Of a stretch of DNA of 64,000 nt, positions 1-64,000 are shown one piece after another. How positions within the stretch are numbered: the stretch's first letter is position 1; each line of letters begins with the position of its first letter. A program made the translations under genes and the position numbers. Below the pieces are notes generated by a model. It worked only from the letters and a program-made list of their open reading frames with translations. It was not told the origin of the DNA and ran no database searches. Origin of the DNA: Bacteroidia bacterium (GTDB taxonomy: Bacteria > Bacteroidota > Ignavibacteria > SZUA-365). Location: the NCBI GenBank assembly GCA_027493955.1, contig JAOSJT010000001.1:635131-699130 (forward strand). The letters are read 5' to 3'.

Positions 1-573
1 ACCTCTGCGGTTGCCGTCACGATTGACGACGGTCCCACGGCGAAAGGCACACCACCCTTGCTCGAGGCGTTAACGCAAAGCGGTATCGCCGCAACCTTTT
101 TCTTCACCGGTATCGAAGCGGAGCGTCATCCGAAGCTGGTGCGGGACGTCGTGGCGCAAGGCCATGAAGCCGCGTCCCACGGATACACGCACGATGACCT
201 GTTTTTCGCATCACGCGAGACGGTGCACCGCGATATGCTCCGTTCGCTCGACGCCATCGAGCAGTGCTGTGGCGTACGGCCGCGCTGCTATCGGCCTCCG
301 TACGGCAGGATCAATCCCTTTCACATGGACATCGCCACCCGGCTCGATTGTACCCTCGTGCTGTGGAGCCGCATGCCGAGAGATTTCGACACCAGGCAAA
401 AAGGCGCGGCGTTGTTGGAGAACCTGCGCTCCGTGCGCGGCGGGGATATTCTCGTTCTGCATGACAACGCCAGCACTCTGGGGCGACTGCCGGCGCTCGT
501 GCATGCACTCGCACGACGCCTGCGCGAAACGAATCTGCGCGCCGTGCGCCTTTCCGACGGAGGCGATCGGTGA
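1..573 (+). CDS. Polysaccharide deacetylase (NodB domain), 5'-truncated by window edge
   Basis: The reading frame is open from base 1, so the start lies upstream of the window. The visible 190 residues carry NodB-type deacetylase motifs. These are VTIDDGP near residues 6-12 (Asp pair of motif 1), SHGYTH near 59-64 (the two metal-binding His), RPPYGR near 98 (motif 3) and ILVLHDN near 150 (late His motif). Family members remove N- or O-acetyl groups from surface or cell-wall polysaccharides using a divalent metal. The stop overlaps the start of the glycosyltransferase downstream, so the pair is probably co-translated and acts on one glycan. The substrate cannot be read from sequence. Confidence 0.9.
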   Translation, partial: TSAVAVTIDDGPTAKGTPPLLEALTQSGIAATFFFTGIEAERHPKLVRDVVAQGHEAASHGYTHDDLFFASRETVHRDMLRSLDAIEQCCGVRPRCYRPPYGRINPFHMDIATRLDCTLVLWSRMPRDFDTRQKGAALLENLRSVRGGDILVLHDNASTLGRLPALVHALARRLRETNLRAVRLSDGGDR

Positions 574-1670
574 TGATTCCGGTAACGATTCTGACCGGCA
601 TCCTCGCGCTGTACCTTCTCAAGGTGGCGTTGTTTCTGCTGGGCTCGAAACGGGCGAGCAAGCCCCAGCGCAGCGTGGCAACTCCTTCGGTGTCCGTCAT
701 ACTGGCGGCACGAAACGAGGAAGCGAATATCCACCGTTGTCTGCGAAGTCTGTCCGCGCTGGTCTATGAAGGCGATCTGGAGATATTGATCGTCAATGAT
801 CAGTCCACGGATGCGACGCCGGTGATCATGACGGAGTGGGCGGCGAAGGACAGCCGAATACGGATGATCAGCACGGAGGGACAGGTTCACGGTTTGAAGG
901 GAAAGACCAACGCCATCGCGCAAGCGATCGAGCGTTCGACCGGAGAAATTATCCTTACGACGGATGCCGATTGCGAAGTACCGCGAGACTGGGTGCAGCG
1001 TACCGTGGAGCAGTATGACGCACACACGGGGTGCGTCTGCGGCTTTACCATGATCACTACGGATGGGTGGTTTTCGGGTATGCAGTCGCTGGACTGGGCG
1101 TATCTGCTCACCGTGGCTTCCGCCGGTGTAGGATGGAATCGCGCACTCAGCGCGGTTGGAAACAACATGTCCTACCGCCGCGCGGTGTATGACGAGGTGG
1201 GCGGCTATCAGGGCGTCGGTTTCAGCGTCACCGAGGATTTCGCATTGCTCATGGCTATCGCGTACAAAACATCCTGGAAAGTCCGCTATGCGGCCGAACC
1301 CTCCACGCTTGTCTGGAGCGCTCCCTGCCCGAATGTGCAGGATTTGTACAGACAAAAAAAGCGTTGGGGCAATGGGGGATTGGACAGTCCGCTTACCGGA
1401 TTTATCGTGATGAGTGTCGGCTTTTTGATGAACCTTGCACTCCTGTTGTTACCGTTGTTCGGTTTACCACTGTGGGCGTGGTTCGCCGGATTCGCCGGCA
1501 AGTGCATGGGCGATGCGGTGTTGCTGGCGTGGCCGCTGTCGCGCTTCCGGCGCATGGACCTCTTTCGCTATTTCCTGCACTTCGAGCTCTACTACATCGT
1601 GTATGTGACGGCGTTGCCCTTCGTGGTGCTCCTTGGCGGTAAAGTGGTCTGGAAGGACCGGAAACTTTGA
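570..1670 (+). CDS. Membrane glycosyltransferase family 2
   Basis: 366 residues; starts at GTG 570 or, equally likely, ATG 573, overlapping the deacetylase stop. An N-terminal membrane segment (about 3-24) is followed by a GT2 (GT-A) domain. It has VSVILAARNEE near 42, NDQSTDAT, the DxD-like TTDADCE, VTEDF with the probable general base, and QKKRW (QxxRW class). At least two to three hydrophobic segments follow in the last 100 residues. This is the layout of processive or polyprenol-linked inner-membrane GT2 enzymes. Coupling to a deacetylase resembles exopolysaccharide loci such as poly-N-acetylglucosamine synthesis, but the specific product is not established. Confidence 0.88.
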   Translation: MMIPVTILTGILALYLLKVALFLLGSKRASKPQRSVATPSVSVILAARNEEANIHRCLRSLSALVYEGDLEILIVNDQSTDATPVIMTEWAAKDSRIRMISTEGQVHGLKGKTNAIAQAIERSTGEIILTTDADCEVPRDWVQRTVEQYDAHTGCVCGFTMITTDGWFSGMQSLDWAYLLTVASAGVGWNRALSAVGNNMSYRRAVYDEVGGYQGVGFSVTEDFALLMAIAYKTSWKVRYAAEPSTLVWSAPCPNVQDLYRQKKRWGNGGLDSPLTGFIVMSVGFLMNLALLLLPLFGLPLWAWFAGFAGKCMGDAVLLAWPLSRFRRMDLFRYFLHFELYYIVYVTALPFVVLLGGKVVWKDRKL

Positions 1671-1725
1671 GCTTCCAGGACTGGTTGTAGTAGTTTTATC
1701 CATCTTCTCAAGTATTTGAGGTGCA

Positions 1726-3786
1726 ATGATGAGAGTCACAGCATTCGCAATACTCGCATTGGGTCTCCTTACGCAATCTGCGCACGCGCAATCGGATCAA
1801 CCGCTCACTCTGGAATGCACACGCACGGGCGTGGCACGTTCCGAAATCCGCTCCGTGACGGAAGGCGCTCCGCATTCGCTCGTCACAACACCCGTGAATC
1901 AACTTGGGGAGCATATACCGGACCTGGGACCGGCCGACTTCCGCATCGCGAAAGGAAAGAAAATCGCCACCATACATGAGGTGAAAGAAATCACCGCGGT
2001 GGAGAATACCGTGATGCGGGTGATACTCATGGTGGACAACAGCCAGTCCATGAGTCCATGGTTGGGGATCATGCACAGGACGCTGGAAAAAACCATCGCG
2101 GGACTTTCGCCTGCCGTGCGCGTATCTGTGCTGTTTTTCCGTGAGGGCGAGAATGCCGCTCCCGTGTTCCATCACAACGGGAAGCCCTTGCCGATGGTCC
2201 GCCTTCCGTATACCTATGATAAACCCCGCGCGGTGGAATACGCGAAGCGCATGCTCGTCGAAAGAAATCTGACCCGGAATACCTATCTCTACGACGGCGT
2301 GTACGCCGTGCGGGAGCAGATTGCGGCCGATACAGGGAGGGTGGACCGGAGCTTCGCCATCATTTTCAGCGACGGCGAAGACAATAAAAGCATAGTGGAT
2401 GCTCCTACCGCACTGAACGCGGCACATACAGGCACGACATACTTTACGATCGATTATCTGACAAAAGCGAACAGTTTTCTCGTCGAGCTAGCGAAGAACA
2501 CAGGCGGCGAGCATTTTCTCGCGCGGAATGCCGAAGATCTGGGAGGCATCTTCGATGAGATCGCGAAGAAAATCGTCGCCAAAGGGTACACGGTCACCTA
2601 CAGTTTCAAGCAGACACCCACCGCAACACTTTCCGCTTCGGCCAGAGAATTGGTTATGGAGGAGGAAATTATCCGGGAAACCTTCCCACTGCTCAATTAT
2701 GTCTTCTTCGAGCAGGGATCGTCCACCATTCCCGAGCGCTACAGACGCCTGACCTCCGCGGAAGTGACGGCCTTCGAAGAGAGCGCTATCGAGGGCGGAG
2801 CACTGGATTTTTATTACAACGCCCTCAACGTCATCGGGAGCAGGATGAACGCATCCCCGGACGCACGCATTACCATCACCGGCTACCACAGCAACACGGG
2901 CAGCGAACGAAACGCGGGCCAACTCGCCAGAGGACGGGCGGAAGCGGTGCGCGATTACCTGCGGACGGTCTGGAATATTGACGAAACGCGGATGACCCTT
3001 GCCGCCGGCGCGCTGCCGCCCGTCGCATCGTCATCGCGCGACACGATGGGGCAAAGCGAGAACCGACGCGTCGAGGTCACTTCCGAGGACGCGCAACTCC
3101 TCCGGCCCGTTACCTTCGTGCGTCGTATAGCGAAGGTCATACCTGAATCGGTGCAGTTCACCACGACCGTGAACGCCGAGGAAGGCCTGGAGAACTGGCG
3201 TATCAGCACCGAACAGAACGGGGTGCTCTTCGATCAGCGGAACGGATCGCAGCACGAAGCGCGGATGACCTGGAATTGGAAGAACCGCGACGGCGAGCTG
3301 CCGGCCAGCAGCGGCGCATTGAGCACACGATTTCTGATACAGGACAAGGCGGGCGACAGCTACGTCACCGAACCGCTTTCCATTGCCGTACGAGAGATCA
3401 AACGCGAAAGCCGCAAGAACGTGATGGTGGAAGGCGGTATCACCGTGGAAAAAATCAGTCTCATCCTTTTTCCTTTCGATGTTGCAGAACCGGGTCCCCG
3501 CAATGAGCGCATCATGGACACGTATGTGTATCCGCGTGTCACGGAGGACGCAGGGATCACCGTCAGTGGCTATACGGACGTGATCGGATCGGAGGACTAT
3601 AACCTGAAGCTCTCGCAGCAGCGCGCCGACGCAGTGCGCACCATACTGCTCAACCGGCTTGGACCGGCGAGCGCCGAACGCGTTCGTGCGGTGGGTCTGG
3701 GTGAAACGGCGCCCGTGTTTTCGAACGACACGCCGGAAGGGCGCTTCTACAATCGTACGGTCAGTCTGCGCATCGAGCGCGAGTAA
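1726..3786 (+). CDS. Secreted VWA protein with two OmpA-like domains
   Basis: 686 residues with a signal peptide (hydrophobic run then AHAQS). GAGG upstream fits ATG 1729 slightly better than ATG 1726. A von Willebrand A domain runs from about residue 98 with the MIDAS motif DNSQS near 104. Two OmpA-like regions follow, about 320-465 and 570-686, separated by a beta-rich stretch. In the first, the usual peptidoglycan-contacting GHTD is GYHS, so the Asp is lost. In the second, GYTDVIG and QQRADAV keep the Asp and Arg. The back half is homologous to the back half of the OmpA protein at 47062-49053. Probably a periplasmic or outer-membrane-associated scaffold; ligand unknown. A strong hairpin follows. 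Confidence 0.85.
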   Translation: MMRVTAFAILALGLLTQSAHAQSDQPLTLECTRTGVARSEIRSVTEGAPHSLVTTPVNQLGEHIPDLGPADFRIAKGKKIATIHEVKEITAVENTVMRVILMVDNSQSMSPWLGIMHRTLEKTIAGLSPAVRVSVLFFREGENAAPVFHHNGKPLPMVRLPYTYDKPRAVEYAKRMLVERNLTRNTYLYDGVYAVREQIAADTGRVDRSFAIIFSDGEDNKSIVDAPTALNAAHTGTTYFTIDYLTKANSFLVELAKNTGGEHFLARNAEDLGGIFDEIAKKIVAKGYTVTYSFKQTPTATLSASARELVMEEEIIRETFPLLNYVFFEQGSSTIPERYRRLTSAEVTAFEESAIEGGALDFYYNALNVIGSRMNASPDARITITGYHSNTGSERNAGQLARGRAEAVRDYLRTVWNIDETRMTLAAGALPPVASSSRDTMGQSENRRVEVTSEDAQLLRPVTFVRRIAKVIPESVQFTTTVNAEEGLENWRISTEQNGVLFDQRNGSQHEARMTWNWKNRDGELPASSGALSTRFLIQDKAGDSYVTEPLSIAVREIKRESRKNVMVEGGITVEKISLILFPFDVAEPGPRNERIMDTYVYPRVTEDAGITVSGYTDVIGSEDYNLKLSQQRADAVRTILLNRLGPASAERVRAVGLGETAPVFSNDTPEGRFYNRTVSLRIERE

Positions 3787-3801
3787 CAGCCGCCGGAAAC
3801 G

Positions 3802-3839
3802 GAACAACGCCGCGCGGTGCTCCCCGCGCGGCGTTGTTC
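3802..3839. terminator. Bidirectional terminator hairpin
   Basis: A perfect 16-bp inverted repeat (GAACAACGCCGCGCGG and its complement) with a 6-nt loop lies between the converging VWA/OmpA gene and the small minus-strand gene ending at 3853. The stem is very G+C-rich and its outer part gives a short T run on both strands. Confidence 0.8.
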
Positions 3840-3852
3840 GTCAGAGGGAATC

Positions 3853-4161
3853 CTATTCTTCGATCCCCGTCGGAAGCGAAACACTGACGGTGACTTCGCT
3901 CATCGAGAGATCGAGAATGCCGTCGAGATGCTTGAGCATGGAAGCAAATTCGGCACTCATAACGTGCGTGTTCCATTGATCGAGACTGTCGATAAAGTAT
4001 CGTGTGTAAAATGCCCCGGACTCGTCGTACAGTTCCTGGAACATCTCCACGCGGTTGGCGCCCCAGGACTGCAGCGTCGGCCACACGTGGCGCAATCCGC
4101 GGCGATAATCCTCGAGCGTCGCATGCGTCTTCAGCACATTGCGATAGGTGACGTAGTACAT
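3853..4161 (-). CDS. Small conserved-looking protein, possible dimeric alpha/beta barrel
   Basis: 102 residues starting MYYVTYRNVLK. The start is set by a GGAGG Shine-Dalgarno 7 nt upstream; the open frame extends further but into low-quality sequence. The alternation of a strand, an amphipathic helix (THATLEDYRRGLRHVWPTL) and a second similar half suggests a ferredoxin-like dimeric alpha/beta barrel (NIPSNAP/ABM type). That is a fold impression, not a family match. No catalytic motif is seen. It lies 73 nt downstream of bshC on the same strand and is probably in its transcript. Confidence 0.65.
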   Translation of the reverse strand: MYYVTYRNVLKTHATLEDYRRGLRHVWPTLQSWGANRVEMFQELYDESGAFYTRYFIDSLDQWNTHVMSAEFASMLKHLDGILDLSMSEVTVSVSLPTGIEE

Positions 4162-4234
4162 GACCGCACCTCCAGAGATAAAAAGTACAAGGTTACACCC
4201 GCAAAAGTACCGTTTCTCCGGAGAATAGCAAGTC

Positions 4235-5863
4235 CTAGAGCAGCAGCAAGCGGTGCTCGGCCGGGAAGGGGAGACAGGCATCCGAAATGAGTTTCAGGAC
4301 ATCTCTGCCATAGCGGTTCACAAACACGAGCACATTGATCTGACGTTCCTGCGGTTTTCCCTCAGGGACGAGGTACGCCTGCATTTTCGTGAGTTGCCGC
4401 GTCATCACCTCGTCCTTCTGCCGCCGATGCTGCTGCAGCTTTTCTTCGAACGTGGCGAGCGCGCGTTGGATGTTCCGCACTGTCGCTTCCGCAGGGTCGC
4501 CGAGATTGGCGTGCTCGGCACGTGCCGTGGCGGGTAATTGCGCGAGGTGCTGCTCGATGACGGCCGACAGTGTGCGGAAATCCATCTCCGGCGCCTCATC
4601 CGGTTTGTCTGATGTGGCGATGCGGAACATCTCATCGCTGTCCATGAACATCGCCGCGTAGGGGAGCAGGTACTTGCCGAACAGTTTCTCGATTTTACGT
4701 TCGACAATCGTTATGCTGCTTCGCGGAGCGATCAGCGGCATGGGAAGCTGAAAATGATCGTACGCCGGCTGCAGCTGTGCGAAATAGGCGACCTCGGAGG
4801 GACCTGCGACATAGCTGACGGTCGGAAGTATCGAGTCCTGGACGATGGGTCGGAGCAGCACATTGGGGCTGAAACGCTCCGGTGCGGTGTTCGCGAGTTC
4901 CAGCAGTTCCTCGCGCGAAAAGCGCTGGCGTGTGCCTTTGAGGAAAAAGCCCTGGTCGCCTGGTTCGATGGCGTAACGATTACCCTTGTGGATCATGAAG
5001 AGATTCACCGCACGGGGTTTGATCTGCGCGTGGTACCGGTCGTCGAGTTCCGCGCTTCTCTTGATCACCTCCTCGCCGGTTGTGGGATAGGTCTCGAGTT
5101 CCTGCAGTATGATCGGAGCGGCGAGTCGTTTTATTTCGACGTCCGTCGGATCGAGAAAAACGATACCCGCTTCGGGGAATAAATCGTTGAAGAGTCGGGC
5201 GAAGGCGACATGAAGCGGTACACCGGTCTGATAGTTATTGTCGAGCAGGGCGGTAATCCCGTCGCTGAATTCGGTACGGGGTAATTGTTCGCAAAATTCC
5301 CTGATCACCTCTTCGATGCGTTCGTCAAAGCTGATGGAAGCGACCGGGGCCAGGTTTTTCTCCTCTTCGTCCGCCGGTTGCGCATAGGTGACGCGGCGGA
5401 AATCATTGTCCGTGGTGATGAGGCCGGTATTGTTGATCTCGAGAAAATCATGGTCTTCGCACTCCATCCAGAACACCGGGATGAAGGAATACCCGGGAAA
5501 CTGTTCCTTGAGCCACGCGGCGAGATGCATGGCTGTGAGCGCCTTGTACACCGTGTACATCGGCCCTGTGAACAAGCCCACCTGCTGACCGGTGACGACG
5601 GCACAGGTGTTTTCCCGCTTCAGCAACTCCACATTGCGCCACACCGCGTCGCCGGCGTGGAAGCGTTTGTTCTGCTCTACAAGCGTGGTGTACAGCGTCT
5701 CCCGCGGGTACTGCCTGCGTTCGAGCTGCTGCAGATGGGTTTCCCAGGCAAGGACGTCTGTGAAATGCCCCGTGAAAAATGCGGAAGCGTCTTCCTGATG
5801 AGCGACGTAGTCACAAAAAATGCGCGGACTTCCCGGTAGCGCGTCGAACGGTAGGGTGATCAT
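4235..5863 (-). CDS. bshC: Bacillithiol biosynthesis cysteine-adding enzyme BshC
   Basis: 542 residues, the usual BshC length, starting MITLPFDALPG. The open frame continues upstream but homologous sequence starts here. Recognised from the N-terminal half: VVTGQQVGLFTGPMYTVYK, the PVFWMECEDHDFLEIN segment, and later FLDPTD and RPIVQDSILPTVSYVAGP. BshC is proposed to ligate cysteine to GlcN-malate in the last step of bacillithiol synthesis, in the cytoplasm. Bacillithiol occurs in Firmicutes and in parts of Bacteroidetes/Chlorobi, which fits this genome. bshA and bshB are not in the window. Confidence 0.92.
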   Translation of the reverse strand: MITLPFDALPGSPRIFCDYVAHQEDASAFFTGHFTDVLAWETHLQQLERRQYPRETLYTTLVEQNKRFHAGDAVWRNVELLKRENTCAVVTGQQVGLFTGPMYTVYKALTAMHLAAWLKEQFPGYSFIPVFWMECEDHDFLEINNTGLITTDNDFRRVTYAQPADEEEKNLAPVASISFDERIEEVIREFCEQLPRTEFSDGITALLDNNYQTGVPLHVAFARLFNDLFPEAGIVFLDPTDVEIKRLAAPIILQELETYPTTGEEVIKRSAELDDRYHAQIKPRAVNLFMIHKGNRYAIEPGDQGFFLKGTRQRFSREELLELANTAPERFSPNVLLRPIVQDSILPTVSYVAGPSEVAYFAQLQPAYDHFQLPMPLIAPRSSITIVERKIEKLFGKYLLPYAAMFMDSDEMFRIATSDKPDEAPEMDFRTLSAVIEQHLAQLPATARAEHANLGDPAEATVRNIQRALATFEEKLQQHRRQKDEVMTRQLTKMQAYLVPEGKPQERQINVLVFVNRYGRDVLKLISDACLPFPAEHRLLLL

Positions 5864-5944
5864 GTGTGTCGGGAATAAGTGAGCAAAATCAAAATATACA
5901 CGCGGAGAAGAGCAGAGACAAACCGATGAACGCGTGCGGTCCGC

Positions 5945-5978
5945 GTATTGTGCCAAACCCCGTACTGTGCCAAACCTG
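5945..5978. repeat. Two tandem 17-bp repeats in the bshC/yggS divergent promoter region
   Basis: GTATTGTGCCAAACCCC (5945-5961) is followed directly by GTACTGTGCCAAACCTG (5962-5978), and then GTACC starts what could be a third unit. The core TGTGCCAAACC is identical in both. It sits in the 162-bp gap between the diverging bshC and yggS genes, where a regulator-binding site would be expected. No known operator was recognised. Confidence 0.6.
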
Positions 5979-6025
5979 TACCGCCGTTTGTTTCTTAGGC
6001 ACCCGGCAAATAAATTGATTTGCTT

Positions 6026-6700
6026 ATGCTGGCTGATCGCATCGCGGACATAGAACGGAACATCCAACAAGCCTGTGCGCGTGTCGGACGGGCACGTAGT
6101 GAGGTCACACTCGTGGCCGTCACGAAAACGCAAGCCGTCTCCGTCATCAATGATGCCATCGGCCTGAATCTCACCGATATCGGTGAAAACCGAGTCCAGG
6201 AATACCTGGCAAAACGAGCAGATCTCCTGCCGCATCGGTTTCACATGATCGGTCATCTGCAACGGAATAAAGTTCGGCAAATCATCGGATTACCAGTTCT
6301 GATTCACTCGGTGGATACCCTCGATCTGGCTGCCGAAATCAATAAACGATCGCAATCCTTGGGCATCGTGACCGAGGTGCTTCTGGAGGTGAATACCAGC
6401 GGCGAGATATCCAAGGAGGGGGTGAGTCCGGATAACCTGGAGGAACTCGCCGTCGCGGTCCGACAGTTGGAGGCGGTCCGATTGCGTGGTCTGATGACTG
6501 TCGCGGCGTTTGAGGATGCTGAACGTCTCCGCCCTGCGTTCCGTTTGCTGAGCGTGCTGCGGAGCGAGCTGCAACGAAGTTTTCACGACGCGGCAATCAG
6601 CGAACTTTCCATGGGCATGACTAACGACTATCAGGTGGCGATTGAGGAGGGAGCCACCATTATCCGTATCGGAAGCGCCATTTTTGGTCCCAGACAATGA
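6026..6700 (+). CDS. yggS: YggS/PLPBP family pyridoxal-phosphate homeostasis protein
   Basis: 224 residues from ATG 6026 (TTG 6020 is an alternative). Typical family features are VAVTKTQ with the PLP-binding Lys near the N-terminus, IGENRVQEY, HMIGHLQRNK, SVDTLDLA, LLEVNTSGE, GLMTVAAF, LSMGMTNDY and the C-terminal IRIGSAIFG phosphate-binding segment. The protein is a non-enzymatic PLP carrier affecting amino-acid and vitamin B6 homeostasis. The stop TGA lies just before the divIVA-like gene, an arrangement also known from Gram-positive ylmE-divIVA neighbourhoods. Confidence 0.95.
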   Translation: MLADRIADIERNIQQACARVGRARSEVTLVAVTKTQAVSVINDAIGLNLTDIGENRVQEYLAKRADLLPHRFHMIGHLQRNKVRQIIGLPVLIHSVDTLDLAAEINKRSQSLGIVTEVLLEVNTSGEISKEGVSPDNLEELAVAVRQLEAVRLRGLMTVAAFEDAERLRPAFRLLSVLRSELQRSFHDAAISELSMGMTNDYQVAIEEGATIIRIGSAIFGPRQ

Positions 6701-6710
6701 GGTGATGAGC

Positions 6711-7340
6711 ATGGATGCAAATACTCTTGCGAACAAAGAATTCTCCACCTCCCGGAAGGGATGGAATCCGGACGAGGTGCGTCCGTATTTGCGTGCTCTC
6801 GCGGAGGAACTCGCCGCACTGGCAGACGAAAATGATGCCTTGCGTCGGGAAGTCGTTACTCTCGAACAACAACTTCGCCAATCCAAGGATACGGAAAAAC
6901 GCATCCGCGCAATGCTCGGGGATCTGAAAAGCGCTTCAGAGCAACTTGCCAAACAAACCGAGGCGGGTGTGCTCGCTTCCACCATGCGCGTCGAGCAGGA
7001 GCGGAAAGTCATGATCGAACAGGCGAAACGTGAAGCGGATATCATTATCCGGGACGCCGAGCGTCGCTCCGAACGCATCGTCGCTCAGGGTAATGAACGC
7101 TATGCCCGCCTTCAGGAACAGATTGATTTGCTCGAAGCAAAAAAGATCGCTATTGTGACGCGCATCAGGTCCATTCTCCGCGCGGAGGTGGACTTTCTCG
7201 CTTCTTTTGAGCAGGGTGGACAGGGACGCGCGATTCGCAGTGCAATACTGCCGGGTGGAAAAACGCGCGAGGGAATCAATACCGACGAACTGCATGACAT
7301 TATTCAACGTCTCGATCAATATGGAAGGACAGATGACTGA
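6711..7340 (+). CDS. DivIVA-domain coiled-coil protein
   Basis: 209 residues from ATG 6711. GAGG at 6699-6702 is better placed for it than for ATG 6705. The N-terminus ([17 protein letters not shown]) matches the membrane-binding DivIVA lead. A long heptad-rich coiled coil follows ([18 protein letters not shown] onward) to about residue 170. DivIVA-type proteins bind curved membrane and recruit division or polar partners. In Gram-negatives the role of such proteins is poorly defined. Its end overlaps the start of punA by 8 nt when ATG 7333 is used, so translation is coupled to the genes on both sides. Confidence 0.85.
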
Positions 7341-8160
7341 ACTCCGCGCCATGATGGAGGATGCGGTCGCGTATATACGCTCCAAAACGCAGTTGACGCC
7401 CGACATCGGCATCATCCTTGGGACAGGTCTCGGCGGGCTTGTTCGTGAAATCGACATCGAGTGTGAACTCGATTACGCCGACATACCGCATTTTCCCGTC
7501 TCCACCGTCGAGTCGCATCACGGGAAGCTGATTTTCGGGACGTTGAGCGGAAAGCACGTCGTCGTCATGCAGGGACGTTTCCACTATTACGAAGGGTATA
7601 CGCTCAAGCAGGTAACCTTCCCGGTGCGGGTGATGCACTCTCTTGGCGTGCGCACCTTGCTGATTTCCAATGCTGCCGGCGGTATGAATCCATTGTTCAG
7701 ACGTGGCGATGTCATGCTGATATGGGACCATATCAATCTCATCGGAGATAATCCGCTGATCGGCGTCAATGACGATGCATTGGGCCCGCGTTTTCCGGAC
7801 ATGAGCGAGCCCTACGACAACGGTCTCATGCGTCTTGCGGAGGAAACGGCACTTGCGAACGGTATCGCGCTGAAAACCGGGGTATTTGTCGCCGTCGCCG
7901 GCCCCAATCTCGAGACACGCGCGGAGTATCGCTTTCTCCGCGCTATCGGGGCGGATGCGGTCGGAATGTCCACCGTGCCGGAGAATATTGTCGCGATTCA
8001 CATGGGTATGCGCGTACTGGCGTTTTCCATCATTACGGATGAATGCTTTCCGGACGCACTGGAAGCGGTCGATGTACCGGCAATTATCCGGACAGCAAAT
8101 GAAACCGAACCACGATTGCGCGCCATCATGAAGGGCGTTATTGCACGCCTCGAGGAGTGA
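7333..8160 (+). CDS. punA: Purine nucleoside phosphorylase (trimeric PNP/MTAP type)
   Basis: 275 residues from ATG 7333, preceded by GGAAGG; ATG 7321 would add four residues. It contains [52 protein letters not shown], the [11 protein letters not shown] substrate loop and [12 protein letters not shown]. These are the signatures of the trimeric family that phosphorolyses inosine and guanosine to the base plus ribose-1-phosphate in purine salvage. The length equals that of typical bacterial PunA/DeoD-II proteins. Confidence 0.95.
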
Positions 8161-8163
8161 ACC

Positions 8164-8418
8164 ATGGCAGCCGGCAAACGCGAGTGGATATCCATCGTCC
8201 GTATCGTGATGGTAATGACGCTGTTCTGCGCGGTCGTCATTGTAGCGGCGACGCGCTTCCGCCGTATCCCCTTCATCGGTGCACTGCCGGGCGATTTTGA
8301 ACTTACGCTTCCCGGTCTGAATTTGTACCTTCCGATCACGACCAGCATCATCTTTGCCGCTGTCATCACGGCGATAGCATATTTCATTCTGGACTCATCC
8401 AACAACGACCAACCCTAA
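8164..8418 (+). CDS. DUF2905-like small membrane protein
   Basis: 84 residues with two hydrophobic segments (about 12-32 and 56-76) joined by a loop containing PGDFELTLPGLNLYLPITTS. A G-D motif followed by a short beta stretch and a YxPxxTS entry into helix 2 is characteristic of DUF2905 proteins. Function unknown. It sits 3 nt after punA and 4 nt before ileS, so it is probably in the same operon. Confidence 0.7.
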   Translation: MAAGKREWISIVRIVMVMTLFCAVVIVAATRFRRIPFIGALPGDFELTLPGLNLYLPITTSIIFAAVITAIAYFILDSSNNDQP

Positions 8419-8422
8419 TCTC

Positions 8423-11400
8423 ATGTCACGTTTCGAACCCTTTCCTGAAAAATTCTCATACTCCGACATTGAACTCGAAATACTCCGCTTTTGGGAAGAA
8501 CGGAGTATTTTTGATAAAAGCATCAGTGAACGACGAGACGGTACAGCCTTCACGTTTTATGAGGGACCGCCCTCCGTCAACGGTCGTCCCGGCATTCATC
8601 ATGTGATGTCGCGGACGCTCAAAGATCTCGTCTGCCGCTACAAGACAATGACCGGTCATCGGGTCCACCGCAAAGCAGGCTGGGACACGCACGGTTTGCC
8701 CATTGAAGTGGCCCTGGAAAAGGAATTGAAATTCGAGCAGAAATCGGACATCGAGAAATACGGTGTTGCGGAGTTCAATCGCAAGGCGAAGGATTTCGTG
8801 TATCACCACATCGAGTATGCCGAAGGCTGGGGCAAGCTCACGGAGCGCATGGGCTACTGGGTGAATCTGGACGATCCCTACATCACTTGTACCAACAACT
8901 ATATCGAGTCGTTGTGGTGGGCGCTCAAGCAGTTCTACGAAAAAGGACTGATTTACAAGGGCTTCAAAATTGTTCCGCAGTGCCCGCATTGCGAAACTCC
9001 GCTCTCCTCGCATGAACTCGCGCTGGGCTACGCCGACGTGAAGGATATGAACGCCTATGTCACCTTCCGCCTGCGCAATGAAGACGCCGCCATCCTCGTC
9101 TGGACCACCACGCCCTGGACCCTGATTTCCAACGTCGCACTTGCCGTCAATCCGTATGTCGAATATGTAAAAATCCGTACCGCGGAGCATGGAGTGCTGT
9201 ATCTCGCGAAGGAGCGCCTCTCCGTCATCACCGAGGAGTACGACATCCTCGCCGAGATGCTCGGGACAGATATGCTGGGCATGGAGTACGAGCCGCTGTT
9301 CCACTATGTGGAGGTGGACAAAAAGGCCTGGTACGTGGTGTCGGGTGACTTCGTCACGACAGAGGATGGTTCCGGTGTGGTGCACATCGCACCAGCGTTC
9401 GGTATGGACGATTACGAGATGATGAAAAAGTACGACCTGCCGTTTGTATTGCCGGTAACACCCGGTGGGCGTTTTACGGATGAGGTCACGGATTTCGCCG
9501 GACGACTGGTCAAAACGCTCAACTTCTCCACGCACACGGAAGAAGGCGCAGATCCGGACATCATGCGCAAGCTCAAAGAGAATGGCCGTGTCTACCGTTC
9601 CTCGAAAGACTACCTTCACAGCTATCCGCATTGTTGGCGCTGCGACAATCCGTTGATCTATTATGCCCGCGACAGTTGGTACATTCGCACAACGGATTAT
9701 GCGAAGCGGATGATCGAATTGAATAAGGAGATCAATTGGTGCCCGCCGGAAGTGGGCAGCGGACGCTTCGGCAACTGGCTCGAGGACAATAAGGACTGGG
9801 CGTTGTCACGCGATCGCTATTGGGGCACCCCGCTGCCGATCTGGGTGGCGGAGGATGGTTCCGACATGTTCATTGTCGGATCTGTGGAAGAACTCATGCA
9901 GGGCTTCCGTATCGTCGATGGGCAGCGTGTCGCTCCCTCCCGGGAGGATGTTGATTTGCATAAGCCCTGGGTGGATGAAATCTATTTCGAGAAAAACGGC
10001 CTGTTCTATCGCAGGACACCGGAGCTGATCGACGTTTGGTTCGATTCCGGCGCCATGCCCTTTGCGCAGTACCACTACCCGTTCGAGAATAAGGAGTTTT
10101 TCGAGGAGAATTTCCCCTCGGATTTCATCTGCGAAGGCATTGACCAGACTCGTGGCTGGTTCTATACGCTGCACGCCATCGCCGCGGCCCTGTTCGACAA
10201 ACCGGCGTACAAGAATCTCATTGTCAACGAACTGGTGCTTGATAAAAACGGACAGAAAATGTCCAAGTCAAAAGGCAATGTGGTGGATCCTTTCTATGTG
10301 CTGGATCGCTACGGCGCCGACGCGACCCGTTGGTATCTGACGGTGAACAGTCCGCCCTGGCGGCCGACGATGTTCAATGAGCAGGACATCGAAGGGGTGC
10401 AGAAAAATTTCTTCCGTGCGCTGATCAATACGTATCAGTTCTTCACCATGTACGCCAATATAGACGGGTTCGACGCAACCGCCGCACCGGTACCTCTGGA
10501 ACGACGCCCGGAAATTGACCAATGGATTTCGACGGAACTGCAGGTCCTCGTTCGTGATGTCCGTGCGGACATGGATGCCTATGATCCGACTCCGGCAGCG
10601 CGCGCGATCGCGGATTTCACGGTTGACCAATTATCGAATTGGTATGTACGCAGAAACAGGCGGCGTTTCTGGAAAGGCGCCATGTCCGAGGATAAGCTCG
10701 CCGCTTTCCAGACACTGCATGAGTGTCTCCTCACTCTGGCGAAGCTGATGGCGCCCTTTGCACCTTTCCTTGCCGAAACGCTGTACCAGAAGCTTACCGC
10801 CAGTATGGCCCCATCGGAACGTGTGGAATCCGTCCACCTGTGCCTGCTTCCCGAGCCGGGGTATATCGACGCGGCGTTGAAGGCCAAGATGCGAAACGCG
10901 CAACGTGTCGTATACCTCACCCGGGGACTGCGTGAGCAAACACGCCTCAAGACCCGACAGCCTTTGGCGAAAATTCTCGTCGCCAGCCCAGAACACGGTC
11001 TTGCAGACCATGTACGGGCGATGCATGACGTCATTACCGAGGAAACAAACATTCGCGATATCGAGATCATCGCGAATGACTCGGAGTTGCTGAAAAAGCG
11101 CGCCAAAGCGAATTTCAAAGTCATCGGTCCGAAATTCGGCAAGCAGGTGAAGGCTATCGCCGCACGTATCGCTGCGTTCACCACCGATGAAATCAATGCG
11201 ATGGAACGTGACGGACAAACGACATTTACGTTGGACGGAGATGACATTGTGTTGCAGAGCGAGGATGTCGAGATCCTGCACGAGGATATCGAAGGCTGGA
11301 CCATCGGCAGCGACGGCGGCCTCGTCGTAGCCCTGGACACTTCGCTCACGGAAGACCTCATCAACGAAGGTCACGCACGTGAGTTCATCAGCAAGATTCA

Positions 11401-11629
11401 GAGCCTCCGCAAGGACAGCGGTATGGAAGTGACGGATCGTATCGTCATCACATGGAACAGCGACAACGCGGAACTCGAACGGGCAATTTTGGAAACCGCG
11501 TCGTATATTTGTTCTGAAACGCTCGCTGTAAAAATCCTTAAGGCCACCATACCTGCGGGCAGCGGGATCAGGATGAGCGTCAACGATCTTTCCTGCGATG
11601 TGTATATTACCGCAGCCGAGATCGAGTAG
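8423..11629 (+). CDS. ileS: Isoleucyl-tRNA synthetase, type 2-like, with GIHH signature
   Basis: 1068 residues. It charges tRNA-Ile with isoleucine. The Rossmann core contains PGIHHVMSRTLKD where the class I HxGH signature belongs, reading GIHH, and a canonical KMSKS at GQKMSKSKGN. The insert contains the CP1 editing domain (WTTTPWTL, and the DYLHSYPHCWRCDNPL zinc-like region). RDSWYIRTTDY and IDQTRGWFYTL are IleRS/ValRS hallmarks. The sequence resembles the long eukaryote/archaea-like IleRS2 clade, which is generally tolerant to mupirocin. A swapped HxGH to GxHH signature has been linked to strong mupirocin resistance in some IleRS2 enzymes; resistance here is inference. Confidence 0.95.
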   Translation: MSRFEPFPEKFSYSDIELEILRFWEERSIFDKSISERRDGTAFTFYEGPPSVNGRPGIHHVMSRTLKDLVCRYKTMTGHRVHRKAGWDTHGLPIEVALEKELKFEQKSDIEKYGVAEFNRKAKDFVYHHIEYAEGWGKLTERMGYWVNLDDPYITCTNNYIESLWWALKQFYEKGLIYKGFKIVPQCPHCETPLSSHELALGYADVKDMNAYVTFRLRNEDAAILVWTTTPWTLISNVALAVNPYVEYVKIRTAEHGVLYLAKERLSVITEEYDILAEMLGTDMLGMEYEPLFHYVEVDKKAWYVVSGDFVTTEDGSGVVHIAPAFGMDDYEMMKKYDLPFVLPVTPGGRFTDEVTDFAGRLVKTLNFSTHTEEGADPDIMRKLKENGRVYRSSKDYLHSYPHCWRCDNPLIYYARDSWYIRTTDYAKRMIELNKEINWCPPEVGSGRFGNWLEDNKDWALSRDRYWGTPLPIWVAEDGSDMFIVGSVEELMQGFRIVDGQRVAPSREDVDLHKPWVDEIYFEKNGLFYRRTPELIDVWFDSGAMPFAQYHYPFENKEFFEENFPSDFICEGIDQTRGWFYTLHAIAAALFDKPAYKNLIVNELVLDKNGQKMSKSKGNVVDPFYVLDRYGADATRWYLTVNSPPWRPTMFNEQDIEGVQKNFFRALINTYQFFTMYANIDGFDATAAPVPLERRPEIDQWISTELQVLVRDVRADMDAYDPTPAARAIADFTVDQLSNWYVRRNRRRFWKGAMSEDKLAAFQTLHECLLTLAKLMAPFAPFLAETLYQKLTASMAPSERVESVHLCLLPEPGYIDAALKAKMRNAQRVVYLTRGLREQTRLKTRQPLAKILVASPEHGLADHVRAMHDVITEETNIRDIEIIANDSELLKKRAKANFKVIGPKFGKQVKAIAARIAAFTTDEINAMERDGQTTFTLDGDDIVLQSEDVEILHEDIEGWTIGSDGGLVVALDTSLTEDLINEGHAREFISKIQSLRKDSGMEVTDRIVITWNSDNAELERAILETASYICSETLAVKILKATIPAGSGIRMSVNDLSCDVYITAAEIE

Positions 11630-11675
11630 CATTCAAACGTTCTCAATACGATTCTATTTTTTCGGAGTGTGTAGT

Positions 11676-12914
11676 ATGGCAGCGAAAACGACCAGTAAAG
11701 CAAGCCCCGCGGAGAAGGCTGAGCCGAAGCCCGCGAGAAAGAAGCCCGCCGCAGAGGCGAAGGCTGCGAGTGACAAGGCCGCAAAACCTGCCCCGTCGAA
11801 GAAGGGCAAGACCGACGCCGCCACACCCGCACCCAAGCCGGCAGCGACAACGTCCGCAAAGAAAGCGACGGCTGTTCCTCCCAAGGGGAAATCCTCTCCG
11901 GCGAAAGTTGTCGCTACGCCTGCGGCAGGCAAGAGCAAGGAAGCGAAACCCGTACCCGCGAAGAGTACACCCGCCAAGGCGGTCAGTCCGAAAGGCAAGG
12001 ACACTCCCGTGAAAGACGTCAAAGGAACGTCGAAGGCAAAAGCCCCCAAACAGGCTCCGAAGGCTGAGAAGACAGCGCCTGGAAAAAGCAAAACCACCGC
12101 GAAAGCAGCCGCGTCCAAACCCGTCAAGGACAGCACCTCGAAGGCCAAAGCCGCAAAGACAACGGAAGTGAAGGCGGCTCCCGTCAAATCGAAGAAAGCC
12201 GTGACCGCTGCTGCCCCGAAAGCGACAAAGGAAAGCGCTGCGCCGTCGAAAACCGCGAAAGAGAGGAAAGCCGCGCAGACCGCTGCGCCGGAGAAGAAAT
12301 CCGCCGTCCCCAAACCGGCGCTCCCCGCCGCAGCCCCGGTGCGGAAATCCGCCAGGCGCCGTATCAAGGCCGATGCCGCCGAAGGCGAAGCCGGAGAGGG
12401 TGAGCCCAAAAAGAAGCGCAAGTACACCCGTCGGGCCAAGAAAGCGCCGGCACCCGTCCCTAAATATCAGGGCAAGCAGGTGTCTCTGCTGAAGAAAAAA
12501 GGGGTGGGGGACGCTGCCGCGGTAAAGAACAAACAGCAGCGCCTGTATTCACCGCAGGACCTCGAGTATTTCCGTGTTCTCATTCTCGACAAGATCAAGG
12601 ATGCCAACGAGGAATTGCTCAGCATCGAGGATCGGCTCATGGATTCCGCCACGGGTGAGTACAACGAAGACAGCACCTACTCGCTGCACATGGCGGATCA
12701 GGGTACCGACGCAATGGAGCGAGAGAAGGCCTATCTCTTTGCGGCCCGGGAAAGGAAATTCATTTCGCATTTGACGGATGCGCTGCAGCGTATCAAGAGC
12801 GGAAATTACGGATTGTGCATCGTGTGCGGCGACCTCATCGAAAAAGGCCGACTCGAAGCGGTACCGCATGCCCGCATGTGCGTATCCTGCAAACAGGAAA
12901 CGAAAGTCCGATGA
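11676..12914 (+). CDS. DksA/TraR zinc-finger protein with long histone H1-like N-terminal tail
   Basis: 412 residues from ATG 11676, with GGAG 8 nt upstream. Residues 1 to about 270 are almost only Lys, Ala, Pro, Ser and Thr, with repeated KAA/AKP/PAK-type units like histone H1 tails, followed by KKKRKYTRRAKK. The last 120 residues form a DksA/TraR domain: an amphipathic coiled coil (YSPQDLEYFRVLILDKIK..., MADQGTDAMEREKA) and a four-Cys zinc finger, CIVCGDLI with later CVSCKQE. DksA-like proteins act at the RNA polymerase secondary channel with ppGpp; the basic tail suggests added nucleic-acid binding (inference). It lies between ileS and lspA. Confidence 0.9.
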   Translation: MAAKTTSKASPAEKAEPKPARKKPAAEAKAASDKAAKPAPSKKGKTDAATPAPKPAATTSAKKATAVPPKGKSSPAKVVATPAAGKSKEAKPVPAKSTPAKAVSPKGKDTPVKDVKGTSKAKAPKQAPKAEKTAPGKSKTTAKAAASKPVKDSTSKAKAAKTTEVKAAPVKSKKAVTAAAPKATKESAAPSKTAKERKAAQTAAPEKKSAVPKPALPAAAPVRKSARRRIKADAAEGEAGEGEPKKKRKYTRRAKKAPAPVPKYQGKQVSLLKKKGVGDAAAVKNKQQRLYSPQDLEYFRVLILDKIKDANEELLSIEDRLMDSATGEYNEDSTYSLHMADQGTDAMEREKAYLFAARERKFISHLTDALQRIKSGNYGLCIVCGDLIEKGRLEAVPHARMCVSCKQETKVR

Positions 12915-12930
12915 AAGCAGACGGTATTCT

Positions 12931-13533
12931 GTGCTGAAAAACCTGCGTATTCTGTATGTCACTGCTGGCCTCCTGATTCTCGATCAGGTCACCAAGCTGC
13001 TCGTCAAAGGTGTGAATATCCCATCGTTGGGCATTTCGCACTATGGGATGACTTATGGTGAGTCCATACAGCTCATTGGAGATTGGCTGAAGATTACCTA
13101 CATCGAAAATCCGAATATGGCATTCGGCATCGAGGTGGGGGGGAAACTGTTTCTTACCATTTTCGCCATGCTCGCGTCCGTAGCCATCGTGTACCTGCTT
13201 TGGAAGTATCGCAGCGAACGCACCGCGTTCCGCCTGTCGCTCGCGCTCGTCTTGTCGGGCGCACTGGGAAATCTGATCGATCGCACACTCTATCCCGTGC
13301 TGTACGGCACCGGTAGCTTTTTTGAAGGGAATGTCGTGGACTTCATCAATTTTGATCTTTTCATGATCAATCTCGGTTCATCGTCCTTCAAGTTCTGGCC
13401 CATTTTCAATGTGGCGGATGCCGCCGTATCGATCGGTGTTGTGCTGTTGCTCATCGTGGGCTTTCCGCATAAAGCAGCGGACGCGGACGCAGCCGTACAC
13501 GCGCAGCGGAATACCACGCCTGATTCACAGTGA
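12931..13533 (+). CDS. lspA: Lipoprotein signal peptidase LspA
   Basis: 200 residues starting at GTG 12931, 16 nt after the DksA-like gene; no ATG fits. Four membrane helices are visible. Conserved motifs are LDQVTK, NPNMAFG (the NxGxAFG motif), GALGNLIDR carrying one catalytic Asp, VVDFINF, and FNVADAAVSIG carrying the second. LspA cleaves the signal peptide of diacylglyceryl-modified prolipoproteins in the inner membrane. Several predicted lipoproteins in this window would be its substrates. Confidence 0.95.
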   Translation: MLKNLRILYVTAGLLILDQVTKLLVKGVNIPSLGISHYGMTYGESIQLIGDWLKITYIENPNMAFGIEVGGKLFLTIFAMLASVAIVYLLWKYRSERTAFRLSLALVLSGALGNLIDRTLYPVLYGTGSFFEGNVVDFINFDLFMINLGSSSFKFWPIFNVADAAVSIGVVLLLIVGFPHKAADADAAVHAQRNTTPDSQ

Positions 13534-13558
13534 TCCTTCAATCTTTGTCCTCCTGTCC

Positions 13559-14602
13559 ATGAACGACGATATCTCGCCGGATCTCGACGACCTTCCTGTT
13601 TCCGAAGATGACGATGCCGCAGCGGTAACGGTGTACGAACTCCGCTCAGCGGCAGGGGCCAGGCGCGTGCGCCTGGATCAGTTTATCGTGCGGAGTGTGG
13701 AGAACGCATCGCGGACACGCGTGAAATCGCTTGTGGAGGCGGGTGGTGTGGAGATCAACGGACGCGTGGTGCTCAAACCTGGGCGTCTCGTCATTCCCGG
13801 CGATCTGGTGCGTTGCACGATTCCCAAACCACCTCCACCCGACATCGTCGCGGAGGATATCCCGCTGGACATTGTGTTCGAGGATGAGTCCATCATCATC
13901 GTCAACAAGCCCGCCGGCATGGTGACGCATCCGGCGTTCGCCAATTACACCGGTACGCTGGTGAATGCCTTGTTGTATCACACGAGAGAATTATCCCTCG
14001 AACGCGGTGAAGAGCGCGCAGGTATCCTGCATCGTTTGGACAAGGATACTTCCGGACTCCTGGCGGTGGCGAAAACCGATTTTGCCCATCAGTATATCGC
14101 AAAACAATTTGCCGCGCACGACATCGAAAGAGAATATCAGGCAATCGTGTGGGGTAGTATGCCGGAAAAGCGAGGACGCATAAGCGCACCTCTCGCGCGT
14201 CACCCCAGTGATCGAAAAAAAATGGCGGTGGTGGAGGGGGGAAAGGAAGCGATCACCGGGTATGAGGTGTTACGGGATTTCGGCTTCATGTCGCATATTC
14301 GATTGAAACTGGAAACCGGGCGCACGCATCAGATTCGTGTCCACCTCGCTTCCTTGCGTCATCCGGTATTCGGCGACCCCACCTACGGTGGCCGCAGGAT
14401 TCTCTACGGCAATATCACCGCTCGCTACAAGCAGCTGATCAGCGAGTTGCTCGAGCTGTTGCCGCGGCAGGCGCTGCACGCACGCACCCTCGGTTTCAGG
14501 CATCCCGTTTCGAGGGAAATTGTCCGCTTTGAGTGTCCGTTGCCCGATGATATCGCGAAGGCCCTGACGATGCTCGAGGAATTCTCGGCGGAGTACACGT
14601 GA
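13559..14602 (+). CDS. RluA/RluD family 23S rRNA pseudouridine synthase
   Basis: 347 residues from ATG 13559. An acidic N-terminus (about 25 residues) leads into an S4 RNA-binding domain (about 40-95, RLDQFIVRSVENASRTRVKSLVE). The catalytic domain follows, with IVNKPAGMVTHPA, LHRLDKDTSGLL carrying the catalytic Asp, REYQAIVWG and the GRTHQIRVHLA segment. The lspA-rluD order is common. RluD modifies helix 69 of 23S rRNA; the exact target of this paralogue is inferred from the S4 domain and neighbourhood. Confidence 0.9.
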   Translation: MNDDISPDLDDLPVSEDDDAAAVTVYELRSAAGARRVRLDQFIVRSVENASRTRVKSLVEAGGVEINGRVVLKPGRLVIPGDLVRCTIPKPPPPDIVAEDIPLDIVFEDESIIIVNKPAGMVTHPAFANYTGTLVNALLYHTRELSLERGEERAGILHRLDKDTSGLLAVAKTDFAHQYIAKQFAAHDIEREYQAIVWGSMPEKRGRISAPLARHPSDRKKMAVVEGGKEAITGYEVLRDFGFMSHIRLKLETGRTHQIRVHLASLRHPVFGDPTYGGRRILYGNITARYKQLISELLELLPRQALHARTLGFRHPVSREIVRFECPLPDDIAKALTMLEEFSAEYT

Positions 14603-15102
14603 CGATCCCGACGGGGCACGTGCGCCCTGTTGCGCATGCCCTCCGTATCCTCACGCTGCGGAACACAACGAAATGACGTACGCGGATTATCGCCATCTGC
14701 ATCCTATATTACACCGGTCTGCGGAATTGGACACTCGATGCCAACAGTGAGGCGGGCGCACATATACCATTCGAAGTCACACGAAGGAATGAAGACAGCA
14801 TATGGACAGCTTCGGTTGCTTGTGCTTGCACCTCACCGGCAGTCCGTAACGGCCCATCCGCTGAATCCGCTGTGTGGGCACCTTGTGTGCTATGTCGGAG
14901 GGCTGCGTCGCGGATGAGAAACGGTATCATGTTGTGTAAGATGCGCATCGAATCCGGCGGACATTGTGCATCGCGCGTGTCCGCAGCCCGGGCGCTCTCA
15001 GCACCGTCGTGTGGTTTCGGTGTACGTGTTGTTCGTCTGTCGCATGCACGATGGAGGGTGAAAACATTGCTGAATTCTTTCGGACTGACGGGTCGGTGAA
15101 GT
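14603..15102. other. Intergenic stretch, no gene recognised
   Basis: About 500 bp between the pseudouridine synthase and the MBOAT gene. Short open frames on both strands lack ribosome sites and protein-like composition. No tRNA, strong hairpin or convincing promoter was seen. It probably holds the MBOAT operon promoter. Confidence 0.5.
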
Positions 15103-16551
15103 ATGCTGTTCAATTCGCTTGATTTTGCGATTTTCCTTCCCATCGTTTTTTTTCTCTACTGGTTCGCCGCGGGGCGCAATCTCCGGGTGCAGAATGCCAT
15201 CGTCATTTGCGCAAGTTTCGTTTTTTATGGTTGGTGGGATTGGCGTTTTCTTTCACTGATCGTCTTCAGCACCGCGGTGGATTATACAGCTGGACGGGCT
15301 TTAGGGTGGACGGAAAATGCGCGTTCGAGGAGAATTCTCCTTCTTACCAGCGTGATAATAAATCTGGGTTTACTTTCGGTATTCAAGTACTATAATTTTT
15401 TTATCGAGAGTTTTGCAAGCGCATTCAGTGTGTTCGGTCTCGCTTTCTCGGCTTCGTCCCTCAACGTGATTCTCCCCGTGGGCATCAGCTTCTACACGTT
15501 TCAGACCATGAGTTACACCATTGATGTGTACAGGAGAAACATCGAGCCGACGAAGGACTGGATAGCGCTCACCGCGTACGTCAGCTTTTTTCCGCAGCTG
15601 GTAGCGGGACCGATCGAGCGCGCACGCAGTCTGCTTCCGCAGTTTCTCCGCGAGCGGCGGTTCGACGGTGCTTCGGCATCCGAAGGTCTGAGGCAAATAC
15701 TCTGGGGATTGATCAAGAAAATGGTCATCGCCGATAATTGTGCCGCGTATGCAGATATGATCTTCGGTAGTCCGGAGACATATTCCGGAAGCACGCTGCT
15801 TTTGGGCTCGCTGTTTTTCGCGTTCCAGATTTACGGTGACTTCTCAGGGTACACGGACATCGCCACCGGTACTGCGAAGCTCTTCGGGATCACGCTGTCA
15901 AAGAATTTCGCGTATCCGTATTTTTCCCGCAGTATCCCGGAGTTCTGGCGACGATGGCACATATCCCTTTCCACGTGGTTTCGGGATTATGTCTATATCC
16001 CTCTTGGAGGCGGAAGAGACGGCGCTTGGAATAGGATCAGAAATATGCTCGTTGTCTTTGTGCTCAGTGGCTTATGGCATGGCGCGAATTGGACATACGT
16101 ACTCTGGGGTATTTTCAATGCGCTGTTGTTCATACCCTCACGCTTGCGTCAGCCGGAGAAGCACCAGCTTTCTATCGTAGCGGCCGGACGTGTATTGCCG
16201 TCATTTCCAGATGCGGTCAAACTTCTGGGCACCTTCTTTCTTACGTTGATCGCCTGGGTGATCTTCCGATCGGAGACAGTCAGCTCTGCGATGATCTATT
16301 TTCATGGTATGTTCTCCTCGTCCTTATTCACTGTACCCCATTTCGTGGGCATGGGCAAGGCAGCGGTTGTTCTCTCGTTGACCTTGGGATTTCTCGTCGT
16401 CGAGTGGTTCGGTCGGGAGAATGATTTCGCAATACAACATGCATTCATACACAGATCGCGCGCACTCCGATGGGGTCTCTACATCTTGCTTGTTACCGTC
16501 GTATTTCTTTTTTCAGGCCAGGAACAGGAATTTATCTATTTTCAATTCTGA
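15103..16551 (+). CDS. MBOAT O-acyltransferase (AlgI/DltB family)
   Basis: 482 residues, the usual AlgI length, with about ten hydrophobic segments. Family motifs include the N-terminal MLFNSLDFAIFLPIVF, ASFVFYGWW, FKYYNFF, PVGISFYTFQTMSYTIDVYR, FFPQLVAGPIERA, QIYGDFSGYTDIA, RRWHISLSTWFRDYVYIPLGG, and the active-site His in LSGLWHGANWTYVLWG. Such proteins move acyl groups across the inner membrane onto extracytoplasmic polymers. The next gene starts 1 nt after its stop and encodes an SGNH-like partner, a common pairing. Confidence 0.93.
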   Translation: MLFNSLDFAIFLPIVFFLYWFAAGRNLRVQNAIVICASFVFYGWWDWRFLSLIVFSTAVDYTAGRALGWTENARSRRILLLTSVIINLGLLSVFKYYNFFIESFASAFSVFGLAFSASSLNVILPVGISFYTFQTMSYTIDVYRRNIEPTKDWIALTAYVSFFPQLVAGPIERARSLLPQFLRERRFDGASASEGLRQILWGLIKKMVIADNCAAYADMIFGSPETYSGSTLLLGSLFFAFQIYGDFSGYTDIATGTAKLFGITLSKNFAYPYFSRSIPEFWRRWHISLSTWFRDYVYIPLGGGRDGAWNRIRNMLVVFVLSGLWHGANWTYVLWGIFNALLFIPSRLRQPEKHQLSIVAAGRVLPSFPDAVKLLGTFFLTLIAWVIFRSETVSSAMIYFHGMFSSSLFTVPHFVGMGKAAVVLSLTLGFLVVEWFGRENDFAIQHAFIHRSRALRWGLYILLVTVVFLFSGQEQEFIYFQF

Positions 16552-16552
16552 A

Positions 16553-17545
16553 ATGAGAACTTTTTTATTCCGCTGCGCGCTGTTTGCCCTCAGCTTGTTT
16601 CTCTTCGACAAGCTGTTTCTGTTCGTCATGGAATATTCCCCTCGGACGGAAATAGACAAACGTCTGGAATTGATACTGGAGGGAGAAATGAACCACGACA
16701 TCGTCATTCTCGGTTCATCCCGGGCCGCGCGAAGCATCATTGCGGGACACATCGATACGGCGACCGGTCACAGTACCTTCAATCTCGCATATCCCGGGTC
16801 GGATATCGAATTTCAGGAATTCGTCCTCAGAACGCTGCTCCGGTTCAACGCTGCGCCGTCTCTGCTCGTGCTCGCAGTCGACGATGCCGACCAGCTCAGG
16901 AAAAATGAAGTGGTAAAGTTCAGATATGACCGTCTGTACCCACTTGTCAAATACGATTACATACTCCGGGAGCTGATTGATCGAGGAGAAAAAAATGAGT
17001 GGATCGCGAAGGTTTTTATTCTCCACCGACTGTACTACGGCAATCTCGATCTCAGACAGAAACAATTCTCGCGTCTGGACACCATGTTGTCCTGCGGGTC
17101 CATGCCCGTCTCCTTCCGGGATGAACGTAAAGAACTACGATATGTCTACGCTTCCAACGAGTACGATACGCGTGAGGAATCGCCGTCGAAGGTGGCGGCC
17201 TTTACCCGGATTCTCGATCTTTGCGCGAGGAGATCCATCGATGTGCTGATTTGCTTCCCGCCGAGCTTTGTATCACACAATGGGGCCTTCGAGAGTCGGA
17301 TACGAGGACTCGCCGCACCCCGTGCGCGGTATTGCACCTACGATACGACGAAATTTCATGTGTATCGGGATCCGCGAAATTTTTACGATGCCGGACATCC
17401 GACACGACGCGCAGCGGAAGAATTCAGCTCGGAGATTGCGGACAGTATCAAGGCGCTATGGAACGATGCCGGAAGGACCGGGGGCGATTACGCAACCCGT
17501 CCGGCGCCGCGTCGAATGTCTACCGACGTAACACCAATCAGGTGA
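16553..17545 (+). CDS. SGNH-hydrolase-like membrane-anchored partner of MBOAT
   Basis: 330 residues from ATG 16553, one base after the MBOAT stop. It has an N-terminal signal anchor (FLFRCALFALSLFLFDKLFLF), then an extracytoplasmic domain. DIVILGSSRAARSI is the block I-like Ser motif, NLAYPGSDI an Asn/Gly block, and DAGHPTRRAAEEFS a C-terminal Asp-His pair typical of SGNH esterases/acyltransferases. In AlgI-AlgX/AlgJ and similar pairs the SGNH protein transfers the acyl group to polysaccharide. The target glycan is unknown. Confidence 0.75.
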   Translation: MRTFLFRCALFALSLFLFDKLFLFVMEYSPRTEIDKRLELILEGEMNHDIVILGSSRAARSIIAGHIDTATGHSTFNLAYPGSDIEFQEFVLRTLLRFNAAPSLLVLAVDDADQLRKNEVVKFRYDRLYPLVKYDYILRELIDRGEKNEWIAKVFILHRLYYGNLDLRQKQFSRLDTMLSCGSMPVSFRDERKELRYVYASNEYDTREESPSKVAAFTRILDLCARRSIDVLICFPPSFVSHNGAFESRIRGLAAPRARYCTYDTTKFHVYRDPRNFYDAGHPTRRAAEEFSSEIADSIKALWNDAGRTGGDYATRPAPRRMSTDVTPIR

Positions 17546-17707
17546 CGGGAGATATATCGTTTTTCTTTCCGCGATCCACTGCGTGATTCGGGTAGAGAAC
17601 GAAGGGAATGCACGATGATCTTACGGCGCGTATCCTCGATACGCACATCCGACCTGAAGCCGGAACGACACCGCACCGAGCATTCGTCGGTGCAATGGAT
17701 TGCGATG

Positions 17708-18610
17708 CTACCTTCCCGCAAATGCGGCGTTGAGCATTTTGTAGGTGAGTTTCGCCGCAACGAAAGACGAGTAGGGAAGATCACTGCGGGGTGCGAGTTC
17801 CACGACATCGAAGCCCACAATGCGCTTTGTCGCTCCAACCATCGTCAGTAATTCTATCGTTTCGTCCCAGAGCAAGCCGCCAGGTTCTGGCGTTCCCGTC
17901 GCGAGCAGAACCGACGGATCCAGCCCGTCCACATCGAAGGTGATATACACCTGGTCGCCGAGCGCATCGAGCACACGTTCCTTCCAGGATTGCCCATAGC
18001 GACCCCGGCGGATGTCGCCTGCGAAAAACGTGTGAATGCCTCGCGACCGGATTGTCTCGTATTCTTCCCTGCACTGTGCACGAATTCCCGTCTGTACCAA
18101 CCGCCCAGGCGGAAAGAATTCGATGACGCGCGCCATCACGGAGGCATGCGACCATGGTGATCCCTCGTACTCCACTCTCAGATCCGAATGCGCGTCTATT
18201 TGAAGAATGCTCATCGCCGGATACTTACGAAAATGTGCGGCGATGGGAGCGGTCGAAATGGAGTGTTCCCCTCCAAGCGTCACAACGAATTTGCCGAGGT
18301 CGAGGAGGGCAGTGACTTGGGCTTCGAGTATGTCCAGCATGTCGCGGCCCGTTGTCCCGCCGAAGTCGGGAGCCGGCAATGTCGCGATACCGACATCGAA
18401 ACACAGTTCGCGATGGAACTCCTGGTCCCAGAATTCCACATAATGCGACGCCTCGAGCAAAGCGGCAGGCCCCAGTCCCGTACCTTTACCGTAGGAAACT
18501 GTCGCCTCGTACGGGGCCTGGAGAATGGCAACCTGTGATGTCTCCAAAGTGGAGTATTGTTCTTCTATTCCAAGAAAATTATCCTCTAGCCCTAGTGCCT
18601 TCATTATCAT
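17708..18610 (-). CDS. speB: Agmatinase / ureohydrolase
   Basis: 300 residues. All manganese-binding motifs of the arginase/agmatinase family are present: LGGEHSIS, QIDAHSDLR, SHAS and TFDVDGLDPS. ATGTPEPGG and VGFDVVEL follow. Agmatinase hydrolyses agmatine to putrescine and urea in polyamine synthesis; guanidinobutyrase or a related ureohydrolase cannot be excluded. It starts at 18610 (or ATG 18604), 4 nt after the stop of the preceding peptidase gene, so it is last in a three-gene minus-strand operon. Confidence 0.9.
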   Translation of the reverse strand: MIMKALGLEDNFLGIEEQYSTLETSQVAILQAPYEATVSYGKGTGLGPAALLEASHYVEFWDQEFHRELCFDVGIATLPAPDFGGTTGRDMLDILEAQVTALLDLGKFVVTLGGEHSISTAPIAAHFRKYPAMSILQIDAHSDLRVEYEGSPWSHASVMARVIEFFPPGRLVQTGIRAQCREEYETIRSRGIHTFFAGDIRRGRYGQSWKERVLDALGDQVYITFDVDGLDPSVLLATGTPEPGGLLWDETIELLTMVGATKRIVGFDVVELAPRSDLPYSSFVAAKLTYKMLNAAFAGR

Positions 18611-18614
18611 CTCA

Positions 18615-20336
18615 TCATGATTTTATCGAAATGCGTAAACGATGGACACGTGCGCCGGCCACGATCACAGCGGTGTACGATCCGGCAGGAAGACCGCGGA
18701 GCGGAAGGTGAAGTTCTCCTTCTCCGGAATACGGTACAGGGCCATACGTGGCAGCACGACGGCCAAGCATATCGAACAGATCTACCTGCGCGAGGCCGTC
18801 GCTTTCAGAACGCACGGGTATGTGCACCGTGCCTCCCGTTTCCACAGGTTGCGGGTATGGGGCCCCGAGTGCAAGCTGAAGGTCCGGAGGGAAGAGCGTG
18901 TGCAGTATGGCAGGTTGCTGATACGAGATACGAACAGTTGCGCTACTGTCGTCGAGAGCGAGCAATAGAATACGCAATCCCGTACGTATTGTATCCCCGC
19001 CAAGGAGAAAATCCGGAGTCGGATTCTTCAGAACGGCGAGTTCGGGGCGAGCGAGGCTATAGGCGCTGCGGCTGTCTCCGCCGCGGCCTTCGGCATAGTA
19101 AATTTTTCCCCCGATCGGAATACGCTGAAAGCGAGTGTATCCCCCGATAGCATTTGGCCTGAGCTGATAGATCGTGTTTGTGGTACTGTCAAGCGCCCAA
19201 TCAAAACGGCCCTCGGCGCTGGCAACCTGTATGAGTTTCGAGCTGTAGCTGGGTGAATCAAATATACGATACGCGTACAGACCTCGTATGGGAGCGGAAT
19301 CCCATTCCGACAGCTTGTTGCGAAATTCGAAACTGTAATACGAACGCACACCTTCCGGAATCGGAAGCAGCACCGCATCCCCGGTTGTCACATAATCACG
19401 AAGTGTCACGACAGTGTCGCGATGCGGTGTGAGCTCTCGATAGGAAAGATATCCTGCGAGTTGACGTTCGAAGCTGTTCATGGCGTACCCGTTTCCGGAA
19501 TTCGCCATGATCCCAAGTCCGCCGAACAGTTCCGCCGGATGGGAGTCTCCGAAGAATTTATGACCGAGTTCATGGACCGTCACGTTGAACGTATATTCCG
19601 CATCAATGACCACCCCCATGGCCGGAAGCCTGCACATCGTCACCCCGGAAGCGGACGCGTCGTTGAATTGACCGCTCCCTCCATAGAAGAATCGCTCCAG
19701 CGAACCGTCCACAAATTTGTATCCCGGGAAACCCAGATCGGATACACCTGCGAATGGCAGAAAATACGGGTTCGTGATGCGACGGAAAATGACAATCAAC
19801 AGGTCAACCTGGCCGTCGGGACCGGGTTTGACACGATACGCGTTGGACAACGATGTCCAGCCATCGTACTGCGCGAAGTCGATTGACACATCCATCGAGT
19901 CAATGAATTCTTTTATCGCGTCACCGTACTTCCGAGTCCAATCCACGTAGCCGTCTTCCGTGTTTCTCGTTACCATGCAGTCTGGATACACGTCGAGTTG
20001 GAGATTCAGTTCGCCAAAAGACATATCGCTGAAATACCGTCGAAGCCTGTCCGCGTAATCGTTTGCCCACAAAGGCAATTGACCCAACGGCCACGTTTCG
20101 TTCTGCTGAACGTCGTTGAGCGTTTGTGCGAACAGTACGAGACCGCGCACCGTGCCTTTGGTGGGAAGGTATGCGCCCCCGTGCGGTTCTACCGCTTTTC
20201 CGAGCGAGGTAACCGCTTTTTCACACGCGACCATACCACAATAATGCTCCTGTGAAAGAAGCGTGGCCGGTGAGAGGAGCAGGAGCAGGGCGATGACGCG
20301 AGGTGCGAGAATAGTCGGATCCTGGGATGAGATCAT
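18615..20336 (-). CDS. M6-like secreted metallopeptidase with T9SS sorting domain
   Basis: 573 residues: signal peptide (VIALLLLLSPATLLSQ), a peptidase-like domain, and a C-terminal sorting domain of about 80 residues (LGAPYPQPVETGG...LFDMLGRR...LPAGSYTAVI). The zinc motif is HELGHKFFGDSH. HExxH is intact, but the third His lies one residue further than in the standard HExxHxxGxxH. GIMANSGNGYAMNSFERQLAGY resembles the segment after the active site in immune-inhibitor-A (M6) proteases. Likely exported through T9SS and held at the surface. Its ATG overlaps the methyltransferase stop (TAATG on the coding strand). Confidence 0.8.
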   Translation of the reverse strand: MISSQDPTILAPRVIALLLLLSPATLLSQEHYCGMVACEKAVTSLGKAVEPHGGAYLPTKGTVRGLVLFAQTLNDVQQNETWPLGQLPLWANDYADRLRRYFSDMSFGELNLQLDVYPDCMVTRNTEDGYVDWTRKYGDAIKEFIDSMDVSIDFAQYDGWTSLSNAYRVKPGPDGQVDLLIVIFRRITNPYFLPFAGVSDLGFPGYKFVDGSLERFFYGGSGQFNDASASGVTMCRLPAMGVVIDAEYTFNVTVHELGHKFFGDSHPAELFGGLGIMANSGNGYAMNSFERQLAGYLSYRELTPHRDTVVTLRDYVTTGDAVLLPIPEGVRSYYSFEFRNKLSEWDSAPIRGLYAYRIFDSPSYSSKLIQVASAEGRFDWALDSTTNTIYQLRPNAIGGYTRFQRIPIGGKIYYAEGRGGDSRSAYSLARPELAVLKNPTPDFLLGGDTIRTGLRILLLALDDSSATVRISYQQPAILHTLFPPDLQLALGAPYPQPVETGGTVHIPVRSESDGLAQVDLFDMLGRRAATYGPVPYSGEGELHLPLRGLPAGSYTAVIVAGARVHRLRISIKS

Positions 20337-21091
20337 TATGTTGATGGACGATTCGAAGAGCTGGTCGTCAGCGAACGGGCGCTGACAATAATTATCGCGC
20401 TTTTACGCAAGAGTAAATTAACCATAGCGTCGACGCAACGCCAGAGGCGGAAAGGGAGGAAGGAGAGCAGCAACGAGATCCGTGAGTACAGCAGGAGTTT
20501 GTTCACGAGGAGTGTGCAACGCACGGCGTCGAAGCCGGCGTCACGCATCATTCCTGTGTGACGGGTCTCGTCGAAGCTGTGCAGATGGGCATTCATGGGG
20601 GTGGGCGTATTGCAATGTATGCACAGGGAATACCGAAGTTTCTCCTTGTACGGGGTACTGGCAATGATGCGCCCGTCACCGCGAAGAACACGGCGGGCCT
20701 CGTTCAGAACGACGGCGGGTTCGTTCAGATGTTCCAGGACTTCCGAGGCGATGACACAGTTGAAGCTGCCGTCACGAAACGGGAGATGGTATGCGTCCGC
20801 GGCGACGAGTATCGCCGACGTGCCCAGCTTCGCTCGCAGCTTGCGGAGATTTGCGATGCCGAGGTCCACAAGTACCGGGGGACGCAGGCTGTGCGACAGG
20901 CATTCATCAGCCAGCCAGCCGCCACCACTGCCGACGTCGAGTACCAGGTCGGCGGAGGAAATCCGCGCGGCATGAAAGACGCCCTGCTGTATCCGCCGTG
21001 TCGAATCCCGATCCGCGCCGCTGCGCTCTTCGAAATAATCGAACAGTTCCGCGTCGCGCATGTAATGTGTGGTGTGATCGCTCAACTTCAT
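20336..21091 (-). CDS. Class I SAM-dependent methyltransferase
   Basis: 251 residues, Methyltransf_11 type. LVLDVGSGGGWLA is motif I for SAM, VDLGIANL the motif II acidic strand, AADAYHLPFRDGSFNCVIASEVLEHL motifs II/III, and EARRVLRGDGRIIASTPY motif IV. The Cys pair in CIHCNTPTPMNAHLH is notable. A C-terminal hydrophobic, basic tail may bind membrane. The substrate is unknown; lipids and quinone-like substrates are common for this architecture. First gene of the minus-strand operon with the peptidase and agmatinase. Confidence 0.82.
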   Translation of the reverse strand: MKLSDHTTHYMRDAELFDYFEERSGADRDSTRRIQQGVFHAARISSADLVLDVGSGGGWLADECLSHSLRPPVLVDLGIANLRKLRAKLGTSAILVAADAYHLPFRDGSFNCVIASEVLEHLNEPAVVLNEARRVLRGDGRIIASTPYKEKLRYSLCIHCNTPTPMNAHLHSFDETRHTGMMRDAGFDAVRCTLLVNKLLLYSRISLLLSFLPFRLWRCVDAMVNLLLRKSAIIIVSARSLTTSSSNRPST

Positions 21092-21208
21092 CGAATCAAT
21101 TTATCGGAGCGTCTCTGCGATTGCAAATTGTTCGGGAAACCGCGACGCTCTATTTTTCAATCAAACCGGCTCGTCCGGACTGGTGTTGTCTTTTGAACAC
21201 TGTTATAC

Positions 21209-23428
21209 ATGCGCGTTTACCACGCTTCCATCGAGTCTGACCGTCATATTCGCGCGGTCTGTTCCGATCCTCCGGTACATCTTCGCGTTTCGGATGTTCT
21301 GCTCGCGCCCGCTGCCGAGGTGAAGCGTGTGCAGGTCGAAGATCACTCGCTCATCATCGAGACAGGACCGCTGCGTGCGGATAAAAATTACTCGTTGATG
21401 CTCCGTGGCGTCGGCATGACCCCCGTGGATCCCGGGCCATGGTTACACAGACAAACGCCTGCGGGACCTCTGGGCTGTCGAGTGGAACAAGACGTACAAA
21501 TCTTTCGTCTCTTCGCTCCGCGTGCGTCATCCGTTCGGTTGCTGCTCTACGACAGGATTTCCGATACATCCGGCGATTCGTGGGCGATGCAGCGTCGCGC
21601 AGACGGCGTCTGGGAGGCGACGGTACCGCTCGATCAAAGCGAGCAATACTACGCCTTCAGCATTGACGGACCTCGGGGAGAAGGGGAGATGTTCAATCCT
21701 CGGATTCCCGTTGCCGATCCGTACGCGCAGGCGGTGGTGTCTATGAACACATTTCGCCATGAATCCAAAGCGGTGCTTCCGTCAGCGCTTCCCGTGTACG
21801 ACTGGGAGGGAGACTCGTTCAAGGCGCCGGCTGTGGAGGATCTGATTATCTACGAGATGCACGTGCGGGACATGACGATGCATCCATCCAGCGGCATTGC
21901 CCCCGAACTGGCCGGCAGCTACAAGGCTCTGACGATAGATGGCGCCCGGGGAGGGGTGGCGCATCTTCGTGCCCTGGGTGTCAATGCGGTGGAACTCCTG
22001 CCCTGCCAGCAATTTGCCTGGCTGGAACCTCCGTATCTGCGTCATGTCGGCGAGGTGTACAATCACTGGAACCCCTGGGAGCGCAATCACTGGGGGTACA
22101 TGACTTCCTATTACTTCACTCCGGAACCGCGCTACGCCAGCGGCGCCAACCTCGAAGCAGGGGAATGGAACGACGTCGCCTTGCGTCACATCACCGAATT
22201 CAAGGACATGGTCAAAACGTTTCATCGCGCAAGTCTGGCGGTGATTCTCGATGTCGTGTTCAATCACACTTCACAATACGACTATCAGCCGCTGAAATAC
22301 ATTGACCGGAAGTACTATTACCATCTTGACCAGCATGGTCAGCATATCAGTAAAAGCGGCTGCGGCAATGATGTAGCCACCAGCCGGCCCGCTGTTCGGA
22401 AGCTCATCGTGGACAGCATCCTGCATTGGATGCGTGAGTATCATATCGATGGATTCCGCTTTGATCTCGGTGCCATGATTGACGATGAAACCTTGCTGCA
22501 CGTGCGGGAAGAAGCGCGTCGCATCAATCCCGATGTCATACTGATTGCCGAACCCTGGGGCGGGGGACGCTACGATCCTGCCGGTTTCTCACGCAAGGAG
22601 TATGCTTCGTGGAATGATATCTTCCGCAACGGGGTTAAAGGATCCGATCCGCTGAATCACACCGGCTACATATTCGGGCACTGGGGCGGCGCCTCATCAG
22701 AGGATTTCGGCATGTGGATGCTCGGCTGCGTTCAGAGTAAAAGCGGCCCGTTTCTGTCGCATGCCCACAGTGTCAACTATCTCGAGTCCCATGACGGGTA
22801 TACGCTGGCGGATTTTATCCGCATTGCGACAGGAAGCGCCAGGCCCGGCCAACGAATCGAGGACGTCGCTGCGTATCGGCGTCTCTCCGGCCTTTCCCTT
22901 GCGATCAGTCGGCTCGGGGCGATGATGCTTTTTACCAGTCGCGGTGCGGTGATGCTGCACGCAGGACAGGAATTCGGACGCGGAAAGCTGATTGCCGACC
23001 ACGGGGTACCCGATGTCGTTCCGCACGTCATCGACCACAACAGCTATGAAAAGGATGACGAGACCAACTGGTTGGACTATGGATACGCAGCCGACAATGC
23101 GGAGTTGTTCGAATACTACCGCGGACTGATCGCCATTCGTAACGAACACGCGGAACTGCATCGTTCAGAAATCGACCGCTACCGTTTCCTTGCCGCAAAC
23201 ATTCCTATCGCCGGGGGCTTCGAAATCATGGACGAGGGCGGCGAGGTCCTCCTCGTGGTACTCATCAATGCCAATCATGAACTCGCAGCCCGCTACGATC
23301 TCGGGCATAAACGCGCCTGGCAAGTCCTTGCCGATGCCGGACAGGCCGCACCCAGCGCATTGCGCCTTCTCGATGCGCAACACGTCGTGGTGCAGCCGTG
23401 CAGCGGAATGATTCTGTGTCGTGATTGA
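21209..23428 (+). CDS. Pullulanase-type GH13 alpha-glucan debranching enzyme
   Basis: 739 residues. An N-terminal CBM48-like beta domain (FRLFAPRASSVRLLLYD) precedes a GH13 barrel. Catalytic residues are the nucleophile Asp419 in GFRFDLGAM, acid/base Glu448 in LIAEPWGGG and Asp529 in YLESHDGYT. VILDVVFNH and SGCGNDVATSRPAVRKLIVDS are debranching-enzyme hallmarks shared with type I pullulanase and GlgX. No signal peptide is seen, so it probably acts on cytoplasmic glycogen, hydrolysing alpha-1,6 branches. It is transcribed divergently from the methyltransferase operon. Confidence 0.9.
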   Translation: MRVYHASIESDRHIRAVCSDPPVHLRVSDVLLAPAAEVKRVQVEDHSLIIETGPLRADKNYSLMLRGVGMTPVDPGPWLHRQTPAGPLGCRVEQDVQIFRLFAPRASSVRLLLYDRISDTSGDSWAMQRRADGVWEATVPLDQSEQYYAFSIDGPRGEGEMFNPRIPVADPYAQAVVSMNTFRHESKAVLPSALPVYDWEGDSFKAPAVEDLIIYEMHVRDMTMHPSSGIAPELAGSYKALTIDGARGGVAHLRALGVNAVELLPCQQFAWLEPPYLRHVGEVYNHWNPWERNHWGYMTSYYFTPEPRYASGANLEAGEWNDVALRHITEFKDMVKTFHRASLAVILDVVFNHTSQYDYQPLKYIDRKYYYHLDQHGQHISKSGCGNDVATSRPAVRKLIVDSILHWMREYHIDGFRFDLGAMIDDETLLHVREEARRINPDVILIAEPWGGGRYDPAGFSRKEYASWNDIFRNGVKGSDPLNHTGYIFGHWGGASSEDFGMWMLGCVQSKSGPFLSHAHSVNYLESHDGYTLADFIRIATGSARPGQRIEDVAAYRRLSGLSLAISRLGAMMLFTSRGAVMLHAGQEFGRGKLIADHGVPDVVPHVIDHNSYEKDDETNWLDYGYAADNAELFEYYRGLIAIRNEHAELHRSEIDRYRFLAANIPIAGGFEIMDEGGEVLLVVLINANHELAARYDLGHKRAWQVLADAGQAAPSALRLLDAQHVVVQPCSGMILCRD

Positions 23429-23607
23429 GTCTATACGGAAGAAGACGTGACAATGGATGTGTGAGGGATGCCGGGGAGTAAAAGTCCGTCAATGTCCGTG
23501 GAGCGGAAGGGGAATGATTCATGTTCGTTTCACGAAGGGTGAAACAACGCTGCTGCGTGATAAAGAAATTCCTGACGAATAATTGCGGAAACCCGGAGTT
23601 CTATCCG

Positions 23608-24762
23608 CTATCCTTGGGTACTGGCTGACGAATGCCCTGTCATGTCAAGGAGTAGCTCCGCAACGCGGCGTGACGCACCCGCTGTGCCCATGCGTTCCCG
23701 CACACGATGGAGTTCCGCCACGGTGGCGGCGTGTCGTGCGGGATCGGTGAAGTAGGGAAGAGCGTGATCGGCGATGTTCTGCGGCTTGAGCTCGTCCTGA
23801 AGGAGTTCGGGTACGATGCGCTTGCCGGCGAGAATGTTCGGCATACCGATGCTGTCAATCTGTATCAGACGCTTTCCGATCTGATAGTTGAGAAAGGAAG
23901 CTCTGTAGACGATCACCATGGGCGTCTCGTACAGTGCCGTTTCCACCGTCGCTGTGCCCGATGCAACCAGCACCGCACGGCTGTGCTGCATCAGTGCATG
24001 CGTCGCGCCGCGGAGCAGCGGTATATGTGTGTGCCCGCGTAAATGGTGCTGATAACTGCTGTCCGGCAGCTGCGATGCCCCGATTGCGGGCTGGCATCCG
24101 GTTTCCTTCATCAATATCGTCGCGGCGTCGAGCATGGCCGGGAGCAAACGGTCAATCTCCTGCTGGCGGGAGCCCGGGAGGAGGCCGAGGATCGGCGCGT
24201 CAGCGGACAATCCGTACGTCTCGCAAAATGTGCCACGGTCGCTGACGTTCAGGATTTCGAGCAGAGGATGCCCAACGAAGGTGACCGGTACGTCGGCATC
24301 CCTGAACAACGGTGCTTCGAAAGGAAACACCACGGCAAGATGATCCACAAGATCGCGCATCTTCGCGATGCGTCCCTTGCCCCACGCCCACACCTGCGGA
24401 CTGATGTAGTACAGGACTTTAATGCCGGCTTCGCGTACGCGCTTGGCGAAGCGAAGATTGAATCCTGGATAGTCGATGAGCACCACAACGTCGGGTTTGC
24501 GCAGCGCGAGCTCCTCTCGACAACGGCGGAACATGCTGCGTAAAAATCCGGCGTTTTTGGCGACCTCCACGAAACCCATGATCGCTGTCTGCGAAATATG
24601 GAATAGCAGGTCCACTCCCTCCGCCTTCATGAGGTCGCCGCCGATGCCGAAGCATTCGCTTTCGGGATGCGTCTCCTTCAACGCCCGAAGCACACGCGCG
24701 CCGTACTGATCACCGGAAGCTTCCCCCGCGATGATCATGACACGTGGGGCGGCGCGTTTCAT
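23608..24762 (-). CDS. lpxB: Lipid-A-disaccharide synthase LpxB
   Basis: 384 residues, normal length. MIIAGEASGDQYGA is the conserved N-terminal loop; IGGDLMKAEG, IMGFVEV, VVVLIDYPGFNLR, YYISPQVWAWGKGR, FVGHPLLE, LGLLPGSRQQEI and SGTATVE/ETPMVIVYR follow. LpxB condenses UDP-2,3-diacylglucosamine with lipid X at the inner membrane, proving a lipid A pathway and a Gram-negative outer membrane. Its ATG overlaps the preceding stop (ATGA), so it is translated with the methyltransferase-like gene upstream. Confidence 0.96.
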   Translation of the reverse strand: MKRAAPRVMIIAGEASGDQYGARVLRALKETHPESECFGIGGDLMKAEGVDLLFHISQTAIMGFVEVAKNAGFLRSMFRRCREELALRKPDVVVLIDYPGFNLRFAKRVREAGIKVLYYISPQVWAWGKGRIAKMRDLVDHLAVVFPFEAPLFRDADVPVTFVGHPLLEILNVSDRGTFCETYGLSADAPILGLLPGSRQQEIDRLLPAMLDAATILMKETGCQPAIGASQLPDSSYQHHLRGHTHIPLLRGATHALMQHSRAVLVASGTATVETALYETPMVIVYRASFLNYQIGKRLIQIDSIGMPNILAGKRIVPELLQDELKPQNIADHALPYFTDPARHAATVAELHRVRERMGTAGASRRVAELLLDMTGHSSASTQG

Positions 24763-25331
24763 CGCAGCAACCAGATGACGACGAGCAGCAGCGTCGCGAC
24801 CGCAAAGGCCTGGAGCGAGCGGGCTTCCGATTGCCAGCCGGCTTTCCAGTTAATCTTCACTGGTGCGGAACTCTGGAACGCCGTTGGACGGAAGAGAAAT
24901 CGAGGGACGGCGGTACAATAGTCTTCGTATTCCTTGCCGAATTTCTCACGCAGGAATCGCTCTTCCTCGCGAACAATCAAGGTGTATTGGAAAATGAACC
25001 AAAGCAAGGCCACGAGCTGCAGCCATGGGAACAATGCAAGCGACATGACGCCCACACCCACGTAGAGCAGGATGTTGCCGACGTAAAGGGGATTTCGTAC
25101 ATGCGCAAACGGTCCGGATGTGACGAGGCGGCTTGCGCCTACCTCCCCGGTGACGCGCGTTTCGCTCCCGACGTAGAACACACCCCAGGCACGCACGAAT
25201 TCTCCCAGTGCAGCTATGGCGAATCCGATGCCGAGACTGATCAACGTCGGCCGTGCAAACACCATCATGACGACGAGGAAGGGAAGGGGCGTGTAGCTGC
25301 GGTTGCGAAAAAGGAACTGGCTGAAAGTCAC
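24759..25331 (-). CDS. Isoprenylcysteine carboxyl methyltransferase-like integral membrane protein
   Basis: 190 residues starting at GTG 25331; no ATG is available near the conserved N-terminus. Several hydrophobic segments are seen. The ICMT/PEMT core is present: LVTSGPFAHVRNPLYVGNILLYVG (the RHPxYxG-like SAM-pocket motif) and EERFLREKFGKEYEDYCTAVPRFLF. Family members methylate small lipids or isoprenoid carboxylates using SAM. It overlaps lpxB by 4 nt, so envelope-lipid modification is plausible, but the substrate is not known. Confidence 0.85.
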   Translation of the reverse strand: MTFSQFLFRNRSYTPLPFLVVMMVFARPTLISLGIGFAIAALGEFVRAWGVFYVGSETRVTGEVGASRLVTSGPFAHVRNPLYVGNILLYVGVGVMSLALFPWLQLVALLWFIFQYTLIVREEERFLREKFGKEYEDYCTAVPRFLFRPTAFQSSAPVKINWKAGWQSEARSLQAFAVATLLLVVIWLLR

Positions 25332-25726
25332 TGAAAACTCATTTCTGTATAACCTTTAAAGCTATACGGAAAAATCAGGAAATGCAATGGATAGTCGGAA
25401 ATCACACTGCACGGAAGACGTCCGGGGATGAGCATAAATCGTCACGGACTCACAATGAAGCACCCGGCGATGCGCGAGCATGGAAAGCGGTGTGGTTGCT
25501 TGTCCCGATGTACACACGGCGTATTTCTGTGCTCATCATGCGAAATCCGCCGACGGATGCGTGTGGAAATCAACATTCGCGAATCGCAAGAAACAGACTG
25601 TGGAAAACTGACCTCCAGTGTCGTATATTTTGCAAAAGGCCATTCCGCAATCCGGTGCGCCAGGTCGCACCCGATTGTTCCGGGCATCTGTTCCCGCTAT
25701 TGCACCGACGAGAACGAGGAGATCAC
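25332..25726. other. Divergent promoter region, no gene recognised
   Basis: 395 bp between the diverging lpxB operon and acyl-CoA dehydrogenase. It contains an imperfect palindrome GTATAACCTTTAAAGCTATAC at 25347-25367, 16 bp before the minus-strand start. The open frame running through the region in phase with the dehydrogenase has no ribosome site and no family similarity. Confidence 0.5.
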
Positions 25727-26869
25727 ATGTTCGAACGTGAAGAGCATCACCTGCTGCGCCGTACTGTCCGCGATTTCGCGGAGAACGAGATACGCCCTCT
25801 GGCGAAGGACTTGGACGAGAAAGAAGAGTTCTCGTACGAACTCACACGGAAAATGGGAGAAATAGGACTGTTTGGTATAGTCCTTCCGGAGAAATACGGC
25901 GGTCAGGGAATGGACTATCTCTCGTATATCATCGCCGTGGAAGAGCTGGCGCGCGTGGACAGTTCGCAGGCGGCCACCGTCGCCGCACATAATTCTCTTG
26001 GGATCGGGCCCATTTACAATTTCGGGAATGAGCAGCAAAAGAACGATCTGCTCCCTCCGCTCTGCACCGGCGAGGCGCTCTGGGCCTTCGGTCTCACAGA
26101 ACCCGAAGCGGGGTCCGACTCCCGCGGCAGCAAGACCACAGCGCGTATCGAGGACGGCGAATGGGTGCTGAACGGCTCGAAAATTTTCATCACCAACGCT
26201 TCGACGGATATCACGCTCGGCGCGACGGTGCAGGCGGTGTCCGATGTCCTGCCCGATGGCAGAAAAGAGTTTTCCACCATCATCGTCAATCAAAACACTC
26301 CCGGTTTCAGTGTTCGTACGATGAAGGAGAAAATGATGTGGCGTGCCTCCAATACCAGTGAGCTGTACTTCGATAACTGCCGTGTTCCGGAGGATCATCT
26401 GCTCGGGCAACGCGGTGAGGGATCCAAAATTATGCTGCGCACGCTCGACGACGGGCGTCTCTCCATCGCCGCTATGGGCTTGGGGCTCGCACAGGGCGCC
26501 TACGAACTCGCCTTGCAGCATGCCAAAACCCGCAAACAGTTCGGCCGGGCCATCGCGAGTTTCCAGATCATCGCATTCAAACTCGCGGATATGGCTCTGA
26601 AGATTGAACTTGCGCGCAACCTGCTCTACAAAGCCTGCTGGCTCAAACAGACAGGACAGCCCTTCGCGAAAGAGTCCGCCATGTCCAAGCTGTACTGTTC
26701 CGAGATTGCGAAGGAAGTAGCGGACGAAGCGGTACAGATTCACGGTGGCTATGGGTTGATGAAAGAGTACGATATCGAACGCTTTTACCGTGACCAGCGC
26801 CTCCTGCAAATCGGCGAAGGCACATCCGAAATCCAGCGTCTGGTCATCAGCCGCTATCTACTGGACTGA
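25727..26869 (+). CDS. Acyl-CoA dehydrogenase
   Basis: 380 residues from ATG 25727, with a strong GAGGAG ribosome site 5 nt upstream. Typical features are GIVLPEKYGGQGMDYL, the FAD/substrate signature ALTEPEAGSDS-like GLTEPEAGSD, NGSKIFITNAS, and the second signature QIHGGYGLMKEYDIERFYRD with IGEGTSEIQ. The catalytic base Glu is expected in the MKEYDIER-IGEGTSEIQ region. It is an FAD enzyme of fatty-acid or branched-chain acyl-CoA oxidation passing electrons to ETF; chain-length preference cannot be assigned. Upstream in-frame sequence is not part of the protein. Confidence 0.93.
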   Translation: MFEREEHHLLRRTVRDFAENEIRPLAKDLDEKEEFSYELTRKMGEIGLFGIVLPEKYGGQGMDYLSYIIAVEELARVDSSQAATVAAHNSLGIGPIYNFGNEQQKNDLLPPLCTGEALWAFGLTEPEAGSDSRGSKTTARIEDGEWVLNGSKIFITNASTDITLGATVQAVSDVLPDGRKEFSTIIVNQNTPGFSVRTMKEKMMWRASNTSELYFDNCRVPEDHLLGQRGEGSKIMLRTLDDGRLSIAAMGLGLAQGAYELALQHAKTRKQFGRAIASFQIIAFKLADMALKIELARNLLYKACWLKQTGQPFAKESAMSKLYCSEIAKEVADEAVQIHGGYGLMKEYDIERFYRDQRLLQIGEGTSEIQRLVISRYLLD

Positions 26870-27099
26870 TGCCGATGCCGCAATTCACGATTGTGATCGA
26901 GAAAACGATCACCGGTGTCGATGCCAGTGTCCCTTCCATACGCGAGTGCGAAACCTGGGCCGCCACGGAGGACGAAGCGATTTCGTCCCTGCTCGAGCGC
27001 CTGGCTTTTTTTTTGCATCGTGATCCCGGCTTTCGGCATATCCTTGACTTCATGCGCGAAGAGGACGGGAAGCGGTACTACAAACTGATCGTCAAGTGA
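26869..27099 (+). CDS. Small protein of unknown function coupled to acyl-CoA dehydrogenase
   Basis: 76 residues. Its ATG shares the last base of the dehydrogenase stop (TGATG), so it is probably translationally coupled. The start MPMPQFTIVIEKTITGVDASVPSIREC followed by ATEDEAISSLLERL resembles the strand-strand-helix of HicB-like antitoxins (VxxPDxPGCxxxGDTxEEA). No HicA toxin is adjacent, so a toxin-antitoxin role is not supported. Function unknown. Confidence 0.65.
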   Translation: MPMPQFTIVIEKTITGVDASVPSIRECETWAATEDEAISSLLERLAFFLHRDPGFRHILDFMREEDGKRYYKLIVK

Positions 27100-27248
27100 G
27101 AAGTGAGATCGAGGGCGAAGGGTAAAGGCTGGTGGGGAGAGGAATCAAGAAAAACTGACCTGGTCTGCTGTAGAACTGTGAGTGTGTCGCCTCCCTGCGG
27201 AGGTGTGTCCCTATTCAGCGAAAGCGGCCGTTCTCTTTCACAGCGACG

Positions 27249-28682
27249 CTATTCTCCCAACACAAACAGCCATCCTTTTTCGTTTCCGAAGACAAGCTGC
27301 CCCCGCTGACCGATGGAGGGTGTGGATGTAATCGGGGCATCGGTTTCGTAGCGCCACCGCAGCTTTCCCGTCTGATCAATGGCGGACAGTGCGCCATCCG
27401 CCCCACCGATGTAGGCCGTGCCATGCACATCGATCACAGGACTCGAATGCGCGGCCGCGAGACCGAAGGACGTTCGCCAGTCTTCCGATCCGTCCAGTTG
27501 CAGCGACACGAGATCACCATTCATCAAGGCGCACACGATGCGACCTTCGCGTGTGGTGGCGGGTGTGGTGCGAATGGGATGTCGCATATCGCGACGCCAC
27601 TTGAGTCTGCCGTCCTTGCGCAGTGCATGGAGCCAGCCGTTATCGTTGCCGAATACGATGGAACCGTCCGCGGCGATGGAGGCACTCCCGATGATCGGAG
27701 CATCGGTAGAATAGGTCCATCGAACGGCGCCGGTGGGGGTGATTGCGTAGAGAATCTGGTCTTCACTCCCGATGTATGTTGTGCCGTCGTCATCCACCGC
27801 CGGACTGGCGCTGACCCTGGCATTGGTAATCACCATCCACTTCGGTGTGCCGTCGCCCGCGAACGCGTACACACGGCCGTCGGTGCAGCCGACGACGAAC
27901 CCGCCGTCCGGAAGGGGAGCGGGACTGGATAGCCCGATCGGTCCGTTGACGGATCTGTTCCAGATTTTTATCCCGTAGCGGTTCACGGCATAGACATTGG
28001 CGGAATTGCTGCCGAACAAGGAGGTACCGTCATCGAGCAGGAGGGGCGAGGATTGAACCTGTGCTCCCCCGGTGCTGTACGACCATTTTTCCCGGTGGTC
28101 AGCATAAAGAACGAGCAGACGGAAGCCATCGTAGCCGAAATGCATGCTGCCGCTTCTGTCGAACGCCGCCGAAGTCCGTATCGGTGAGAGATACTGTTGT
28201 TTGAAAAGCACTGATGGAACGGAGGGACCCGCGAGCAGGCTGTGTCCGCTGTGGCGCGCATCACGCATGTACATCCACCAGTCGCCTCTGCCGGTGAGCG
28301 GTATTCCGCCTATCCGGATGCGGCTGGGATCCGACCACGCGGAGACACGTCCCTTTCCATCAACGGCTCTGCAACGTATGTCGAAATCCCCGGGATCGAA
28401 ATAGCTGTACGTGGCAATGAATTGCCAGAGGGCCTCGACCCGGATGTACTCTGTCGGTTGTCGACCATCACCCCAGTCGATGAGCAGCGTGAATCGTTCG
28501 TTTTCTTGTCCCCGATGCGGGATGGATACGACCAATTGCACGTTGTCATCCACACCGGCCGAATCGGGAGCACTCACGATGATGGGTGTTGACGGAGGGG
28601 GTGAGTCGGGTGCCTCATCGCAAGCGGCAAACAGCAGGATGGAAGCGAAAAACAGGAACGCGATATGGTAACGCAGAGTCAT
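27249..28682 (-). CDS. Lipoprotein with PKD-like domain and PQQ-type beta-propeller
   Basis: 477 residues from MTLRYHIAFLFFASILLFAACDE, a clear lipobox (LFAAC) at the start; longer in-frame extensions lack signal-peptide logic. A PKD-like Ig domain (LLIDWGDG, FDPGDFDIRCRAVDG) occupies about 40-115. About seven repeats of the type SSPxxxxDGTxxxGSxxxxxYAxxxxGxxxW follow to the end, matching PQQ/BamB-like outer-membrane propellers. It may act as a periplasmic or surface protein-interaction platform. It is convergent with the dehydrogenase unit and lies downstream of the sigma/anti-sigma pair. Confidence 0.85.
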   Translation of the reverse strand: MTLRYHIAFLFFASILLFAACDEAPDSPPPSTPIIVSAPDSAGVDDNVQLVVSIPHRGQENERFTLLIDWGDGRQPTEYIRVEALWQFIATYSYFDPGDFDIRCRAVDGKGRVSAWSDPSRIRIGGIPLTGRGDWWMYMRDARHSGHSLLAGPSVPSVLFKQQYLSPIRTSAAFDRSGSMHFGYDGFRLLVLYADHREKWSYSTGGAQVQSSPLLLDDGTSLFGSNSANVYAVNRYGIKIWNRSVNGPIGLSSPAPLPDGGFVVGCTDGRVYAFAGDGTPKWMVITNARVSASPAVDDDGTTYIGSEDQILYAITPTGAVRWTYSTDAPIIGSASIAADGSIVFGNDNGWLHALRKDGRLKWRRDMRHPIRTTPATTREGRIVCALMNGDLVSLQLDGSEDWRTSFGLAAAHSSPVIDVHGTAYIGGADGALSAIDQTGKLRWRYETDAPITSTPSIGQRGQLVFGNEKGWLFVLGE

Positions 28683-28893
28683 GCCATAAAAGTACGCATC
28701 CGGATCGAAATCCATGCACGATGGTACGCGGATGAACACAAATGATAAGAGATACAGCCTTGGTCGGTTATGGACGACAGATACTTCAAATCCATACCTC
28801 GAATCGCTCATACCCGCGCATCGGTGCGGATGCCCGTTCCTTCGATGAGAGACGAGTGGCGATGTTGCCCATCGTCGTGACGTATCACAGATT

Positions 28894-30561
28894 TCAGATA
28901 TCCACGCTCGTATCCTGGATGACACGGACGCGCGGTGGCCGGGGAGGTGTCGGAGTATGCAGTTGTTCGGGTGCCGTGAGCCGCAGCTCTTCGCGCAGTT
29001 CCTTCCGAATCATATCCTGAATTTCCGGATTTGGAGGGATGCTGTTTCGAAGCAAACTGTCCAGGTTCAATCGGATGCCGCCGTCGGGTCCTATCAACCT
29101 GCGGAGCTCGATATTTCTTCCCGGTCTGCCGAGCGAATCCTCTCCCTGCTCGTGCAGCCGCTCCAGTTCGATCATGAAATGACGAAGAGCGGAATCCGCG
29201 CGTAGTGCGGCTCGTTCCGCACGGTCATGCTCGACACGGAGTCGTACGCGCTTTTCGGTTTCACGCAGACCGCCACGAGCTTCGCGAGGCGGGGGAGGAG
29301 GCAGAGCACGGCGGACGATGATCATGTTGCGTGCAGCGGATGCAATTTCCTTATCAACCCACCGAAAGTCCGTGTTTGGTTCCGCATCAATGGTGACGGA
29401 GAGAGCTCCGGGCACGCCGGGCGCATCAGGAATGGCGATGCGCACCCTTCGGGATCGTACCTCTTGCGCCACGGCGAGATCGCTCGCCCGCTCCGACACT
29501 ACCCGTGCAAGTTGCCGAATCGGCTCTTCCAGTTCCGGGAGCTTGCTTTCGATGACGAGCATGAGGCGACGCAGACTGTCCATATTCAGATTGAGCGTTG
29601 CGAGGCGAACCGAATCGGGAGATAGCACGACGAAATCGGTCGGATGCCCCGCGATTGGTGCGCGGGCACGCATCGCCGCGGGAGAGTTGGCGTCGGAGTA
29701 TTTCGCGGCATGCTCCGTCAGCTCATAGGTCGTGTTGTATTCCGCAAGGAAATCGCGGAAGAGCTCATGCTGCCGCTGATCGAGCTGTGTTGCGATGCTC
29801 GAAAGAAGAACCCGCTGAAAGGAGTGAAGGGCGGGGTCGATGGCCAGCCGCTTCCGCTGATCGAGGAGCACCGACGATTCGATACGGCGCGAGGCCTCGG
29901 CGAATATTGTGTCAAGCGTCCGCCTCTGACGCTCGTTCGGTCGAATACGCGAATAGAGATCCTCCAGCGTCGCACTTTTCGTGACGGGAGTGCGCGATCC
30001 GGCCAATTCGACACGGAAGCCGTCCGAAGTCGCCGGATCGATCCGCAGGGTGGTGGATTCCGCGGCATCGAGAGGCAGGGTGCCGAACATGGCGAATTCC
30101 AGGACCTGGTCATCATCCGTGCGCTGGAACAGGGGCATGATCCAACCTTTGAGGATATCCTCTTCGTACACGCGCGCAACTTCGCTACTTTTATCCTCAA
30201 AAAATCGGAGAATGCTGCCGCCGCCTTGCCACCAGGTGATAACTCCGGCAGTGATGATGAGCAGTGCGATAACGCCGGAGAACACAGGCAAATACCTGCG
30301 CGGAATGGATAACGGCAGCGTTTCCGCTTCCTCCATGCGTCTGATTTCGTTCAGTGTTTTTTCCGCAAGAAACGGATTTGCATCGAGCGGCGCGGTGTGA
30401 CGCAGAAGCTCGGATGTCGCACGGAGTTCGGCCAGAAAGGAGCGGAGCGATTCGTCCTGCGCAAGCTCGCGTTCCAGTGCAATGCGCTCCGCGTCTTCGA
30501 GCATTCCGTCAATGTACAGCGAGAGCTGCTCTTCCCGGTCGCTATGACGATGGCTCTTCAT
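28894..30561 (-). CDS. Large transmembrane anti-sigma factor-like protein
   Basis: 555 residues. The N-terminal about 60 residues (REEQLSLYIDGMLEDAERIALERELAQDESLRSFL) match the helical anti-sigma domain but lack the zinc-binding His/Cys set. A single membrane segment lies near 90-111 (FSGVIALLIITAGVITWW). The about 440-residue extracytoplasmic part is charged and helical (Heat-resistance-like coiled segments, ERQRRTLDTIFAEASRR), with a PPPPPREARGG linker and a Pro-rich C-terminus. Its ATG directly follows the sigma stop (TGA-ATG), which is the usual sigma/anti-sigma arrangement. It probably sequesters the sigma factor until an envelope signal; the signal is unknown. Confidence 0.8.
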   Translation of the reverse strand: MKSHRHSDREEQLSLYIDGMLEDAERIALERELAQDESLRSFLAELRATSELLRHTAPLDANPFLAEKTLNEIRRMEEAETLPLSIPRRYLPVFSGVIALLIITAGVITWWQGGGSILRFFEDKSSEVARVYEEDILKGWIMPLFQRTDDDQVLEFAMFGTLPLDAAESTTLRIDPATSDGFRVELAGSRTPVTKSATLEDLYSRIRPNERQRRTLDTIFAEASRRIESSVLLDQRKRLAIDPALHSFQRVLLSSIATQLDQRQHELFRDFLAEYNTTYELTEHAAKYSDANSPAAMRARAPIAGHPTDFVVLSPDSVRLATLNLNMDSLRRLMLVIESKLPELEEPIRQLARVVSERASDLAVAQEVRSRRVRIAIPDAPGVPGALSVTIDAEPNTDFRWVDKEIASAARNMIIVRRALPPPPPREARGGLRETEKRVRLRVEHDRAERAALRADSALRHFMIELERLHEQGEDSLGRPGRNIELRRLIGPDGGIRLNLDSLLRNSIPPNPEIQDMIRKELREELRLTAPEQLHTPTPPRPPRVRVIQDTSVDI

Positions 30562-31167
30562 TCAGTGTCGTTCCAAAAGTGGCGAAAGATACTCGCGGAG
30601 CATTCCCCGCCCGCGGGCAAGCCGGCTTTTTACTGTGCCGAGTTCACATTTCATGATGTCGGCGATTTCTTCGTAGGTTCTGCCTTCCACGTCTTTCAGA
30701 ATGACAGGGAGGCGGTATTTTTCGGGCAAGCGCTGAAGACCTGCCTGGATGAATTCCTGTGTTTCATGTTCATCCTGGTGTACGGCGGTCACTCTCTCGA
30801 TCTCCGTATCTCCTGCATCCATCATGCGCTGCAATGAAAACACCTTGCGAATCTTTCTTCTGCGCATTTCATCGCGACAGTGGTTCACTGCGATGCGGTA
30901 CAGCCAGGTATGCACGGATGCGTCAAAACGAAAACCAGGCAAAGCACGATACGCTTTGATGAACACTTCCTGCGTGAGATCGTCGACCATATCTCGGGAA
31001 TTGAACATGGTGAAAATGAGATTCCGTATCCGCTCGCAATGCCGGTCCATGATGTGACGAAATGCATCGTGATCTCCGCCCTGAAAGCGGGTAACGAGCA
31101 AGTCATCGCTCAAGTCACGTGCGTGTGACAATACCGTTTCCGAAATAGTACCTGTCATGCCTTCCAT
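30562..31167 (-). CDS. ECF-type sigma-70 factor
   Basis: 201 residues (or 198 from the second Met). Region 2 is seen in LIFTMFNSRDMVDDLTQEVFIKAYRALPGFR...WLYRIAVNHCRDEMRRRK. Region 4 is LQRLPEKYRLPVILKDVEGRTYEEIADIMKCELGTVKSRLARGR, containing a helix-turn-helix. Regions 1.1 and 3 are absent, as in ECF sigmas of the RpoE group. Co-transcribed with the anti-sigma gene that follows immediately. Autoregulation would be expected from the group, but no promoter motif was identified. Confidence 0.93.
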   Translation of the reverse strand: MEGMTGTISETVLSHARDLSDDLLVTRFQGGDHDAFRHIMDRHCERIRNLIFTMFNSRDMVDDLTQEVFIKAYRALPGFRFDASVHTWLYRIAVNHCRDEMRRRKIRKVFSLQRMMDAGDTEIERVTAVHQDEHETQEFIQAGLQRLPEKYRLPVILKDVEGRTYEEIADIMKCELGTVKSRLARGRGMLREYLSPLLERH

Positions 31168-31286
31168 GCGTTCACGGACTCTGATATAGACGAAAGCCAG
31201 GGCACAATGTTCCGGATACGAGCGCCTATCCCGAAAGATTCGGAGGTCATGTGGAAATACACTTGTGCGATTCCTTCATAGGGCAG

Positions 31287-31324
31287 AACGAGGAAAGTCC
31301 GCCGAATGACGGACTTTCTCGTTT
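31287..31324. terminator. Hairpin terminator after the minus-strand T9SS gene
   Basis: An inverted repeat AACGAGGAAAGTCCG / CGGACTTTCTCGTT with one bulged base and an 8-nt loop lies 36 bp downstream of the stop of the 31360-32922 gene, just upstream of the sigma gene. The flanking bases are T-rich on one side. Confidence 0.65.
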
Positions 31325-31359
31325 GGGTAAAGCAGGAGGGATATCGCTCCCTCCGGGCG

Positions 31360-32922
31360 TCACTTAGCCACAACCATGCGGCGGGAGAAGCGCTTGCCTT
31401 CGGCTTCGAGTGTGTACACATACACCCCGGATTGCAGTCTGGAAGCGTCGAAGATCACCGAATGCGATCCTGCCTCCAGTTCGCGGTTGATGACGGTCGC
31501 AACCTCGCTTCCGAGCAGATCGAACACACGCAGCTTGACACCGGCGCGGCGGGTCGTTGAAAACTCAATCGTCGTTGAGGGATTGAAGGGATTCGGGTAA
31601 TTCTGCCCCAGGGCCACCGTGGTCGGCGCTGCCGGTTGTGGTTTCACAGAAACGATGTCTGTGGCGGCAATGGAGATGTAATGGCCCGGAGACGGATTGC
31701 TGGTCGTGGTGTACAGACCGTCCGTTGCGGTAACGTACCAGAGGCATTGGAACGACTGTGTGGTGGCCTGACCGGAAATGGTCTTCATGACACCCCAGAT
31801 TTGACCATGCGTCATGGAGAGCTGCGGCTCGGTTCCATTATTGTTGGAGAGAATGCGCACCGCCCGCGTCAGACTGACGCTGTCCACGATATGCCAGGTG
31901 TATTCCACCGCGTCGGACACCACCGCCGGGTTGAAGCGGGAGATCTGAATGTCCCAATAGGGATCAGGCGGATTGGGACGTTCCCAGGTGAACGTTTCGA
32001 CGTTGGCATGTTTGGTCAGATTCAGGATGGTATGATCCACCGGCGTTTGCAGCGTGAAAGGGAAGGGGGCGTGCGACCGGACCTCGTACGGGTCCGTGAT
32101 TCCGTGGATGGACGCATCCGCCGAAGCGTAGGCCATGATGTGCTGCGGCTCAATGGGCTTCTCGCGCTCGACACGGGATGCGATCAGATAATTGGTGAGC
32201 CCGCGAATAAAGACCTCACCGGAGAAAATATCAGCGAGTCCCGGTGTGTCGGCGCTGAATTCTCCCGGCCAGCGTGCGGAGAATTTTGTGATAATTTCCT
32301 TGTTGGAAACATTGAGATAGCGGTCGCGCGGCGCAACGATGATTTCATAGGGACGCATGTTGTAGACAGCGTCTTCGGGTTGAACGGAGGAAGTGATGTC
32401 CACGAGATAATTCGTAATCTCGTCCGCGACGAACTCCACCGACTGCGAAATCTGATTGAGGAAAGGCACAGACGGGGTAATTTCCAGGAAAATATCGGCT
32501 TCGGCCTTGGTGTGAATCATGCAGATACGAACGACGCCATCAACGAACTCCGTATGCGAGATGGACCAGGTCGTATCGTCAATGACGGTCAGTTCGACGC
32601 CACCGGATGTGATGATGGCCCACGTGTACCCATCGGGATCGCTGTTCCAGGAGCGCGTGCTCGTATCGCTGTTAGCCGTGGAGTTCCGCATAGTAATGGT
32701 GGTCGGCGAGCCGATTTCATGCCAGCTGCGAATGACGTTGCCGTTTTCGTCACGCGCGGTCAGGGTAAAACAGACCTCTTCGCCGACGAGACGGGTAATA
32801 TCGGATGTGAGCGAGGATTCGAAACGCACACCGCCGCGATCCGGTCCACCGCCCGCGGCATGCAGGATGGTGATGGAAAGCAAGGTAGCGAGTGTCAGAG
32901 AAAGCAGGTTGCGATTGATCAT
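31360..32922 (-). CDS. Secreted protein with T9SS sorting domain
   Basis: 520 residues from MINRNLLSLTLATLLSITILHAAG (signal peptide), with GGAGGAG 7 nt upstream deciding the start. The body is beta-rich with Ig-like stretches (VCFTLTARDENGNVIRSW, YTWHIVDSVSLTRAVRI) and no recognised catalytic motif. The last 85 residues (LGQNYPNPFNPSTTIEF, LRVFDLLGSEV, GSHSVIFDASRLQSGVYVY) are a type A T9SS sorting domain. It is probably exported and attached to the cell surface. A long antisense open frame covers it but is not a gene. Confidence 0.87.
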   Translation of the reverse strand: MINRNLLSLTLATLLSITILHAAGGGPDRGGVRFESSLTSDITRLVGEEVCFTLTARDENGNVIRSWHEIGSPTTITMRNSTANSDTSTRSWNSDPDGYTWAIITSGGVELTVIDDTTWSISHTEFVDGVVRICMIHTKAEADIFLEITPSVPFLNQISQSVEFVADEITNYLVDITSSVQPEDAVYNMRPYEIIVAPRDRYLNVSNKEIITKFSARWPGEFSADTPGLADIFSGEVFIRGLTNYLIASRVEREKPIEPQHIMAYASADASIHGITDPYEVRSHAPFPFTLQTPVDHTILNLTKHANVETFTWERPNPPDPYWDIQISRFNPAVVSDAVEYTWHIVDSVSLTRAVRILSNNNGTEPQLSMTHGQIWGVMKTISGQATTQSFQCLWYVTATDGLYTTTSNPSPGHYISIAATDIVSVKPQPAAPTTVALGQNYPNPFNPSTTIEFSTTRRAGVKLRVFDLLGSEVATVINRELEAGSHSVIFDASRLQSGVYVYTLEAEGKRFSRRMVVAK

Positions 32923-33306
32923 AACATTACTCCTCCGCGCGGATATGGTGAAAAAACATTGATTTCCGGGAATGACAGAACAGGTGCGTATGGTACTGTG
33001 AAGCACAGCGGGCTTATACGCCGGAAAGTGCACACTTGTTCCATGCCTGCGGAGTGTGAGGGAGGCGAACCGATGGAAATACATACTCTCGCAGGCGTGT
33101 ACGGAATATACTGTAACGCAAAAGAAAACGCAACGGGATTTTCACCGCAACGGGATGCGCGACGCGGATGCGGCGTTGACAAAACAGAGAGTCAGGCCCT
33201 CGCCTGGCATGCAGCGAGCATCACAGCTGGTTCGCTGCCTCATGGCTCTTGCCATAACAGAGAAACAATAGTACTTTTCCGAATCGCCCAAATCTATGGA
33301 GGAGAA
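32923..33306. other. Divergent promoter region between two T9SS cargo genes
   Basis: 384 bp without a credible gene. Both flanking genes start with strong GGAGG-type ribosome sites at its edges. I found no clear -33/-7 promoter pair, hairpin or repeat. Confidence 0.5.
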
Positions 33307-36300
33307 ATGCGCTGTTTCCTTATACTGATATTCACGTTTGCCCTGTTGTTCGCCTCGCAATTCAGGGCCTCCGCGCAACAGAGTGGCTTCGATTTTGTGC
33401 GTGTCGGAAATGGGTTTATCACGGTTGCGGTGGAACGCAGTTCAGGACAGTTCCGCATCGAAGCGGCGGACGGCACACCGTTGCTGTTCCAATCGAAAAA
33501 CGGGGTGACCGCCTATACCAACGTCCGCTTCGGATCTGTGACCTACACGACGAATGTCTGGAATCGCAGCACACCGCCTGCCGGCACAGTCCCGCTGCCG
33601 CTCGTTTCCGTGTCAGCTCTGTCGGACAGGGTACGGCTGCTGAGTACGCTCCGCAAGGGTCCCGATTCGCTCGGCGTGCAGATAGACTTCATTCCGTCAC
33701 TGGACGGTGATTTCGCCTACGTGGATGTTGTAACGCAATTCCAGAATCACGGGCGGCGGAACGCGGAAATCGGAGTACTGCATCTTTTCGACATCACGTT
33801 ATCGCGCGACGACAACGCGCAATGCTTCGCGGATCACAGAGTGGTGCATCGCGAAACGGCCTGGAGCGGGGCGGCGGTACCGAGGCTTGTCGAAGCCGCA
33901 TCCCCCGCGCTTCCGTATCGTGTGCGCTTACGGACGGAGAGCGCCGCTGGGGCGGTGCCGCCGGATGTGCTGGTGCTCGGAAACTGGCAGTATTCCGGAT
34001 ATCTCGGAGCGGTGGCATGGGAATACACCGCCTCGGGTATCATGCTTACTGATGCAGCGGTGCTTCTGCGCTGGGATGAACGGCCGCTCGGGGTCGGGCA
34101 GCAGCGGCGCATCGCCACGGAGTATGGCTTTCTCGTGCGAACGGATCTCGAACTTTCCTGCTCCGTGCCCGTGCTGGGTATTACCCCTGATTCCAGCGGA
34201 TACATCCCTCAGCCGCTGCCCGTGACCGCAGTGGTACGCAATACAGGCAGTGTGCCCTTGCAGAACGTACAGCTTTCAATCACCTCCACCGCGCCGCTGA
34301 CTCTCTCGGCGGGCGAAAACGTCGTAAAGACCATCGCGGGACCTATCCCGCCTGGTGGCGATGCGAGCACTCGCTGGCTGTTTGATGTTGCCGGGGTCGA
34401 CACACTAAGCATCGTGCCTCTGGATATTTCCGTCATCGCCCCCGACACGCTGCAGCGTCATTGCGCTCTCGATGCGCGCATTCCACCGATACGTCCGACA
34501 GAGATTTCCATTTCCTGCGGCGACACAGTGCGTCTCGGACTCGACCCGGGCGGCCTCGGCTATGCGCCTGATCCGTTTCCGCTGCGCGTGACCATCAGCA
34601 ATTCCGGCCGGCGCACCGTATCAGGTCTGCGCGCGACCATCCAACTTCCCCAGGAAATTGTCCTCATCTCGCCGTCGACGGATCAGCCTGTCGAACCCGA
34701 TCCGCTGCGTGCGGGAGAGAACACCTCGCTGCTCTGGGCTCTGCGAGGAATCGTCCAGTCAATGGATGTGTATGCACCCTGCGTTGTGCGTGTCCTGGCG
34801 GGAGGGGAGGTGCTCGCCGAATGCACCGTCATCGTTCAAATACCGGGAATCAACGCCGAACCGTGCATCGAGACACGGAGCAGCACGGCTGGGACGGATT
34901 TTTTCCTGGCTTTTCTTCCCGATAACGTTGCCACGGGTGCGCAGTCGCTGCGTGTGTACGTCACTGCGCCACAAGGAGCAGATGTTCTCCTTCGATATCT
35001 CGGCGGGACGCACTGGGTCGGCGGCAGTATACCAGTCGGAGGCATGGATGCGTTTGAACTCGACGTTGATCTTACGAACATCCCCGCCGAAACGAAGGTG
35101 CGAACAGGGGTGCGATTAACCAGCGATCGACCTGTCCATGTGTACATCGGCAATTACCGCGAACGACACAGCGATGGAACAGCGGTGCTTCCCGCACATG
35201 CGCTGGGCAAGGAGTACCTCACCGTCGGTTACAATTGGGAAAGCGCCTGGGAGCAGTTCCTCGTCCTGGCGACGGAGGACGCGACCACAGTCACCATCAT
35301 CCCGAAATCCATCACCTCCACAGATCGGCCGGACGGCCAGCCCTTCACCGTGATTCTTGATCAGGGTGAGGTGTATTGCGTCAAATCGCGCTATCCCGGC
35401 GACGGAGGCTCCCTCTCCGGGTCGCGGGTGACGGCGGATAAGCCGGTCGCCGTATTCAGCGGAGGAGAGTCGGGATGGATTCCTTCAGTGTCGACGCCGG
35501 CCACCGGTTTTCTCAATCCGCATGTGGAGCAGATGATTCCGGTGGAGTATCTCGGGACGCAGTACGCCGCTGTACCGTTTCGTTCGCGCCTGCGTGGTGA
35601 CACGTACAAAATCGTCGCGACGCAGCCGAACACGCAGGTTGACGCGCCATCGGGGACGGTGACCCTGCAGAACGTCGGAGATTGGCATGAGGAGAATATC
35701 GAACACGCGCGCCTTCTCTCCGCGGACAAGCCGGTGATGGTTGCGCAGTTCGCGAATTCCGCGCGCTGGGACGCCGACACGGCGGAATACGGCGATGGTT
35801 CCATGCTGCTGCTGACGCCACTCGATCGGCATATTTCCTGTCACTATTTTCCCGCGGGCATGCTCACCGAGGATCCCGTGTTGGCGCCGAATACGTCCTT
35901 GTCGGTAGGTGCCGGCGGCAGGACGGAGATACCGATGAATGCCACGACCGATAGACGCAGCTTCACCTTCGAGGCTTGGGTGCAGTCGCTGTCGTCGGGC
36001 AGCATCATCAGCCAGTGGGAAGCGGTATCCCCAGCCAGGGGTTGGATGTTGCACTTTGATCAGACTCGAAGCAGGGTGATACTCACAGTCGCTGACGCGG
36101 GACAAAGCAGGGATTTCTCTTCCACGGATAACATCATCTTCCAGCGGCAATGGGCGCATATCGCGGTGGTGGCGGACGCCGACGCCGGAACCGTGGAGGT
36201 TTTCGTGAACGGGAGTGTGCGCATTCAGGCTACGGTCGCTCTGCCCTCACCGCCGCTACAGCCGCTGACATTCGGCGGGGCCGCATCCGGGGTGGACTGG

Positions 36301-37086
36301 TCCGGGTACATGGATGAATGCCGTCTCTGGCGCGGTGTACGCACCCCGACGCAGATTCTCTCAAAACGCAATCAGCGTATCGGCGTGTTTGAATCCGATG
36401 GACTCATCGGCTATTGGGATTTCTGTGATGGCTGGAGCGATGCGAGCGGTTTGGGCAATACGCTCGTGCCCATCTCTCCCGCAACATTGATAAACGCCTG
36501 GGATCTGCCAGCGTCACTGCTTTGCGAGGAAATGACGGATTCGAATTTCGTCAACATCATCGCGCCGACGGATGCGACGAACGAGGTGCGGCTCAATCAT
36601 CGCGCACTGAGTGCGGGCGATTGGCTGGATCTTCCCGGAGCCCCTGGATGGAAGACAGCGTCCGTGCTGCTGCCCACCGGACTGAACCGTCTCGAAACCA
36701 GCGATCTGCGGGGAATCGGCGCGTCCAGCTACGGTTTCGCGTATCACGACGCCTACACCGCGTGGACGGGATTCGGTGCATGGAAAACCGTCGCTTCTTT
36801 TGTGTCGTCCGCAGTTCCGGGAGAACCGCATCTCCATGCACCATGGCCCAACCCGGCGACGGGAACGATGGTGTATACTGCGGTCACGATTCCGGTGCGG
36901 CAACGTGTGGTGCTTCGAATATATGACGCCGCCGGACGGCTTGTGCGGACTGTCGTTGATGTGGAATGTACCGCCGGTACCACGGCTATGCGCATCCCTG
37001 TCGGAGGACTTGCCGCGGGGACATATACCCTGGCTATGCAGTCCGGACAAAGCACTCTGTATCGCACATTTGTGCGTCATCCGTAA
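33307..37086 (+). CDS. Large T9SS surface protein with IgGFc-binding-like and LamG domains
   Basis: 1259 residues from ATG 33307, with GGAGGAGAA directly upstream and a signal peptide (LILIFTFALLFASQFRASAQ). The open frame extends about 1.7 kb further upstream, but only antisense to another gene. Repeated Ig-like/CARDB-type segments (LPVTAVVRNTGSVPLQNVQLSI) occupy about 290-510. An IgGFc-binding N-terminal-like domain lies at about 530-830 (TDFFLAFLPDN, PVHVYIGNYRE). A concanavalin/LamG fold lies at about 880-1040 (FTFEAWVQSL, GYMDECRLWRGVRT, GYWDF). A T9SS sorting domain (APWPNPATGT, LRIYDAAGRLV, LAAGTYTLAM) is at the end. Probably an adhesive surface protein; ligand unknown. Confidence 0.88.
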   Translation: MRCFLILIFTFALLFASQFRASAQQSGFDFVRVGNGFITVAVERSSGQFRIEAADGTPLLFQSKNGVTAYTNVRFGSVTYTTNVWNRSTPPAGTVPLPLVSVSALSDRVRLLSTLRKGPDSLGVQIDFIPSLDGDFAYVDVVTQFQNHGRRNAEIGVLHLFDITLSRDDNAQCFADHRVVHRETAWSGAAVPRLVEAASPALPYRVRLRTESAAGAVPPDVLVLGNWQYSGYLGAVAWEYTASGIMLTDAAVLLRWDERPLGVGQQRRIATEYGFLVRTDLELSCSVPVLGITPDSSGYIPQPLPVTAVVRNTGSVPLQNVQLSITSTAPLTLSAGENVVKTIAGPIPPGGDASTRWLFDVAGVDTLSIVPLDISVIAPDTLQRHCALDARIPPIRPTEISISCGDTVRLGLDPGGLGYAPDPFPLRVTISNSGRRTVSGLRATIQLPQEIVLISPSTDQPVEPDPLRAGENTSLLWALRGIVQSMDVYAPCVVRVLAGGEVLAECTVIVQIPGINAEPCIETRSSTAGTDFFLAFLPDNVATGAQSLRVYVTAPQGADVLLRYLGGTHWVGGSIPVGGMDAFELDVDLTNIPAETKVRTGVRLTSDRPVHVYIGNYRERHSDGTAVLPAHALGKEYLTVGYNWESAWEQFLVLATEDATTVTIIPKSITSTDRPDGQPFTVILDQGEVYCVKSRYPGDGGSLSGSRVTADKPVAVFSGGESGWIPSVSTPATGFLNPHVEQMIPVEYLGTQYAAVPFRSRLRGDTYKIVATQPNTQVDAPSGTVTLQNVGDWHEENIEHARLLSADKPVMVAQFANSARWDADTAEYGDGSMLLLTPLDRHISCHYFPAGMLTEDPVLAPNTSLSVGAGGRTEIPMNATTDRRSFTFEAWVQSLSSGSIISQWEAVSPARGWMLHFDQTRSRVILTVADAGQSRDFSSTDNIIFQRQWAHIAVVADADAGTVEVFVNGSVRIQATVALPSPPLQPLTFGGAASGVDWSGYMDECRLWRGVRTPTQILSKRNQRIGVFESDGLIGYWDFCDGWSDASGLGNTLVPISPATLINAWDLPASLLCEEMTDSNFVNIIAPTDATNEVRLNHRALSAGDWLDLPGAPGWKTASVLLPTGLNRLETSDLRGIGASSYGFAYHDAYTAWTGFGAWKTVASFVSSAVPGEPHLHAPWPNPATGTMVYTAVTIPVRQRVVLRIYDAAGRLVRTVVDVECTAGTTAMRIPVGGLAAGTYTLAMQSGQSTLYRTFVRHP

Positions 37087-37124
37087 TCTTTGTATTCTGT
37101 AGCCGAGTAAAAGAGCGGGGTATC

Positions 37125-37892
37125 ATGAAAACAGCAATGCTTGCGGTACTGTTGTTGATTCCGACACTTGCGGGCGGGCAGAATTATTCCTCGGGGATGG
37201 TTCCGTACGAAAGCGACATCCTTTCCGCAAAGCCCGTCCGCACCTGGCTCGGACTGGGTGTCGGAGGATATGGCTTCTGGCACAACGGCAACTTTTCTCC
37301 GAATTGCGATTGCAGTTTCGGGGGCGAGAAGGGAGGAGCACCCATGTTCGCCCTCGATGTCACACGTGATTATCCGAAACTGGGCTTTGCTATCCGTGCT
37401 CTGTTGACGTATTACGACGTCTCTTCAGAATTCTCTTATGAAGAAACGCGGCGCACCGTGATCGTCGGCGATGAACCGGATCAGGACGTCAGGTATCGGA
37501 AAACTTCAGATGTCACCCTGCGCTACATCGCCTTCACTCCCTCGTTCGCATGGTATTTCCCGCAAACGCCGATATACGTTCAGGGCGGGCTCGAACTTGG
37601 ATTCCCTCTGAAATACCGTTACGACAATGTGGAGCGCATCCTCACACCGGATCTCGTCTACAATGACGGTAGTTCGCAGATGACACTGCTGGCGGAGAGT
37701 GATATTCCGGGTGGAAAATCGCTCCGGCTCGCCGCCGCGCTGGGCGCGGGTGCGGACCTGCAACTGTCTTCGATGATCATGATCACACCGCAAGTCGGAG
37801 TCAATCTCCCGCTTACGACAGTGTCCTCCGATGATTCCTGGAGTGTGACGACGGTGTATGGACTCCTGTTTCTCAAAATCCGTCTGTGGTAG
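37125..37892 (+). CDS. Predicted outer-membrane beta-barrel protein
   Basis: 255 residues from MKTAMLAVLLLIPTLAGGQ (signal peptide). Many alternating hydrophobic/polar strands with aromatic ends (LGFAIRALLTYYDVS, SFAWYFPQTPIYVQGGLELGFPL, GVNLPLTTV), ending in FLKIRLW. A terminal aromatic residue is typical of BAM-inserted barrels. Size suits an 8-10 strand barrel. The PorE-like lipoprotein starts 2 nt after its stop, so the two may work together, as barrel/OmpA-lipoprotein partners do in T9SS and related envelope complexes. Confidence 0.72.
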   Translation: MKTAMLAVLLLIPTLAGGQNYSSGMVPYESDILSAKPVRTWLGLGVGGYGFWHNGNFSPNCDCSFGGEKGGAPMFALDVTRDYPKLGFAIRALLTYYDVSSEFSYEETRRTVIVGDEPDQDVRYRKTSDVTLRYIAFTPSFAWYFPQTPIYVQGGLELGFPLKYRYDNVERILTPDLVYNDGSSQMTLLAESDIPGGKSLRLAAALGAGADLQLSSMIMITPQVGVNLPLTTVSSDDSWSVTTVYGLLFLKIRLW

Positions 37893-37894
37893 CC

Positions 37895-39469
37895 ATGAAA
37901 ACAGTACATGCTTTTGGACTTCCGCTCATTTGTGTGGTTGCTCTCCTTCTCGCTTCCTGTGGCGGGGCGCGTGAAGCAGTGCTCGAAACCGGAAGCAGAT
38001 TCACTGTGCATCCCGTGACCGAGGCAAATACCGCGGTTGACGAATTGGCTCCCGTGATCACGCGCAACGGTCTGTACTTTGTGTCCGACAGGGCAGTTGC
38101 TGACGACGAGCAACACCGGATGTATCTGCTCCCGGAGGGCTCGACGACTTCCTCCGATGTCGTTGCGCTGCGCGTGGAAGGAGGCGGTGATCGTGCAGGG
38201 GCGATGCATATCTCAAATGCCTCCCTGCTGTTCGGGCAATGCTACAGGCAGGGGGGACTGGGTGATTGCGACCTCTACGAGGGGCGCCTGTCGGGGGATG
38301 GAAGAGTGATCACGGACGTGCGTCTCCTTCCGCCACCCGTGAATGACATCGAGTGGGATCATCATCCGGTAGTGCGACCGGACGGGAAGATGCTGGTGTT
38401 CGCCTCCGAGCGCATCAGAGGCCTGGGCGGCAGCGATCTCTATATGAGCATGAAGGGGCAGGATGGCTGGATGGCCCCGGTATCGCTCGGTGAGGTCATC
38501 AACACGCGTGGTAATGAGATCACGCCGTCGTTTTCAGCAGATGGAAAATTCCTGTATTTCGCCAGCGATTCCCGGAACGGCTATGGCGGTTTCGATCTCT
38601 ACGCCAGCGAATATGATGGAAAAAACTGGAAGCGCCCGAAGCTTCTGCCACCGCCCTTTAACAGCGAGGACGACGACCTTTTCCTCTGCGGTGGTCCCGA
38701 AGCGGATGCGAGTTACGTGGCGTCCAATCGGGACGGTGGTCGTGGAGGGTACGATCTGTATCGTATCGAGCGTGTCGCGGTTGCGTTGCCTCCTCCGCCG
38801 CCCGAGGCGCGCCCCATCGTTCTGCGCGTGAAAAGCGTCAACGCCTTCACACGCGAAGCGATTCCCGCCAACATTACCATCGCGGATGCCGGCAGCGACG
38901 CGCCGCTCGCCGCAGGGGCAGGGAAGGTTGATGTGGCGGTGGGCGAGCGGCGAAAGTTTTCCGTGACCGCGTCCCACTCCGGCTTTATGAACGGTTTCGA
39001 AGAAGTTGTGCTATCGGTGCGTGACGGCGTCGCAGCGGGAGCGCTTCGTGAAGGGGGCAGTGATGTCGTCGAACGGATTCTCGCCTTGACGCCTGTCACG
39101 GAGGACGAAAGAAAAATATTTGCGTTTACCGTGGAATTCGACTTCGACCTCTCGGACATCCGGCCGGAGGAAGAGGAAAAACTCGATAGCGCCGCAGTAC
39201 TGCTCGCATTATACCCGAACTCCACCGTCGTTTTCTCCGGCCATACGGATTCGCTCGGCACGGATGTGTACAACATCAAGCTTGGCTACAACCGCGCATC
39301 GGAGGTCTCGCGCTATGTGGCAACCTATCTTCGCGGAAAAAATGTCATCCTGCGGAATCCGATGGAGATCCGTACCTACGGCGAAACCCAGCCCATTGCC
39401 AGCAATGCCACGGACGAAGGACGGCAGCGCAATCGCCGCGTGGAGATCGCGATCATACGGAACGAGTAA
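37895..39469 (+). CDS. PorE-like lipoprotein: PD40 propeller, regulatory domain, OmpA domain
   Basis: 524 residues from ATG 37895. A lipobox (LLLASCGG) follows a short signal peptide. PD40/WD40-like repeats (NGLYFVSDRA, DGKMLVFASERIRGLGGSDLYMS, DGKFLYFASDSRNGYGGFDLYAS) fill about 45-290. A carboxypeptidase-regulatory-like domain (VNAFTREAIPANITI) is at about 310-390. An OmpA domain is C-terminal (VEFDFDLSDIRPEEEEKL, FSGHTDSLG, NRASEVSRYL, NRRVEIAI) with both peptidoglycan-contacting Asp and Arg kept. This order matches T9SS component PorE except that no N-terminal TPR is seen. Likely anchors an envelope complex to peptidoglycan. Confidence 0.85.
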   Translation: MKTVHAFGLPLICVVALLLASCGGAREAVLETGSRFTVHPVTEANTAVDELAPVITRNGLYFVSDRAVADDEQHRMYLLPEGSTTSSDVVALRVEGGGDRAGAMHISNASLLFGQCYRQGGLGDCDLYEGRLSGDGRVITDVRLLPPPVNDIEWDHHPVVRPDGKMLVFASERIRGLGGSDLYMSMKGQDGWMAPVSLGEVINTRGNEITPSFSADGKFLYFASDSRNGYGGFDLYASEYDGKNWKRPKLLPPPFNSEDDDLFLCGGPEADASYVASNRDGGRGGYDLYRIERVAVALPPPPPEARPIVLRVKSVNAFTREAIPANITIADAGSDAPLAAGAGKVDVAVGERRKFSVTASHSGFMNGFEEVVLSVRDGVAAGALREGGSDVVERILALTPVTEDERKIFAFTVEFDFDLSDIRPEEEEKLDSAAVLLALYPNSTVVFSGHTDSLGTDVYNIKLGYNRASEVSRYVATYLRGKNVILRNPMEIRTYGETQPIASNATDEGRQRNRRVEIAIIRNE

Positions 39470-39476
39470 ACGGGTG

Positions 39477-39501
39477 CAGACCGCGCCGATAGAGCGGTCT
39501 G
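39477..39501 (+). terminator. Possible terminator after the PorE-like gene
   Basis: A perfect 8-bp stem CAGACCGC/GCGGTCTG with a 9-nt loop lies 7 bp after the stop, followed only by a weak T-rich tail. Confidence 0.45.
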
Positions 39502-39705
39502 TCCTGTTGTAAACTCATGTGACACCTCCCTCTGCCGCCGGTCTGCGACAGAATCAGGACCGTGTCGAAGGTATTCCCATATCGTGTTCACAACAGGATG
39601 CGGAAAATAGCGCAAGGGGTGAGCCTGGAAGCTGTTTCTTGGCGATGCACATTTCCGCGATCGGGAGGGATTCTGTAACTTGCGGATTGAACGGAAACGA
39701 GCACC

Positions 39706-40368
39706 ATGTCCGCAACTTTCGCAACACTACAACAGCACCTCCACACCGCCGGTATCGAACTCGACAGTGCACAGAGTGATGCTCTGCCTCGCTATGTGGA
39801 TCTCCTCCTCGAGTGGAACCGAAGCATCAACCTGATTTCACGCAAAGACGAGGAGCAGGTGTGGCTGCATCACATACTCCATAGTCTAGCGCCGCTTTTC
39901 ATGCGCCGCCTGCCTGTTGTCGCGACGTACATCGATCTCGGTTCGGGAGGCGGCCTGCCCGGTATCCCCCTGGCGATTATGCTCCCGGAGTCGTCATTTG
40001 TACTTGTCGATTCTATTGGCAAGAAAATGCGCGCGGTGGAGGCAATCGTTACCGCGCTGGGCATGGGTAACGTGCGTTGCGTAGCCGGACGCATAGAAGA
40101 ACAGACCCGGCTGCGACAGAGTGTCGATGTGGTACTGGCGCGCGGAGTAACGCGTATGCTGGCTCTCTCGCGCTGGTCCTGGCCCCTGTTCCGGCGTGAT
40201 GGGCAGCGATTGCTCATGGCATGGAAGGGCGGAGATATTGCCGCGGAGCTCGCCGAAGCCCGGCAGCACGCCGGCGTCCAGCACACGGAGGTGCTCGATA
40301 TTGTTCTCGAGGGAGAACCATGGTTCAACAACGAAGAAAAAAAACTGATAGAGGTTCGTTTTACGTGA
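39706..40368 (+). CDS. rsmG: 16S rRNA 7-methylguanosine methyltransferase RsmG
   Basis: 220 residues. LEWNRSINLISRKDEEQVWLHHILHSL, YIDLGSGGGLPGIPLAI (SAM motif I), FVLVDSIGKKMRAVE, RIEE and VDVVLARGV are GidB/RsmG signatures. The enzyme methylates N7 of G527 in 16S rRNA using SAM. Its stop overlaps the GTG start of the next gene (GTGA). Confidence 0.95.
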   Translation: MSATFATLQQHLHTAGIELDSAQSDALPRYVDLLLEWNRSINLISRKDEEQVWLHHILHSLAPLFMRRLPVVATYIDLGSGGGLPGIPLAIMLPESSFVLVDSIGKKMRAVEAIVTALGMGNVRCVAGRIEEQTRLRQSVDVVLARGVTRMLALSRWSWPLFRRDGQRLLMAWKGGDIAAELAEARQHAGVQHTEVLDIVLEGEPWFNNEEKKLIEVRFT

Positions 40369-41123
40369 GCCGTCTCTTTGTTCTCACTGTCTGCATTGCC
40401 GGTGTGCTGCTGCAAGGATGCGCCTTGGTGAAAAGCATCGCCGGCGGTAATATCGATCGCGAGCGCTACGCTCTCGCGCGTGAAGCCGCCATGCTCGAAA
40501 CCCGGCATGTCGCCGCGTTACGCCTGAATGAACGTCTGCAGCGCGGATTCGATGTGGAGGATGCGGATGCGACGCTCATTCTTTCCGAGCAGCTGGTCGC
40601 GGACGCAATGCACTTATTACGCGGACGGAAGGGCTGGCTGGACCGCACTATGCCCTACACCATCGACTCCATTGCGACGGTGCTGCACCATGGATCTGCT
40701 ACGGCATCACTCAAGCTCTCTGTGCGGAGCGAAACGCACGACGTCGACGTTTCGCTGCTCATGGACTGCGTTTTGGCCTTCGTTCCTCAGGGGAACGAGC
40801 TTGTCATTGAAATGGACCCCTTCAACGTGCAGCCCGCTGTGCAAGCGCCCGGACTTCTCTCTGTCGCCGAAGAAATTATCGAAGACGTCATTCGCGTAAA
40901 ACTTGGCACGATGAAAGATGAATTTCCGCCTGTGCGCATGCCGCTTTCCTTTGACGATGTTTTCACAATCGATGGTACGAGAAACGAGGTGCGTAGTAAA
41001 GTGAACATCGTGCTTGATTCGCCCCGGCGCATGCTGGCATACAAGCTTCGCATAACGGATCTGCTGGTGTTCGACGAGATGGTGGTCCTTGCCATCAGTC
41101 TCGGTGATGTGCGGGGGAGGTGA
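40365..41123 (+). CDS. Predicted lipoprotein of unknown function (first of a pair)
   Basis: 252 residues from GTG 40365, overlapping the rsmG stop. The signal peptide ends in a lipobox (VLLQGCAL). The mature part has strands and an amphipathic middle (LLSVAEEIIEDVIRVKLGTM), with SVRSETHDVDVSLLMDCVLAFVPQGNELVIEMDP recalling the layout of TULIP-like YceB lipoproteins. This is a fold impression only. The second lipoprotein follows 4 nt later with its own strong ribosome site. Confidence 0.75.
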   Translation: MSRLFVLTVCIAGVLLQGCALVKSIAGGNIDRERYALAREAAMLETRHVAALRLNERLQRGFDVEDADATLILSEQLVADAMHLLRGRKGWLDRTMPYTIDSIATVLHHGSATASLKLSVRSETHDVDVSLLMDCVLAFVPQGNELVIEMDPFNVQPAVQAPGLLSVAEEIIEDVIRVKLGTMKDEFPPVRMPLSFDDVFTIDGTRNEVRSKVNIVLDSPRRMLAYKLRITDLLVFDEMVVLAISLGDVRGR

Positions 41124-41127
41124 AAGC

Positions 41128-41964
41128 ATGAAACGCATTCTGCTACTGCTCGCACCGCTTACCCTGCTCGCCGCCTGTTCTTCCATGGATCTCCCGACGC
41201 TGGAAGAGTCTGCGAAACGCATCGCATCCCTCCAAGGCGCCCTGGCGGATGCCGAACGACCCTTGCATGTGCTGCAGCAGCAGTACCGGACCCAACGTGA
41301 TCTCGGAATGTCACTTCGCCTGTCCGCCGCGAACCGTATCGGTACGGCGCTTGCGCGGCAGCGAACCGACGATCTGACCATCACGTTTCTCGCAACCCGG
41401 CCGCTGCTCGAAGAACGGAAAAGCGTGCTTGGTATCACGTACACGAATCGCCTGGACATTGACAGCGGGCGGGTCGTTCTGGACCTCCGACGCTTCGAAT
41501 TTCTCGAATCGCGACGCCGGGGTCTCGAAGCGGTGTTGGGTCTCGAAGGAGAAGGTCGTCTGCATGTGAGCGGTCGCTATACCGGTGTTCCTGGATCCGT
41601 ATCTCCGAAAATCCAGCTCGCGTTGCGCGACACGGTGCGTTTTACGTTATCCGCCGGTAACAACGGCTCCTTCGTGCTCACACCAGTGAAAGACAGAATC
41701 ATGCTTCGGGCCGTCTTTCGTATCAATCTGCTGGGCTGGGAAGTGCCCTGGAGCGAGGATATTCCTCTCGAAGTGGAAAAAGTCATTCCCGTACTCGCCA
41801 TCCCGTCCTTTTTCGATGCGGCGATGAAATTCCCCGTACCGGCAACCGATTATTCGGTAAAGAATTACCAATTTGAATCCGTCCCGATGAAACTCCGTGA
41901 ATCGATCATTGATGTCCGCGATGGAAAGCTGATCTATCGCGCGAACGTCAAACTGGGATCCTAA
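41128..41964 (+). CDS. Predicted lipoprotein of unknown function (second of a pair)
   Basis: 278 residues from MKRILLLLAPLTLLAACSS (lipobox LLAAC), with GGGGGAGG upstream of ATG 41128. A short helical start (about 25-70) is followed by long beta stretches (LTITFLATRPLLEERKSVLG, VVLDLRRFEFLESRRRG, VKDRIMLRAVFRINLL). The composition suits an extended beta sheet binding lipid or another envelope protein. No recognised family. Followed by a strong terminator, so rsmG and the lipoprotein pair end a transcript here. Confidence 0.75.
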   Translation: MKRILLLLAPLTLLAACSSMDLPTLEESAKRIASLQGALADAERPLHVLQQQYRTQRDLGMSLRLSAANRIGTALARQRTDDLTITFLATRPLLEERKSVLGITYTNRLDIDSGRVVLDLRRFEFLESRRRGLEAVLGLEGEGRLHVSGRYTGVPGSVSPKIQLALRDTVRFTLSAGNNGSFVLTPVKDRIMLRAVFRINLLGWEVPWSEDIPLEVEKVIPVLAIPSFFDAAMKFPVPATDYSVKNYQFESVPMKLRESIIDVRDGKLIYRANVKLGS

Positions 41965-41968
41965 AAAA

Positions 41969-41999
41969 AAACCTCACACGGGCTCTCCGTGTGAGGTTT
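41969..41999. terminator. Strong bidirectional terminator
   Basis: A perfect 13-bp stem (AAACCTCACACGG / CCGTGTGAGGTTT) with a 5-nt loop, preceded by a run of A and ending in T residues. It serves both the lipoprotein gene and the convergent minus-strand gene ending at 42019. Confidence 0.9.
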
Positions 42000-42018
42000 C
42001 TAACAGATACTTGTACCG

Positions 42019-45000
42019 CTACTTCGCGCGCAGCATGCGCAGGGTCTGTACACCGTCCGCGGTGCGCAGCATTGCCACGTACACGCCCGACGGGAGGTGC
42101 GTGGCGTCGAAGGCGACGAGATGCATACCTGCGGGCAGGAAGCCCTCCGCCAGCACGGCGACTTCACGCCCGAGACCATTGTACACGCGCAGGTCGGCAT
42201 ATGCGTCTTCCGGCAGGTAATAGGCCAACTCCGTGCTGCCGGTGAAGGGATTCGGGGCGTTACGCCGCAGCGACGGTACACCCGGAGGCGCGAGCAGGCG
42301 CTTGCCGCCCGCCTCGCAAATGCCGGTCGCGGTGAAACTTCCGGAGATCGTCTGAGTCACCGTCGTGCCCTCAAGCCATTGGAAGGAGTCGATGGTCAGC
42401 GGTGTCACATCGTTGTTGCCCAGCAGGACGAGGCAACGGAGTTCTACGAGTACACCGTCCTGGGGAGAACTTGGCTGCGTGACGTCGATGGTGACGCGCT
42501 GGTATGCACCCGCGGCTTCACTGCTCATGGTTGCGACGCCGGAACTGCTGCTCACGGCCTCGGGCCAGAGCATCGAGCGGTTGAACAACAGCGCGAGGCG
42601 GAAGGACTTCGTTGCCGTCAATGCCAGATTGCTGCTGTTGCGCAAACGCAAGGGTATGGTGATGCGTTCGCCTATCGCCGCAGTGAGCGTGGGGAGCTCG
42701 ACCGTGGCCACCGATCCTTCAACGCGTCCGCGCAGGTGAATCACCCGGGAGGAATCAGTGCAGCCGTTGATGCTCGTCGCGATCCGGATACTGTCCGCAT
42801 AGGTCACCGCTTGATCATCTCCGAATTCGAGCGTGATGGTGACCGTTGCTCCCGGAGCAAGCAGGTCGGGCAACGGATTGGGTGACCAGGAGCGCAGTCC
42901 GCTGAAAGCAGTACCGATATACGCCAGCGACATGGGCTTACCATACGGATTCCGTATGGTAAAGGATTGTGTAGCGACAGCCCCGACGCCGAGGGTTCCA
43001 AAATCCAGCAGCTGCGGTTGCACTGCGGCGACGTGATCGGAATACGTGTAGTCGTAGGAGAACGCGCCGCCGGTGAGGCAGGGCGATACTGTGTACGAGA
43101 AACGCTCGCTGCGCGCACCGAAAACCGTCGGATCGAAGGTCAGGATAAACGTCTGCGAAGCCCCCGGCCCGAGGGTGATGCTGCTCGTGCGCGGCTGCAT
43201 GGTGTATCCGGTGCGCAGCAAAGATGTGTCAATTTCAACTGCGAGCGCCAGCGTGCCGGGATTGCGCACGATCACTGTATCGTACACTGGGAAATTGCAT
43301 CCGTACAATTCGCCGAAATCGTGATCGCGCCCGATCACCTCCAGTGCGACTTCATGTTTGAAACCGGAGAACGGAATGGTCAATACCGGGAAGTTCTCCG
43401 CATCGCTATCAACGATGAGGTCGCCGTTGCGCGTTTGACGTAAGGTCTGTGTATTAAAGGCGAGCTGGAACGTCTGCGATCCCCCGACGGGAATGGTCAC
43501 TGGCGGCAGAGGCGATACAACACGGAAATCTCCCGGATTCGCACCGCCGAAACGCATGGCCGAAATGGTAAGGGGTAATCCGCCTGTGTTGCGTAACGTC
43601 GCTTCGGCGTAGGCCACCGTGTCGTCTGCGCAGACCAGTTGGGGGAAATCCGTTTTCGTGAACGCGATGGACGGTTTGCGCGAGGACGAAGCCACAAGAT
43701 CCACAAGTATGGAATCGAGACAGGGCAACGAGGCATGAAAGAACATCTGTCCTGATGCCGCGCCCTCACTCTCCGGTTCGTATTCGAACACGAATACGAC
43801 GCTGTCGTTCGCGGGAATGATAAACGCGCTGTCAGGTCCTGAGACGAGCCGGAACGGGGGTGAAGGGAAGAGAACAGCGAAACTGTCTATTTCCATATCC
43901 ACAACCGCCGGATTGACCAGCGAAAGGGTGCGGGTGTTCTTTTCGCCTATCGCCGCGAAACCGAAATCCACCGGATTGGGCCGCGCGATGGGTGTCGCCG
44001 TAATGCGATGTCCGATGACTCGCACCTCGTGTTCGTACGAGCAGGGTGACACACGCATGCGGAGGGTTCCGTCGAACGGACCATCCGCCTTCGGAAGCAC
44101 GCGCACAAGTATCGTATCCTGTTGCCCCGGCAGCATGGTGCGAGGCATGGTTCCCGCAAAACTCAGCACATCGCCCAGGGATGAGTCAATGGAATCCACG
44201 GCGATGGTAAGCATACCGGTGTTGGTGAGAATGAGCGGCAGGAAGGCCGCGTCGGAGCATTGATAGAATTCTCCGGCGTACAGCGTGTCCTCCGACACCG
44301 CCATGCTTACCGTATCCTTGCGTCCGCTTAGTGGAATGGCGTATACCGGACTGCCCGGGATATTGGTCTCGAATATCAGTTCGGAATTGAATGTGCCGGC
44401 AACGGGCGGGAAGAAACGCAAACGCACACGAAGAGAATCCTCCGGCTTCATGACCACTTGCGGGGGAATCGTGAATCCGCCTTCGATGGAAAAGACCGCA
44501 CTGTCTTGCCCGCTGATGTGCATGCGGGTCAGCGTCACATCCTGGTTTCCGATGTTCTCGAGCAGCACTTCAACTTCCGACCAGGTATCCGGGCAGCGGA
44601 GAGGATCGAAATCCGGCATGTTGTGCGTGAGCGAGGTCACTGTGGTGATGATCTCCCACAAATCATCGCTCTTGTCCGCGAGCGGGGGCACGTAGCCCCA
44701 GTAACGCAGGCGTTGATCGTCACCGCCGGATAGCACCAGCTTCAGTCTGTGATCAACGGCCACGGCCAGCACATCGTCCGTATGCCCGTTGAACGTGTGC
44801 AGCAAGGCACCCGTGCGGCTTTCCCAGATGCGCACGCTGTTGTCGCGCGAAGCGGAGATGACGCGGATTCCTGCGTTGGCCAGTTGTACCGATCGCACCG
44901 CATCTGAATGTCCGGAAAAGGAGCGAATCGTCTGCCATGTGCGCGTATTCCAAAGCCGTACGGATCTGTCGTCGGAACCGCTCGCCAGCACGGAACCTTC

Positions 45001-47037
45001 GTGCGCGATGTCGATGGAACGTATGGCTCCGCTGTGCCCCGTGAGATTGCGCAAACGGCTGCCGTCGCTGACGTTGAGTATGGCGATACGGTTGGTCGCC
45101 GTCGAGGCGACGTAAGAATTGTCGGGAGCAATGGCTACGTCGCCATCCGCACCACTGTCGCCGTTATGGCGCCAGCGCTCGCCCCAGTTCGACGTCTGCC
45201 ACAGGATGACCGTCGTCGCATCGGACGCGGCAAGAAGTGTCCCGTCTTTCGAGAACGCCACGCTGTGCAAGGTCCCGGCCAGGCCGGTGAGTGTGCGTTG
45301 CAACGTGGAAGTTTGCATGTCCCAGAGTTTTACCGTGCCGTCCGCTCCGGCCGAAGCGAGAAGGCGCATATCGGGCGAGAACGCCAGCGCACGCGTTCCG
45401 CCGGTGTGACCCGGGAGTATGGTGATGAAGGCCCCATCCTTCGGGTAGAAGAGCTTGATCTGTCCGTTCTGCAGGCCGAGCGCGGTGAGCGTGCCCGAAG
45501 CCGCGACGGCGATAGAAGTGATCGGTGCCGGCTGAAGCATGCCCCAGGCCCCGTCCAACTGCGTGATACGCTCTTCTTTCGTCGAGACTAATGCAATGCA
45601 GTTGGGACTCGGCGTATTCGCCACGCGCCAATTATAAAAATAGTTGTACACGTTGTCACTGATGCGCAGCCAGTCGTCGCCGTGATTCGTGCTGTATTCC
45701 ACCTCCACGGGAGTGGTGCCGCTCACGCCTGTCCAGGTGTGACGGAAAAAGCTTCCGCTGAACATTTTCTCGCCGCCATTGGGTGTGAGCAGCTTGAGCG
45801 GCCCCGGATCGTACACGCCACCGCTCATTGCGATGGTTTCATGGCAGGGGCTGTCGGCATTGATGACAAGACGGCCGTACACGCGATCGGTGTTCACAGG
45901 CCGATACTGAACCCGCAGCGTGCGCGATTGTCCGGCTGCAAGGGTGAACGGCGGTGCCGTCCCGCCGTAATCGAGAATGCGGAACGCAACCTCCGGCGAC
46001 GTGATGCTCTGTACGTTGACAGCGCCATTACGCGCTGTGAGCGTCACCGTCATTTCCTTTGTCGAACCTCCGTTTACCACGCCATAATCGAGCAGGACAC
46101 TGGATGCGTCGATGCCGATGATTTTGTTCGCAGGGACGGAAACAGTGGTATTCTGGGTTACTGTGCGGTTGTTTTTGCGCAAGGTCACGTCCACATCCCG
46201 TTCTGTGTCGCAGCCGTCGGTCGTGTAGACGAGTTCGCAGGGCTCATAGAGAAAAATCTGTTCGCCGATCTGCTTGAAGATATCCCGCGCTTTGGCTTCT
46301 GTGACGACATCCTCGAACCAGGCGCCCTGTGTTTGCGTGGCGATTTGACGCAGACTGGTATTGATCGTATTGGGAGACAGGGAGACGGTGAAAATCTTGA
46401 TATTGGCCGCCCGCGCCGCTGTTACGATCTGTGTCACCTGCGGGTTGGTCATAATCTGCACGGCATCGGTGATGAACACGATATAACGCGGCTGTGGTCT
46501 GTTGGCGGTGAACGCGATGGCGCCGGCGATGGGATCCATGAACGCGGTAATGAAATCGGTACCGCCGCCCGAGGCGCGCATGCTGTCGATGGACGCAAGT
46601 ATCGCCGCCTTATCGGAGGTGTACTGCAGCCGGATGTTCGGATTATCTGAGAACGTGGTGATGCCGGTCGCGGCCGGAGGATACGTGAGATCGTTGACCA
46701 ACTGTGAGGCGGCCATCTTCATGTTCGCGAGGCGGTTGTCCACCGTCATGCTGAAACTCAGATCCACAGTCAGCGTGAGCGACAGCACCGGAGTAAGCGG
46801 GGGAGGACAGCTCACGGAAATGACGGGACGCGTGATACCGTTTTCGACCACGGTAAAATCCGACGGCGCATATTGCCGGATCTCTTTCCCTGCGGCGTCC
46901 TGCGCCAGGAAGCGCACACCGATTTGCGGGTATCTGCTGCCGTCCGTGTCCACGATGCGGAAGGTGAGTTGTCCGTGCGCGTGCGGGACTGCTGACAGCA
47001 GAAGGCAGGACAGCGCGAAGATGGTAGTGTATTTCAT
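42019..47037 (-). CDS. 1672-aa T9SS protein: VWA, seven WD40 repeats, multiple ASH-like domains
   Basis: Signal peptide (FALSCLLLSAVPHAHGQ). A VWA domain runs from about 85 to 270 with MIDAS motif DLSFS. Beta-sandwich segments follow, then seven WD40-type repeats (roughly 530-790, for example LLASAGADGTVKLWDM and VLASGSDDRSVRLWNT), enough for one closed propeller. At least four choice-of-anchor-D/ASH-like units follow, each around DFGxxxxGxxxTRTLSLVNPA and IPFSG/IPLSG. The C-terminal T9SS sorting domain reads RNAPNPFTGSTELAYYL, LRVYNGLGREV, LPSGVYVAML. The gene begins 24 nt after the OmpA-type gene upstream, so they are probably co-transcribed. A surface interaction protein is likely; partners unknown. 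Confidence 0.88.
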   Translation of the reverse strand: MKYTTIFALSCLLLSAVPHAHGQLTFRIVDTDGSRYPQIGVRFLAQDAAGKEIRQYAPSDFTVVENGITRPVISVSCPPPLTPVLSLTLTVDLSFSMTVDNRLANMKMAASQLVNDLTYPPAATGITTFSDNPNIRLQYTSDKAAILASIDSMRASGGGTDFITAFMDPIAGAIAFTANRPQPRYIVFITDAVQIMTNPQVTQIVTAARAANIKIFTVSLSPNTINTSLRQIATQTQGAWFEDVVTEAKARDIFKQIGEQIFLYEPCELVYTTDGCDTERDVDVTLRKNNRTVTQNTTVSVPANKIIGIDASSVLLDYGVVNGGSTKEMTVTLTARNGAVNVQSITSPEVAFRILDYGGTAPPFTLAAGQSRTLRVQYRPVNTDRVYGRLVINADSPCHETIAMSGGVYDPGPLKLLTPNGGEKMFSGSFFRHTWTGVSGTTPVEVEYSTNHGDDWLRISDNVYNYFYNWRVANTPSPNCIALVSTKEERITQLDGAWGMLQPAPITSIAVAASGTLTALGLQNGQIKLFYPKDGAFITILPGHTGGTRALAFSPDMRLLASAGADGTVKLWDMQTSTLQRTLTGLAGTLHSVAFSKDGTLLAASDATTVILWQTSNWGERWRHNGDSGADGDVAIAPDNSYVASTATNRIAILNVSDGSRLRNLTGHSGAIRSIDIAHEGSVLASGSDDRSVRLWNTRTWQTIRSFSGHSDAVRSVQLANAGIRVISASRDNSVRIWESRTGALLHTFNGHTDDVLAVAVDHRLKLVLSGGDDQRLRYWGYVPPLADKSDDLWEIITTVTSLTHNMPDFDPLRCPDTWSEVEVLLENIGNQDVTLTRMHISGQDSAVFSIEGGFTIPPQVVMKPEDSLRVRLRFFPPVAGTFNSELIFETNIPGSPVYAIPLSGRKDTVSMAVSEDTLYAGEFYQCSDAAFLPLILTNTGMLTIAVDSIDSSLGDVLSFAGTMPRTMLPGQQDTILVRVLPKADGPFDGTLRMRVSPCSYEHEVRVIGHRITATPIARPNPVDFGFAAIGEKNTRTLSLVNPAVVDMEIDSFAVLFPSPPFRLVSGPDSAFIIPANDSVVFVFEYEPESEGAASGQMFFHASLPCLDSILVDLVASSSRKPSIAFTKTDFPQLVCADDTVAYAEATLRNTGGLPLTISAMRFGGANPGDFRVVSPLPPVTIPVGGSQTFQLAFNTQTLRQTRNGDLIVDSDAENFPVLTIPFSGFKHEVALEVIGRDHDFGELYGCNFPVYDTVIVRNPGTLALAVEIDTSLLRTGYTMQPRTSSITLGPGASQTFILTFDPTVFGARSERFSYTVSPCLTGGAFSYDYTYSDHVAAVQPQLLDFGTLGVGAVATQSFTIRNPYGKPMSLAYIGTAFSGLRSWSPNPLPDLLAPGATVTITLEFGDDQAVTYADSIRIATSINGCTDSSRVIHLRGRVEGSVATVELPTLTAAIGERITIPLRLRNSSNLALTATKSFRLALLFNRSMLWPEAVSSSSGVATMSSEAAGAYQRVTIDVTQPSSPQDGVLVELRCLVLLGNNDVTPLTIDSFQWLEGTTVTQTISGSFTATGICEAGGKRLLAPPGVPSLRRNAPNPFTGSTELAYYLPEDAYADLRVYNGLGREVAVLAEGFLPAGMHLVAFDATHLPSGVYVAMLRTADGVQTLRMLRAK

Positions 47038-47061
47038 GCCCGTATCCTTTCCTCTACACAG

Positions 47062-49053
47062 TTATTCCAGGCCGGTTTCAACGACGATCTGCACGGTACG
47101 GCAGTAATTTCGTCCTTCCGGGATTTCATTATCGAAGAGCAGACGATCGCTGCCCACCGCGTGCAATTGCACGTCTATCCCTTCGATGCGTCTGCCGAGG
47201 GCCTTCTGTACGGAGACGCAGCGTTCCATCGCCAGAGTGCGGTTAATTTCAGGATTTCCGGTTCTGTCTGCAAAGCCGAAGATTTCCACTTTGGAACGTG
47301 ATGTAATGGCTTCGCCCACGATGTCGAGAATCCTTTTATTGTCGCCACTCAGCTCCGAACTCTTGAAGTCGAAGAGAATGAGGCTGAATCGGTCAATACG
47401 CCGATTGCCCTCGGTTTCGAAGACTTCCGTGGTGCGTGTTTCCGTCTCGAAAGGCAGAGAGACCGTGGTGCTGCGTATCTGACCAGCCTTGTCTTCCACA
47501 TTGAATACCGCCTGCACCACACTGCCGGCGGGTGGAATCCTGGTCGTATCAATATGCCATTCGAGTTCGGCGGGCGGTTCACCCGTGTCCGCGAACGTCG
47601 CGTAACTTTCATTGCCGCGTTTGACATCCACCGACCAGCGGGCGACACCTGCTTCGCTGAGCACGCTCGGACGAAGCAGGAGCAGCGGAGTGGAGATGCT
47701 CTGCTCAACCGCCTGCCAGCGGACGGGAGCGAGGATATTCCTGTCGTTACTCGACAGCTCCACGCGACGGGCTTCCTGCTGACCTTCGAGAGCTTCGACA
47801 TTGGGGGCCTGCTCGGGGAGATTACGCGTCTTTATTTCCATACGCGCGGCGGCGATGCCCCATACATCACGTAAATAATTTCGCACCGCTTCGGCGCGTC
47901 GTCGGGAGAGTTCCCGATTATTTTTCTCAACGCCTGTGGCATTATTGCAGCCGGTAAGTGTCAGTTTCGCCGAGGGATTTGCACGCATACGGGAACCGAC
48001 AATATTGAGCATGTCGGCGTATACGCTGAGCGTTTTATTCGGCAGCCGCGATTCATTGAAATCGCCGGTCGTTGTCGGCTGCAGGCGGTGCATGGACGTG
48101 GAGTCCACATCGGCCGAACCCTGGGTGAAGAAAACATAGGGCAGGACGGGAAAGAGTTCGCTTTGTGTGAGCCGGTCCACAATTACACGGGCATCCTCGC
48201 GCAACGCTCCGTCAGCGGAACGGGCGAACACCCGGAGGTTCGGCTCTATCCCGGGCGGCGGTGGCGGTGGCGGCGGTGGCGGTGGTGGCGGCGGTTCCGG
48301 GATGTGATAGAGGAGAGCAAGCCCTCCTTCGAGTCCGTTCGCGTGCCAGTCCACATCGCCGCTTAGGGAGGTGGCTGCAAGACGTACCGCGATTTCCGGC
48401 CACAGCGCAAAGTTGCCGCCGAGGCTCAGCGGCCATCGCGCACCCGCACCGAACGCTGCGTACAACGAAGCGCCGCCAGGAAGAGCGATGTTGTAATCGT
48501 TTCTGATGCGCTGAAGATCGTCGAACGTCACGTCCGTCGGCCGCAACAGTTCTTCTGTCTGATGCACGTCGTTCGTGAGCAGGTAGCCGATATGGGTTCC
48601 CGCGAAAAGCATGAACGAGGTGCCGCGCAACGGCTGATAGCCGATGGTTGGTCGTAAATCCAGCATGTTCGTGGTGGATGCGACGCGATGCTCGACAAAG
48701 GCCTCCTCCGGTCCGCGCGGTGTCAGAACAGGCCCGAGGTACTCGTCTGCGGTGAGAGTGGCGGATATATCCGCGTAGCGCAGCGCAACCTGCAGAGACC
48801 ACGCATCGTCGAGCATGATGTGATAGATGCCGCCAAACGCGGGTCCGACACCATCACCGCCATTGTAGCCGGTACAGCAGCTCGGTATGCCGGGGAGTAC
48901 GGAGAAATCCGCCGAATGGGTAGTGCGCAGCACTCCGCCGCTGATGCCTATGGCGGGTCGAAGGTGCGGCGCTGTTCCTCCCTGCGCCAATACTGTTACA
49001 TCCAAGGAAACAAGAAACACGAATAGCAGCAGTCCAGTAGCCGTATGCCTCAC
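47062..49053 (-). CDS. Outer-membrane barrel protein with twin OmpA-like domains
   Basis: 663 residues with signal peptide (LLLFVFLVSLDVTVLAQ). Residues about 30-240 look like an outer-membrane beta-barrel (WSLQVALRYADISATL, GTSFMLFAGTHIGYLL). A run of Pro (about 12) follows as a spacer. The rest copies the layout of the 1726-3786 protein. OmpA-like domain 1 (PYVFFTQGSADVD, LNIVGSRMRANP) has its usual GHTD as GCNN. After a beta-rich spacer comes OmpA-like domain 2, with FGFADRTG and Arg in AMERCVSV keeping the peptidoglycan-binding pair. Probably connects the outer membrane to the cell wall. Confidence 0.86.
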   Translation of the reverse strand: MRHTATGLLLFVFLVSLDVTVLAQGGTAPHLRPAIGISGGVLRTTHSADFSVLPGIPSCCTGYNGGDGVGPAFGGIYHIMLDDAWSLQVALRYADISATLTADEYLGPVLTPRGPEEAFVEHRVASTTNMLDLRPTIGYQPLRGTSFMLFAGTHIGYLLTNDVHQTEELLRPTDVTFDDLQRIRNDYNIALPGGASLYAAFGAGARWPLSLGGNFALWPEIAVRLAATSLSGDVDWHANGLEGGLALLYHIPEPPPPPPPPPPPPPPGIEPNLRVFARSADGALREDARVIVDRLTQSELFPVLPYVFFTQGSADVDSTSMHRLQPTTTGDFNESRLPNKTLSVYADMLNIVGSRMRANPSAKLTLTGCNNATGVEKNNRELSRRRAEAVRNYLRDVWGIAAARMEIKTRNLPEQAPNVEALEGQQEARRVELSSNDRNILAPVRWQAVEQSISTPLLLLRPSVLSEAGVARWSVDVKRGNESYATFADTGEPPAELEWHIDTTRIPPAGSVVQAVFNVEDKAGQIRSTTVSLPFETETRTTEVFETEGNRRIDRFSLILFDFKSSELSGDNKRILDIVGEAITSRSKVEIFGFADRTGNPEINRTLAMERCVSVQKALGRRIEGIDVQLHAVGSDRLLFDNEIPEGRNYCRTVQIVVETGLE
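48248..48296. repeat. GGC/GGT simple repeat encoding a poly-proline spacer
   Basis: A run of GGC and GGT triplets (plus strand) encodes about 12 consecutive prolines in the minus-strand twin-OmpA protein, between its barrel and its OmpA-like part. Such runs are prone to length change. Confidence 0.8.
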
Positions 49054-49336
49054 GATGAACCTGTATTGTTGTAGGATGAGCGGACCACAGTCCGGAATGA
49101 TATGGAAATTACGCCCGTTTCGACAGAAATAAAAAATTCGAGCATGACTTCGACGAATCGCACCGGAGAAATTGACACATTGTGGCGCCTTTTGTTTCAG
49201 GGCTATTCAGAATGACATCGGAGAAGACCCCAAGGTTACGAAAAACCGTGCGACGCGTCACGGAGCGGAAGAGGCACCGATCGGCGCGCACCGTCGTCCG
49301 CAGCCGTGCTGCGATGTACCGGCAGGGAGTTTCCTG

Positions 49337-49706
49337 CTGAGTGTGCCCACCAGTCCGCCTGGACGGACACCGGCTCATTTCTGCGATGATATCCGAGTCG
49401 TGTCAGTGGTGCCAACAAACCCCGTCCCCCTTCGGGACATCCTTCGGCTTGAATTGGATCTACGAAACGTACATTTCCTTTCGGGACTCCCGTTATTGAC
49501 ATCTCATGGAAGTGGGGCTCTGATTACGTTACGGAACGAATCATGCTTTCCCGCAGTAGCGGAACTGCTCTGCTGACATCGGATTTTTGAGCACTATCCG
49601 TGCTGTCGCAGCCCTCCGCATGACGAGGTTATCTGGCACGCACTGGTGCGATGATGTCACTTACGAAATGGACCGGTGTCTGAGGCGGACTGGTAGGCAT
49701 ACTCAG
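49337..49706. mobile_element. MITE-like element bounded by about 42-45-bp imperfect terminal inverted repeats
   Basis: The left end (49337-49381) and the reverse complement of the right end (49665-49706) share CTGAGTRTGCCYACC, AGTCCGCCT and, after a 3-nt length difference, GACACCGG and CATTTC. No transposase frame lies between them and no clear target duplication is visible. This is the shape of a non-autonomous insertion (MITE) or a decayed insertion sequence. Confidence 0.5.
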
Positions 49707-49756
49707 GGGGGACGATGTTTTGTTGATTCAGGATTGTCCATATAATCAGGCATGTC

Positions 49757-50115
49757 ATGAGCAGCGGAGGTGGAGGGTCCAACGAGTGTAAGGATGGATT
49801 CTGCGACTTCGCTTCGCTCCGCGCAGAATGACCGTTGTCTGTCGCCCCGAGATCGGGAAGAACCTGCGTCCGGACTCCGCGGTTGCGATGAGCAGCGGAG
49901 GTGGAGGGTCCAACGAGTGTATGGATGGATTCTGCGACTTCGCTTCGCTCCGCGCAGAATGACCGTTGTCTGTCGCTCTGAGATCGGGAAGAACTTGCGT
50001 CCGGACTCCGCGGTTGTGATGATTAGCGGAGGTGGGGGCCAGCGCGTGTATGGATGGATTCAGCGACTTCGCTTAGCTCCGCGCAGAATGACCGTTGTCT
50101 GTCGCCCTCAGAGGC
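49757..50115. repeat. Three tandem 131-bp direct repeats containing a palindrome
   Basis: Copies start at 49757, 49888 and 50019. Copies 1 and 2 are nearly identical; copy 3 is diverged and cut short near 50115. Each starts ATGAGCAGCGGAGGTGG (ATGATTAGCGGAGGTGG in copy 3). Copies 1 and 2 contain ATTCTGCG and CGCAGAAT flanking a 16-nt loop (49798-49829 and 49929-49960), and CCGTTGTCTGTCGC follows. In copy 3 the left stem arm is mutated. The repeats lie upstream of the ATP synthase promoter. Confidence 0.85.
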
Positions 50116-50223
50116 TGCGGGATCGTGATGGGGAGAAGGGAGAAGCTCAACTCGTAACGGACATAATATCTCCGAAATATCGCAGCGAAAAATAGGCGGA
50201 AAATCAGTATCGTGAAGAAAATC

Positions 50224-50254
50224 TTTGCATTATTGCAAAAATCTTTTACATTTA
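50224..50254 (+). promoter_or_regulatory. Bacteroidota-type promoter for the ATP synthase operon
   Basis: TTTG (50224-50227), a 19-nt spacer, then TACATTTA (50247-50254). This matches the -33 TTTG / -7 TAnnTTTG consensus of Bacteroidota housekeeping promoters at 11 of the 12 elements-plus-spacing criteria (last G is A). It lies 40 nt before the first gene of the operon. Confidence 0.5.
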
Positions 50255-50294
50255 GGGCTGTACTTTTTTGCAGATTATTCAGTATCTGCCCAGT

Positions 50295-50552
50295 ATGAAA
50301 AAAGCCGGAAAATCCACTATGAGCATGTTGTCGGAAGCGATGCGCGACGTGCTTCCGTACACAAACCTCGGCTGGCAGCTCGTTGCGACGATGCTGGTGT
50401 TTTTCGGAGCCGGGTACCTTATCGACAGATGGTTGGACACCGGTGACACAATGAAAATTCTGTTCGCGATTCTTGGAATCATCGTCGGTCTTTACACGTT
50501 TTTCAAATCAGTACAACAACTTCAGGACAAGAGGAAAAAAACCTCACCATGA
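50295..50552 (+). CDS. atpZ: AtpZ/AtpI-type small membrane protein of ATP synthase
   Basis: 85 residues from ATG 50295; a TTG at 50268 would add nine residues. Two hydrophobic helices (LGWQLVATMLVFFGAGYLIDRWL and ILFAILGIIVGLYTFFKSVQQL) match the AtpZ/ATPase gene 1 family. Members are linked to F-type ATP synthase assembly or ion supply. Its stop overlaps the next start (ATGA). Confidence 0.82.
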   Translation: MKKAGKSTMSMLSEAMRDVLPYTNLGWQLVATMLVFFGAGYLIDRWLDTGDTMKILFAILGIIVGLYTFFKSVQQLQDKRKKTSP

Positions 50553-50968
50553 TTACCATCGTCAAACATCAGCTGACCAAGGTCAAAATCGAGTTCGCGC
50601 TGCTTGCGCTGCTTTCCGTGCTTTTCATGGCATTTTCCGTGTTGCGCGGCAATCCGGACGGATTCGGGATGGATTTGCTGGCCGGTTGTATTTTAAGTGT
50701 GACCAATGCATTTTTAGGATATGTGTTCATTGAGAGAGCATTCCGGCTCAATGGTAATCTGTTCATGATTTTCTCTCTTGCCGGAATGACGATGCGTTTC
50801 TTTCTCATGATCGCCGCCGTCGCCGTGTTCTTGCTGACTACCACGGTGAACACACTGGAGTTCGTCGGGTCATTCATGGCCTTCTACACGGTGTTTCTTG
50901 TCGCGGAAATTTTGCACATCAACAAGAAAACCGATCTGATCAAGCTCCGCGCGGCGGTCGCTCAATAA
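50549..50968 (+). CDS. Four-helix membrane protein of the ATP synthase operon (AtpI-like)
   Basis: 139 residues with four hydrophobic segments (IEFALLALLSVLFMAFSVL, LLAGCILSVTNAFLGYVFI, FMIFSLAGMTMRFFLMIAAVAVFLL, FVGSFMAFYTVFLVAEIL). Position between atpZ and atpB is that of AtpI, the c-ring assembly factor, and the size fits. Sequence similarity to classical AtpI is not obvious, so the role is inferred from place. Confidence 0.7.
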   Translation: MITIVKHQLTKVKIEFALLALLSVLFMAFSVLRGNPDGFGMDLLAGCILSVTNAFLGYVFIERAFRLNGNLFMIFSLAGMTMRFFLMIAAVAVFLLTTTVNTLEFVGSFMAFYTVFLVAEILHINKKTDLIKLRAAVAQ

Positions 50969-50995
50969 AGCGATAATCGTTACGACACCATCAGC

Positions 50996-51988
50996 ATGAT
51001 CCAAAGCTACAGATTCAGGGAAATAGTCGTTCTTGCCACAGTGTTGCTGCTGGCGATGGGCGCATCGGCACGTGCGGAGCAGAACGGCGCAATGCGCGAC
51101 AGCACGCACAGTCAGGCGACCCACGACGCCGCAGTGGAAGGGCACGGCGCGGGAGATCACCACGGTACGGACAATCTCGCACCGTCCGAGGAAATGATGC
51201 GTATTCTCGAACATAAAGTGGAGAACACGCCGTATTTCCATGAATATCCCTTGCCTGAAATTCATTTTCCCGAGAACTGGATCATCAATGTCGCGGGCGT
51301 GTCCATCAACATGTCGCCCAACCGCCACGTCGTGTACATGTGGTTCGCCATGCTCCTGACGGTGTTGCTCACCTGGCTGGCCGCGCGTCAAAATCGCAAA
51401 GGCACCATACCGAAGGGGTACGGCAACATGATCGAGTCGGTGGTGGTGTTCATTCGCGACGAAGTGGCTCATCCCTTCCTCCATGATGCGACGGAGCGCT
51501 ACCTGCCGCTGTTGCTGTCCTTCTTCTTCTTTATCGCAACCATGAATCTCGTAGGACTGCTGCCTTTCGGCGCGGCCTCGACAGGCAATATCAATATCAC
51601 CGCCGGAATGGCGTTGATCACCTTTTCGTTCATGATTTTCGGCGGTATGCGTCACAACGGAGCCTTCGGATTCTGGAAGGGGCTTATCCCCGGCGGCGTA
51701 CCGATGCCGCTCATTCCGCTGATGTTCCTGATCGAACTCATGGGTCTCCTGACCAAGCCCTTCGCCCTCGCGGTTCGTCTCTTCGCGAATATGCTGTCCG
51801 GCGCGCTGGTCATCGGCGCATTTTATGCCCTGATTTTCGGCATGGACACTGTGCTGGTCGCGCCGTTGTCGCTGGCCTTCCTGTTGTTCATGTCCTTGCT
51901 CAAGATATTCGTGTGCCTCCTGCAGGCGTACATTTTTACCATGCTGTCCGCCTTCTTCATCGGAATGTCGGTGCATCAGCATCATTAA
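50996..51988 (+). CDS. atpB: F-type ATP synthase subunit a
   Basis: 330 residues. A signal-like N-terminal segment and a His/Asp-rich stretch (HGAGDHHGTDN) precede the membrane domain, an extension seen in Bacteroidetes/Chlorobi subunits. The essential proton-channel Arg is Arg261 in PFALAVRLFANMLSG. Later helices ALSLAFLLFMSLLKIFVCLLQAYIFTMLSAFFI complete the channel. It forms the stator half-channels next to the c-ring in the inner membrane. Confidence 0.95.
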   Translation: MIQSYRFREIVVLATVLLLAMGASARAEQNGAMRDSTHSQATHDAAVEGHGAGDHHGTDNLAPSEEMMRILEHKVENTPYFHEYPLPEIHFPENWIINVAGVSINMSPNRHVVYMWFAMLLTVLLTWLAARQNRKGTIPKGYGNMIESVVVFIRDEVAHPFLHDATERYLPLLLSFFFFIATMNLVGLLPFGAASTGNINITAGMALITFSFMIFGGMRHNGAFGFWKGLIPGGVPMPLIPLMFLIELMGLLTKPFALAVRLFANMLSGALVIGAFYALIFGMDTVLVAPLSLAFLLFMSLLKIFVCLLQAYIFTMLSAFFIGMSVHQHH

Positions 51989-52039
51989 CATCGAATTCAA
52001 CGGAAATTTGTCTATCACATTCAATTCTGGAGGTTTTCA

Positions 52040-52258
52040 ATGGAATTAGCCTGGTTAGCAGCGGGTATTGGCGCCGCCATCGTGGTGGTTGGTGCGGGGT
52101 TTGGTATCGGTAAGCTCGCAGCCGCCGCAATGGAAGCGATCGGTCGTCAGCCCGAAGCCGCCAACGATCTTCGCGGAGCGATGATCATCATGGCAGCGCT
52201 CATCGAAGGTATCGCGCTGTTCGCGGTCGTCGTCTGTCTGCTTCTCGCATTGAAATAA
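52040..52258 (+). CDS. atpE: F-type ATP synthase subunit c
   Basis: 72 residues, two helices. GAGFGIGK is the glycine motif of helix 1, RQPEA the polar loop, and Glu56 in ALIEGIALFAVV the ion-carrying carboxylate. The sodium-binding residue set is not evident, so proton coupling is likely (inference). GGAGG upstream (52030-52034) gives strong translation, as expected for a ring subunit. Confidence 0.95.
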   Translation: MELAWLAAGIGAAIVVVGAGFGIGKLAAAAMEAIGRQPEAANDLRGAMIIMAALIEGIALFAVVVCLLLALK

Positions 52259-52303
52259 ACCGCCAACCGGCCGCCGCACGCGCACGAAGTATCGAGGTAT
52301 CGC

Positions 52304-52798
52304 ATGGATAAACTGCTGTCACTTGAACCCGGAATGTTGATTTGGACGTTCATCACGTTCGCATTGCTTCTGTGGATACTCAAGAAAATCGCCTGGAAGC
52401 CGCTGTTGCATGCGCTCGAAGGTCGCGAGCATCGCATTGCATCGGATCTCGACAGGGCGGAGGAAGCCCGCAAGGATGCCGAGCGCATTCTTGCCGAACA
52501 CCGCGCCCTGATGGAGAATTCGGAGCGTGAAGCCCGCAAACTTATCGACGAGGCTAAAGCGACCGCCGAATCCCTCAAGCAGGGCATCATTGACAGTGCG
52601 AACGAACAGGCGCGGCAGATGATCTCGCAGGCGCGCGGAGAAATCCAGCGCGAAAAGGACACTGCTATCACGCAGCTTCGCGGCGAGGTGGCGGACCTCG
52701 CTGTCCGCGCAGCGGGCAAAATTCTTGGCGAGGAACTCGATACCGCCAGACATAAAAAAATGGTGGATGACTTCATCAGCAATCTCCCGAGCAACTAA
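52304..52798 (+). CDS. atpF: F-type ATP synthase subunit b
   Basis: 164 residues. One N-terminal membrane helix ([30 protein letters not shown]) is followed by a long Ala/Glu/Arg-rich coiled coil ([21 protein letters not shown]) forming the peripheral stalk. Only one b-type gene is present here, so a b2 homodimer is expected. Followed 21 nt later by atpH. Confidence 0.94.
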
Positions 52799-52819
52799 CC
52801 CGATCATCCGGAGAAACGC

Positions 52820-53359
52820 ATGACCTCTCGCGCCGCATCGCGCTATGCATTGGCAATACTGGACGCGCGTCCCGACGACGTTTCGCTCGAAACGCTGCTG
52901 CGGGATTTGCAGGATGTTCGCGCGTCTGTGCATGCCTCGCGCGAGTTGGAGATGTTCTTTCTTTCCCCCATAATTTCGCGTCAGCACAAACATGACGCTG
53001 TGAAGGGACTGTTCGAAGGCAGGATCTCCGCCTACACCCTCGGTGCTCTGCTGCTGCTTGTCGAGAAAAGCAGGGAAGACCTCCTTGTCGAGATCATCGA
53101 AGCGGTGTTCACTTTGCATCGGGAACGTGAAGGTATTATCCGGTCACGTATCACCAGTGCGGTGGATTTGCCGGAAGAGCAACGGGTTCGAATCGCCGAG
53201 GCGCTTCAAAAGGTCTCAGGCAAAAAAGTGGAAACCGAGTACGTCACCGATCCGGACATCATGGCCGGGTTGGTCGTCCGACTCGGCGACACCGTTTACG
53301 ACGGCAGCGTGCGCCGTCAGCTTCAGCGTCTGCGCGCCCGCTTCATCAGCGGTTCCTGA
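52820..53359 (+). CDS. atpH: F-type ATP synthase subunit delta
   Basis: 179 residues with CGGAGA ahead of the start. ASRYALAILDAR is the typical N-terminus, and the C-terminal half carries SGKKVETEYVTDPDIMAGLVVRLGDTVYDGSVRRQLQRL, the conserved OSCP/delta ending. It links the b stalk to the top of the F1 head. Confidence 0.94.
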   Translation: MTSRAASRYALAILDARPDDVSLETLLRDLQDVRASVHASRELEMFFLSPIISRQHKHDAVKGLFEGRISAYTLGALLLLVEKSREDLLVEIIEAVFTLHREREGIIRSRITSAVDLPEEQRVRIAEALQKVSGKKVETEYVTDPDIMAGLVVRLGDTVYDGSVRRQLQRLRARFISGS

Positions 53360-53398
53360 TGCATTCAGACAACTATCTCCAGCAGATGAGAATACACA

Positions 53399-54961
53399 AT
53401 GGCAGAAGTACGACCCGATGAAGTATCGGCTATACTCCGTAAGCAACTGAGCGGCTTTGAAAGCGACATCGACACCTACGAGGTAGGCACGGTGCTGCAG
53501 GTGGGCGATAATGTCGCCCGCGTGTATGGTCTCCGAAACTGCCTGGCCGGCGAGCTGATCGAATTTCCGAATGAGATTTTCGGCATGGCACTGAACCTCG
53601 AAGAGGACAATGTCGGCTGTGTGCTCTTTGGTGAGTCGACCGGCGTGAAGGAGGGAGACACGGTCAAACGTACGGGACGCGTCGCCTCCATGCCTGTCGG
53701 TGAAGAAATGCTGGGGCGCGTCATCGATCCTCTCGGACGTCCGCTCGACGGGCGCGGTGTGATCAACACCGAAACGATCATGCCCATCGAACGCAAAGCG
53801 CTGGGTGTTCTGCAACGGCAGCCCGTGAAAGAACCGCTGCAGACGGGACTCAAGGCCATCGACTCCATGATTCCCATTGGTCGCGGACAGCGCGAGTTGA
53901 TCATCGGTGATCGTCAGACCGGAAAAACCGCGATCGCCCTCGATGCCATCATCAATCAGAAATACACGCACACGGAAGACGCGAAACGGCGCGGTGTGGA
54001 TCCCGTGTTCTGCATTTACGTCGCCATCGGCCAGAAAGCCAGCACGGTAGCCAATGTGCATGCCAAGCTCGAGGAAATGGGTGCGATGCCGTATACCACG
54101 GTCATCGTCGCGGACGCCAACAGTCCTGCTCCGCTGCAGTACATCGCTCCCTACTCGGGTGCCACGCTGGGCGAATTTTTCCGCGACAGCGGCCGTCACG
54201 CGCTCGTGGTGTATGATGACCTCTCCAAGCAGGCCGTCGCATACCGCGAATTGTCGCTTCTTCTGCGCCGTCCCCCGGGCCGCGAAGCGTATCCCGGCGA
54301 CGTGTTTTATCTGCATTCGCGGCTTCTCGAACGCGCGTCCAAGCTCAACGACGAGCTTGGCGGCGGCAGTCTGACAGCGCTCCCCATCATTGAGACGCAG
54401 GCGGGTGACGTATCCGCGTACATCCCGACCAATGTGATTTCGATCACCGACGGTCAGATTTATCTGGAGTCGAGCCTTTTCAACGCCGGACAGCGTCCCG
54501 CTGTGAACGTCGGTATTTCCGTGTCGCGTGTGGGCGGCAATGCGCAGATCAAAGCCATGAAACAGATCGCCGGCTCCCTCCGTCTCGATCTGGCGCAGTA
54601 TCGTGAACTCGAGGCTTTTGCGAAATTTGGTTCCGATCTTGACAAGAGCACGCAGCAGCTCCTGCGCCGCGGATCGCGCATGCTGTCGCTGCTCAAACAG
54701 AATCAGTACGAGCCCATGTCGGTGCAGGAACAGGTCGCAAGCGTGTTCGCGGGCATCAACGGCTTTCTCGACGAAATCCCGCTCGAAGAAGTCGCCCGTT
54801 TCGAGAAGGAATACGTCGAGCACCTGAAGACGCGCCATCCTGAGGTGATCAACGAGATCGCCGACGAGAAGAAATTGAGTGACGAACTTCAGGCAAAGAT
54901 GAAGGCGATACTGAAGGAATTCTCCGCATCGTTCGCCGTATCAATGACTTCGCACGGATAA
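53399..54961 (+). CDS. atpA: F-type ATP synthase subunit alpha
   Basis: 520 residues. P-loop GDRQTGKT at 170-177; [44 protein letters not shown] is the alpha-subunit signature region, followed by [25 protein letters not shown]. It provides the non-catalytic nucleotide sites of F1. The alpha-specific Gln replaces the catalytic Glu, as expected. Confidence 0.97.
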
Positions 54962-54964
54962 TTC

Positions 54965-55855
54965 ATGGCGAATCTCCGGGAAATACGCAGCCGCATCAAT
55001 GGTGTGCGCAATACCAGCAAGATCACGCAGGCGATGAAGCTCGTCGCCGCAGCCAAGCTGCGTCGCGCACAAGACGCCATCGTGGCAGCACGTCCCTATG
55101 CCTACAGCATGCGGGAACTGGTGTCGCATCTGCTCAGCAAAGTGGATCGCTCGACACTTCCCGTCACCATGGGACGCGACGGCGATGGTCCGGTGCTCCT
55201 CATCGTGGTGACCGCTGATCGCGGTCTCTGCGGGGCTTTCAACACGAATATCATCAAAGCGGCGACACAGCGCATTCACAAGCACTGGAAGGACAGATAC
55301 GACCAGGGGAAACTGTCGCTTATCTGCATCGGACGTCGGGGATTTACCCATTTTTCGAAACGCGGCTACCCCATACTCGATCAGCGTATCGGCCTTGTGA
55401 ACTCCGCCGGATACTCCGATGCTGAAGCCATCATGCGCGACGCACTCCGTCGCTATCTCGATGGAGAGTTCGATGTGGTCGAAGTCGTGTACAACGAATT
55501 CAAATCCGTCGTCCAGCAGCGCATCGTGGAAGAACAGTTGCTCCCGCTACCTGTCGCCGAGGAGGAACAGGCTGGTCGCTACAAGCAATTCGTGGATTAC
55601 ATCTACGAACCGTCGGAAGTCGAACTGATGGAACAACTTATCCCTCGTCACCTCAACTTCCAGCTGCTTCGCATTTTGCTCGAATCGAATGCTTCTGAAC
55701 AGGGGGCGCGGATGACCGCCATGGATTCCGCAACGAGTAACGCCAAAGACCTGATTCATAATTTGCAGTTGCAGTATAACAGCGCGCGTCAGGCCAGTAT
55801 CACGACGGAGATTCTCGAAATCGTCAGTGGCGCAAACGCGTTGCGAGGTACCTAG
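54965..55855 (+). CDS. atpG: F-type ATP synthase subunit gamma
   Basis: 296 residues. It starts with the gamma signature NLREIRSRINGVRNTSKITQAMKLVAAAKLRRAQ and ends with the pairing helix MDSATSNAKDLIHNLQLQYNSARQASITTEILEIVSGANAL. It is the rotating central shaft. The operon ends here: atpD (beta) and atpC (epsilon) do not follow and are not in the window, as in Chlorobi/Bacteroidetes genomes where atpDC is separate. Confidence 0.97.
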   Translation: MANLREIRSRINGVRNTSKITQAMKLVAAAKLRRAQDAIVAARPYAYSMRELVSHLLSKVDRSTLPVTMGRDGDGPVLLIVVTADRGLCGAFNTNIIKAATQRIHKHWKDRYDQGKLSLICIGRRGFTHFSKRGYPILDQRIGLVNSAGYSDAEAIMRDALRRYLDGEFDVVEVVYNEFKSVVQQRIVEEQLLPLPVAEEEQAGRYKQFVDYIYEPSEVELMEQLIPRHLNFQLLRILLESNASEQGARMTAMDSATSNAKDLIHNLQLQYNSARQASITTEILEIVSGANALRGT

Positions 55856-56030
55856 CCGCCCGTAGCGGCCGGATCAGGCGGACGTACGCCGAGGCAGGGC
55901 GCAGAAAATGACATCCCGCGGCGGGCTATGACGGGTGTTCCGTTTTTACCGTAGAGAGAGCATGGCGCGCAGTCCGTGCTCTTTTCGTTTCACCGCATTG
56001 TCATGTATCGCAATTGACGTTGATTCCAGC

Positions 56031-56390
56031 ATGATTGTCCACCCAGACTTCCGGCACGGCGCGCGTCTGTTTGACGACCGTCGTTTCTTTGAAGCTCATG
56101 ATGTCTGGGAGGAATTGTGGATGGAAACCCCTGGCGAAAGGCGTGTGTTTTATCAGGGCATGATTCAGGCGGCAGTCGCGTATTATCATGCCTCGAATGG
56201 TAACGGAAAGGGCGCCGCACATCTGCTGGAACGATCAATGGAAAAACTGGAGCACTTTACTCCGCAGTGTGAAGGCGTTGACGTACAGAAACTGCTCCTT
56301 GCCCTGAAAGCCCATCTGGGTTACTTTGTTGAAGGCCTGAAAATGGGCTCCATTTCTTTACCCGACGATTGTCCGAAACTCGGTTTATAA
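56031..56390 (+). CDS. DUF309 family protein
   Basis: 119 residues from ATG 56031, chosen because family similarity starts with [21 protein letters not shown]; an upstream ATG at 55962 is possible. The helical family motif ([45 protein letters not shown]) is clear. The function of DUF309 proteins is not established. No Shine-Dalgarno is visible for either start. It precedes the ferredoxin gene by 16 nt. Confidence 0.78.
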
Positions 56391-56406
56391 ACTCCCGGAG
56401 GATATC

Positions 56407-56739
56407 ATGGCGATTTACATCACCGACGAATGCATCAATTGTGGCGCATGCGAGCCCGAATGCCCCAACACCGCCATTTACGAAGGCGGCGCGGGCTGGG
56501 AGCTCGGTGGCCAAAAATACGGAGAGGGCGACAACGCTCCGTCCGGCGCCGACGGATTCTGGTCCGCGGATTATTTCTACATCGTGCCCGACAAGTGCAC
56601 CGAATGTGTTGGCTTTCACGACGAACCGCAGTGCGCGGCCGTGTGTCCGGTAGACTGCTGTCTGCCCGATCCGAAACATGTCGAGAGCAAGGAGGTTCTT
56701 CTCGAGAGAGTCGCCTATCTCGACAGTCTTGGTCGTTGA
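56407..56739 (+). CDS. Two-cluster [4Fe-4S] ferredoxin, Chlorobium type
   Basis: 110 residues with GGAGG ahead of the start. Cluster 1: [17 protein letters not shown]. Cluster 2: [22 protein letters not shown], with the eight-residue insert between its second and third Cys that marks the Chlorobium/Azotobacter-type low-potential ferredoxins. It shuttles electrons in the cytoplasm, in green sulfur bacteria to pyruvate:ferredoxin oxidoreductase and similar enzymes. A hairpin terminator follows. Confidence 0.93.
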
Positions 56740-56762
56740 TCGACGTATTGTGAACTGGAAAG

Positions 56763-56784
56763 AGGCCGGCTGCAGCCGGCCTTT
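56763..56784 (+). terminator. Terminator after the ferredoxin gene
   Basis: The perfect palindrome AGGCCGGCTGCAGCCGGCCT followed by TT and preceded by AAAG, 24 bp after the ferredoxin stop. It separates ferredoxin from the next gene. Confidence 0.75.
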
Positions 56785-56812
56785 CATTGATGGCATTCAG
56801 GAAAGGGATAGC

Positions 56813-57682
56813 ATGACCTTTGGCCGTTACGAGATTTTTCTCATCGAATCAGGAAGATTCCGCCTCGACGGAGGCGCCATGTTCGGTGTGGTTCCGAAGC
56901 CGATGTGGGAAAAAGTCAACGAAGTGGACGCACAGAATCGCGTCGCGATGACGATGCGTTCGCTTGTGTTGCGCGACGAGAAACGCGTGATTCTTGTCGA
57001 CACAGGCGTGGGCGACAAGGACGGGGAAAAATTCCAATCGATATACGCCATTGATCACTCGCAGTTCAGATTGGCGGATCAACTGGCCGCTCTCGGCATC
57101 GCGACGGAAGATGTGACGGATGTAGTGCTGACGCATTTGCATTTCGACCATGTGGGCGGCTGCGTCCGTCGCATGGGTGAGCGACTGGAACCGGTGTTCA
57201 CGCATGCAAGGCATTACGTGCAACAGCGTCACTGGGATTGGGCGATGCGTCCTTCGGACAAGGACAAGGCCAGTTTTATCCCGGACAACTACCTTCCTCT
57301 CCACGACGCGGGATTGTTGTCCTTTCTGGATGGCGAGACGGAATTGTTCGAGGGCCTTCACCTGGAAATCGTGAATGGCCATACCTTTGCGCAGCAAATG
57401 GTGCGCATTGCCGGTGATGGCCGTTCCTTGCTGTATGCCGCTGATCTGATCCCCATGAGTGCGCATATTCCGGCACCGTGGATCATGAGTTACGATCTCC
57501 AGCCCCTCGTTACGCTGGAAGAGAAGCTTCGCGTACTGGATCGTTCCGCCCGGGAGGGTGACATTGTGTTGTTCGAACATGATACCGGAACGGAAGCGGC
57601 GAGCATCGTCAGAACGGAAAAGGGCTACACCGCCGGCGTTCGCGGAAGGCTTGCGGACGTGCTGAATGAAAACGCCGCATAG
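56813..57682 (+). CDS. Metallo-beta-lactamase-fold hydrolase
   Basis: 289 residues from MTFGRYEIFLIESG, with GAAAGGG upstream. The dinuclear zinc motif is THLHFDHVGG (HxHxDH). ILVDTGVGD, NGHTFAQQMVRI (third His) and LLYAADLIPM (bridging Asp) complete the site. The layout resembles lactonase/quorum-quenching and YtnP-like MBL proteins, but the substrate is not known. It lies 12 nt before the Rieske gene, which suggests a shared transcript. Confidence 0.85.
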   Translation: MTFGRYEIFLIESGRFRLDGGAMFGVVPKPMWEKVNEVDAQNRVAMTMRSLVLRDEKRVILVDTGVGDKDGEKFQSIYAIDHSQFRLADQLAALGIATEDVTDVVLTHLHFDHVGGCVRRMGERLEPVFTHARHYVQQRHWDWAMRPSDKDKASFIPDNYLPLHDAGLLSFLDGETELFEGLHLEIVNGHTFAQQMVRIAGDGRSLLYAADLIPMSAHIPAPWIMSYDLQPLVTLEEKLRVLDRSAREGDIVLFEHDTGTEAASIVRTEKGYTAGVRGRLADVLNENAA

Positions 57683-57694
57683 TCCGGTACAGCC

Positions 57695-58021
57695 ATGGTG
57701 TATCGCGTAGCGTCACTGAACGAATTGCGCCCGAACGCGGGAAGAGCGTTTAACGCGGGAGAGTACAATCTCGCGCTCTTTCTTTTGGAAGGACGCGTGT
57801 ACGCTATAGAAAATCTCTGTCCGCATCAGCACATCCCCGTGCTCTCCGAGGGCAGTCTCGAGGGGACGGTGCTCACCTGTCCCATGCACGGATGGCGCTA
57901 CGATATCACAAGCGGTGCCTGTGTACACGCCAGCGGGCGCGTCAAGACCTTTGTCACAGAGATTCGTGACGGAGATGTGTATGTTGAAATCGACGAGGAC
58001 GAGCATGAATCCTGGTGGTGA
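57695..58021 (+). CDS. Rieske [2Fe-2S] ferredoxin
   Basis: 108 residues. The cluster ligands are CPHQH and CPMHGW (CxH...CxxH). No membrane anchor, so it is a soluble NirD/dioxygenase-ferredoxin-like protein. It overlaps queG by 17 nt. The redox partner is not evident; the adjacent hydrolase and iron-sulfur proteins are candidates. Confidence 0.9.
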   Translation: MVYRVASLNELRPNAGRAFNAGEYNLALFLLEGRVYAIENLCPHQHIPVLSEGSLEGTVLTCPMHGWRYDITSGACVHASGRVKTFVTEIRDGDVYVEIDEDEHESWW

Positions 58022-58970
58022 AGACGTACAGCGACGCACGCGTGAGATACGCTCCGCTGCACTCGCGCTCGGATTCAGCCATGTCGGCTTCGCCGCGGCG
58101 CAGGAGTTACGCGACGAACGTGTGCACCTCGATCAATGGCTGGCGCAGGGCCATCATGCAGCGATGCTCTGGATGGGGAGCGACGTCGCAAAGCGCACCG
58201 ATCCACGTGCCGTGCTTCCGGGAGCGCGCTCGGTGATCTCCGTGGCGATGAACTACTACACATCCGAGGCGCACCGCGGCGAACCCGGCACAGCAAAGAT
58301 CTCCCGCTACGCCTGGGGCGACGATTATCACGACATCGTAGGTGAACGTCTTGAACAACTGGAGAAGCTCCTCCACGATATGCTGCCGGAGGTGCGAACG
58401 CGGCGCTACTGCGATACGGGGCCCGTTATGGACAAAGCATGGGCTGTGCGCGCGGGTATCGGCTGGTTGGGAAAAAACGGCAACGTGATCACCCGTGATC
58501 TCGGCTCCTGGGTGTTTCTGGGCGAAATTCTGGCAACATGCGATTTTGTGTACGATCAGCCGATGGCGGATTTCTGCGGGACGTGTACGCTCTGTATCGA
58601 AGCGTGTCCGACGCAGGCCATCGTTGCGCCGACGGTGGTCGATTCCCGGCGCTGTCTGTCCTGGTTGACCATAGAGTGCCGTGACGAGGAATTGCCGTTG
58701 CGCGAAGGAATGCGCATGGATGGATGGGTCTTCGGCTGCGATGTGTGTCAGGACGTGTGCCCGTGGAATTCCTTTGCACGGGAAAGCGCCGAGCCCGGAT
58801 TTCAACCCCGCAGTGCCAACATTTCTCCTCCGCTCGCCGAGTTGGCGGTCATAGGCGACGAGGAATTTCGCGAACGATTTCGCCGGAGTCCGGTCAAGCG
58901 TTGCAAACCATGGGGAATGCGGCGGAATGCGCGAACCGTTTCCGCGGAAAATGAATCAAACGTAGATTAG
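58005..58970 (+). CDS. queG: Epoxyqueuosine reductase QueG
   Basis: 321 residues from ATG 58005, with GAGG upstream and overlapping the Rieske gene. GFSHVGFAAAQEL, YCDTGPVMDKAWAVRAGIGWLGKNGNVI and the two [4Fe-4S] motifs CGTCTLCIEACPTQAI and CDVCQDVCPWN are QueG hallmarks. This cobalamin-dependent enzyme reduces epoxyqueuosine to queuosine in tRNA wobble modification. Slightly short at the C-terminus relative to enzymes with HEAT repeats. Confidence 0.95.
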   Translation: MNPGGEDVQRRTREIRSAALALGFSHVGFAAAQELRDERVHLDQWLAQGHHAAMLWMGSDVAKRTDPRAVLPGARSVISVAMNYYTSEAHRGEPGTAKISRYAWGDDYHDIVGERLEQLEKLLHDMLPEVRTRRYCDTGPVMDKAWAVRAGIGWLGKNGNVITRDLGSWVFLGEILATCDFVYDQPMADFCGTCTLCIEACPTQAIVAPTVVDSRRCLSWLTIECRDEELPLREGMRMDGWVFGCDVCQDVCPWNSFARESAEPGFQPRSANISPPLAELAVIGDEEFRERFRRSPVKRCKPWGMRRNARTVSAENESNVD

Positions 58971-58999
58971 AAACCTCAGCACATCATCAAGAGAGAAAC

Positions 59000-59944
59000 A
59001 TGGAACATCGCAAAGTCATCATCATCGGTTCAGGTCCCGCCGGCCTCACCGCCGCGCTGTATGCCGCACGCGCCAATCTTTTTCCGCTCGTATTCGAGGG
59101 TAATCAGCCGGGCGGACAGCTCACGATCACGACGGAAGTGGAGAATTACCCCGGTTTCCCGGAGGGCATCACCGGTCCCAAGCTCATGGATGAAATGCGC
59201 AAGCAGGCGCATCGCTTCGGAGCCGAAAGCAAGTACGAGCATGTGACCGCCGTGGATTTCGGGGCGACGCCTTTCCGTGTCATGGTGGGCGACGCGGCGT
59301 ATACCGCCGACAGCATTATTGTCTCCACCGGAGCGTCCGCGCGTCTGCTCGGCCTGGAAAGTGAAAAAGAGTACATGGGGTACGGCGTTTCCGCCTGCGC
59401 CACCTGCGACGGGTTTTTCTTCAAGAATCAGGAAGTCGCCGTCGTCGGTGGGGGGGACACGGCAATAGAAGAGGCCCTGTTCCTGACAAAGTATGCGACG
59501 AGGGTGACAATCATCCATCGTCGCGACGAGTTGCGCGCATCCAAGATTATGCGGGAACGCGCGCTCAACAATCCGAAAATCGCGTTCAAATGGAATTCCG
59601 TGGTGGAGGAAGTGAAAGGGAAGGAAGAATTCGGAGCGAAGCGCCTCACACATCTTGCGCTGCGCGACGTCACGTCAAACGCGACGGAAGATTTTCCCGT
59701 CGACGGTCTCTTCATCGGCATCGGGCATCAGCCGAACACCGACCTGTTCAAAGGCCTGCTCGATATGGACGAGAACGGCTACCTGGTCACCAGGAGCAAG
59801 AGCACGTACACCAATATAGACGGAGTGTTCGCCTGTGGCGACGTGCAGGATCACGTGTACCGACAGGCCGTTTCCGCCGCCGGAAGCGGATGCATGGCAG
59901 CCATAGACGCGGAGCGCTGGCTCGCCGCTCGTGGCATTGAGTAA
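59000..59944 (+). CDS. trxB: Thioredoxin reductase
   Basis: 314 residues, normal length. FAD motif VIIIGSGPAGLTAALYAARA, NADPH motif VAVVGGGDTAIEEALFL with HRRDELRAS, and the redox-active pair Cys133-Ala-Thr-Cys136 in SACATCDGFF. The C-terminal FAD motif is GVFACGDVQDHVYRQAVSAAGSGCMAA. It keeps thioredoxin reduced using NADPH. A strong terminator follows. Confidence 0.97.
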   Translation: MEHRKVIIIGSGPAGLTAALYAARANLFPLVFEGNQPGGQLTITTEVENYPGFPEGITGPKLMDEMRKQAHRFGAESKYEHVTAVDFGATPFRVMVGDAAYTADSIIVSTGASARLLGLESEKEYMGYGVSACATCDGFFFKNQEVAVVGGGDTAIEEALFLTKYATRVTIIHRRDELRASKIMRERALNNPKIAFKWNSVVEEVKGKEEFGAKRLTHLALRDVTSNATEDFPVDGLFIGIGHQPNTDLFKGLLDMDENGYLVTRSKSTYTNIDGVFACGDVQDHVYRQAVSAAGSGCMAAIDAERWLAARGIE

Positions 59945-59969
59945 CACGAGAGCAATTTTCATGACAGTG

Positions 59970-59991
59970 AATGCCCGCTTCGGCGGGCATT
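59970..59991 (+). terminator. Terminator after trxB
   Basis: A perfect 9-bp stem (AATGCCCGC / GCGGGCATT) with a TTCG tetraloop, followed by TTATTTAT, 25 bp after the trxB stop. Confidence 0.85.
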
Positions 59992-60256
59992 TTATTTATC
60001 ATCCCAAGGGAATCCCGGAACAGTCCTACGCTGGCGGCACCGCGTCAAAGCCAAGGAAAGAGGACGCTCAACATTAATTTATTGTAAGGTTGTCCGATTC
60101 TATTGCTACGGCGGTCATCCCTGTGTAGATTAGCAACGGATCATGTGGTCTGTTGTTTCCGCCGACATGCTCCGGTCAGATACGCAACGCTTCTGTCGGT
60201 CTCCTTCAAGCCGGAAGATAGTGGAATATTAAGGAATCAAATTGTCGGAGGATGTT
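59992..60256. other. A+T-rich leader before the mosaic T9SS gene
   Basis: About 265 bp between the trxB terminator and ATG 60257, more A+T-rich than the surrounding genome and continuous in composition with the start of the next gene. No gene seen; it should hold that gene's promoter. GGAGG at 60247-60251 is its ribosome site. Confidence 0.5.
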
Positions 60257-63043
60257 ATGCGAAGTAAGTCAGCACAGATATTTGGAACTATCATCATTGC
60301 ATTCGTACTGATAGTACCCAATTATATATCGCAAGGTCAAATCTATTCAATTGCATCCGGACAATGGACTGATATCACAACCTGGAGTACATCAGGGATA
60401 CCTGGTGTTGGTTCACGAGTCGTCGTCTCTACAGGTCATACTGTTACCTTAATTGCAAGTTCAGCAGTAACAATCAGAGAGGTTGTGGTTGAACCAAATG
60501 CACAGTTGGTGATAGATGGTGGTGAGCTGTATATGGGTACTAGTGGGATGAGCCGCCAGTTGCTGGTGAATGGAGCCCTATCGATAATAAACGGTGGGTA
60601 TATTGAGACGAATGGTGCTGAAATTACAATCAACGGTTCGATGCTCTTGAATACGAGTATGGGTATTGACGCTGGGCTTTCGATATTCACCGTAAATTCA
60701 CTTGCAGAAGTCGATATTCAAAATGGATCCTTTTACTGTCTTGATTTCCGTCTGCTTTCTGACGGAGCGCTGTACATTGACGGTGGAAACGGGATCAATG
60801 CGCTTGGAGCAGTGAATATTTCGGGATTGCTGTCTTCACGCGGTGCATTTCCAACTACTAGGGTGTTTAACTCAAGTGGTCCCTTTACCGTCTCTGGGGT
60901 GCTGACTGTTGGTGCAACAACTGTTTCTGGAAACTATCTGCTTTCACAACCAATCACGCTCCTGAACGGAAGTGAGGTTCGCTATGTGAGGGCGGGAAAT
61001 CAGACGATTGAACCGGCACTAAGTTACCATGGCTTGAGACTTTCTGGGAGCGGAAACAAATCCGTGTCTTCTGTGCTCTCCGTATCCGACAAGTTTTTAA
61101 TCAAAGACAACGCCCGCTTTGTTAACACCAACAATTCGACTGTGAATTTTGGATCGAATCTGATGGACAGCAGCGCCACGACGAATCATCAGTTCGGAAG
61201 CGGGAATTACAATTTTACCGGTACCACCATCGCCGCGACCAGCGCGTTGGATTTCAGCGGCAGTACGGTCACTTTCAGCGGCAGTTCTGTGACAATCGGT
61301 GACGGCTCCCTGGGCAATGCGCCGATTACGTTCGGCACGGTGAACGTGACCAATACAAACACCATTCTCACCCTCGGCAGCAACGCGTTTTCCGGCCATA
61401 TTGCGTTCACGGGACCGCTCGCCATGAGCGGCACCAACGCCGCCCTGTATGCCACGGGCGGTACGTTGACATTGGCCTCGCTCAACGCTTCCGGAACCTA
61501 CGCCTACGTCGACCTTGCCAACAGTGCGGTCACCGTCGTCGGCAATCTGCAGTGCGCGGCGGATATGCGCATTGCCGCGCCCACCACCGTCGGCGGCTAT
61601 TGCGCTACGGGTGGCGACCTCCTCATCGACAATGAACTCGATGTGAGCGGCAATACCAATGTCGGCGGTGGATTGTTCGGCAGTTCCAGCGGTGCGGGCA
61701 CGAACACCTTCACCGGTGCGGTGACGGTGAGTGGTCCGGAAATCTCCATCACAGGCGGCAGCGTGACGCTGACGTCCGGGCTGGTGCACTCGACCGCGGC
61801 GACCGGCTCGTACTGTACGCTCGGCGGTACGCTCACTGTCGGCGCAGGAACCACCGTGGCGCTGAATTCGGAAACCGTGAATTTCACCGGAAACCTCTCC
61901 TTCCATACGCTGGCCGTTACGAATGCGAACGGTGTGTGCAACGCGACATCGGATTTTTCCGTCGCTCATACAGCCAACTTCGCAAAAGATGTGAACATGC
62001 CCGGCAAAACGCTCACCTTCCTGAACTCCGCTCCGCTGACCAGCATGCTCGGAAACGGCGAAGTCGTCGGTACTGTGTACCGTACCCTCCAGACGGCGGG
62101 GAAGTACACCTTCAATGGTCAATACGCCACCCTGATGATCCCGACTCTCTCCGGCGACGAAGACTACAGCTTCACGTTCATGAAAATGGCACCGGATCAG
62201 CAGGCCATCAGCCGTTGCTATGACATTCGTCGCATCGGCTCGAACCTTACACCGGCTTCCGGGACGTACACGCTCGGCTTACAGTACAAAGACACCGAGC
62301 TGAACGGAAACGATGAAAACACCTTGTTGCTCTGCTATGGTACCTACGGGAGCGCGGGAGAGGATCAGTTCCTGAAACTCTCCACAAGTAATGTGAACAA
62401 CTCCGCGAATATCGTGACCTATGTGTACGACGGGACAATGAGTCTCAATCAGCGCTATACCCTCGCCGATGTGAATGCGCCGCTCCCGGTTGAACTGGTG
62501 TCGTTCAGTGGAAGGCGTAAGTCCCATGGCGTGGAGCTGCGCTGGGCGACCGCAACAGAGCTCAACAACTACGGCTTCGACGTCGAGCGTTCATTCGCCC
62601 GTGATAAGGGATACACGAGCATTGGCTTTGTGGAAGGCAAGGGCAGCAGCTTCACGCGTTCGGAATACCGCTTCACCGATGCGTCCGCGCCCGGGAAAAC
62701 GCTGTATTACAGACTGCGGCAAATTGACCGCGACGGCGGCGAGAGCTATGGTCCCGTTGTCGAAATCAGCGGTGACGCACCGGTGTTCGAACTGTCGAAT
62801 TATCCCAATCCGTTCAATCCGACGACCACCATCAGTTTTGTGAGCATGGAGGATGGTGAAGCCATTATTACCGTGGTCAACAGTCTCGGTGAAACTGTCG
62901 CGCAACCCTTTGCCTCGCCGGTCCTTCGCGGAGAGCGTGTATCCGTTCCGTTCGACGCCGCCGCATTGCCGGGTGGAGTGTATTTCTATCACCTGACCAT
63001 CGGCTCAACCGTGAGCAGCGGCAAAATGCTTCTTGTGAAATAG
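60257..63043 (+). CDS. Large T9SS surface protein with G8-like start and compositional mosaic
   Basis: 928 residues from ATG 60257, set by GGAGG. Signal peptide, then ASGQWTDITTWSTSGIPG, which resembles the start of G8/pectate-lyase-like extracellular repeats. A long series of short beta strands (TVTFSGSSVTIGDG, FTGAVTVSGPEISITGG) suggests a beta-helix or adhesin shaft to about 690. A fibronectin-like unit (LPVELVSFSGRRKSHGVELRWATATELNNYGFDVERS) and a type A sorting domain (YPNPFNPTTTISF, ALPGGVYFYHL) end the protein. The first 900 bp are markedly A+T-rich and the remainder G+C-rich. Function unknown, probably surface attachment. Confidence 0.87.
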   Translation: MRSKSAQIFGTIIIAFVLIVPNYISQGQIYSIASGQWTDITTWSTSGIPGVGSRVVVSTGHTVTLIASSAVTIREVVVEPNAQLVIDGGELYMGTSGMSRQLLVNGALSIINGGYIETNGAEITINGSMLLNTSMGIDAGLSIFTVNSLAEVDIQNGSFYCLDFRLLSDGALYIDGGNGINALGAVNISGLLSSRGAFPTTRVFNSSGPFTVSGVLTVGATTVSGNYLLSQPITLLNGSEVRYVRAGNQTIEPALSYHGLRLSGSGNKSVSSVLSVSDKFLIKDNARFVNTNNSTVNFGSNLMDSSATTNHQFGSGNYNFTGTTIAATSALDFSGSTVTFSGSSVTIGDGSLGNAPITFGTVNVTNTNTILTLGSNAFSGHIAFTGPLAMSGTNAALYATGGTLTLASLNASGTYAYVDLANSAVTVVGNLQCAADMRIAAPTTVGGYCATGGDLLIDNELDVSGNTNVGGGLFGSSSGAGTNTFTGAVTVSGPEISITGGSVTLTSGLVHSTAATGSYCTLGGTLTVGAGTTVALNSETVNFTGNLSFHTLAVTNANGVCNATSDFSVAHTANFAKDVNMPGKTLTFLNSAPLTSMLGNGEVVGTVYRTLQTAGKYTFNGQYATLMIPTLSGDEDYSFTFMKMAPDQQAISRCYDIRRIGSNLTPASGTYTLGLQYKDTELNGNDENTLLLCYGTYGSAGEDQFLKLSTSNVNNSANIVTYVYDGTMSLNQRYTLADVNAPLPVELVSFSGRRKSHGVELRWATATELNNYGFDVERSFARDKGYTSIGFVEGKGSSFTRSEYRFTDASAPGKTLYYRLRQIDRDGGESYGPVVEISGDAPVFELSNYPNPFNPTTTISFVSMEDGEAIITVVNSLGETVAQPFASPVLRGERVSVPFDAAALPGGVYFYHLTIGSTVSSGKMLLVK

Positions 63044-63109
63044 ACCGCGGATCGGGCGAACCGCTCTGTCAGGACGTCATTCCACCCTGGCAACAGTGCG
63101 TTTCTCGCT

Positions 63110-64000
63110 TCACAAGTCCGACAACATTTCCTCTACTTCTTCGATGCGCCGGGTAATACGCTCGGCGCCATCGTTTGTAAAGGGCTTGAGTGTCAGGCCT
63201 TTGCGTGCCAGCACCCATGAGGCTTCCTTTCGCGCGGTGGCCGTATCGTTAAGCTTCGCGCTCATCAACGCAATTTTGGCGCGTGCCTGAATTTCGATGT
63301 AGCGTCGCTCGCTGACCTCTCCGTCAATGGAGCGCAAGATACGCCGGTATGCTTCACGTGCGAGAGACCAGTTTTCCTTTCCTTCGGCGGCTGAAGCCAA
63401 CCCCCAGAGAAAGAGGCGGTTGTTCGGGTAGCGCTTGAGAATATTTTGGGCCGCATGAATCGCATCGTCCCAGCGCTCCTCTTCGATAAATATCCAGATG
63501 AGTGAATTGGTCGCCTGAGCGGCTGTGTACTCGGCGCGGCGCTCGGCCTGACGCAAGGCCGCTATACCCTCTGCACGTTCGTCGTCCAACAGAGGCGTCC
63601 AGGTGAGGAAGCGCATGTTCCGGCTCTTCCAGTATTTGTATGTCCCGAGACCTGTCAGCGCATCGAAGGCCTCCGGATGTTTCGCGAGACATTTTTCGAA
63701 ATACCCTGTAGCGCGCAGGCCGTGGGAGAGTCCGGCAAGCCAATTCTCGCCATCACGGAAATTGTAATAGGCGATGTAGCTGCGAGCCATGCCCAGATAG
63801 TACAGGCCCTCGGCTTCGGTGGCGGAGGCATGCGTCATGTCGTCTGCGAGTTTTTCCGTCTTTTCCAGCAGGGCGAGGTACTCCTTGCCGCGGACGGGCG
63901 TTTCGAAATCGAGCGACATCACCTGCATCAGAATGGCCTTGTTCATGACGCCGGCCGGATGCTGAGGAAACTTGCGGACCGCTTCGTCGAATTTTGCCAT
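63110..64000 (-). CDS. TPR-repeat protein, cut by window edge
   Basis: 296 residues visible; the frame is open to the window end, and the Met at 64000 may be internal. Helical pairs such as AEGLYYLGMARSYIAYYNFRDGE, GYFEKCLAKHPEAFDALTGLGTYKYW and WDDAIHAAQNILKRYPNNRLFLWGLASA are TPR-like. TPR proteins of this type in Bacteroidetes often sit in the periplasm or envelope; no signal peptide can be judged. It converges with the T9SS gene. Confidence 0.8.
   Translation of the reverse strand: MAKFDEAVRKFPQHPAGVMNKAILMQVMSLDFETPVRGKEYLALLEKTEKLADDMTHASATEAEGLYYLGMARSYIAYYNFRDGENWLAGLSHGLRATGYFEKCLAKHPEAFDALTGLGTYKYWKSRNMRFLTWTPLLDDERAEGIAALRQAERRAEYTAAQATNSLIWIFIEEERWDDAIHAAQNILKRYPNNRLFLWGLASAAEGKENWSLAREAYRRILRSIDGEVSERRYIEIQARAKIALMSAKLNDTATARKEASWVLARKGLTLKPFTNDGAERITRRIEEVEEMLSDL

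Follow-up and report, generated by a model that had tools for sequence, protein, structure and literature searches.

A DksA-type protein with a histone H1-like tail at the ileS-lspA locus of Ignavibacteria

RESULTS

A tailed DksA-type gene lies between ileS and lspA

The window (the whole 64,000-nt stretch of DNA that was analyzed) contains a forward-strand ORF at positions 11676 to 12914, with an ATG at 11676 and a stop codon at 12912 to 12914, which encodes a protein of 412 amino acids. A long basic tail occupies its N-terminal part and a DksA-type domain its C-terminal part. The features of the locus are as follows.

8423 to 11629, + strand: ileS, isoleucyl-tRNA synthetase, ending 46 nt before the start codon of the tailed gene
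11676 to 12533, + strand: H1-like tail rich in Lys, Ala, Pro, Ser, and Thr, including the basic linker, residues 1 to 286, net charge +56 (from composition)
12402 to 12506, + strand: basic linker motif ...KRKYTRR.KK.P..VPKYQGKQ...KKKG, residues 243 to 277, conserved only in the window's family
12534 to 12911, + strand: DksA/YteA-type domain, residues 287 to 412 (from family models and fold prediction)
12552 to 12638, + strand: predicted first coiled-coil helix, residues 293 to 321
12639 to 12704, + strand: tip loop, residues 322 to 343, with H338 (D71 of E. coli DksA) and D341 (D74), modeled with low confidence
12705 to 12800, + strand: second coiled-coil helix, residues 344 to 375, with R358 (R91) and H365 (K98)
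12801 to 12899, + strand: C4 zinc finger (PF01258), residues 376 to 408, with Cys 381, 384, 402, and 405
12931 to 13533, + strand: lspA, signal peptidase II, with a GTG start chosen by eye
13409 to 14602 (ORF as listed), + strand: rluD-type pseudouridine synthase with an S4 domain, the true start probably lying further downstream

An earlier note on this DNA had described a tail of about 270 residues joined to a DksA-type domain. The observation is confirmed, and the tail is real and slightly longer than stated, comprising 286 residues with the linker. A frameshift or misassembly fusing two genes, named in that note as a possible undoing of the observation, is excluded by relatives with intact frames and by even codon usage, and the readable relatives from the same family have the tail. 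The choice of Lys, Ala, Pro, Ser, and Thr codons and the third-position GC content of the tail match those of neighboring genes, and the remaining two forward frames across it contain 5 and 6 stops.

A profile search of the organism's own genome found the window's protein as the sole PF01258 match. A short, partial zinc-finger match (L265, C1:70102-70233, E 1.4e-4) lies in a 132-amino acid frame there and is missed by PF01258. The same genome has one RelA/SpoT gene as well as HU-type genes, one HU-type match having a 347-amino acid frame. No RNA families or tRNAs were found within the 64-kb window. Elsewhere in the window, positions 31636 to 37086 hold an 1816-amino acid ORF in which IgGFc_binding and Laminin_G_3 domains are recognized and a secretion sorting domain at the C terminus scores just under its cut-off, and positions 15103 to 17545 hold an MBOAT acyltransferase gene and an overlapping 374-amino acid ORF, possibly a polysaccharide O-acetylation pair.

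The tail resembles histone H1 in composition

Lys (67 residues, 23.4%), Ala (72, 25.2%), Pro (34, 11.9%), Thr (22, 7.7%), and Ser (21, 7.3%) together account for 75.5% of the 286-residue tail, which has a pI of 10.6 and is devoid of Cys, His, Phe, and Trp; the 126-residue C-terminal domain is acidic (pI 5.4). Among 8450 overlapping 286-residue stretches taken from the window's other mechanically selected ORFs, the best one reaches 41.3% for these five amino acids, and Lys at most 7.3%. The tail gave no domain match in Pfam at E values up to 10, so its likeness to H1 rests on composition. Taken in this way, the H1-like tail of the earlier note holds good, the composition rather than the sequence being kept in relatives. 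The repeats that the note ascribed to the tail are not borne out: tandem DNA repeats were rejected as its source, TRF giving a single weak match (11 bp x 1.9), and KPAA occurs just 2 times.

The C-terminal domain is predicted to adopt the DksA fold

PF01258 (zf-dskA_traR) scores 44 bits over residues 376 to 408 (cut-off, 24.9), which places the protein in the DksA/TraR superfamily. YteA (TIGR02890) is the best NCBIfam model, with 85 bits, yet it stays below its cut-off of 134.4, as does the second, the DksA equivalog TIGR02420 (52.8 bits; cut-off, 115.5). In an AlphaFold2 model of residues 245 to 412, built from 32 sequences (mean pLDDT, 73.9), the helices and zinc-finger blocks mostly exceed 90, the tip loop is at about 50, and the linker is poor. 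The model matches Pseudomonas aeruginosa DksA2 (4ijj; Z 13.4, TM 0.78) and E. coli DksA (1tjl; Z 13.2, TM 0.71), with TM given by target length, and unrelated chains give Z values below 8. The predicted coiled-coil and zinc-finger fold is that of DksA.

RNA polymerase contact residues are kept and ppGpp site residues are mostly replaced

Functional residues were compared across 117 aligned rows, the window among them; 75 belong to the class Ignavibacteria and 42 lie outside it. E. coli numbering follows a phmmer alignment to 1tjl from residue 88 onward, and for residues 71 to 76 an ungapped extension from which the equivalences are inferred. The residue equivalent to R91 is Arg in 117/117 rows. 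R129 and K139 are residues that we take to be part of the ppGpp site; the K139 equivalent is Lys in 116/117 rows, and Val occupies the R129 position in all 117. Lys is found at the K98 position in 19/117 rows (the window has His), and Gly replaces A76 throughout (117/117). The earlier note had linked action on RNA polymerase (RNAP) to the acidic tip residues of DksA. One of these stays, with an acidic residue at the D74 equivalent in 117/117 rows, and the other does not, D71 being replaced by His in 75/75 class members, the window included. In E. coli DksA, R91A is reported to weaken the binding of RNAP and K98A to block that of ppGpp, while D71N/D74N disturbs regulation (PMC10746185). Since the K98 and R129 equivalents are mostly not kept, dependence on ppGpp at site 2 is doubtful, and the residue pattern suggests that ppGpp at this site is not central.

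The window protein has all four zinc cysteines along with the D74 and R91 equivalents. Outside the class, zinc cysteines are mostly lost (the rows L201-L220, L239-L240, and L245-L264; the C117 equivalent is present in 2/42), and the RNAP-contact residues stay. One group within the class (L032, L033, L034, L086, L223, and relatives) carries nine extra residues, a CPTC-like pair among them, within the zinc finger, an insert that apparently shifts the zinc ligands.

The DksA/TraR zinc finger of the earlier note is thus borne out by the PF01258 score above cut-off, the DksA fold, and the RNAP-contact residues. Its description of the domain as ordinary does not quite hold, given YteA as the best model, below its cut-off, the His at D71, and the replaced K98 and R129.

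The tail architecture is conserved across the class

Of 61 genomes searched for the domain (the organism's own and 60 relatives), 59 gave a match at E values up to 0.001. By score, 57 of these 59 matches were taken as orthologues; G011 and G015 gave weak matches only, and G012 and G025 none. Together with 18 genomes from a sample of the phylum, this first set makes up the 75 class members. A tail was defined as at least 28 residues with a net charge of at least +8 and at least 15% Lys plus Arg; G030 was scored as tailed by hand on account of a lysine-rich frame upstream of the ATG chosen by the script. By this rule 68/75 class members have a tail, 6/75 have none, and 1/75 (G009) is truncated at the end of its contig, the linker motif being seen in its 299-residue frame. 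G020 and G153 are clearly tailless. In the other four (G145, G157, G179, and G187), 454 to 811 nt lie between ileS and the chosen start, and tails may be undercounted. Among the best 80 of 523 named loci, 79 have a tail and one (L093) runs into the end of a contig; these 80 are the closest loci, several sharing contigs with the first set, and are not independent of it.

Tail length ranges from 33 (G037) to 364 residues (G036), G030 and pieces at contig ends being left aside, as the earlier note had anticipated in calling the length variable. Across relatives, the composition of the tail is kept, while its sequence and length are free to change. The only part found conserved as sequence in the window's family is the 35-residue linker (residues 243 to 277), which shows 55 to 79% identity in 8/9 other genomes of the same family that were searched. 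Its match in G001 is weak (E 0.25), and neither G004 nor any of the 6 genomes that the same search included from other families has it. A different short motif, like PKxIFSPATGTA / ARTGVS, precedes the domain in the family of L048, L049, L054, L057, and L058.

Across the class, the order ileS, DksA-type gene, lspA is maintained. We found ileS upstream on the same strand, within the stretch retrieved, in 69/75 class members, contig ends accounting for 4 of the 6 without it; downstream, lspA is present in 73/75, with G039 and G153 as the exceptions. In some class members ileS is not the direct neighbor, the gap measuring from several hundred to 2800 nt. The actinobacterium Nonomuraea gerenzanensis has, on a record of chromosome size that was deposited as a plasmid, a tailless counterpart of ~130 residues (29% identical; best model also YteA), with a divergent ileS on one side and lspA-rluD on the other. 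The tail therefore does not define the locus; the neighborhood is common to different phyla and the tail is not. The SCO2073-2076 region of Streptomyces coelicolor presumably has the same order of ileS, DksA-type, lspA, and rluD genes.

Many Bacteroidota outside the class lack the tail

The domain is present in 148/148 genomes of the phylum sample, class members included. Of the 42 genomes outside the class, 10 have a tail and 32 are tailless, in a set that leans toward tails because its first 11 genomes were chosen for their long frames, the others being taken as representatives of families, and that omits family f35 and genomes whose matches went unlisted. The tailless relatives that the earlier note had treated as a potential refutation thus exist in many Bacteroidota outside the class and in a few class members, and the window's own family has the tail. 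With many orthologues outside the class being tailless, the tail is dispensable for the core function.

Mapped on a quick tree of the 117 rows, the presence or absence of the tail implies a minimum of 9 changes, and starred branches force 7 of these. This tree uses only 128 columns, has many open forks, and does not distinguish gain from loss, and part of the 9 changes falls within the group of uncertain starts (G145, G157, G179, and G187). As far as these sequences indicate, the tail was gained or lost several times in Bacteroidota.

DISCUSSION

The closest characterized protein is DdbA (SCO2075) of S. coelicolor, which is described as an H1-like N-terminal region followed by a DksA-like domain (work of Aldridge et al. 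2013, as cited in PMC9043899, PMC11942623, PMC7985256). DdbA is reported to be nucleoid-associated and proposed to couple DNA conformation and transcription, and deletion of ddbA is said to affect both the compaction of the chromosome and the stress resistance of spores (PMC9043899, PMC11942623). The idea of the earlier note that nucleoid packing is joined to transcription control is therefore already published for Streptomyces.

We somewhat favor the interpretation that the window protein is a bifunctional regulator of the DdbA kind, in which the DksA domain acts on RNAP and the polycationic tail on DNA, coupling transcription control with compaction. Given the fold and the conserved contact residues, the C-terminal domain would enter the RNAP secondary channel in the manner of DksA. 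The N-terminal polycation, probably disordered, may by its composition bind DNA without sequence preference. The tail could then keep the protein and bound RNAP on the nucleoid, through which transcription control would be coupled to DNA compaction. With the equivalents of K98 and R129 replaced, the protein probably relies less on site-2 ppGpp for its effect than E. coli DksA does; these replacements would speak against the classical ppGpp/DksA mechanism.

A polycation that does not discriminate between sequences may also suit RNA, and in most class members the gene has ileS on one side and, at some distance on the other, a pseudouridine synthase gene. The tail might thus bind nascent transcripts, rRNA, or ribosomes and place the DksA domain at rRNA operons or translating complexes. 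We consider this rather improbable, as Pfam finds no RNA-binding domain in the protein, gene neighborhood is weak functional evidence, and DdbA, the nearest characterized protein, is reported to be nucleoid-associated. The span of tail lengths, the unconserved tail sequence, and the common tailless orthologues outside the class would also agree with a nearly neutral low-complexity extension that grows and shrinks freely while the DksA domain does all the work. The strong positive charge retained in 68/75 class members and the identity of the basic linker within the family argue against neutrality, and we give this explanation a similarly low chance. It is very improbable that the protein is mainly a nucleoid protein with the DksA domain as a structural cap devoid of RNAP action, as the loss of zinc cysteines in many relatives might hint, given that the window protein has all four cysteines and the D74 and R91 equivalents and that RNAP-contact residues stay even where zinc ligands are lost.

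Beyond the bifunctional regulator itself, we tentatively propose, with the odds somewhat against it, that H1-like tails were repeatedly gained and lost across Bacteroidota, in parallel to Streptomyces DdbA, with the DksA-type gene at the ileS-lspA locus as the hot spot of this turnover. An RNAP secondary-channel factor would then have been fused recurrently, and under selection, to a nucleoid tether, and the fusion would work without the classical ppGpp site 2. If the window protein acts like DdbA, a physical link between chromosome packing and the control of RNAP would extend far beyond one genus. Among Bacteroidota, one orthologous domain, mostly at one locus, naturally comes with anything from no tail to a tail of 364 residues, and the role of the tail is therefore directly testable. 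If the tail is neutral, the series would be a clear example of how low-complexity sequence turns over on a regulator.

Several known systems share parts of this architecture. E. coli DksA is like the window protein in its fold, acidic tip residue, RNAP-contact Arg, and C4 zinc finger; unlike it, DksA has no such tail, whereas the window protein lacks D71, A76, K98, and R129 and scores below the DksA equivalog cut-off. CarD of Myxococcus xanthus combines an RNAP-binding domain with an HMGA/H1-like DNA-binding domain and thus also joins an RNAP-interacting domain to a basic, eukaryote-like DNA-binding tail, although its RNAP-binding domain is unrelated. The H1-like tails of Pseudomonas AlgP and PhaF are reported or thought to bind DNA (PMC9239181). 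As described there, they are similarly long, disordered, and rich in Lys, Ala, and Pro, but they have KPAA repeats and are attached C-terminally to another domain, whereas the window protein has 2 KPAA. DksA copies on Streptomyces plasmids were rejected as stand-ins for DdbA; the two examined have 129 codons (stop included), leaving no room for a tail, and their surroundings differ.

No description of a tailed DksA-type protein in Bacteroidota was found in the open-licence PMC literature. DdbA, as described, shares with the window protein the order of an H1-like basic region and then a DksA-like domain; it belongs to another phylum, and the window protein has a family-specific linker and replaced ppGpp-site residues. 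The window protein is a DdbA-like member of a known architecture, and what is new, as far as the open-licence literature reaches, is the breadth and turnover of the tail in Bacteroidota and the conserved basic linker.
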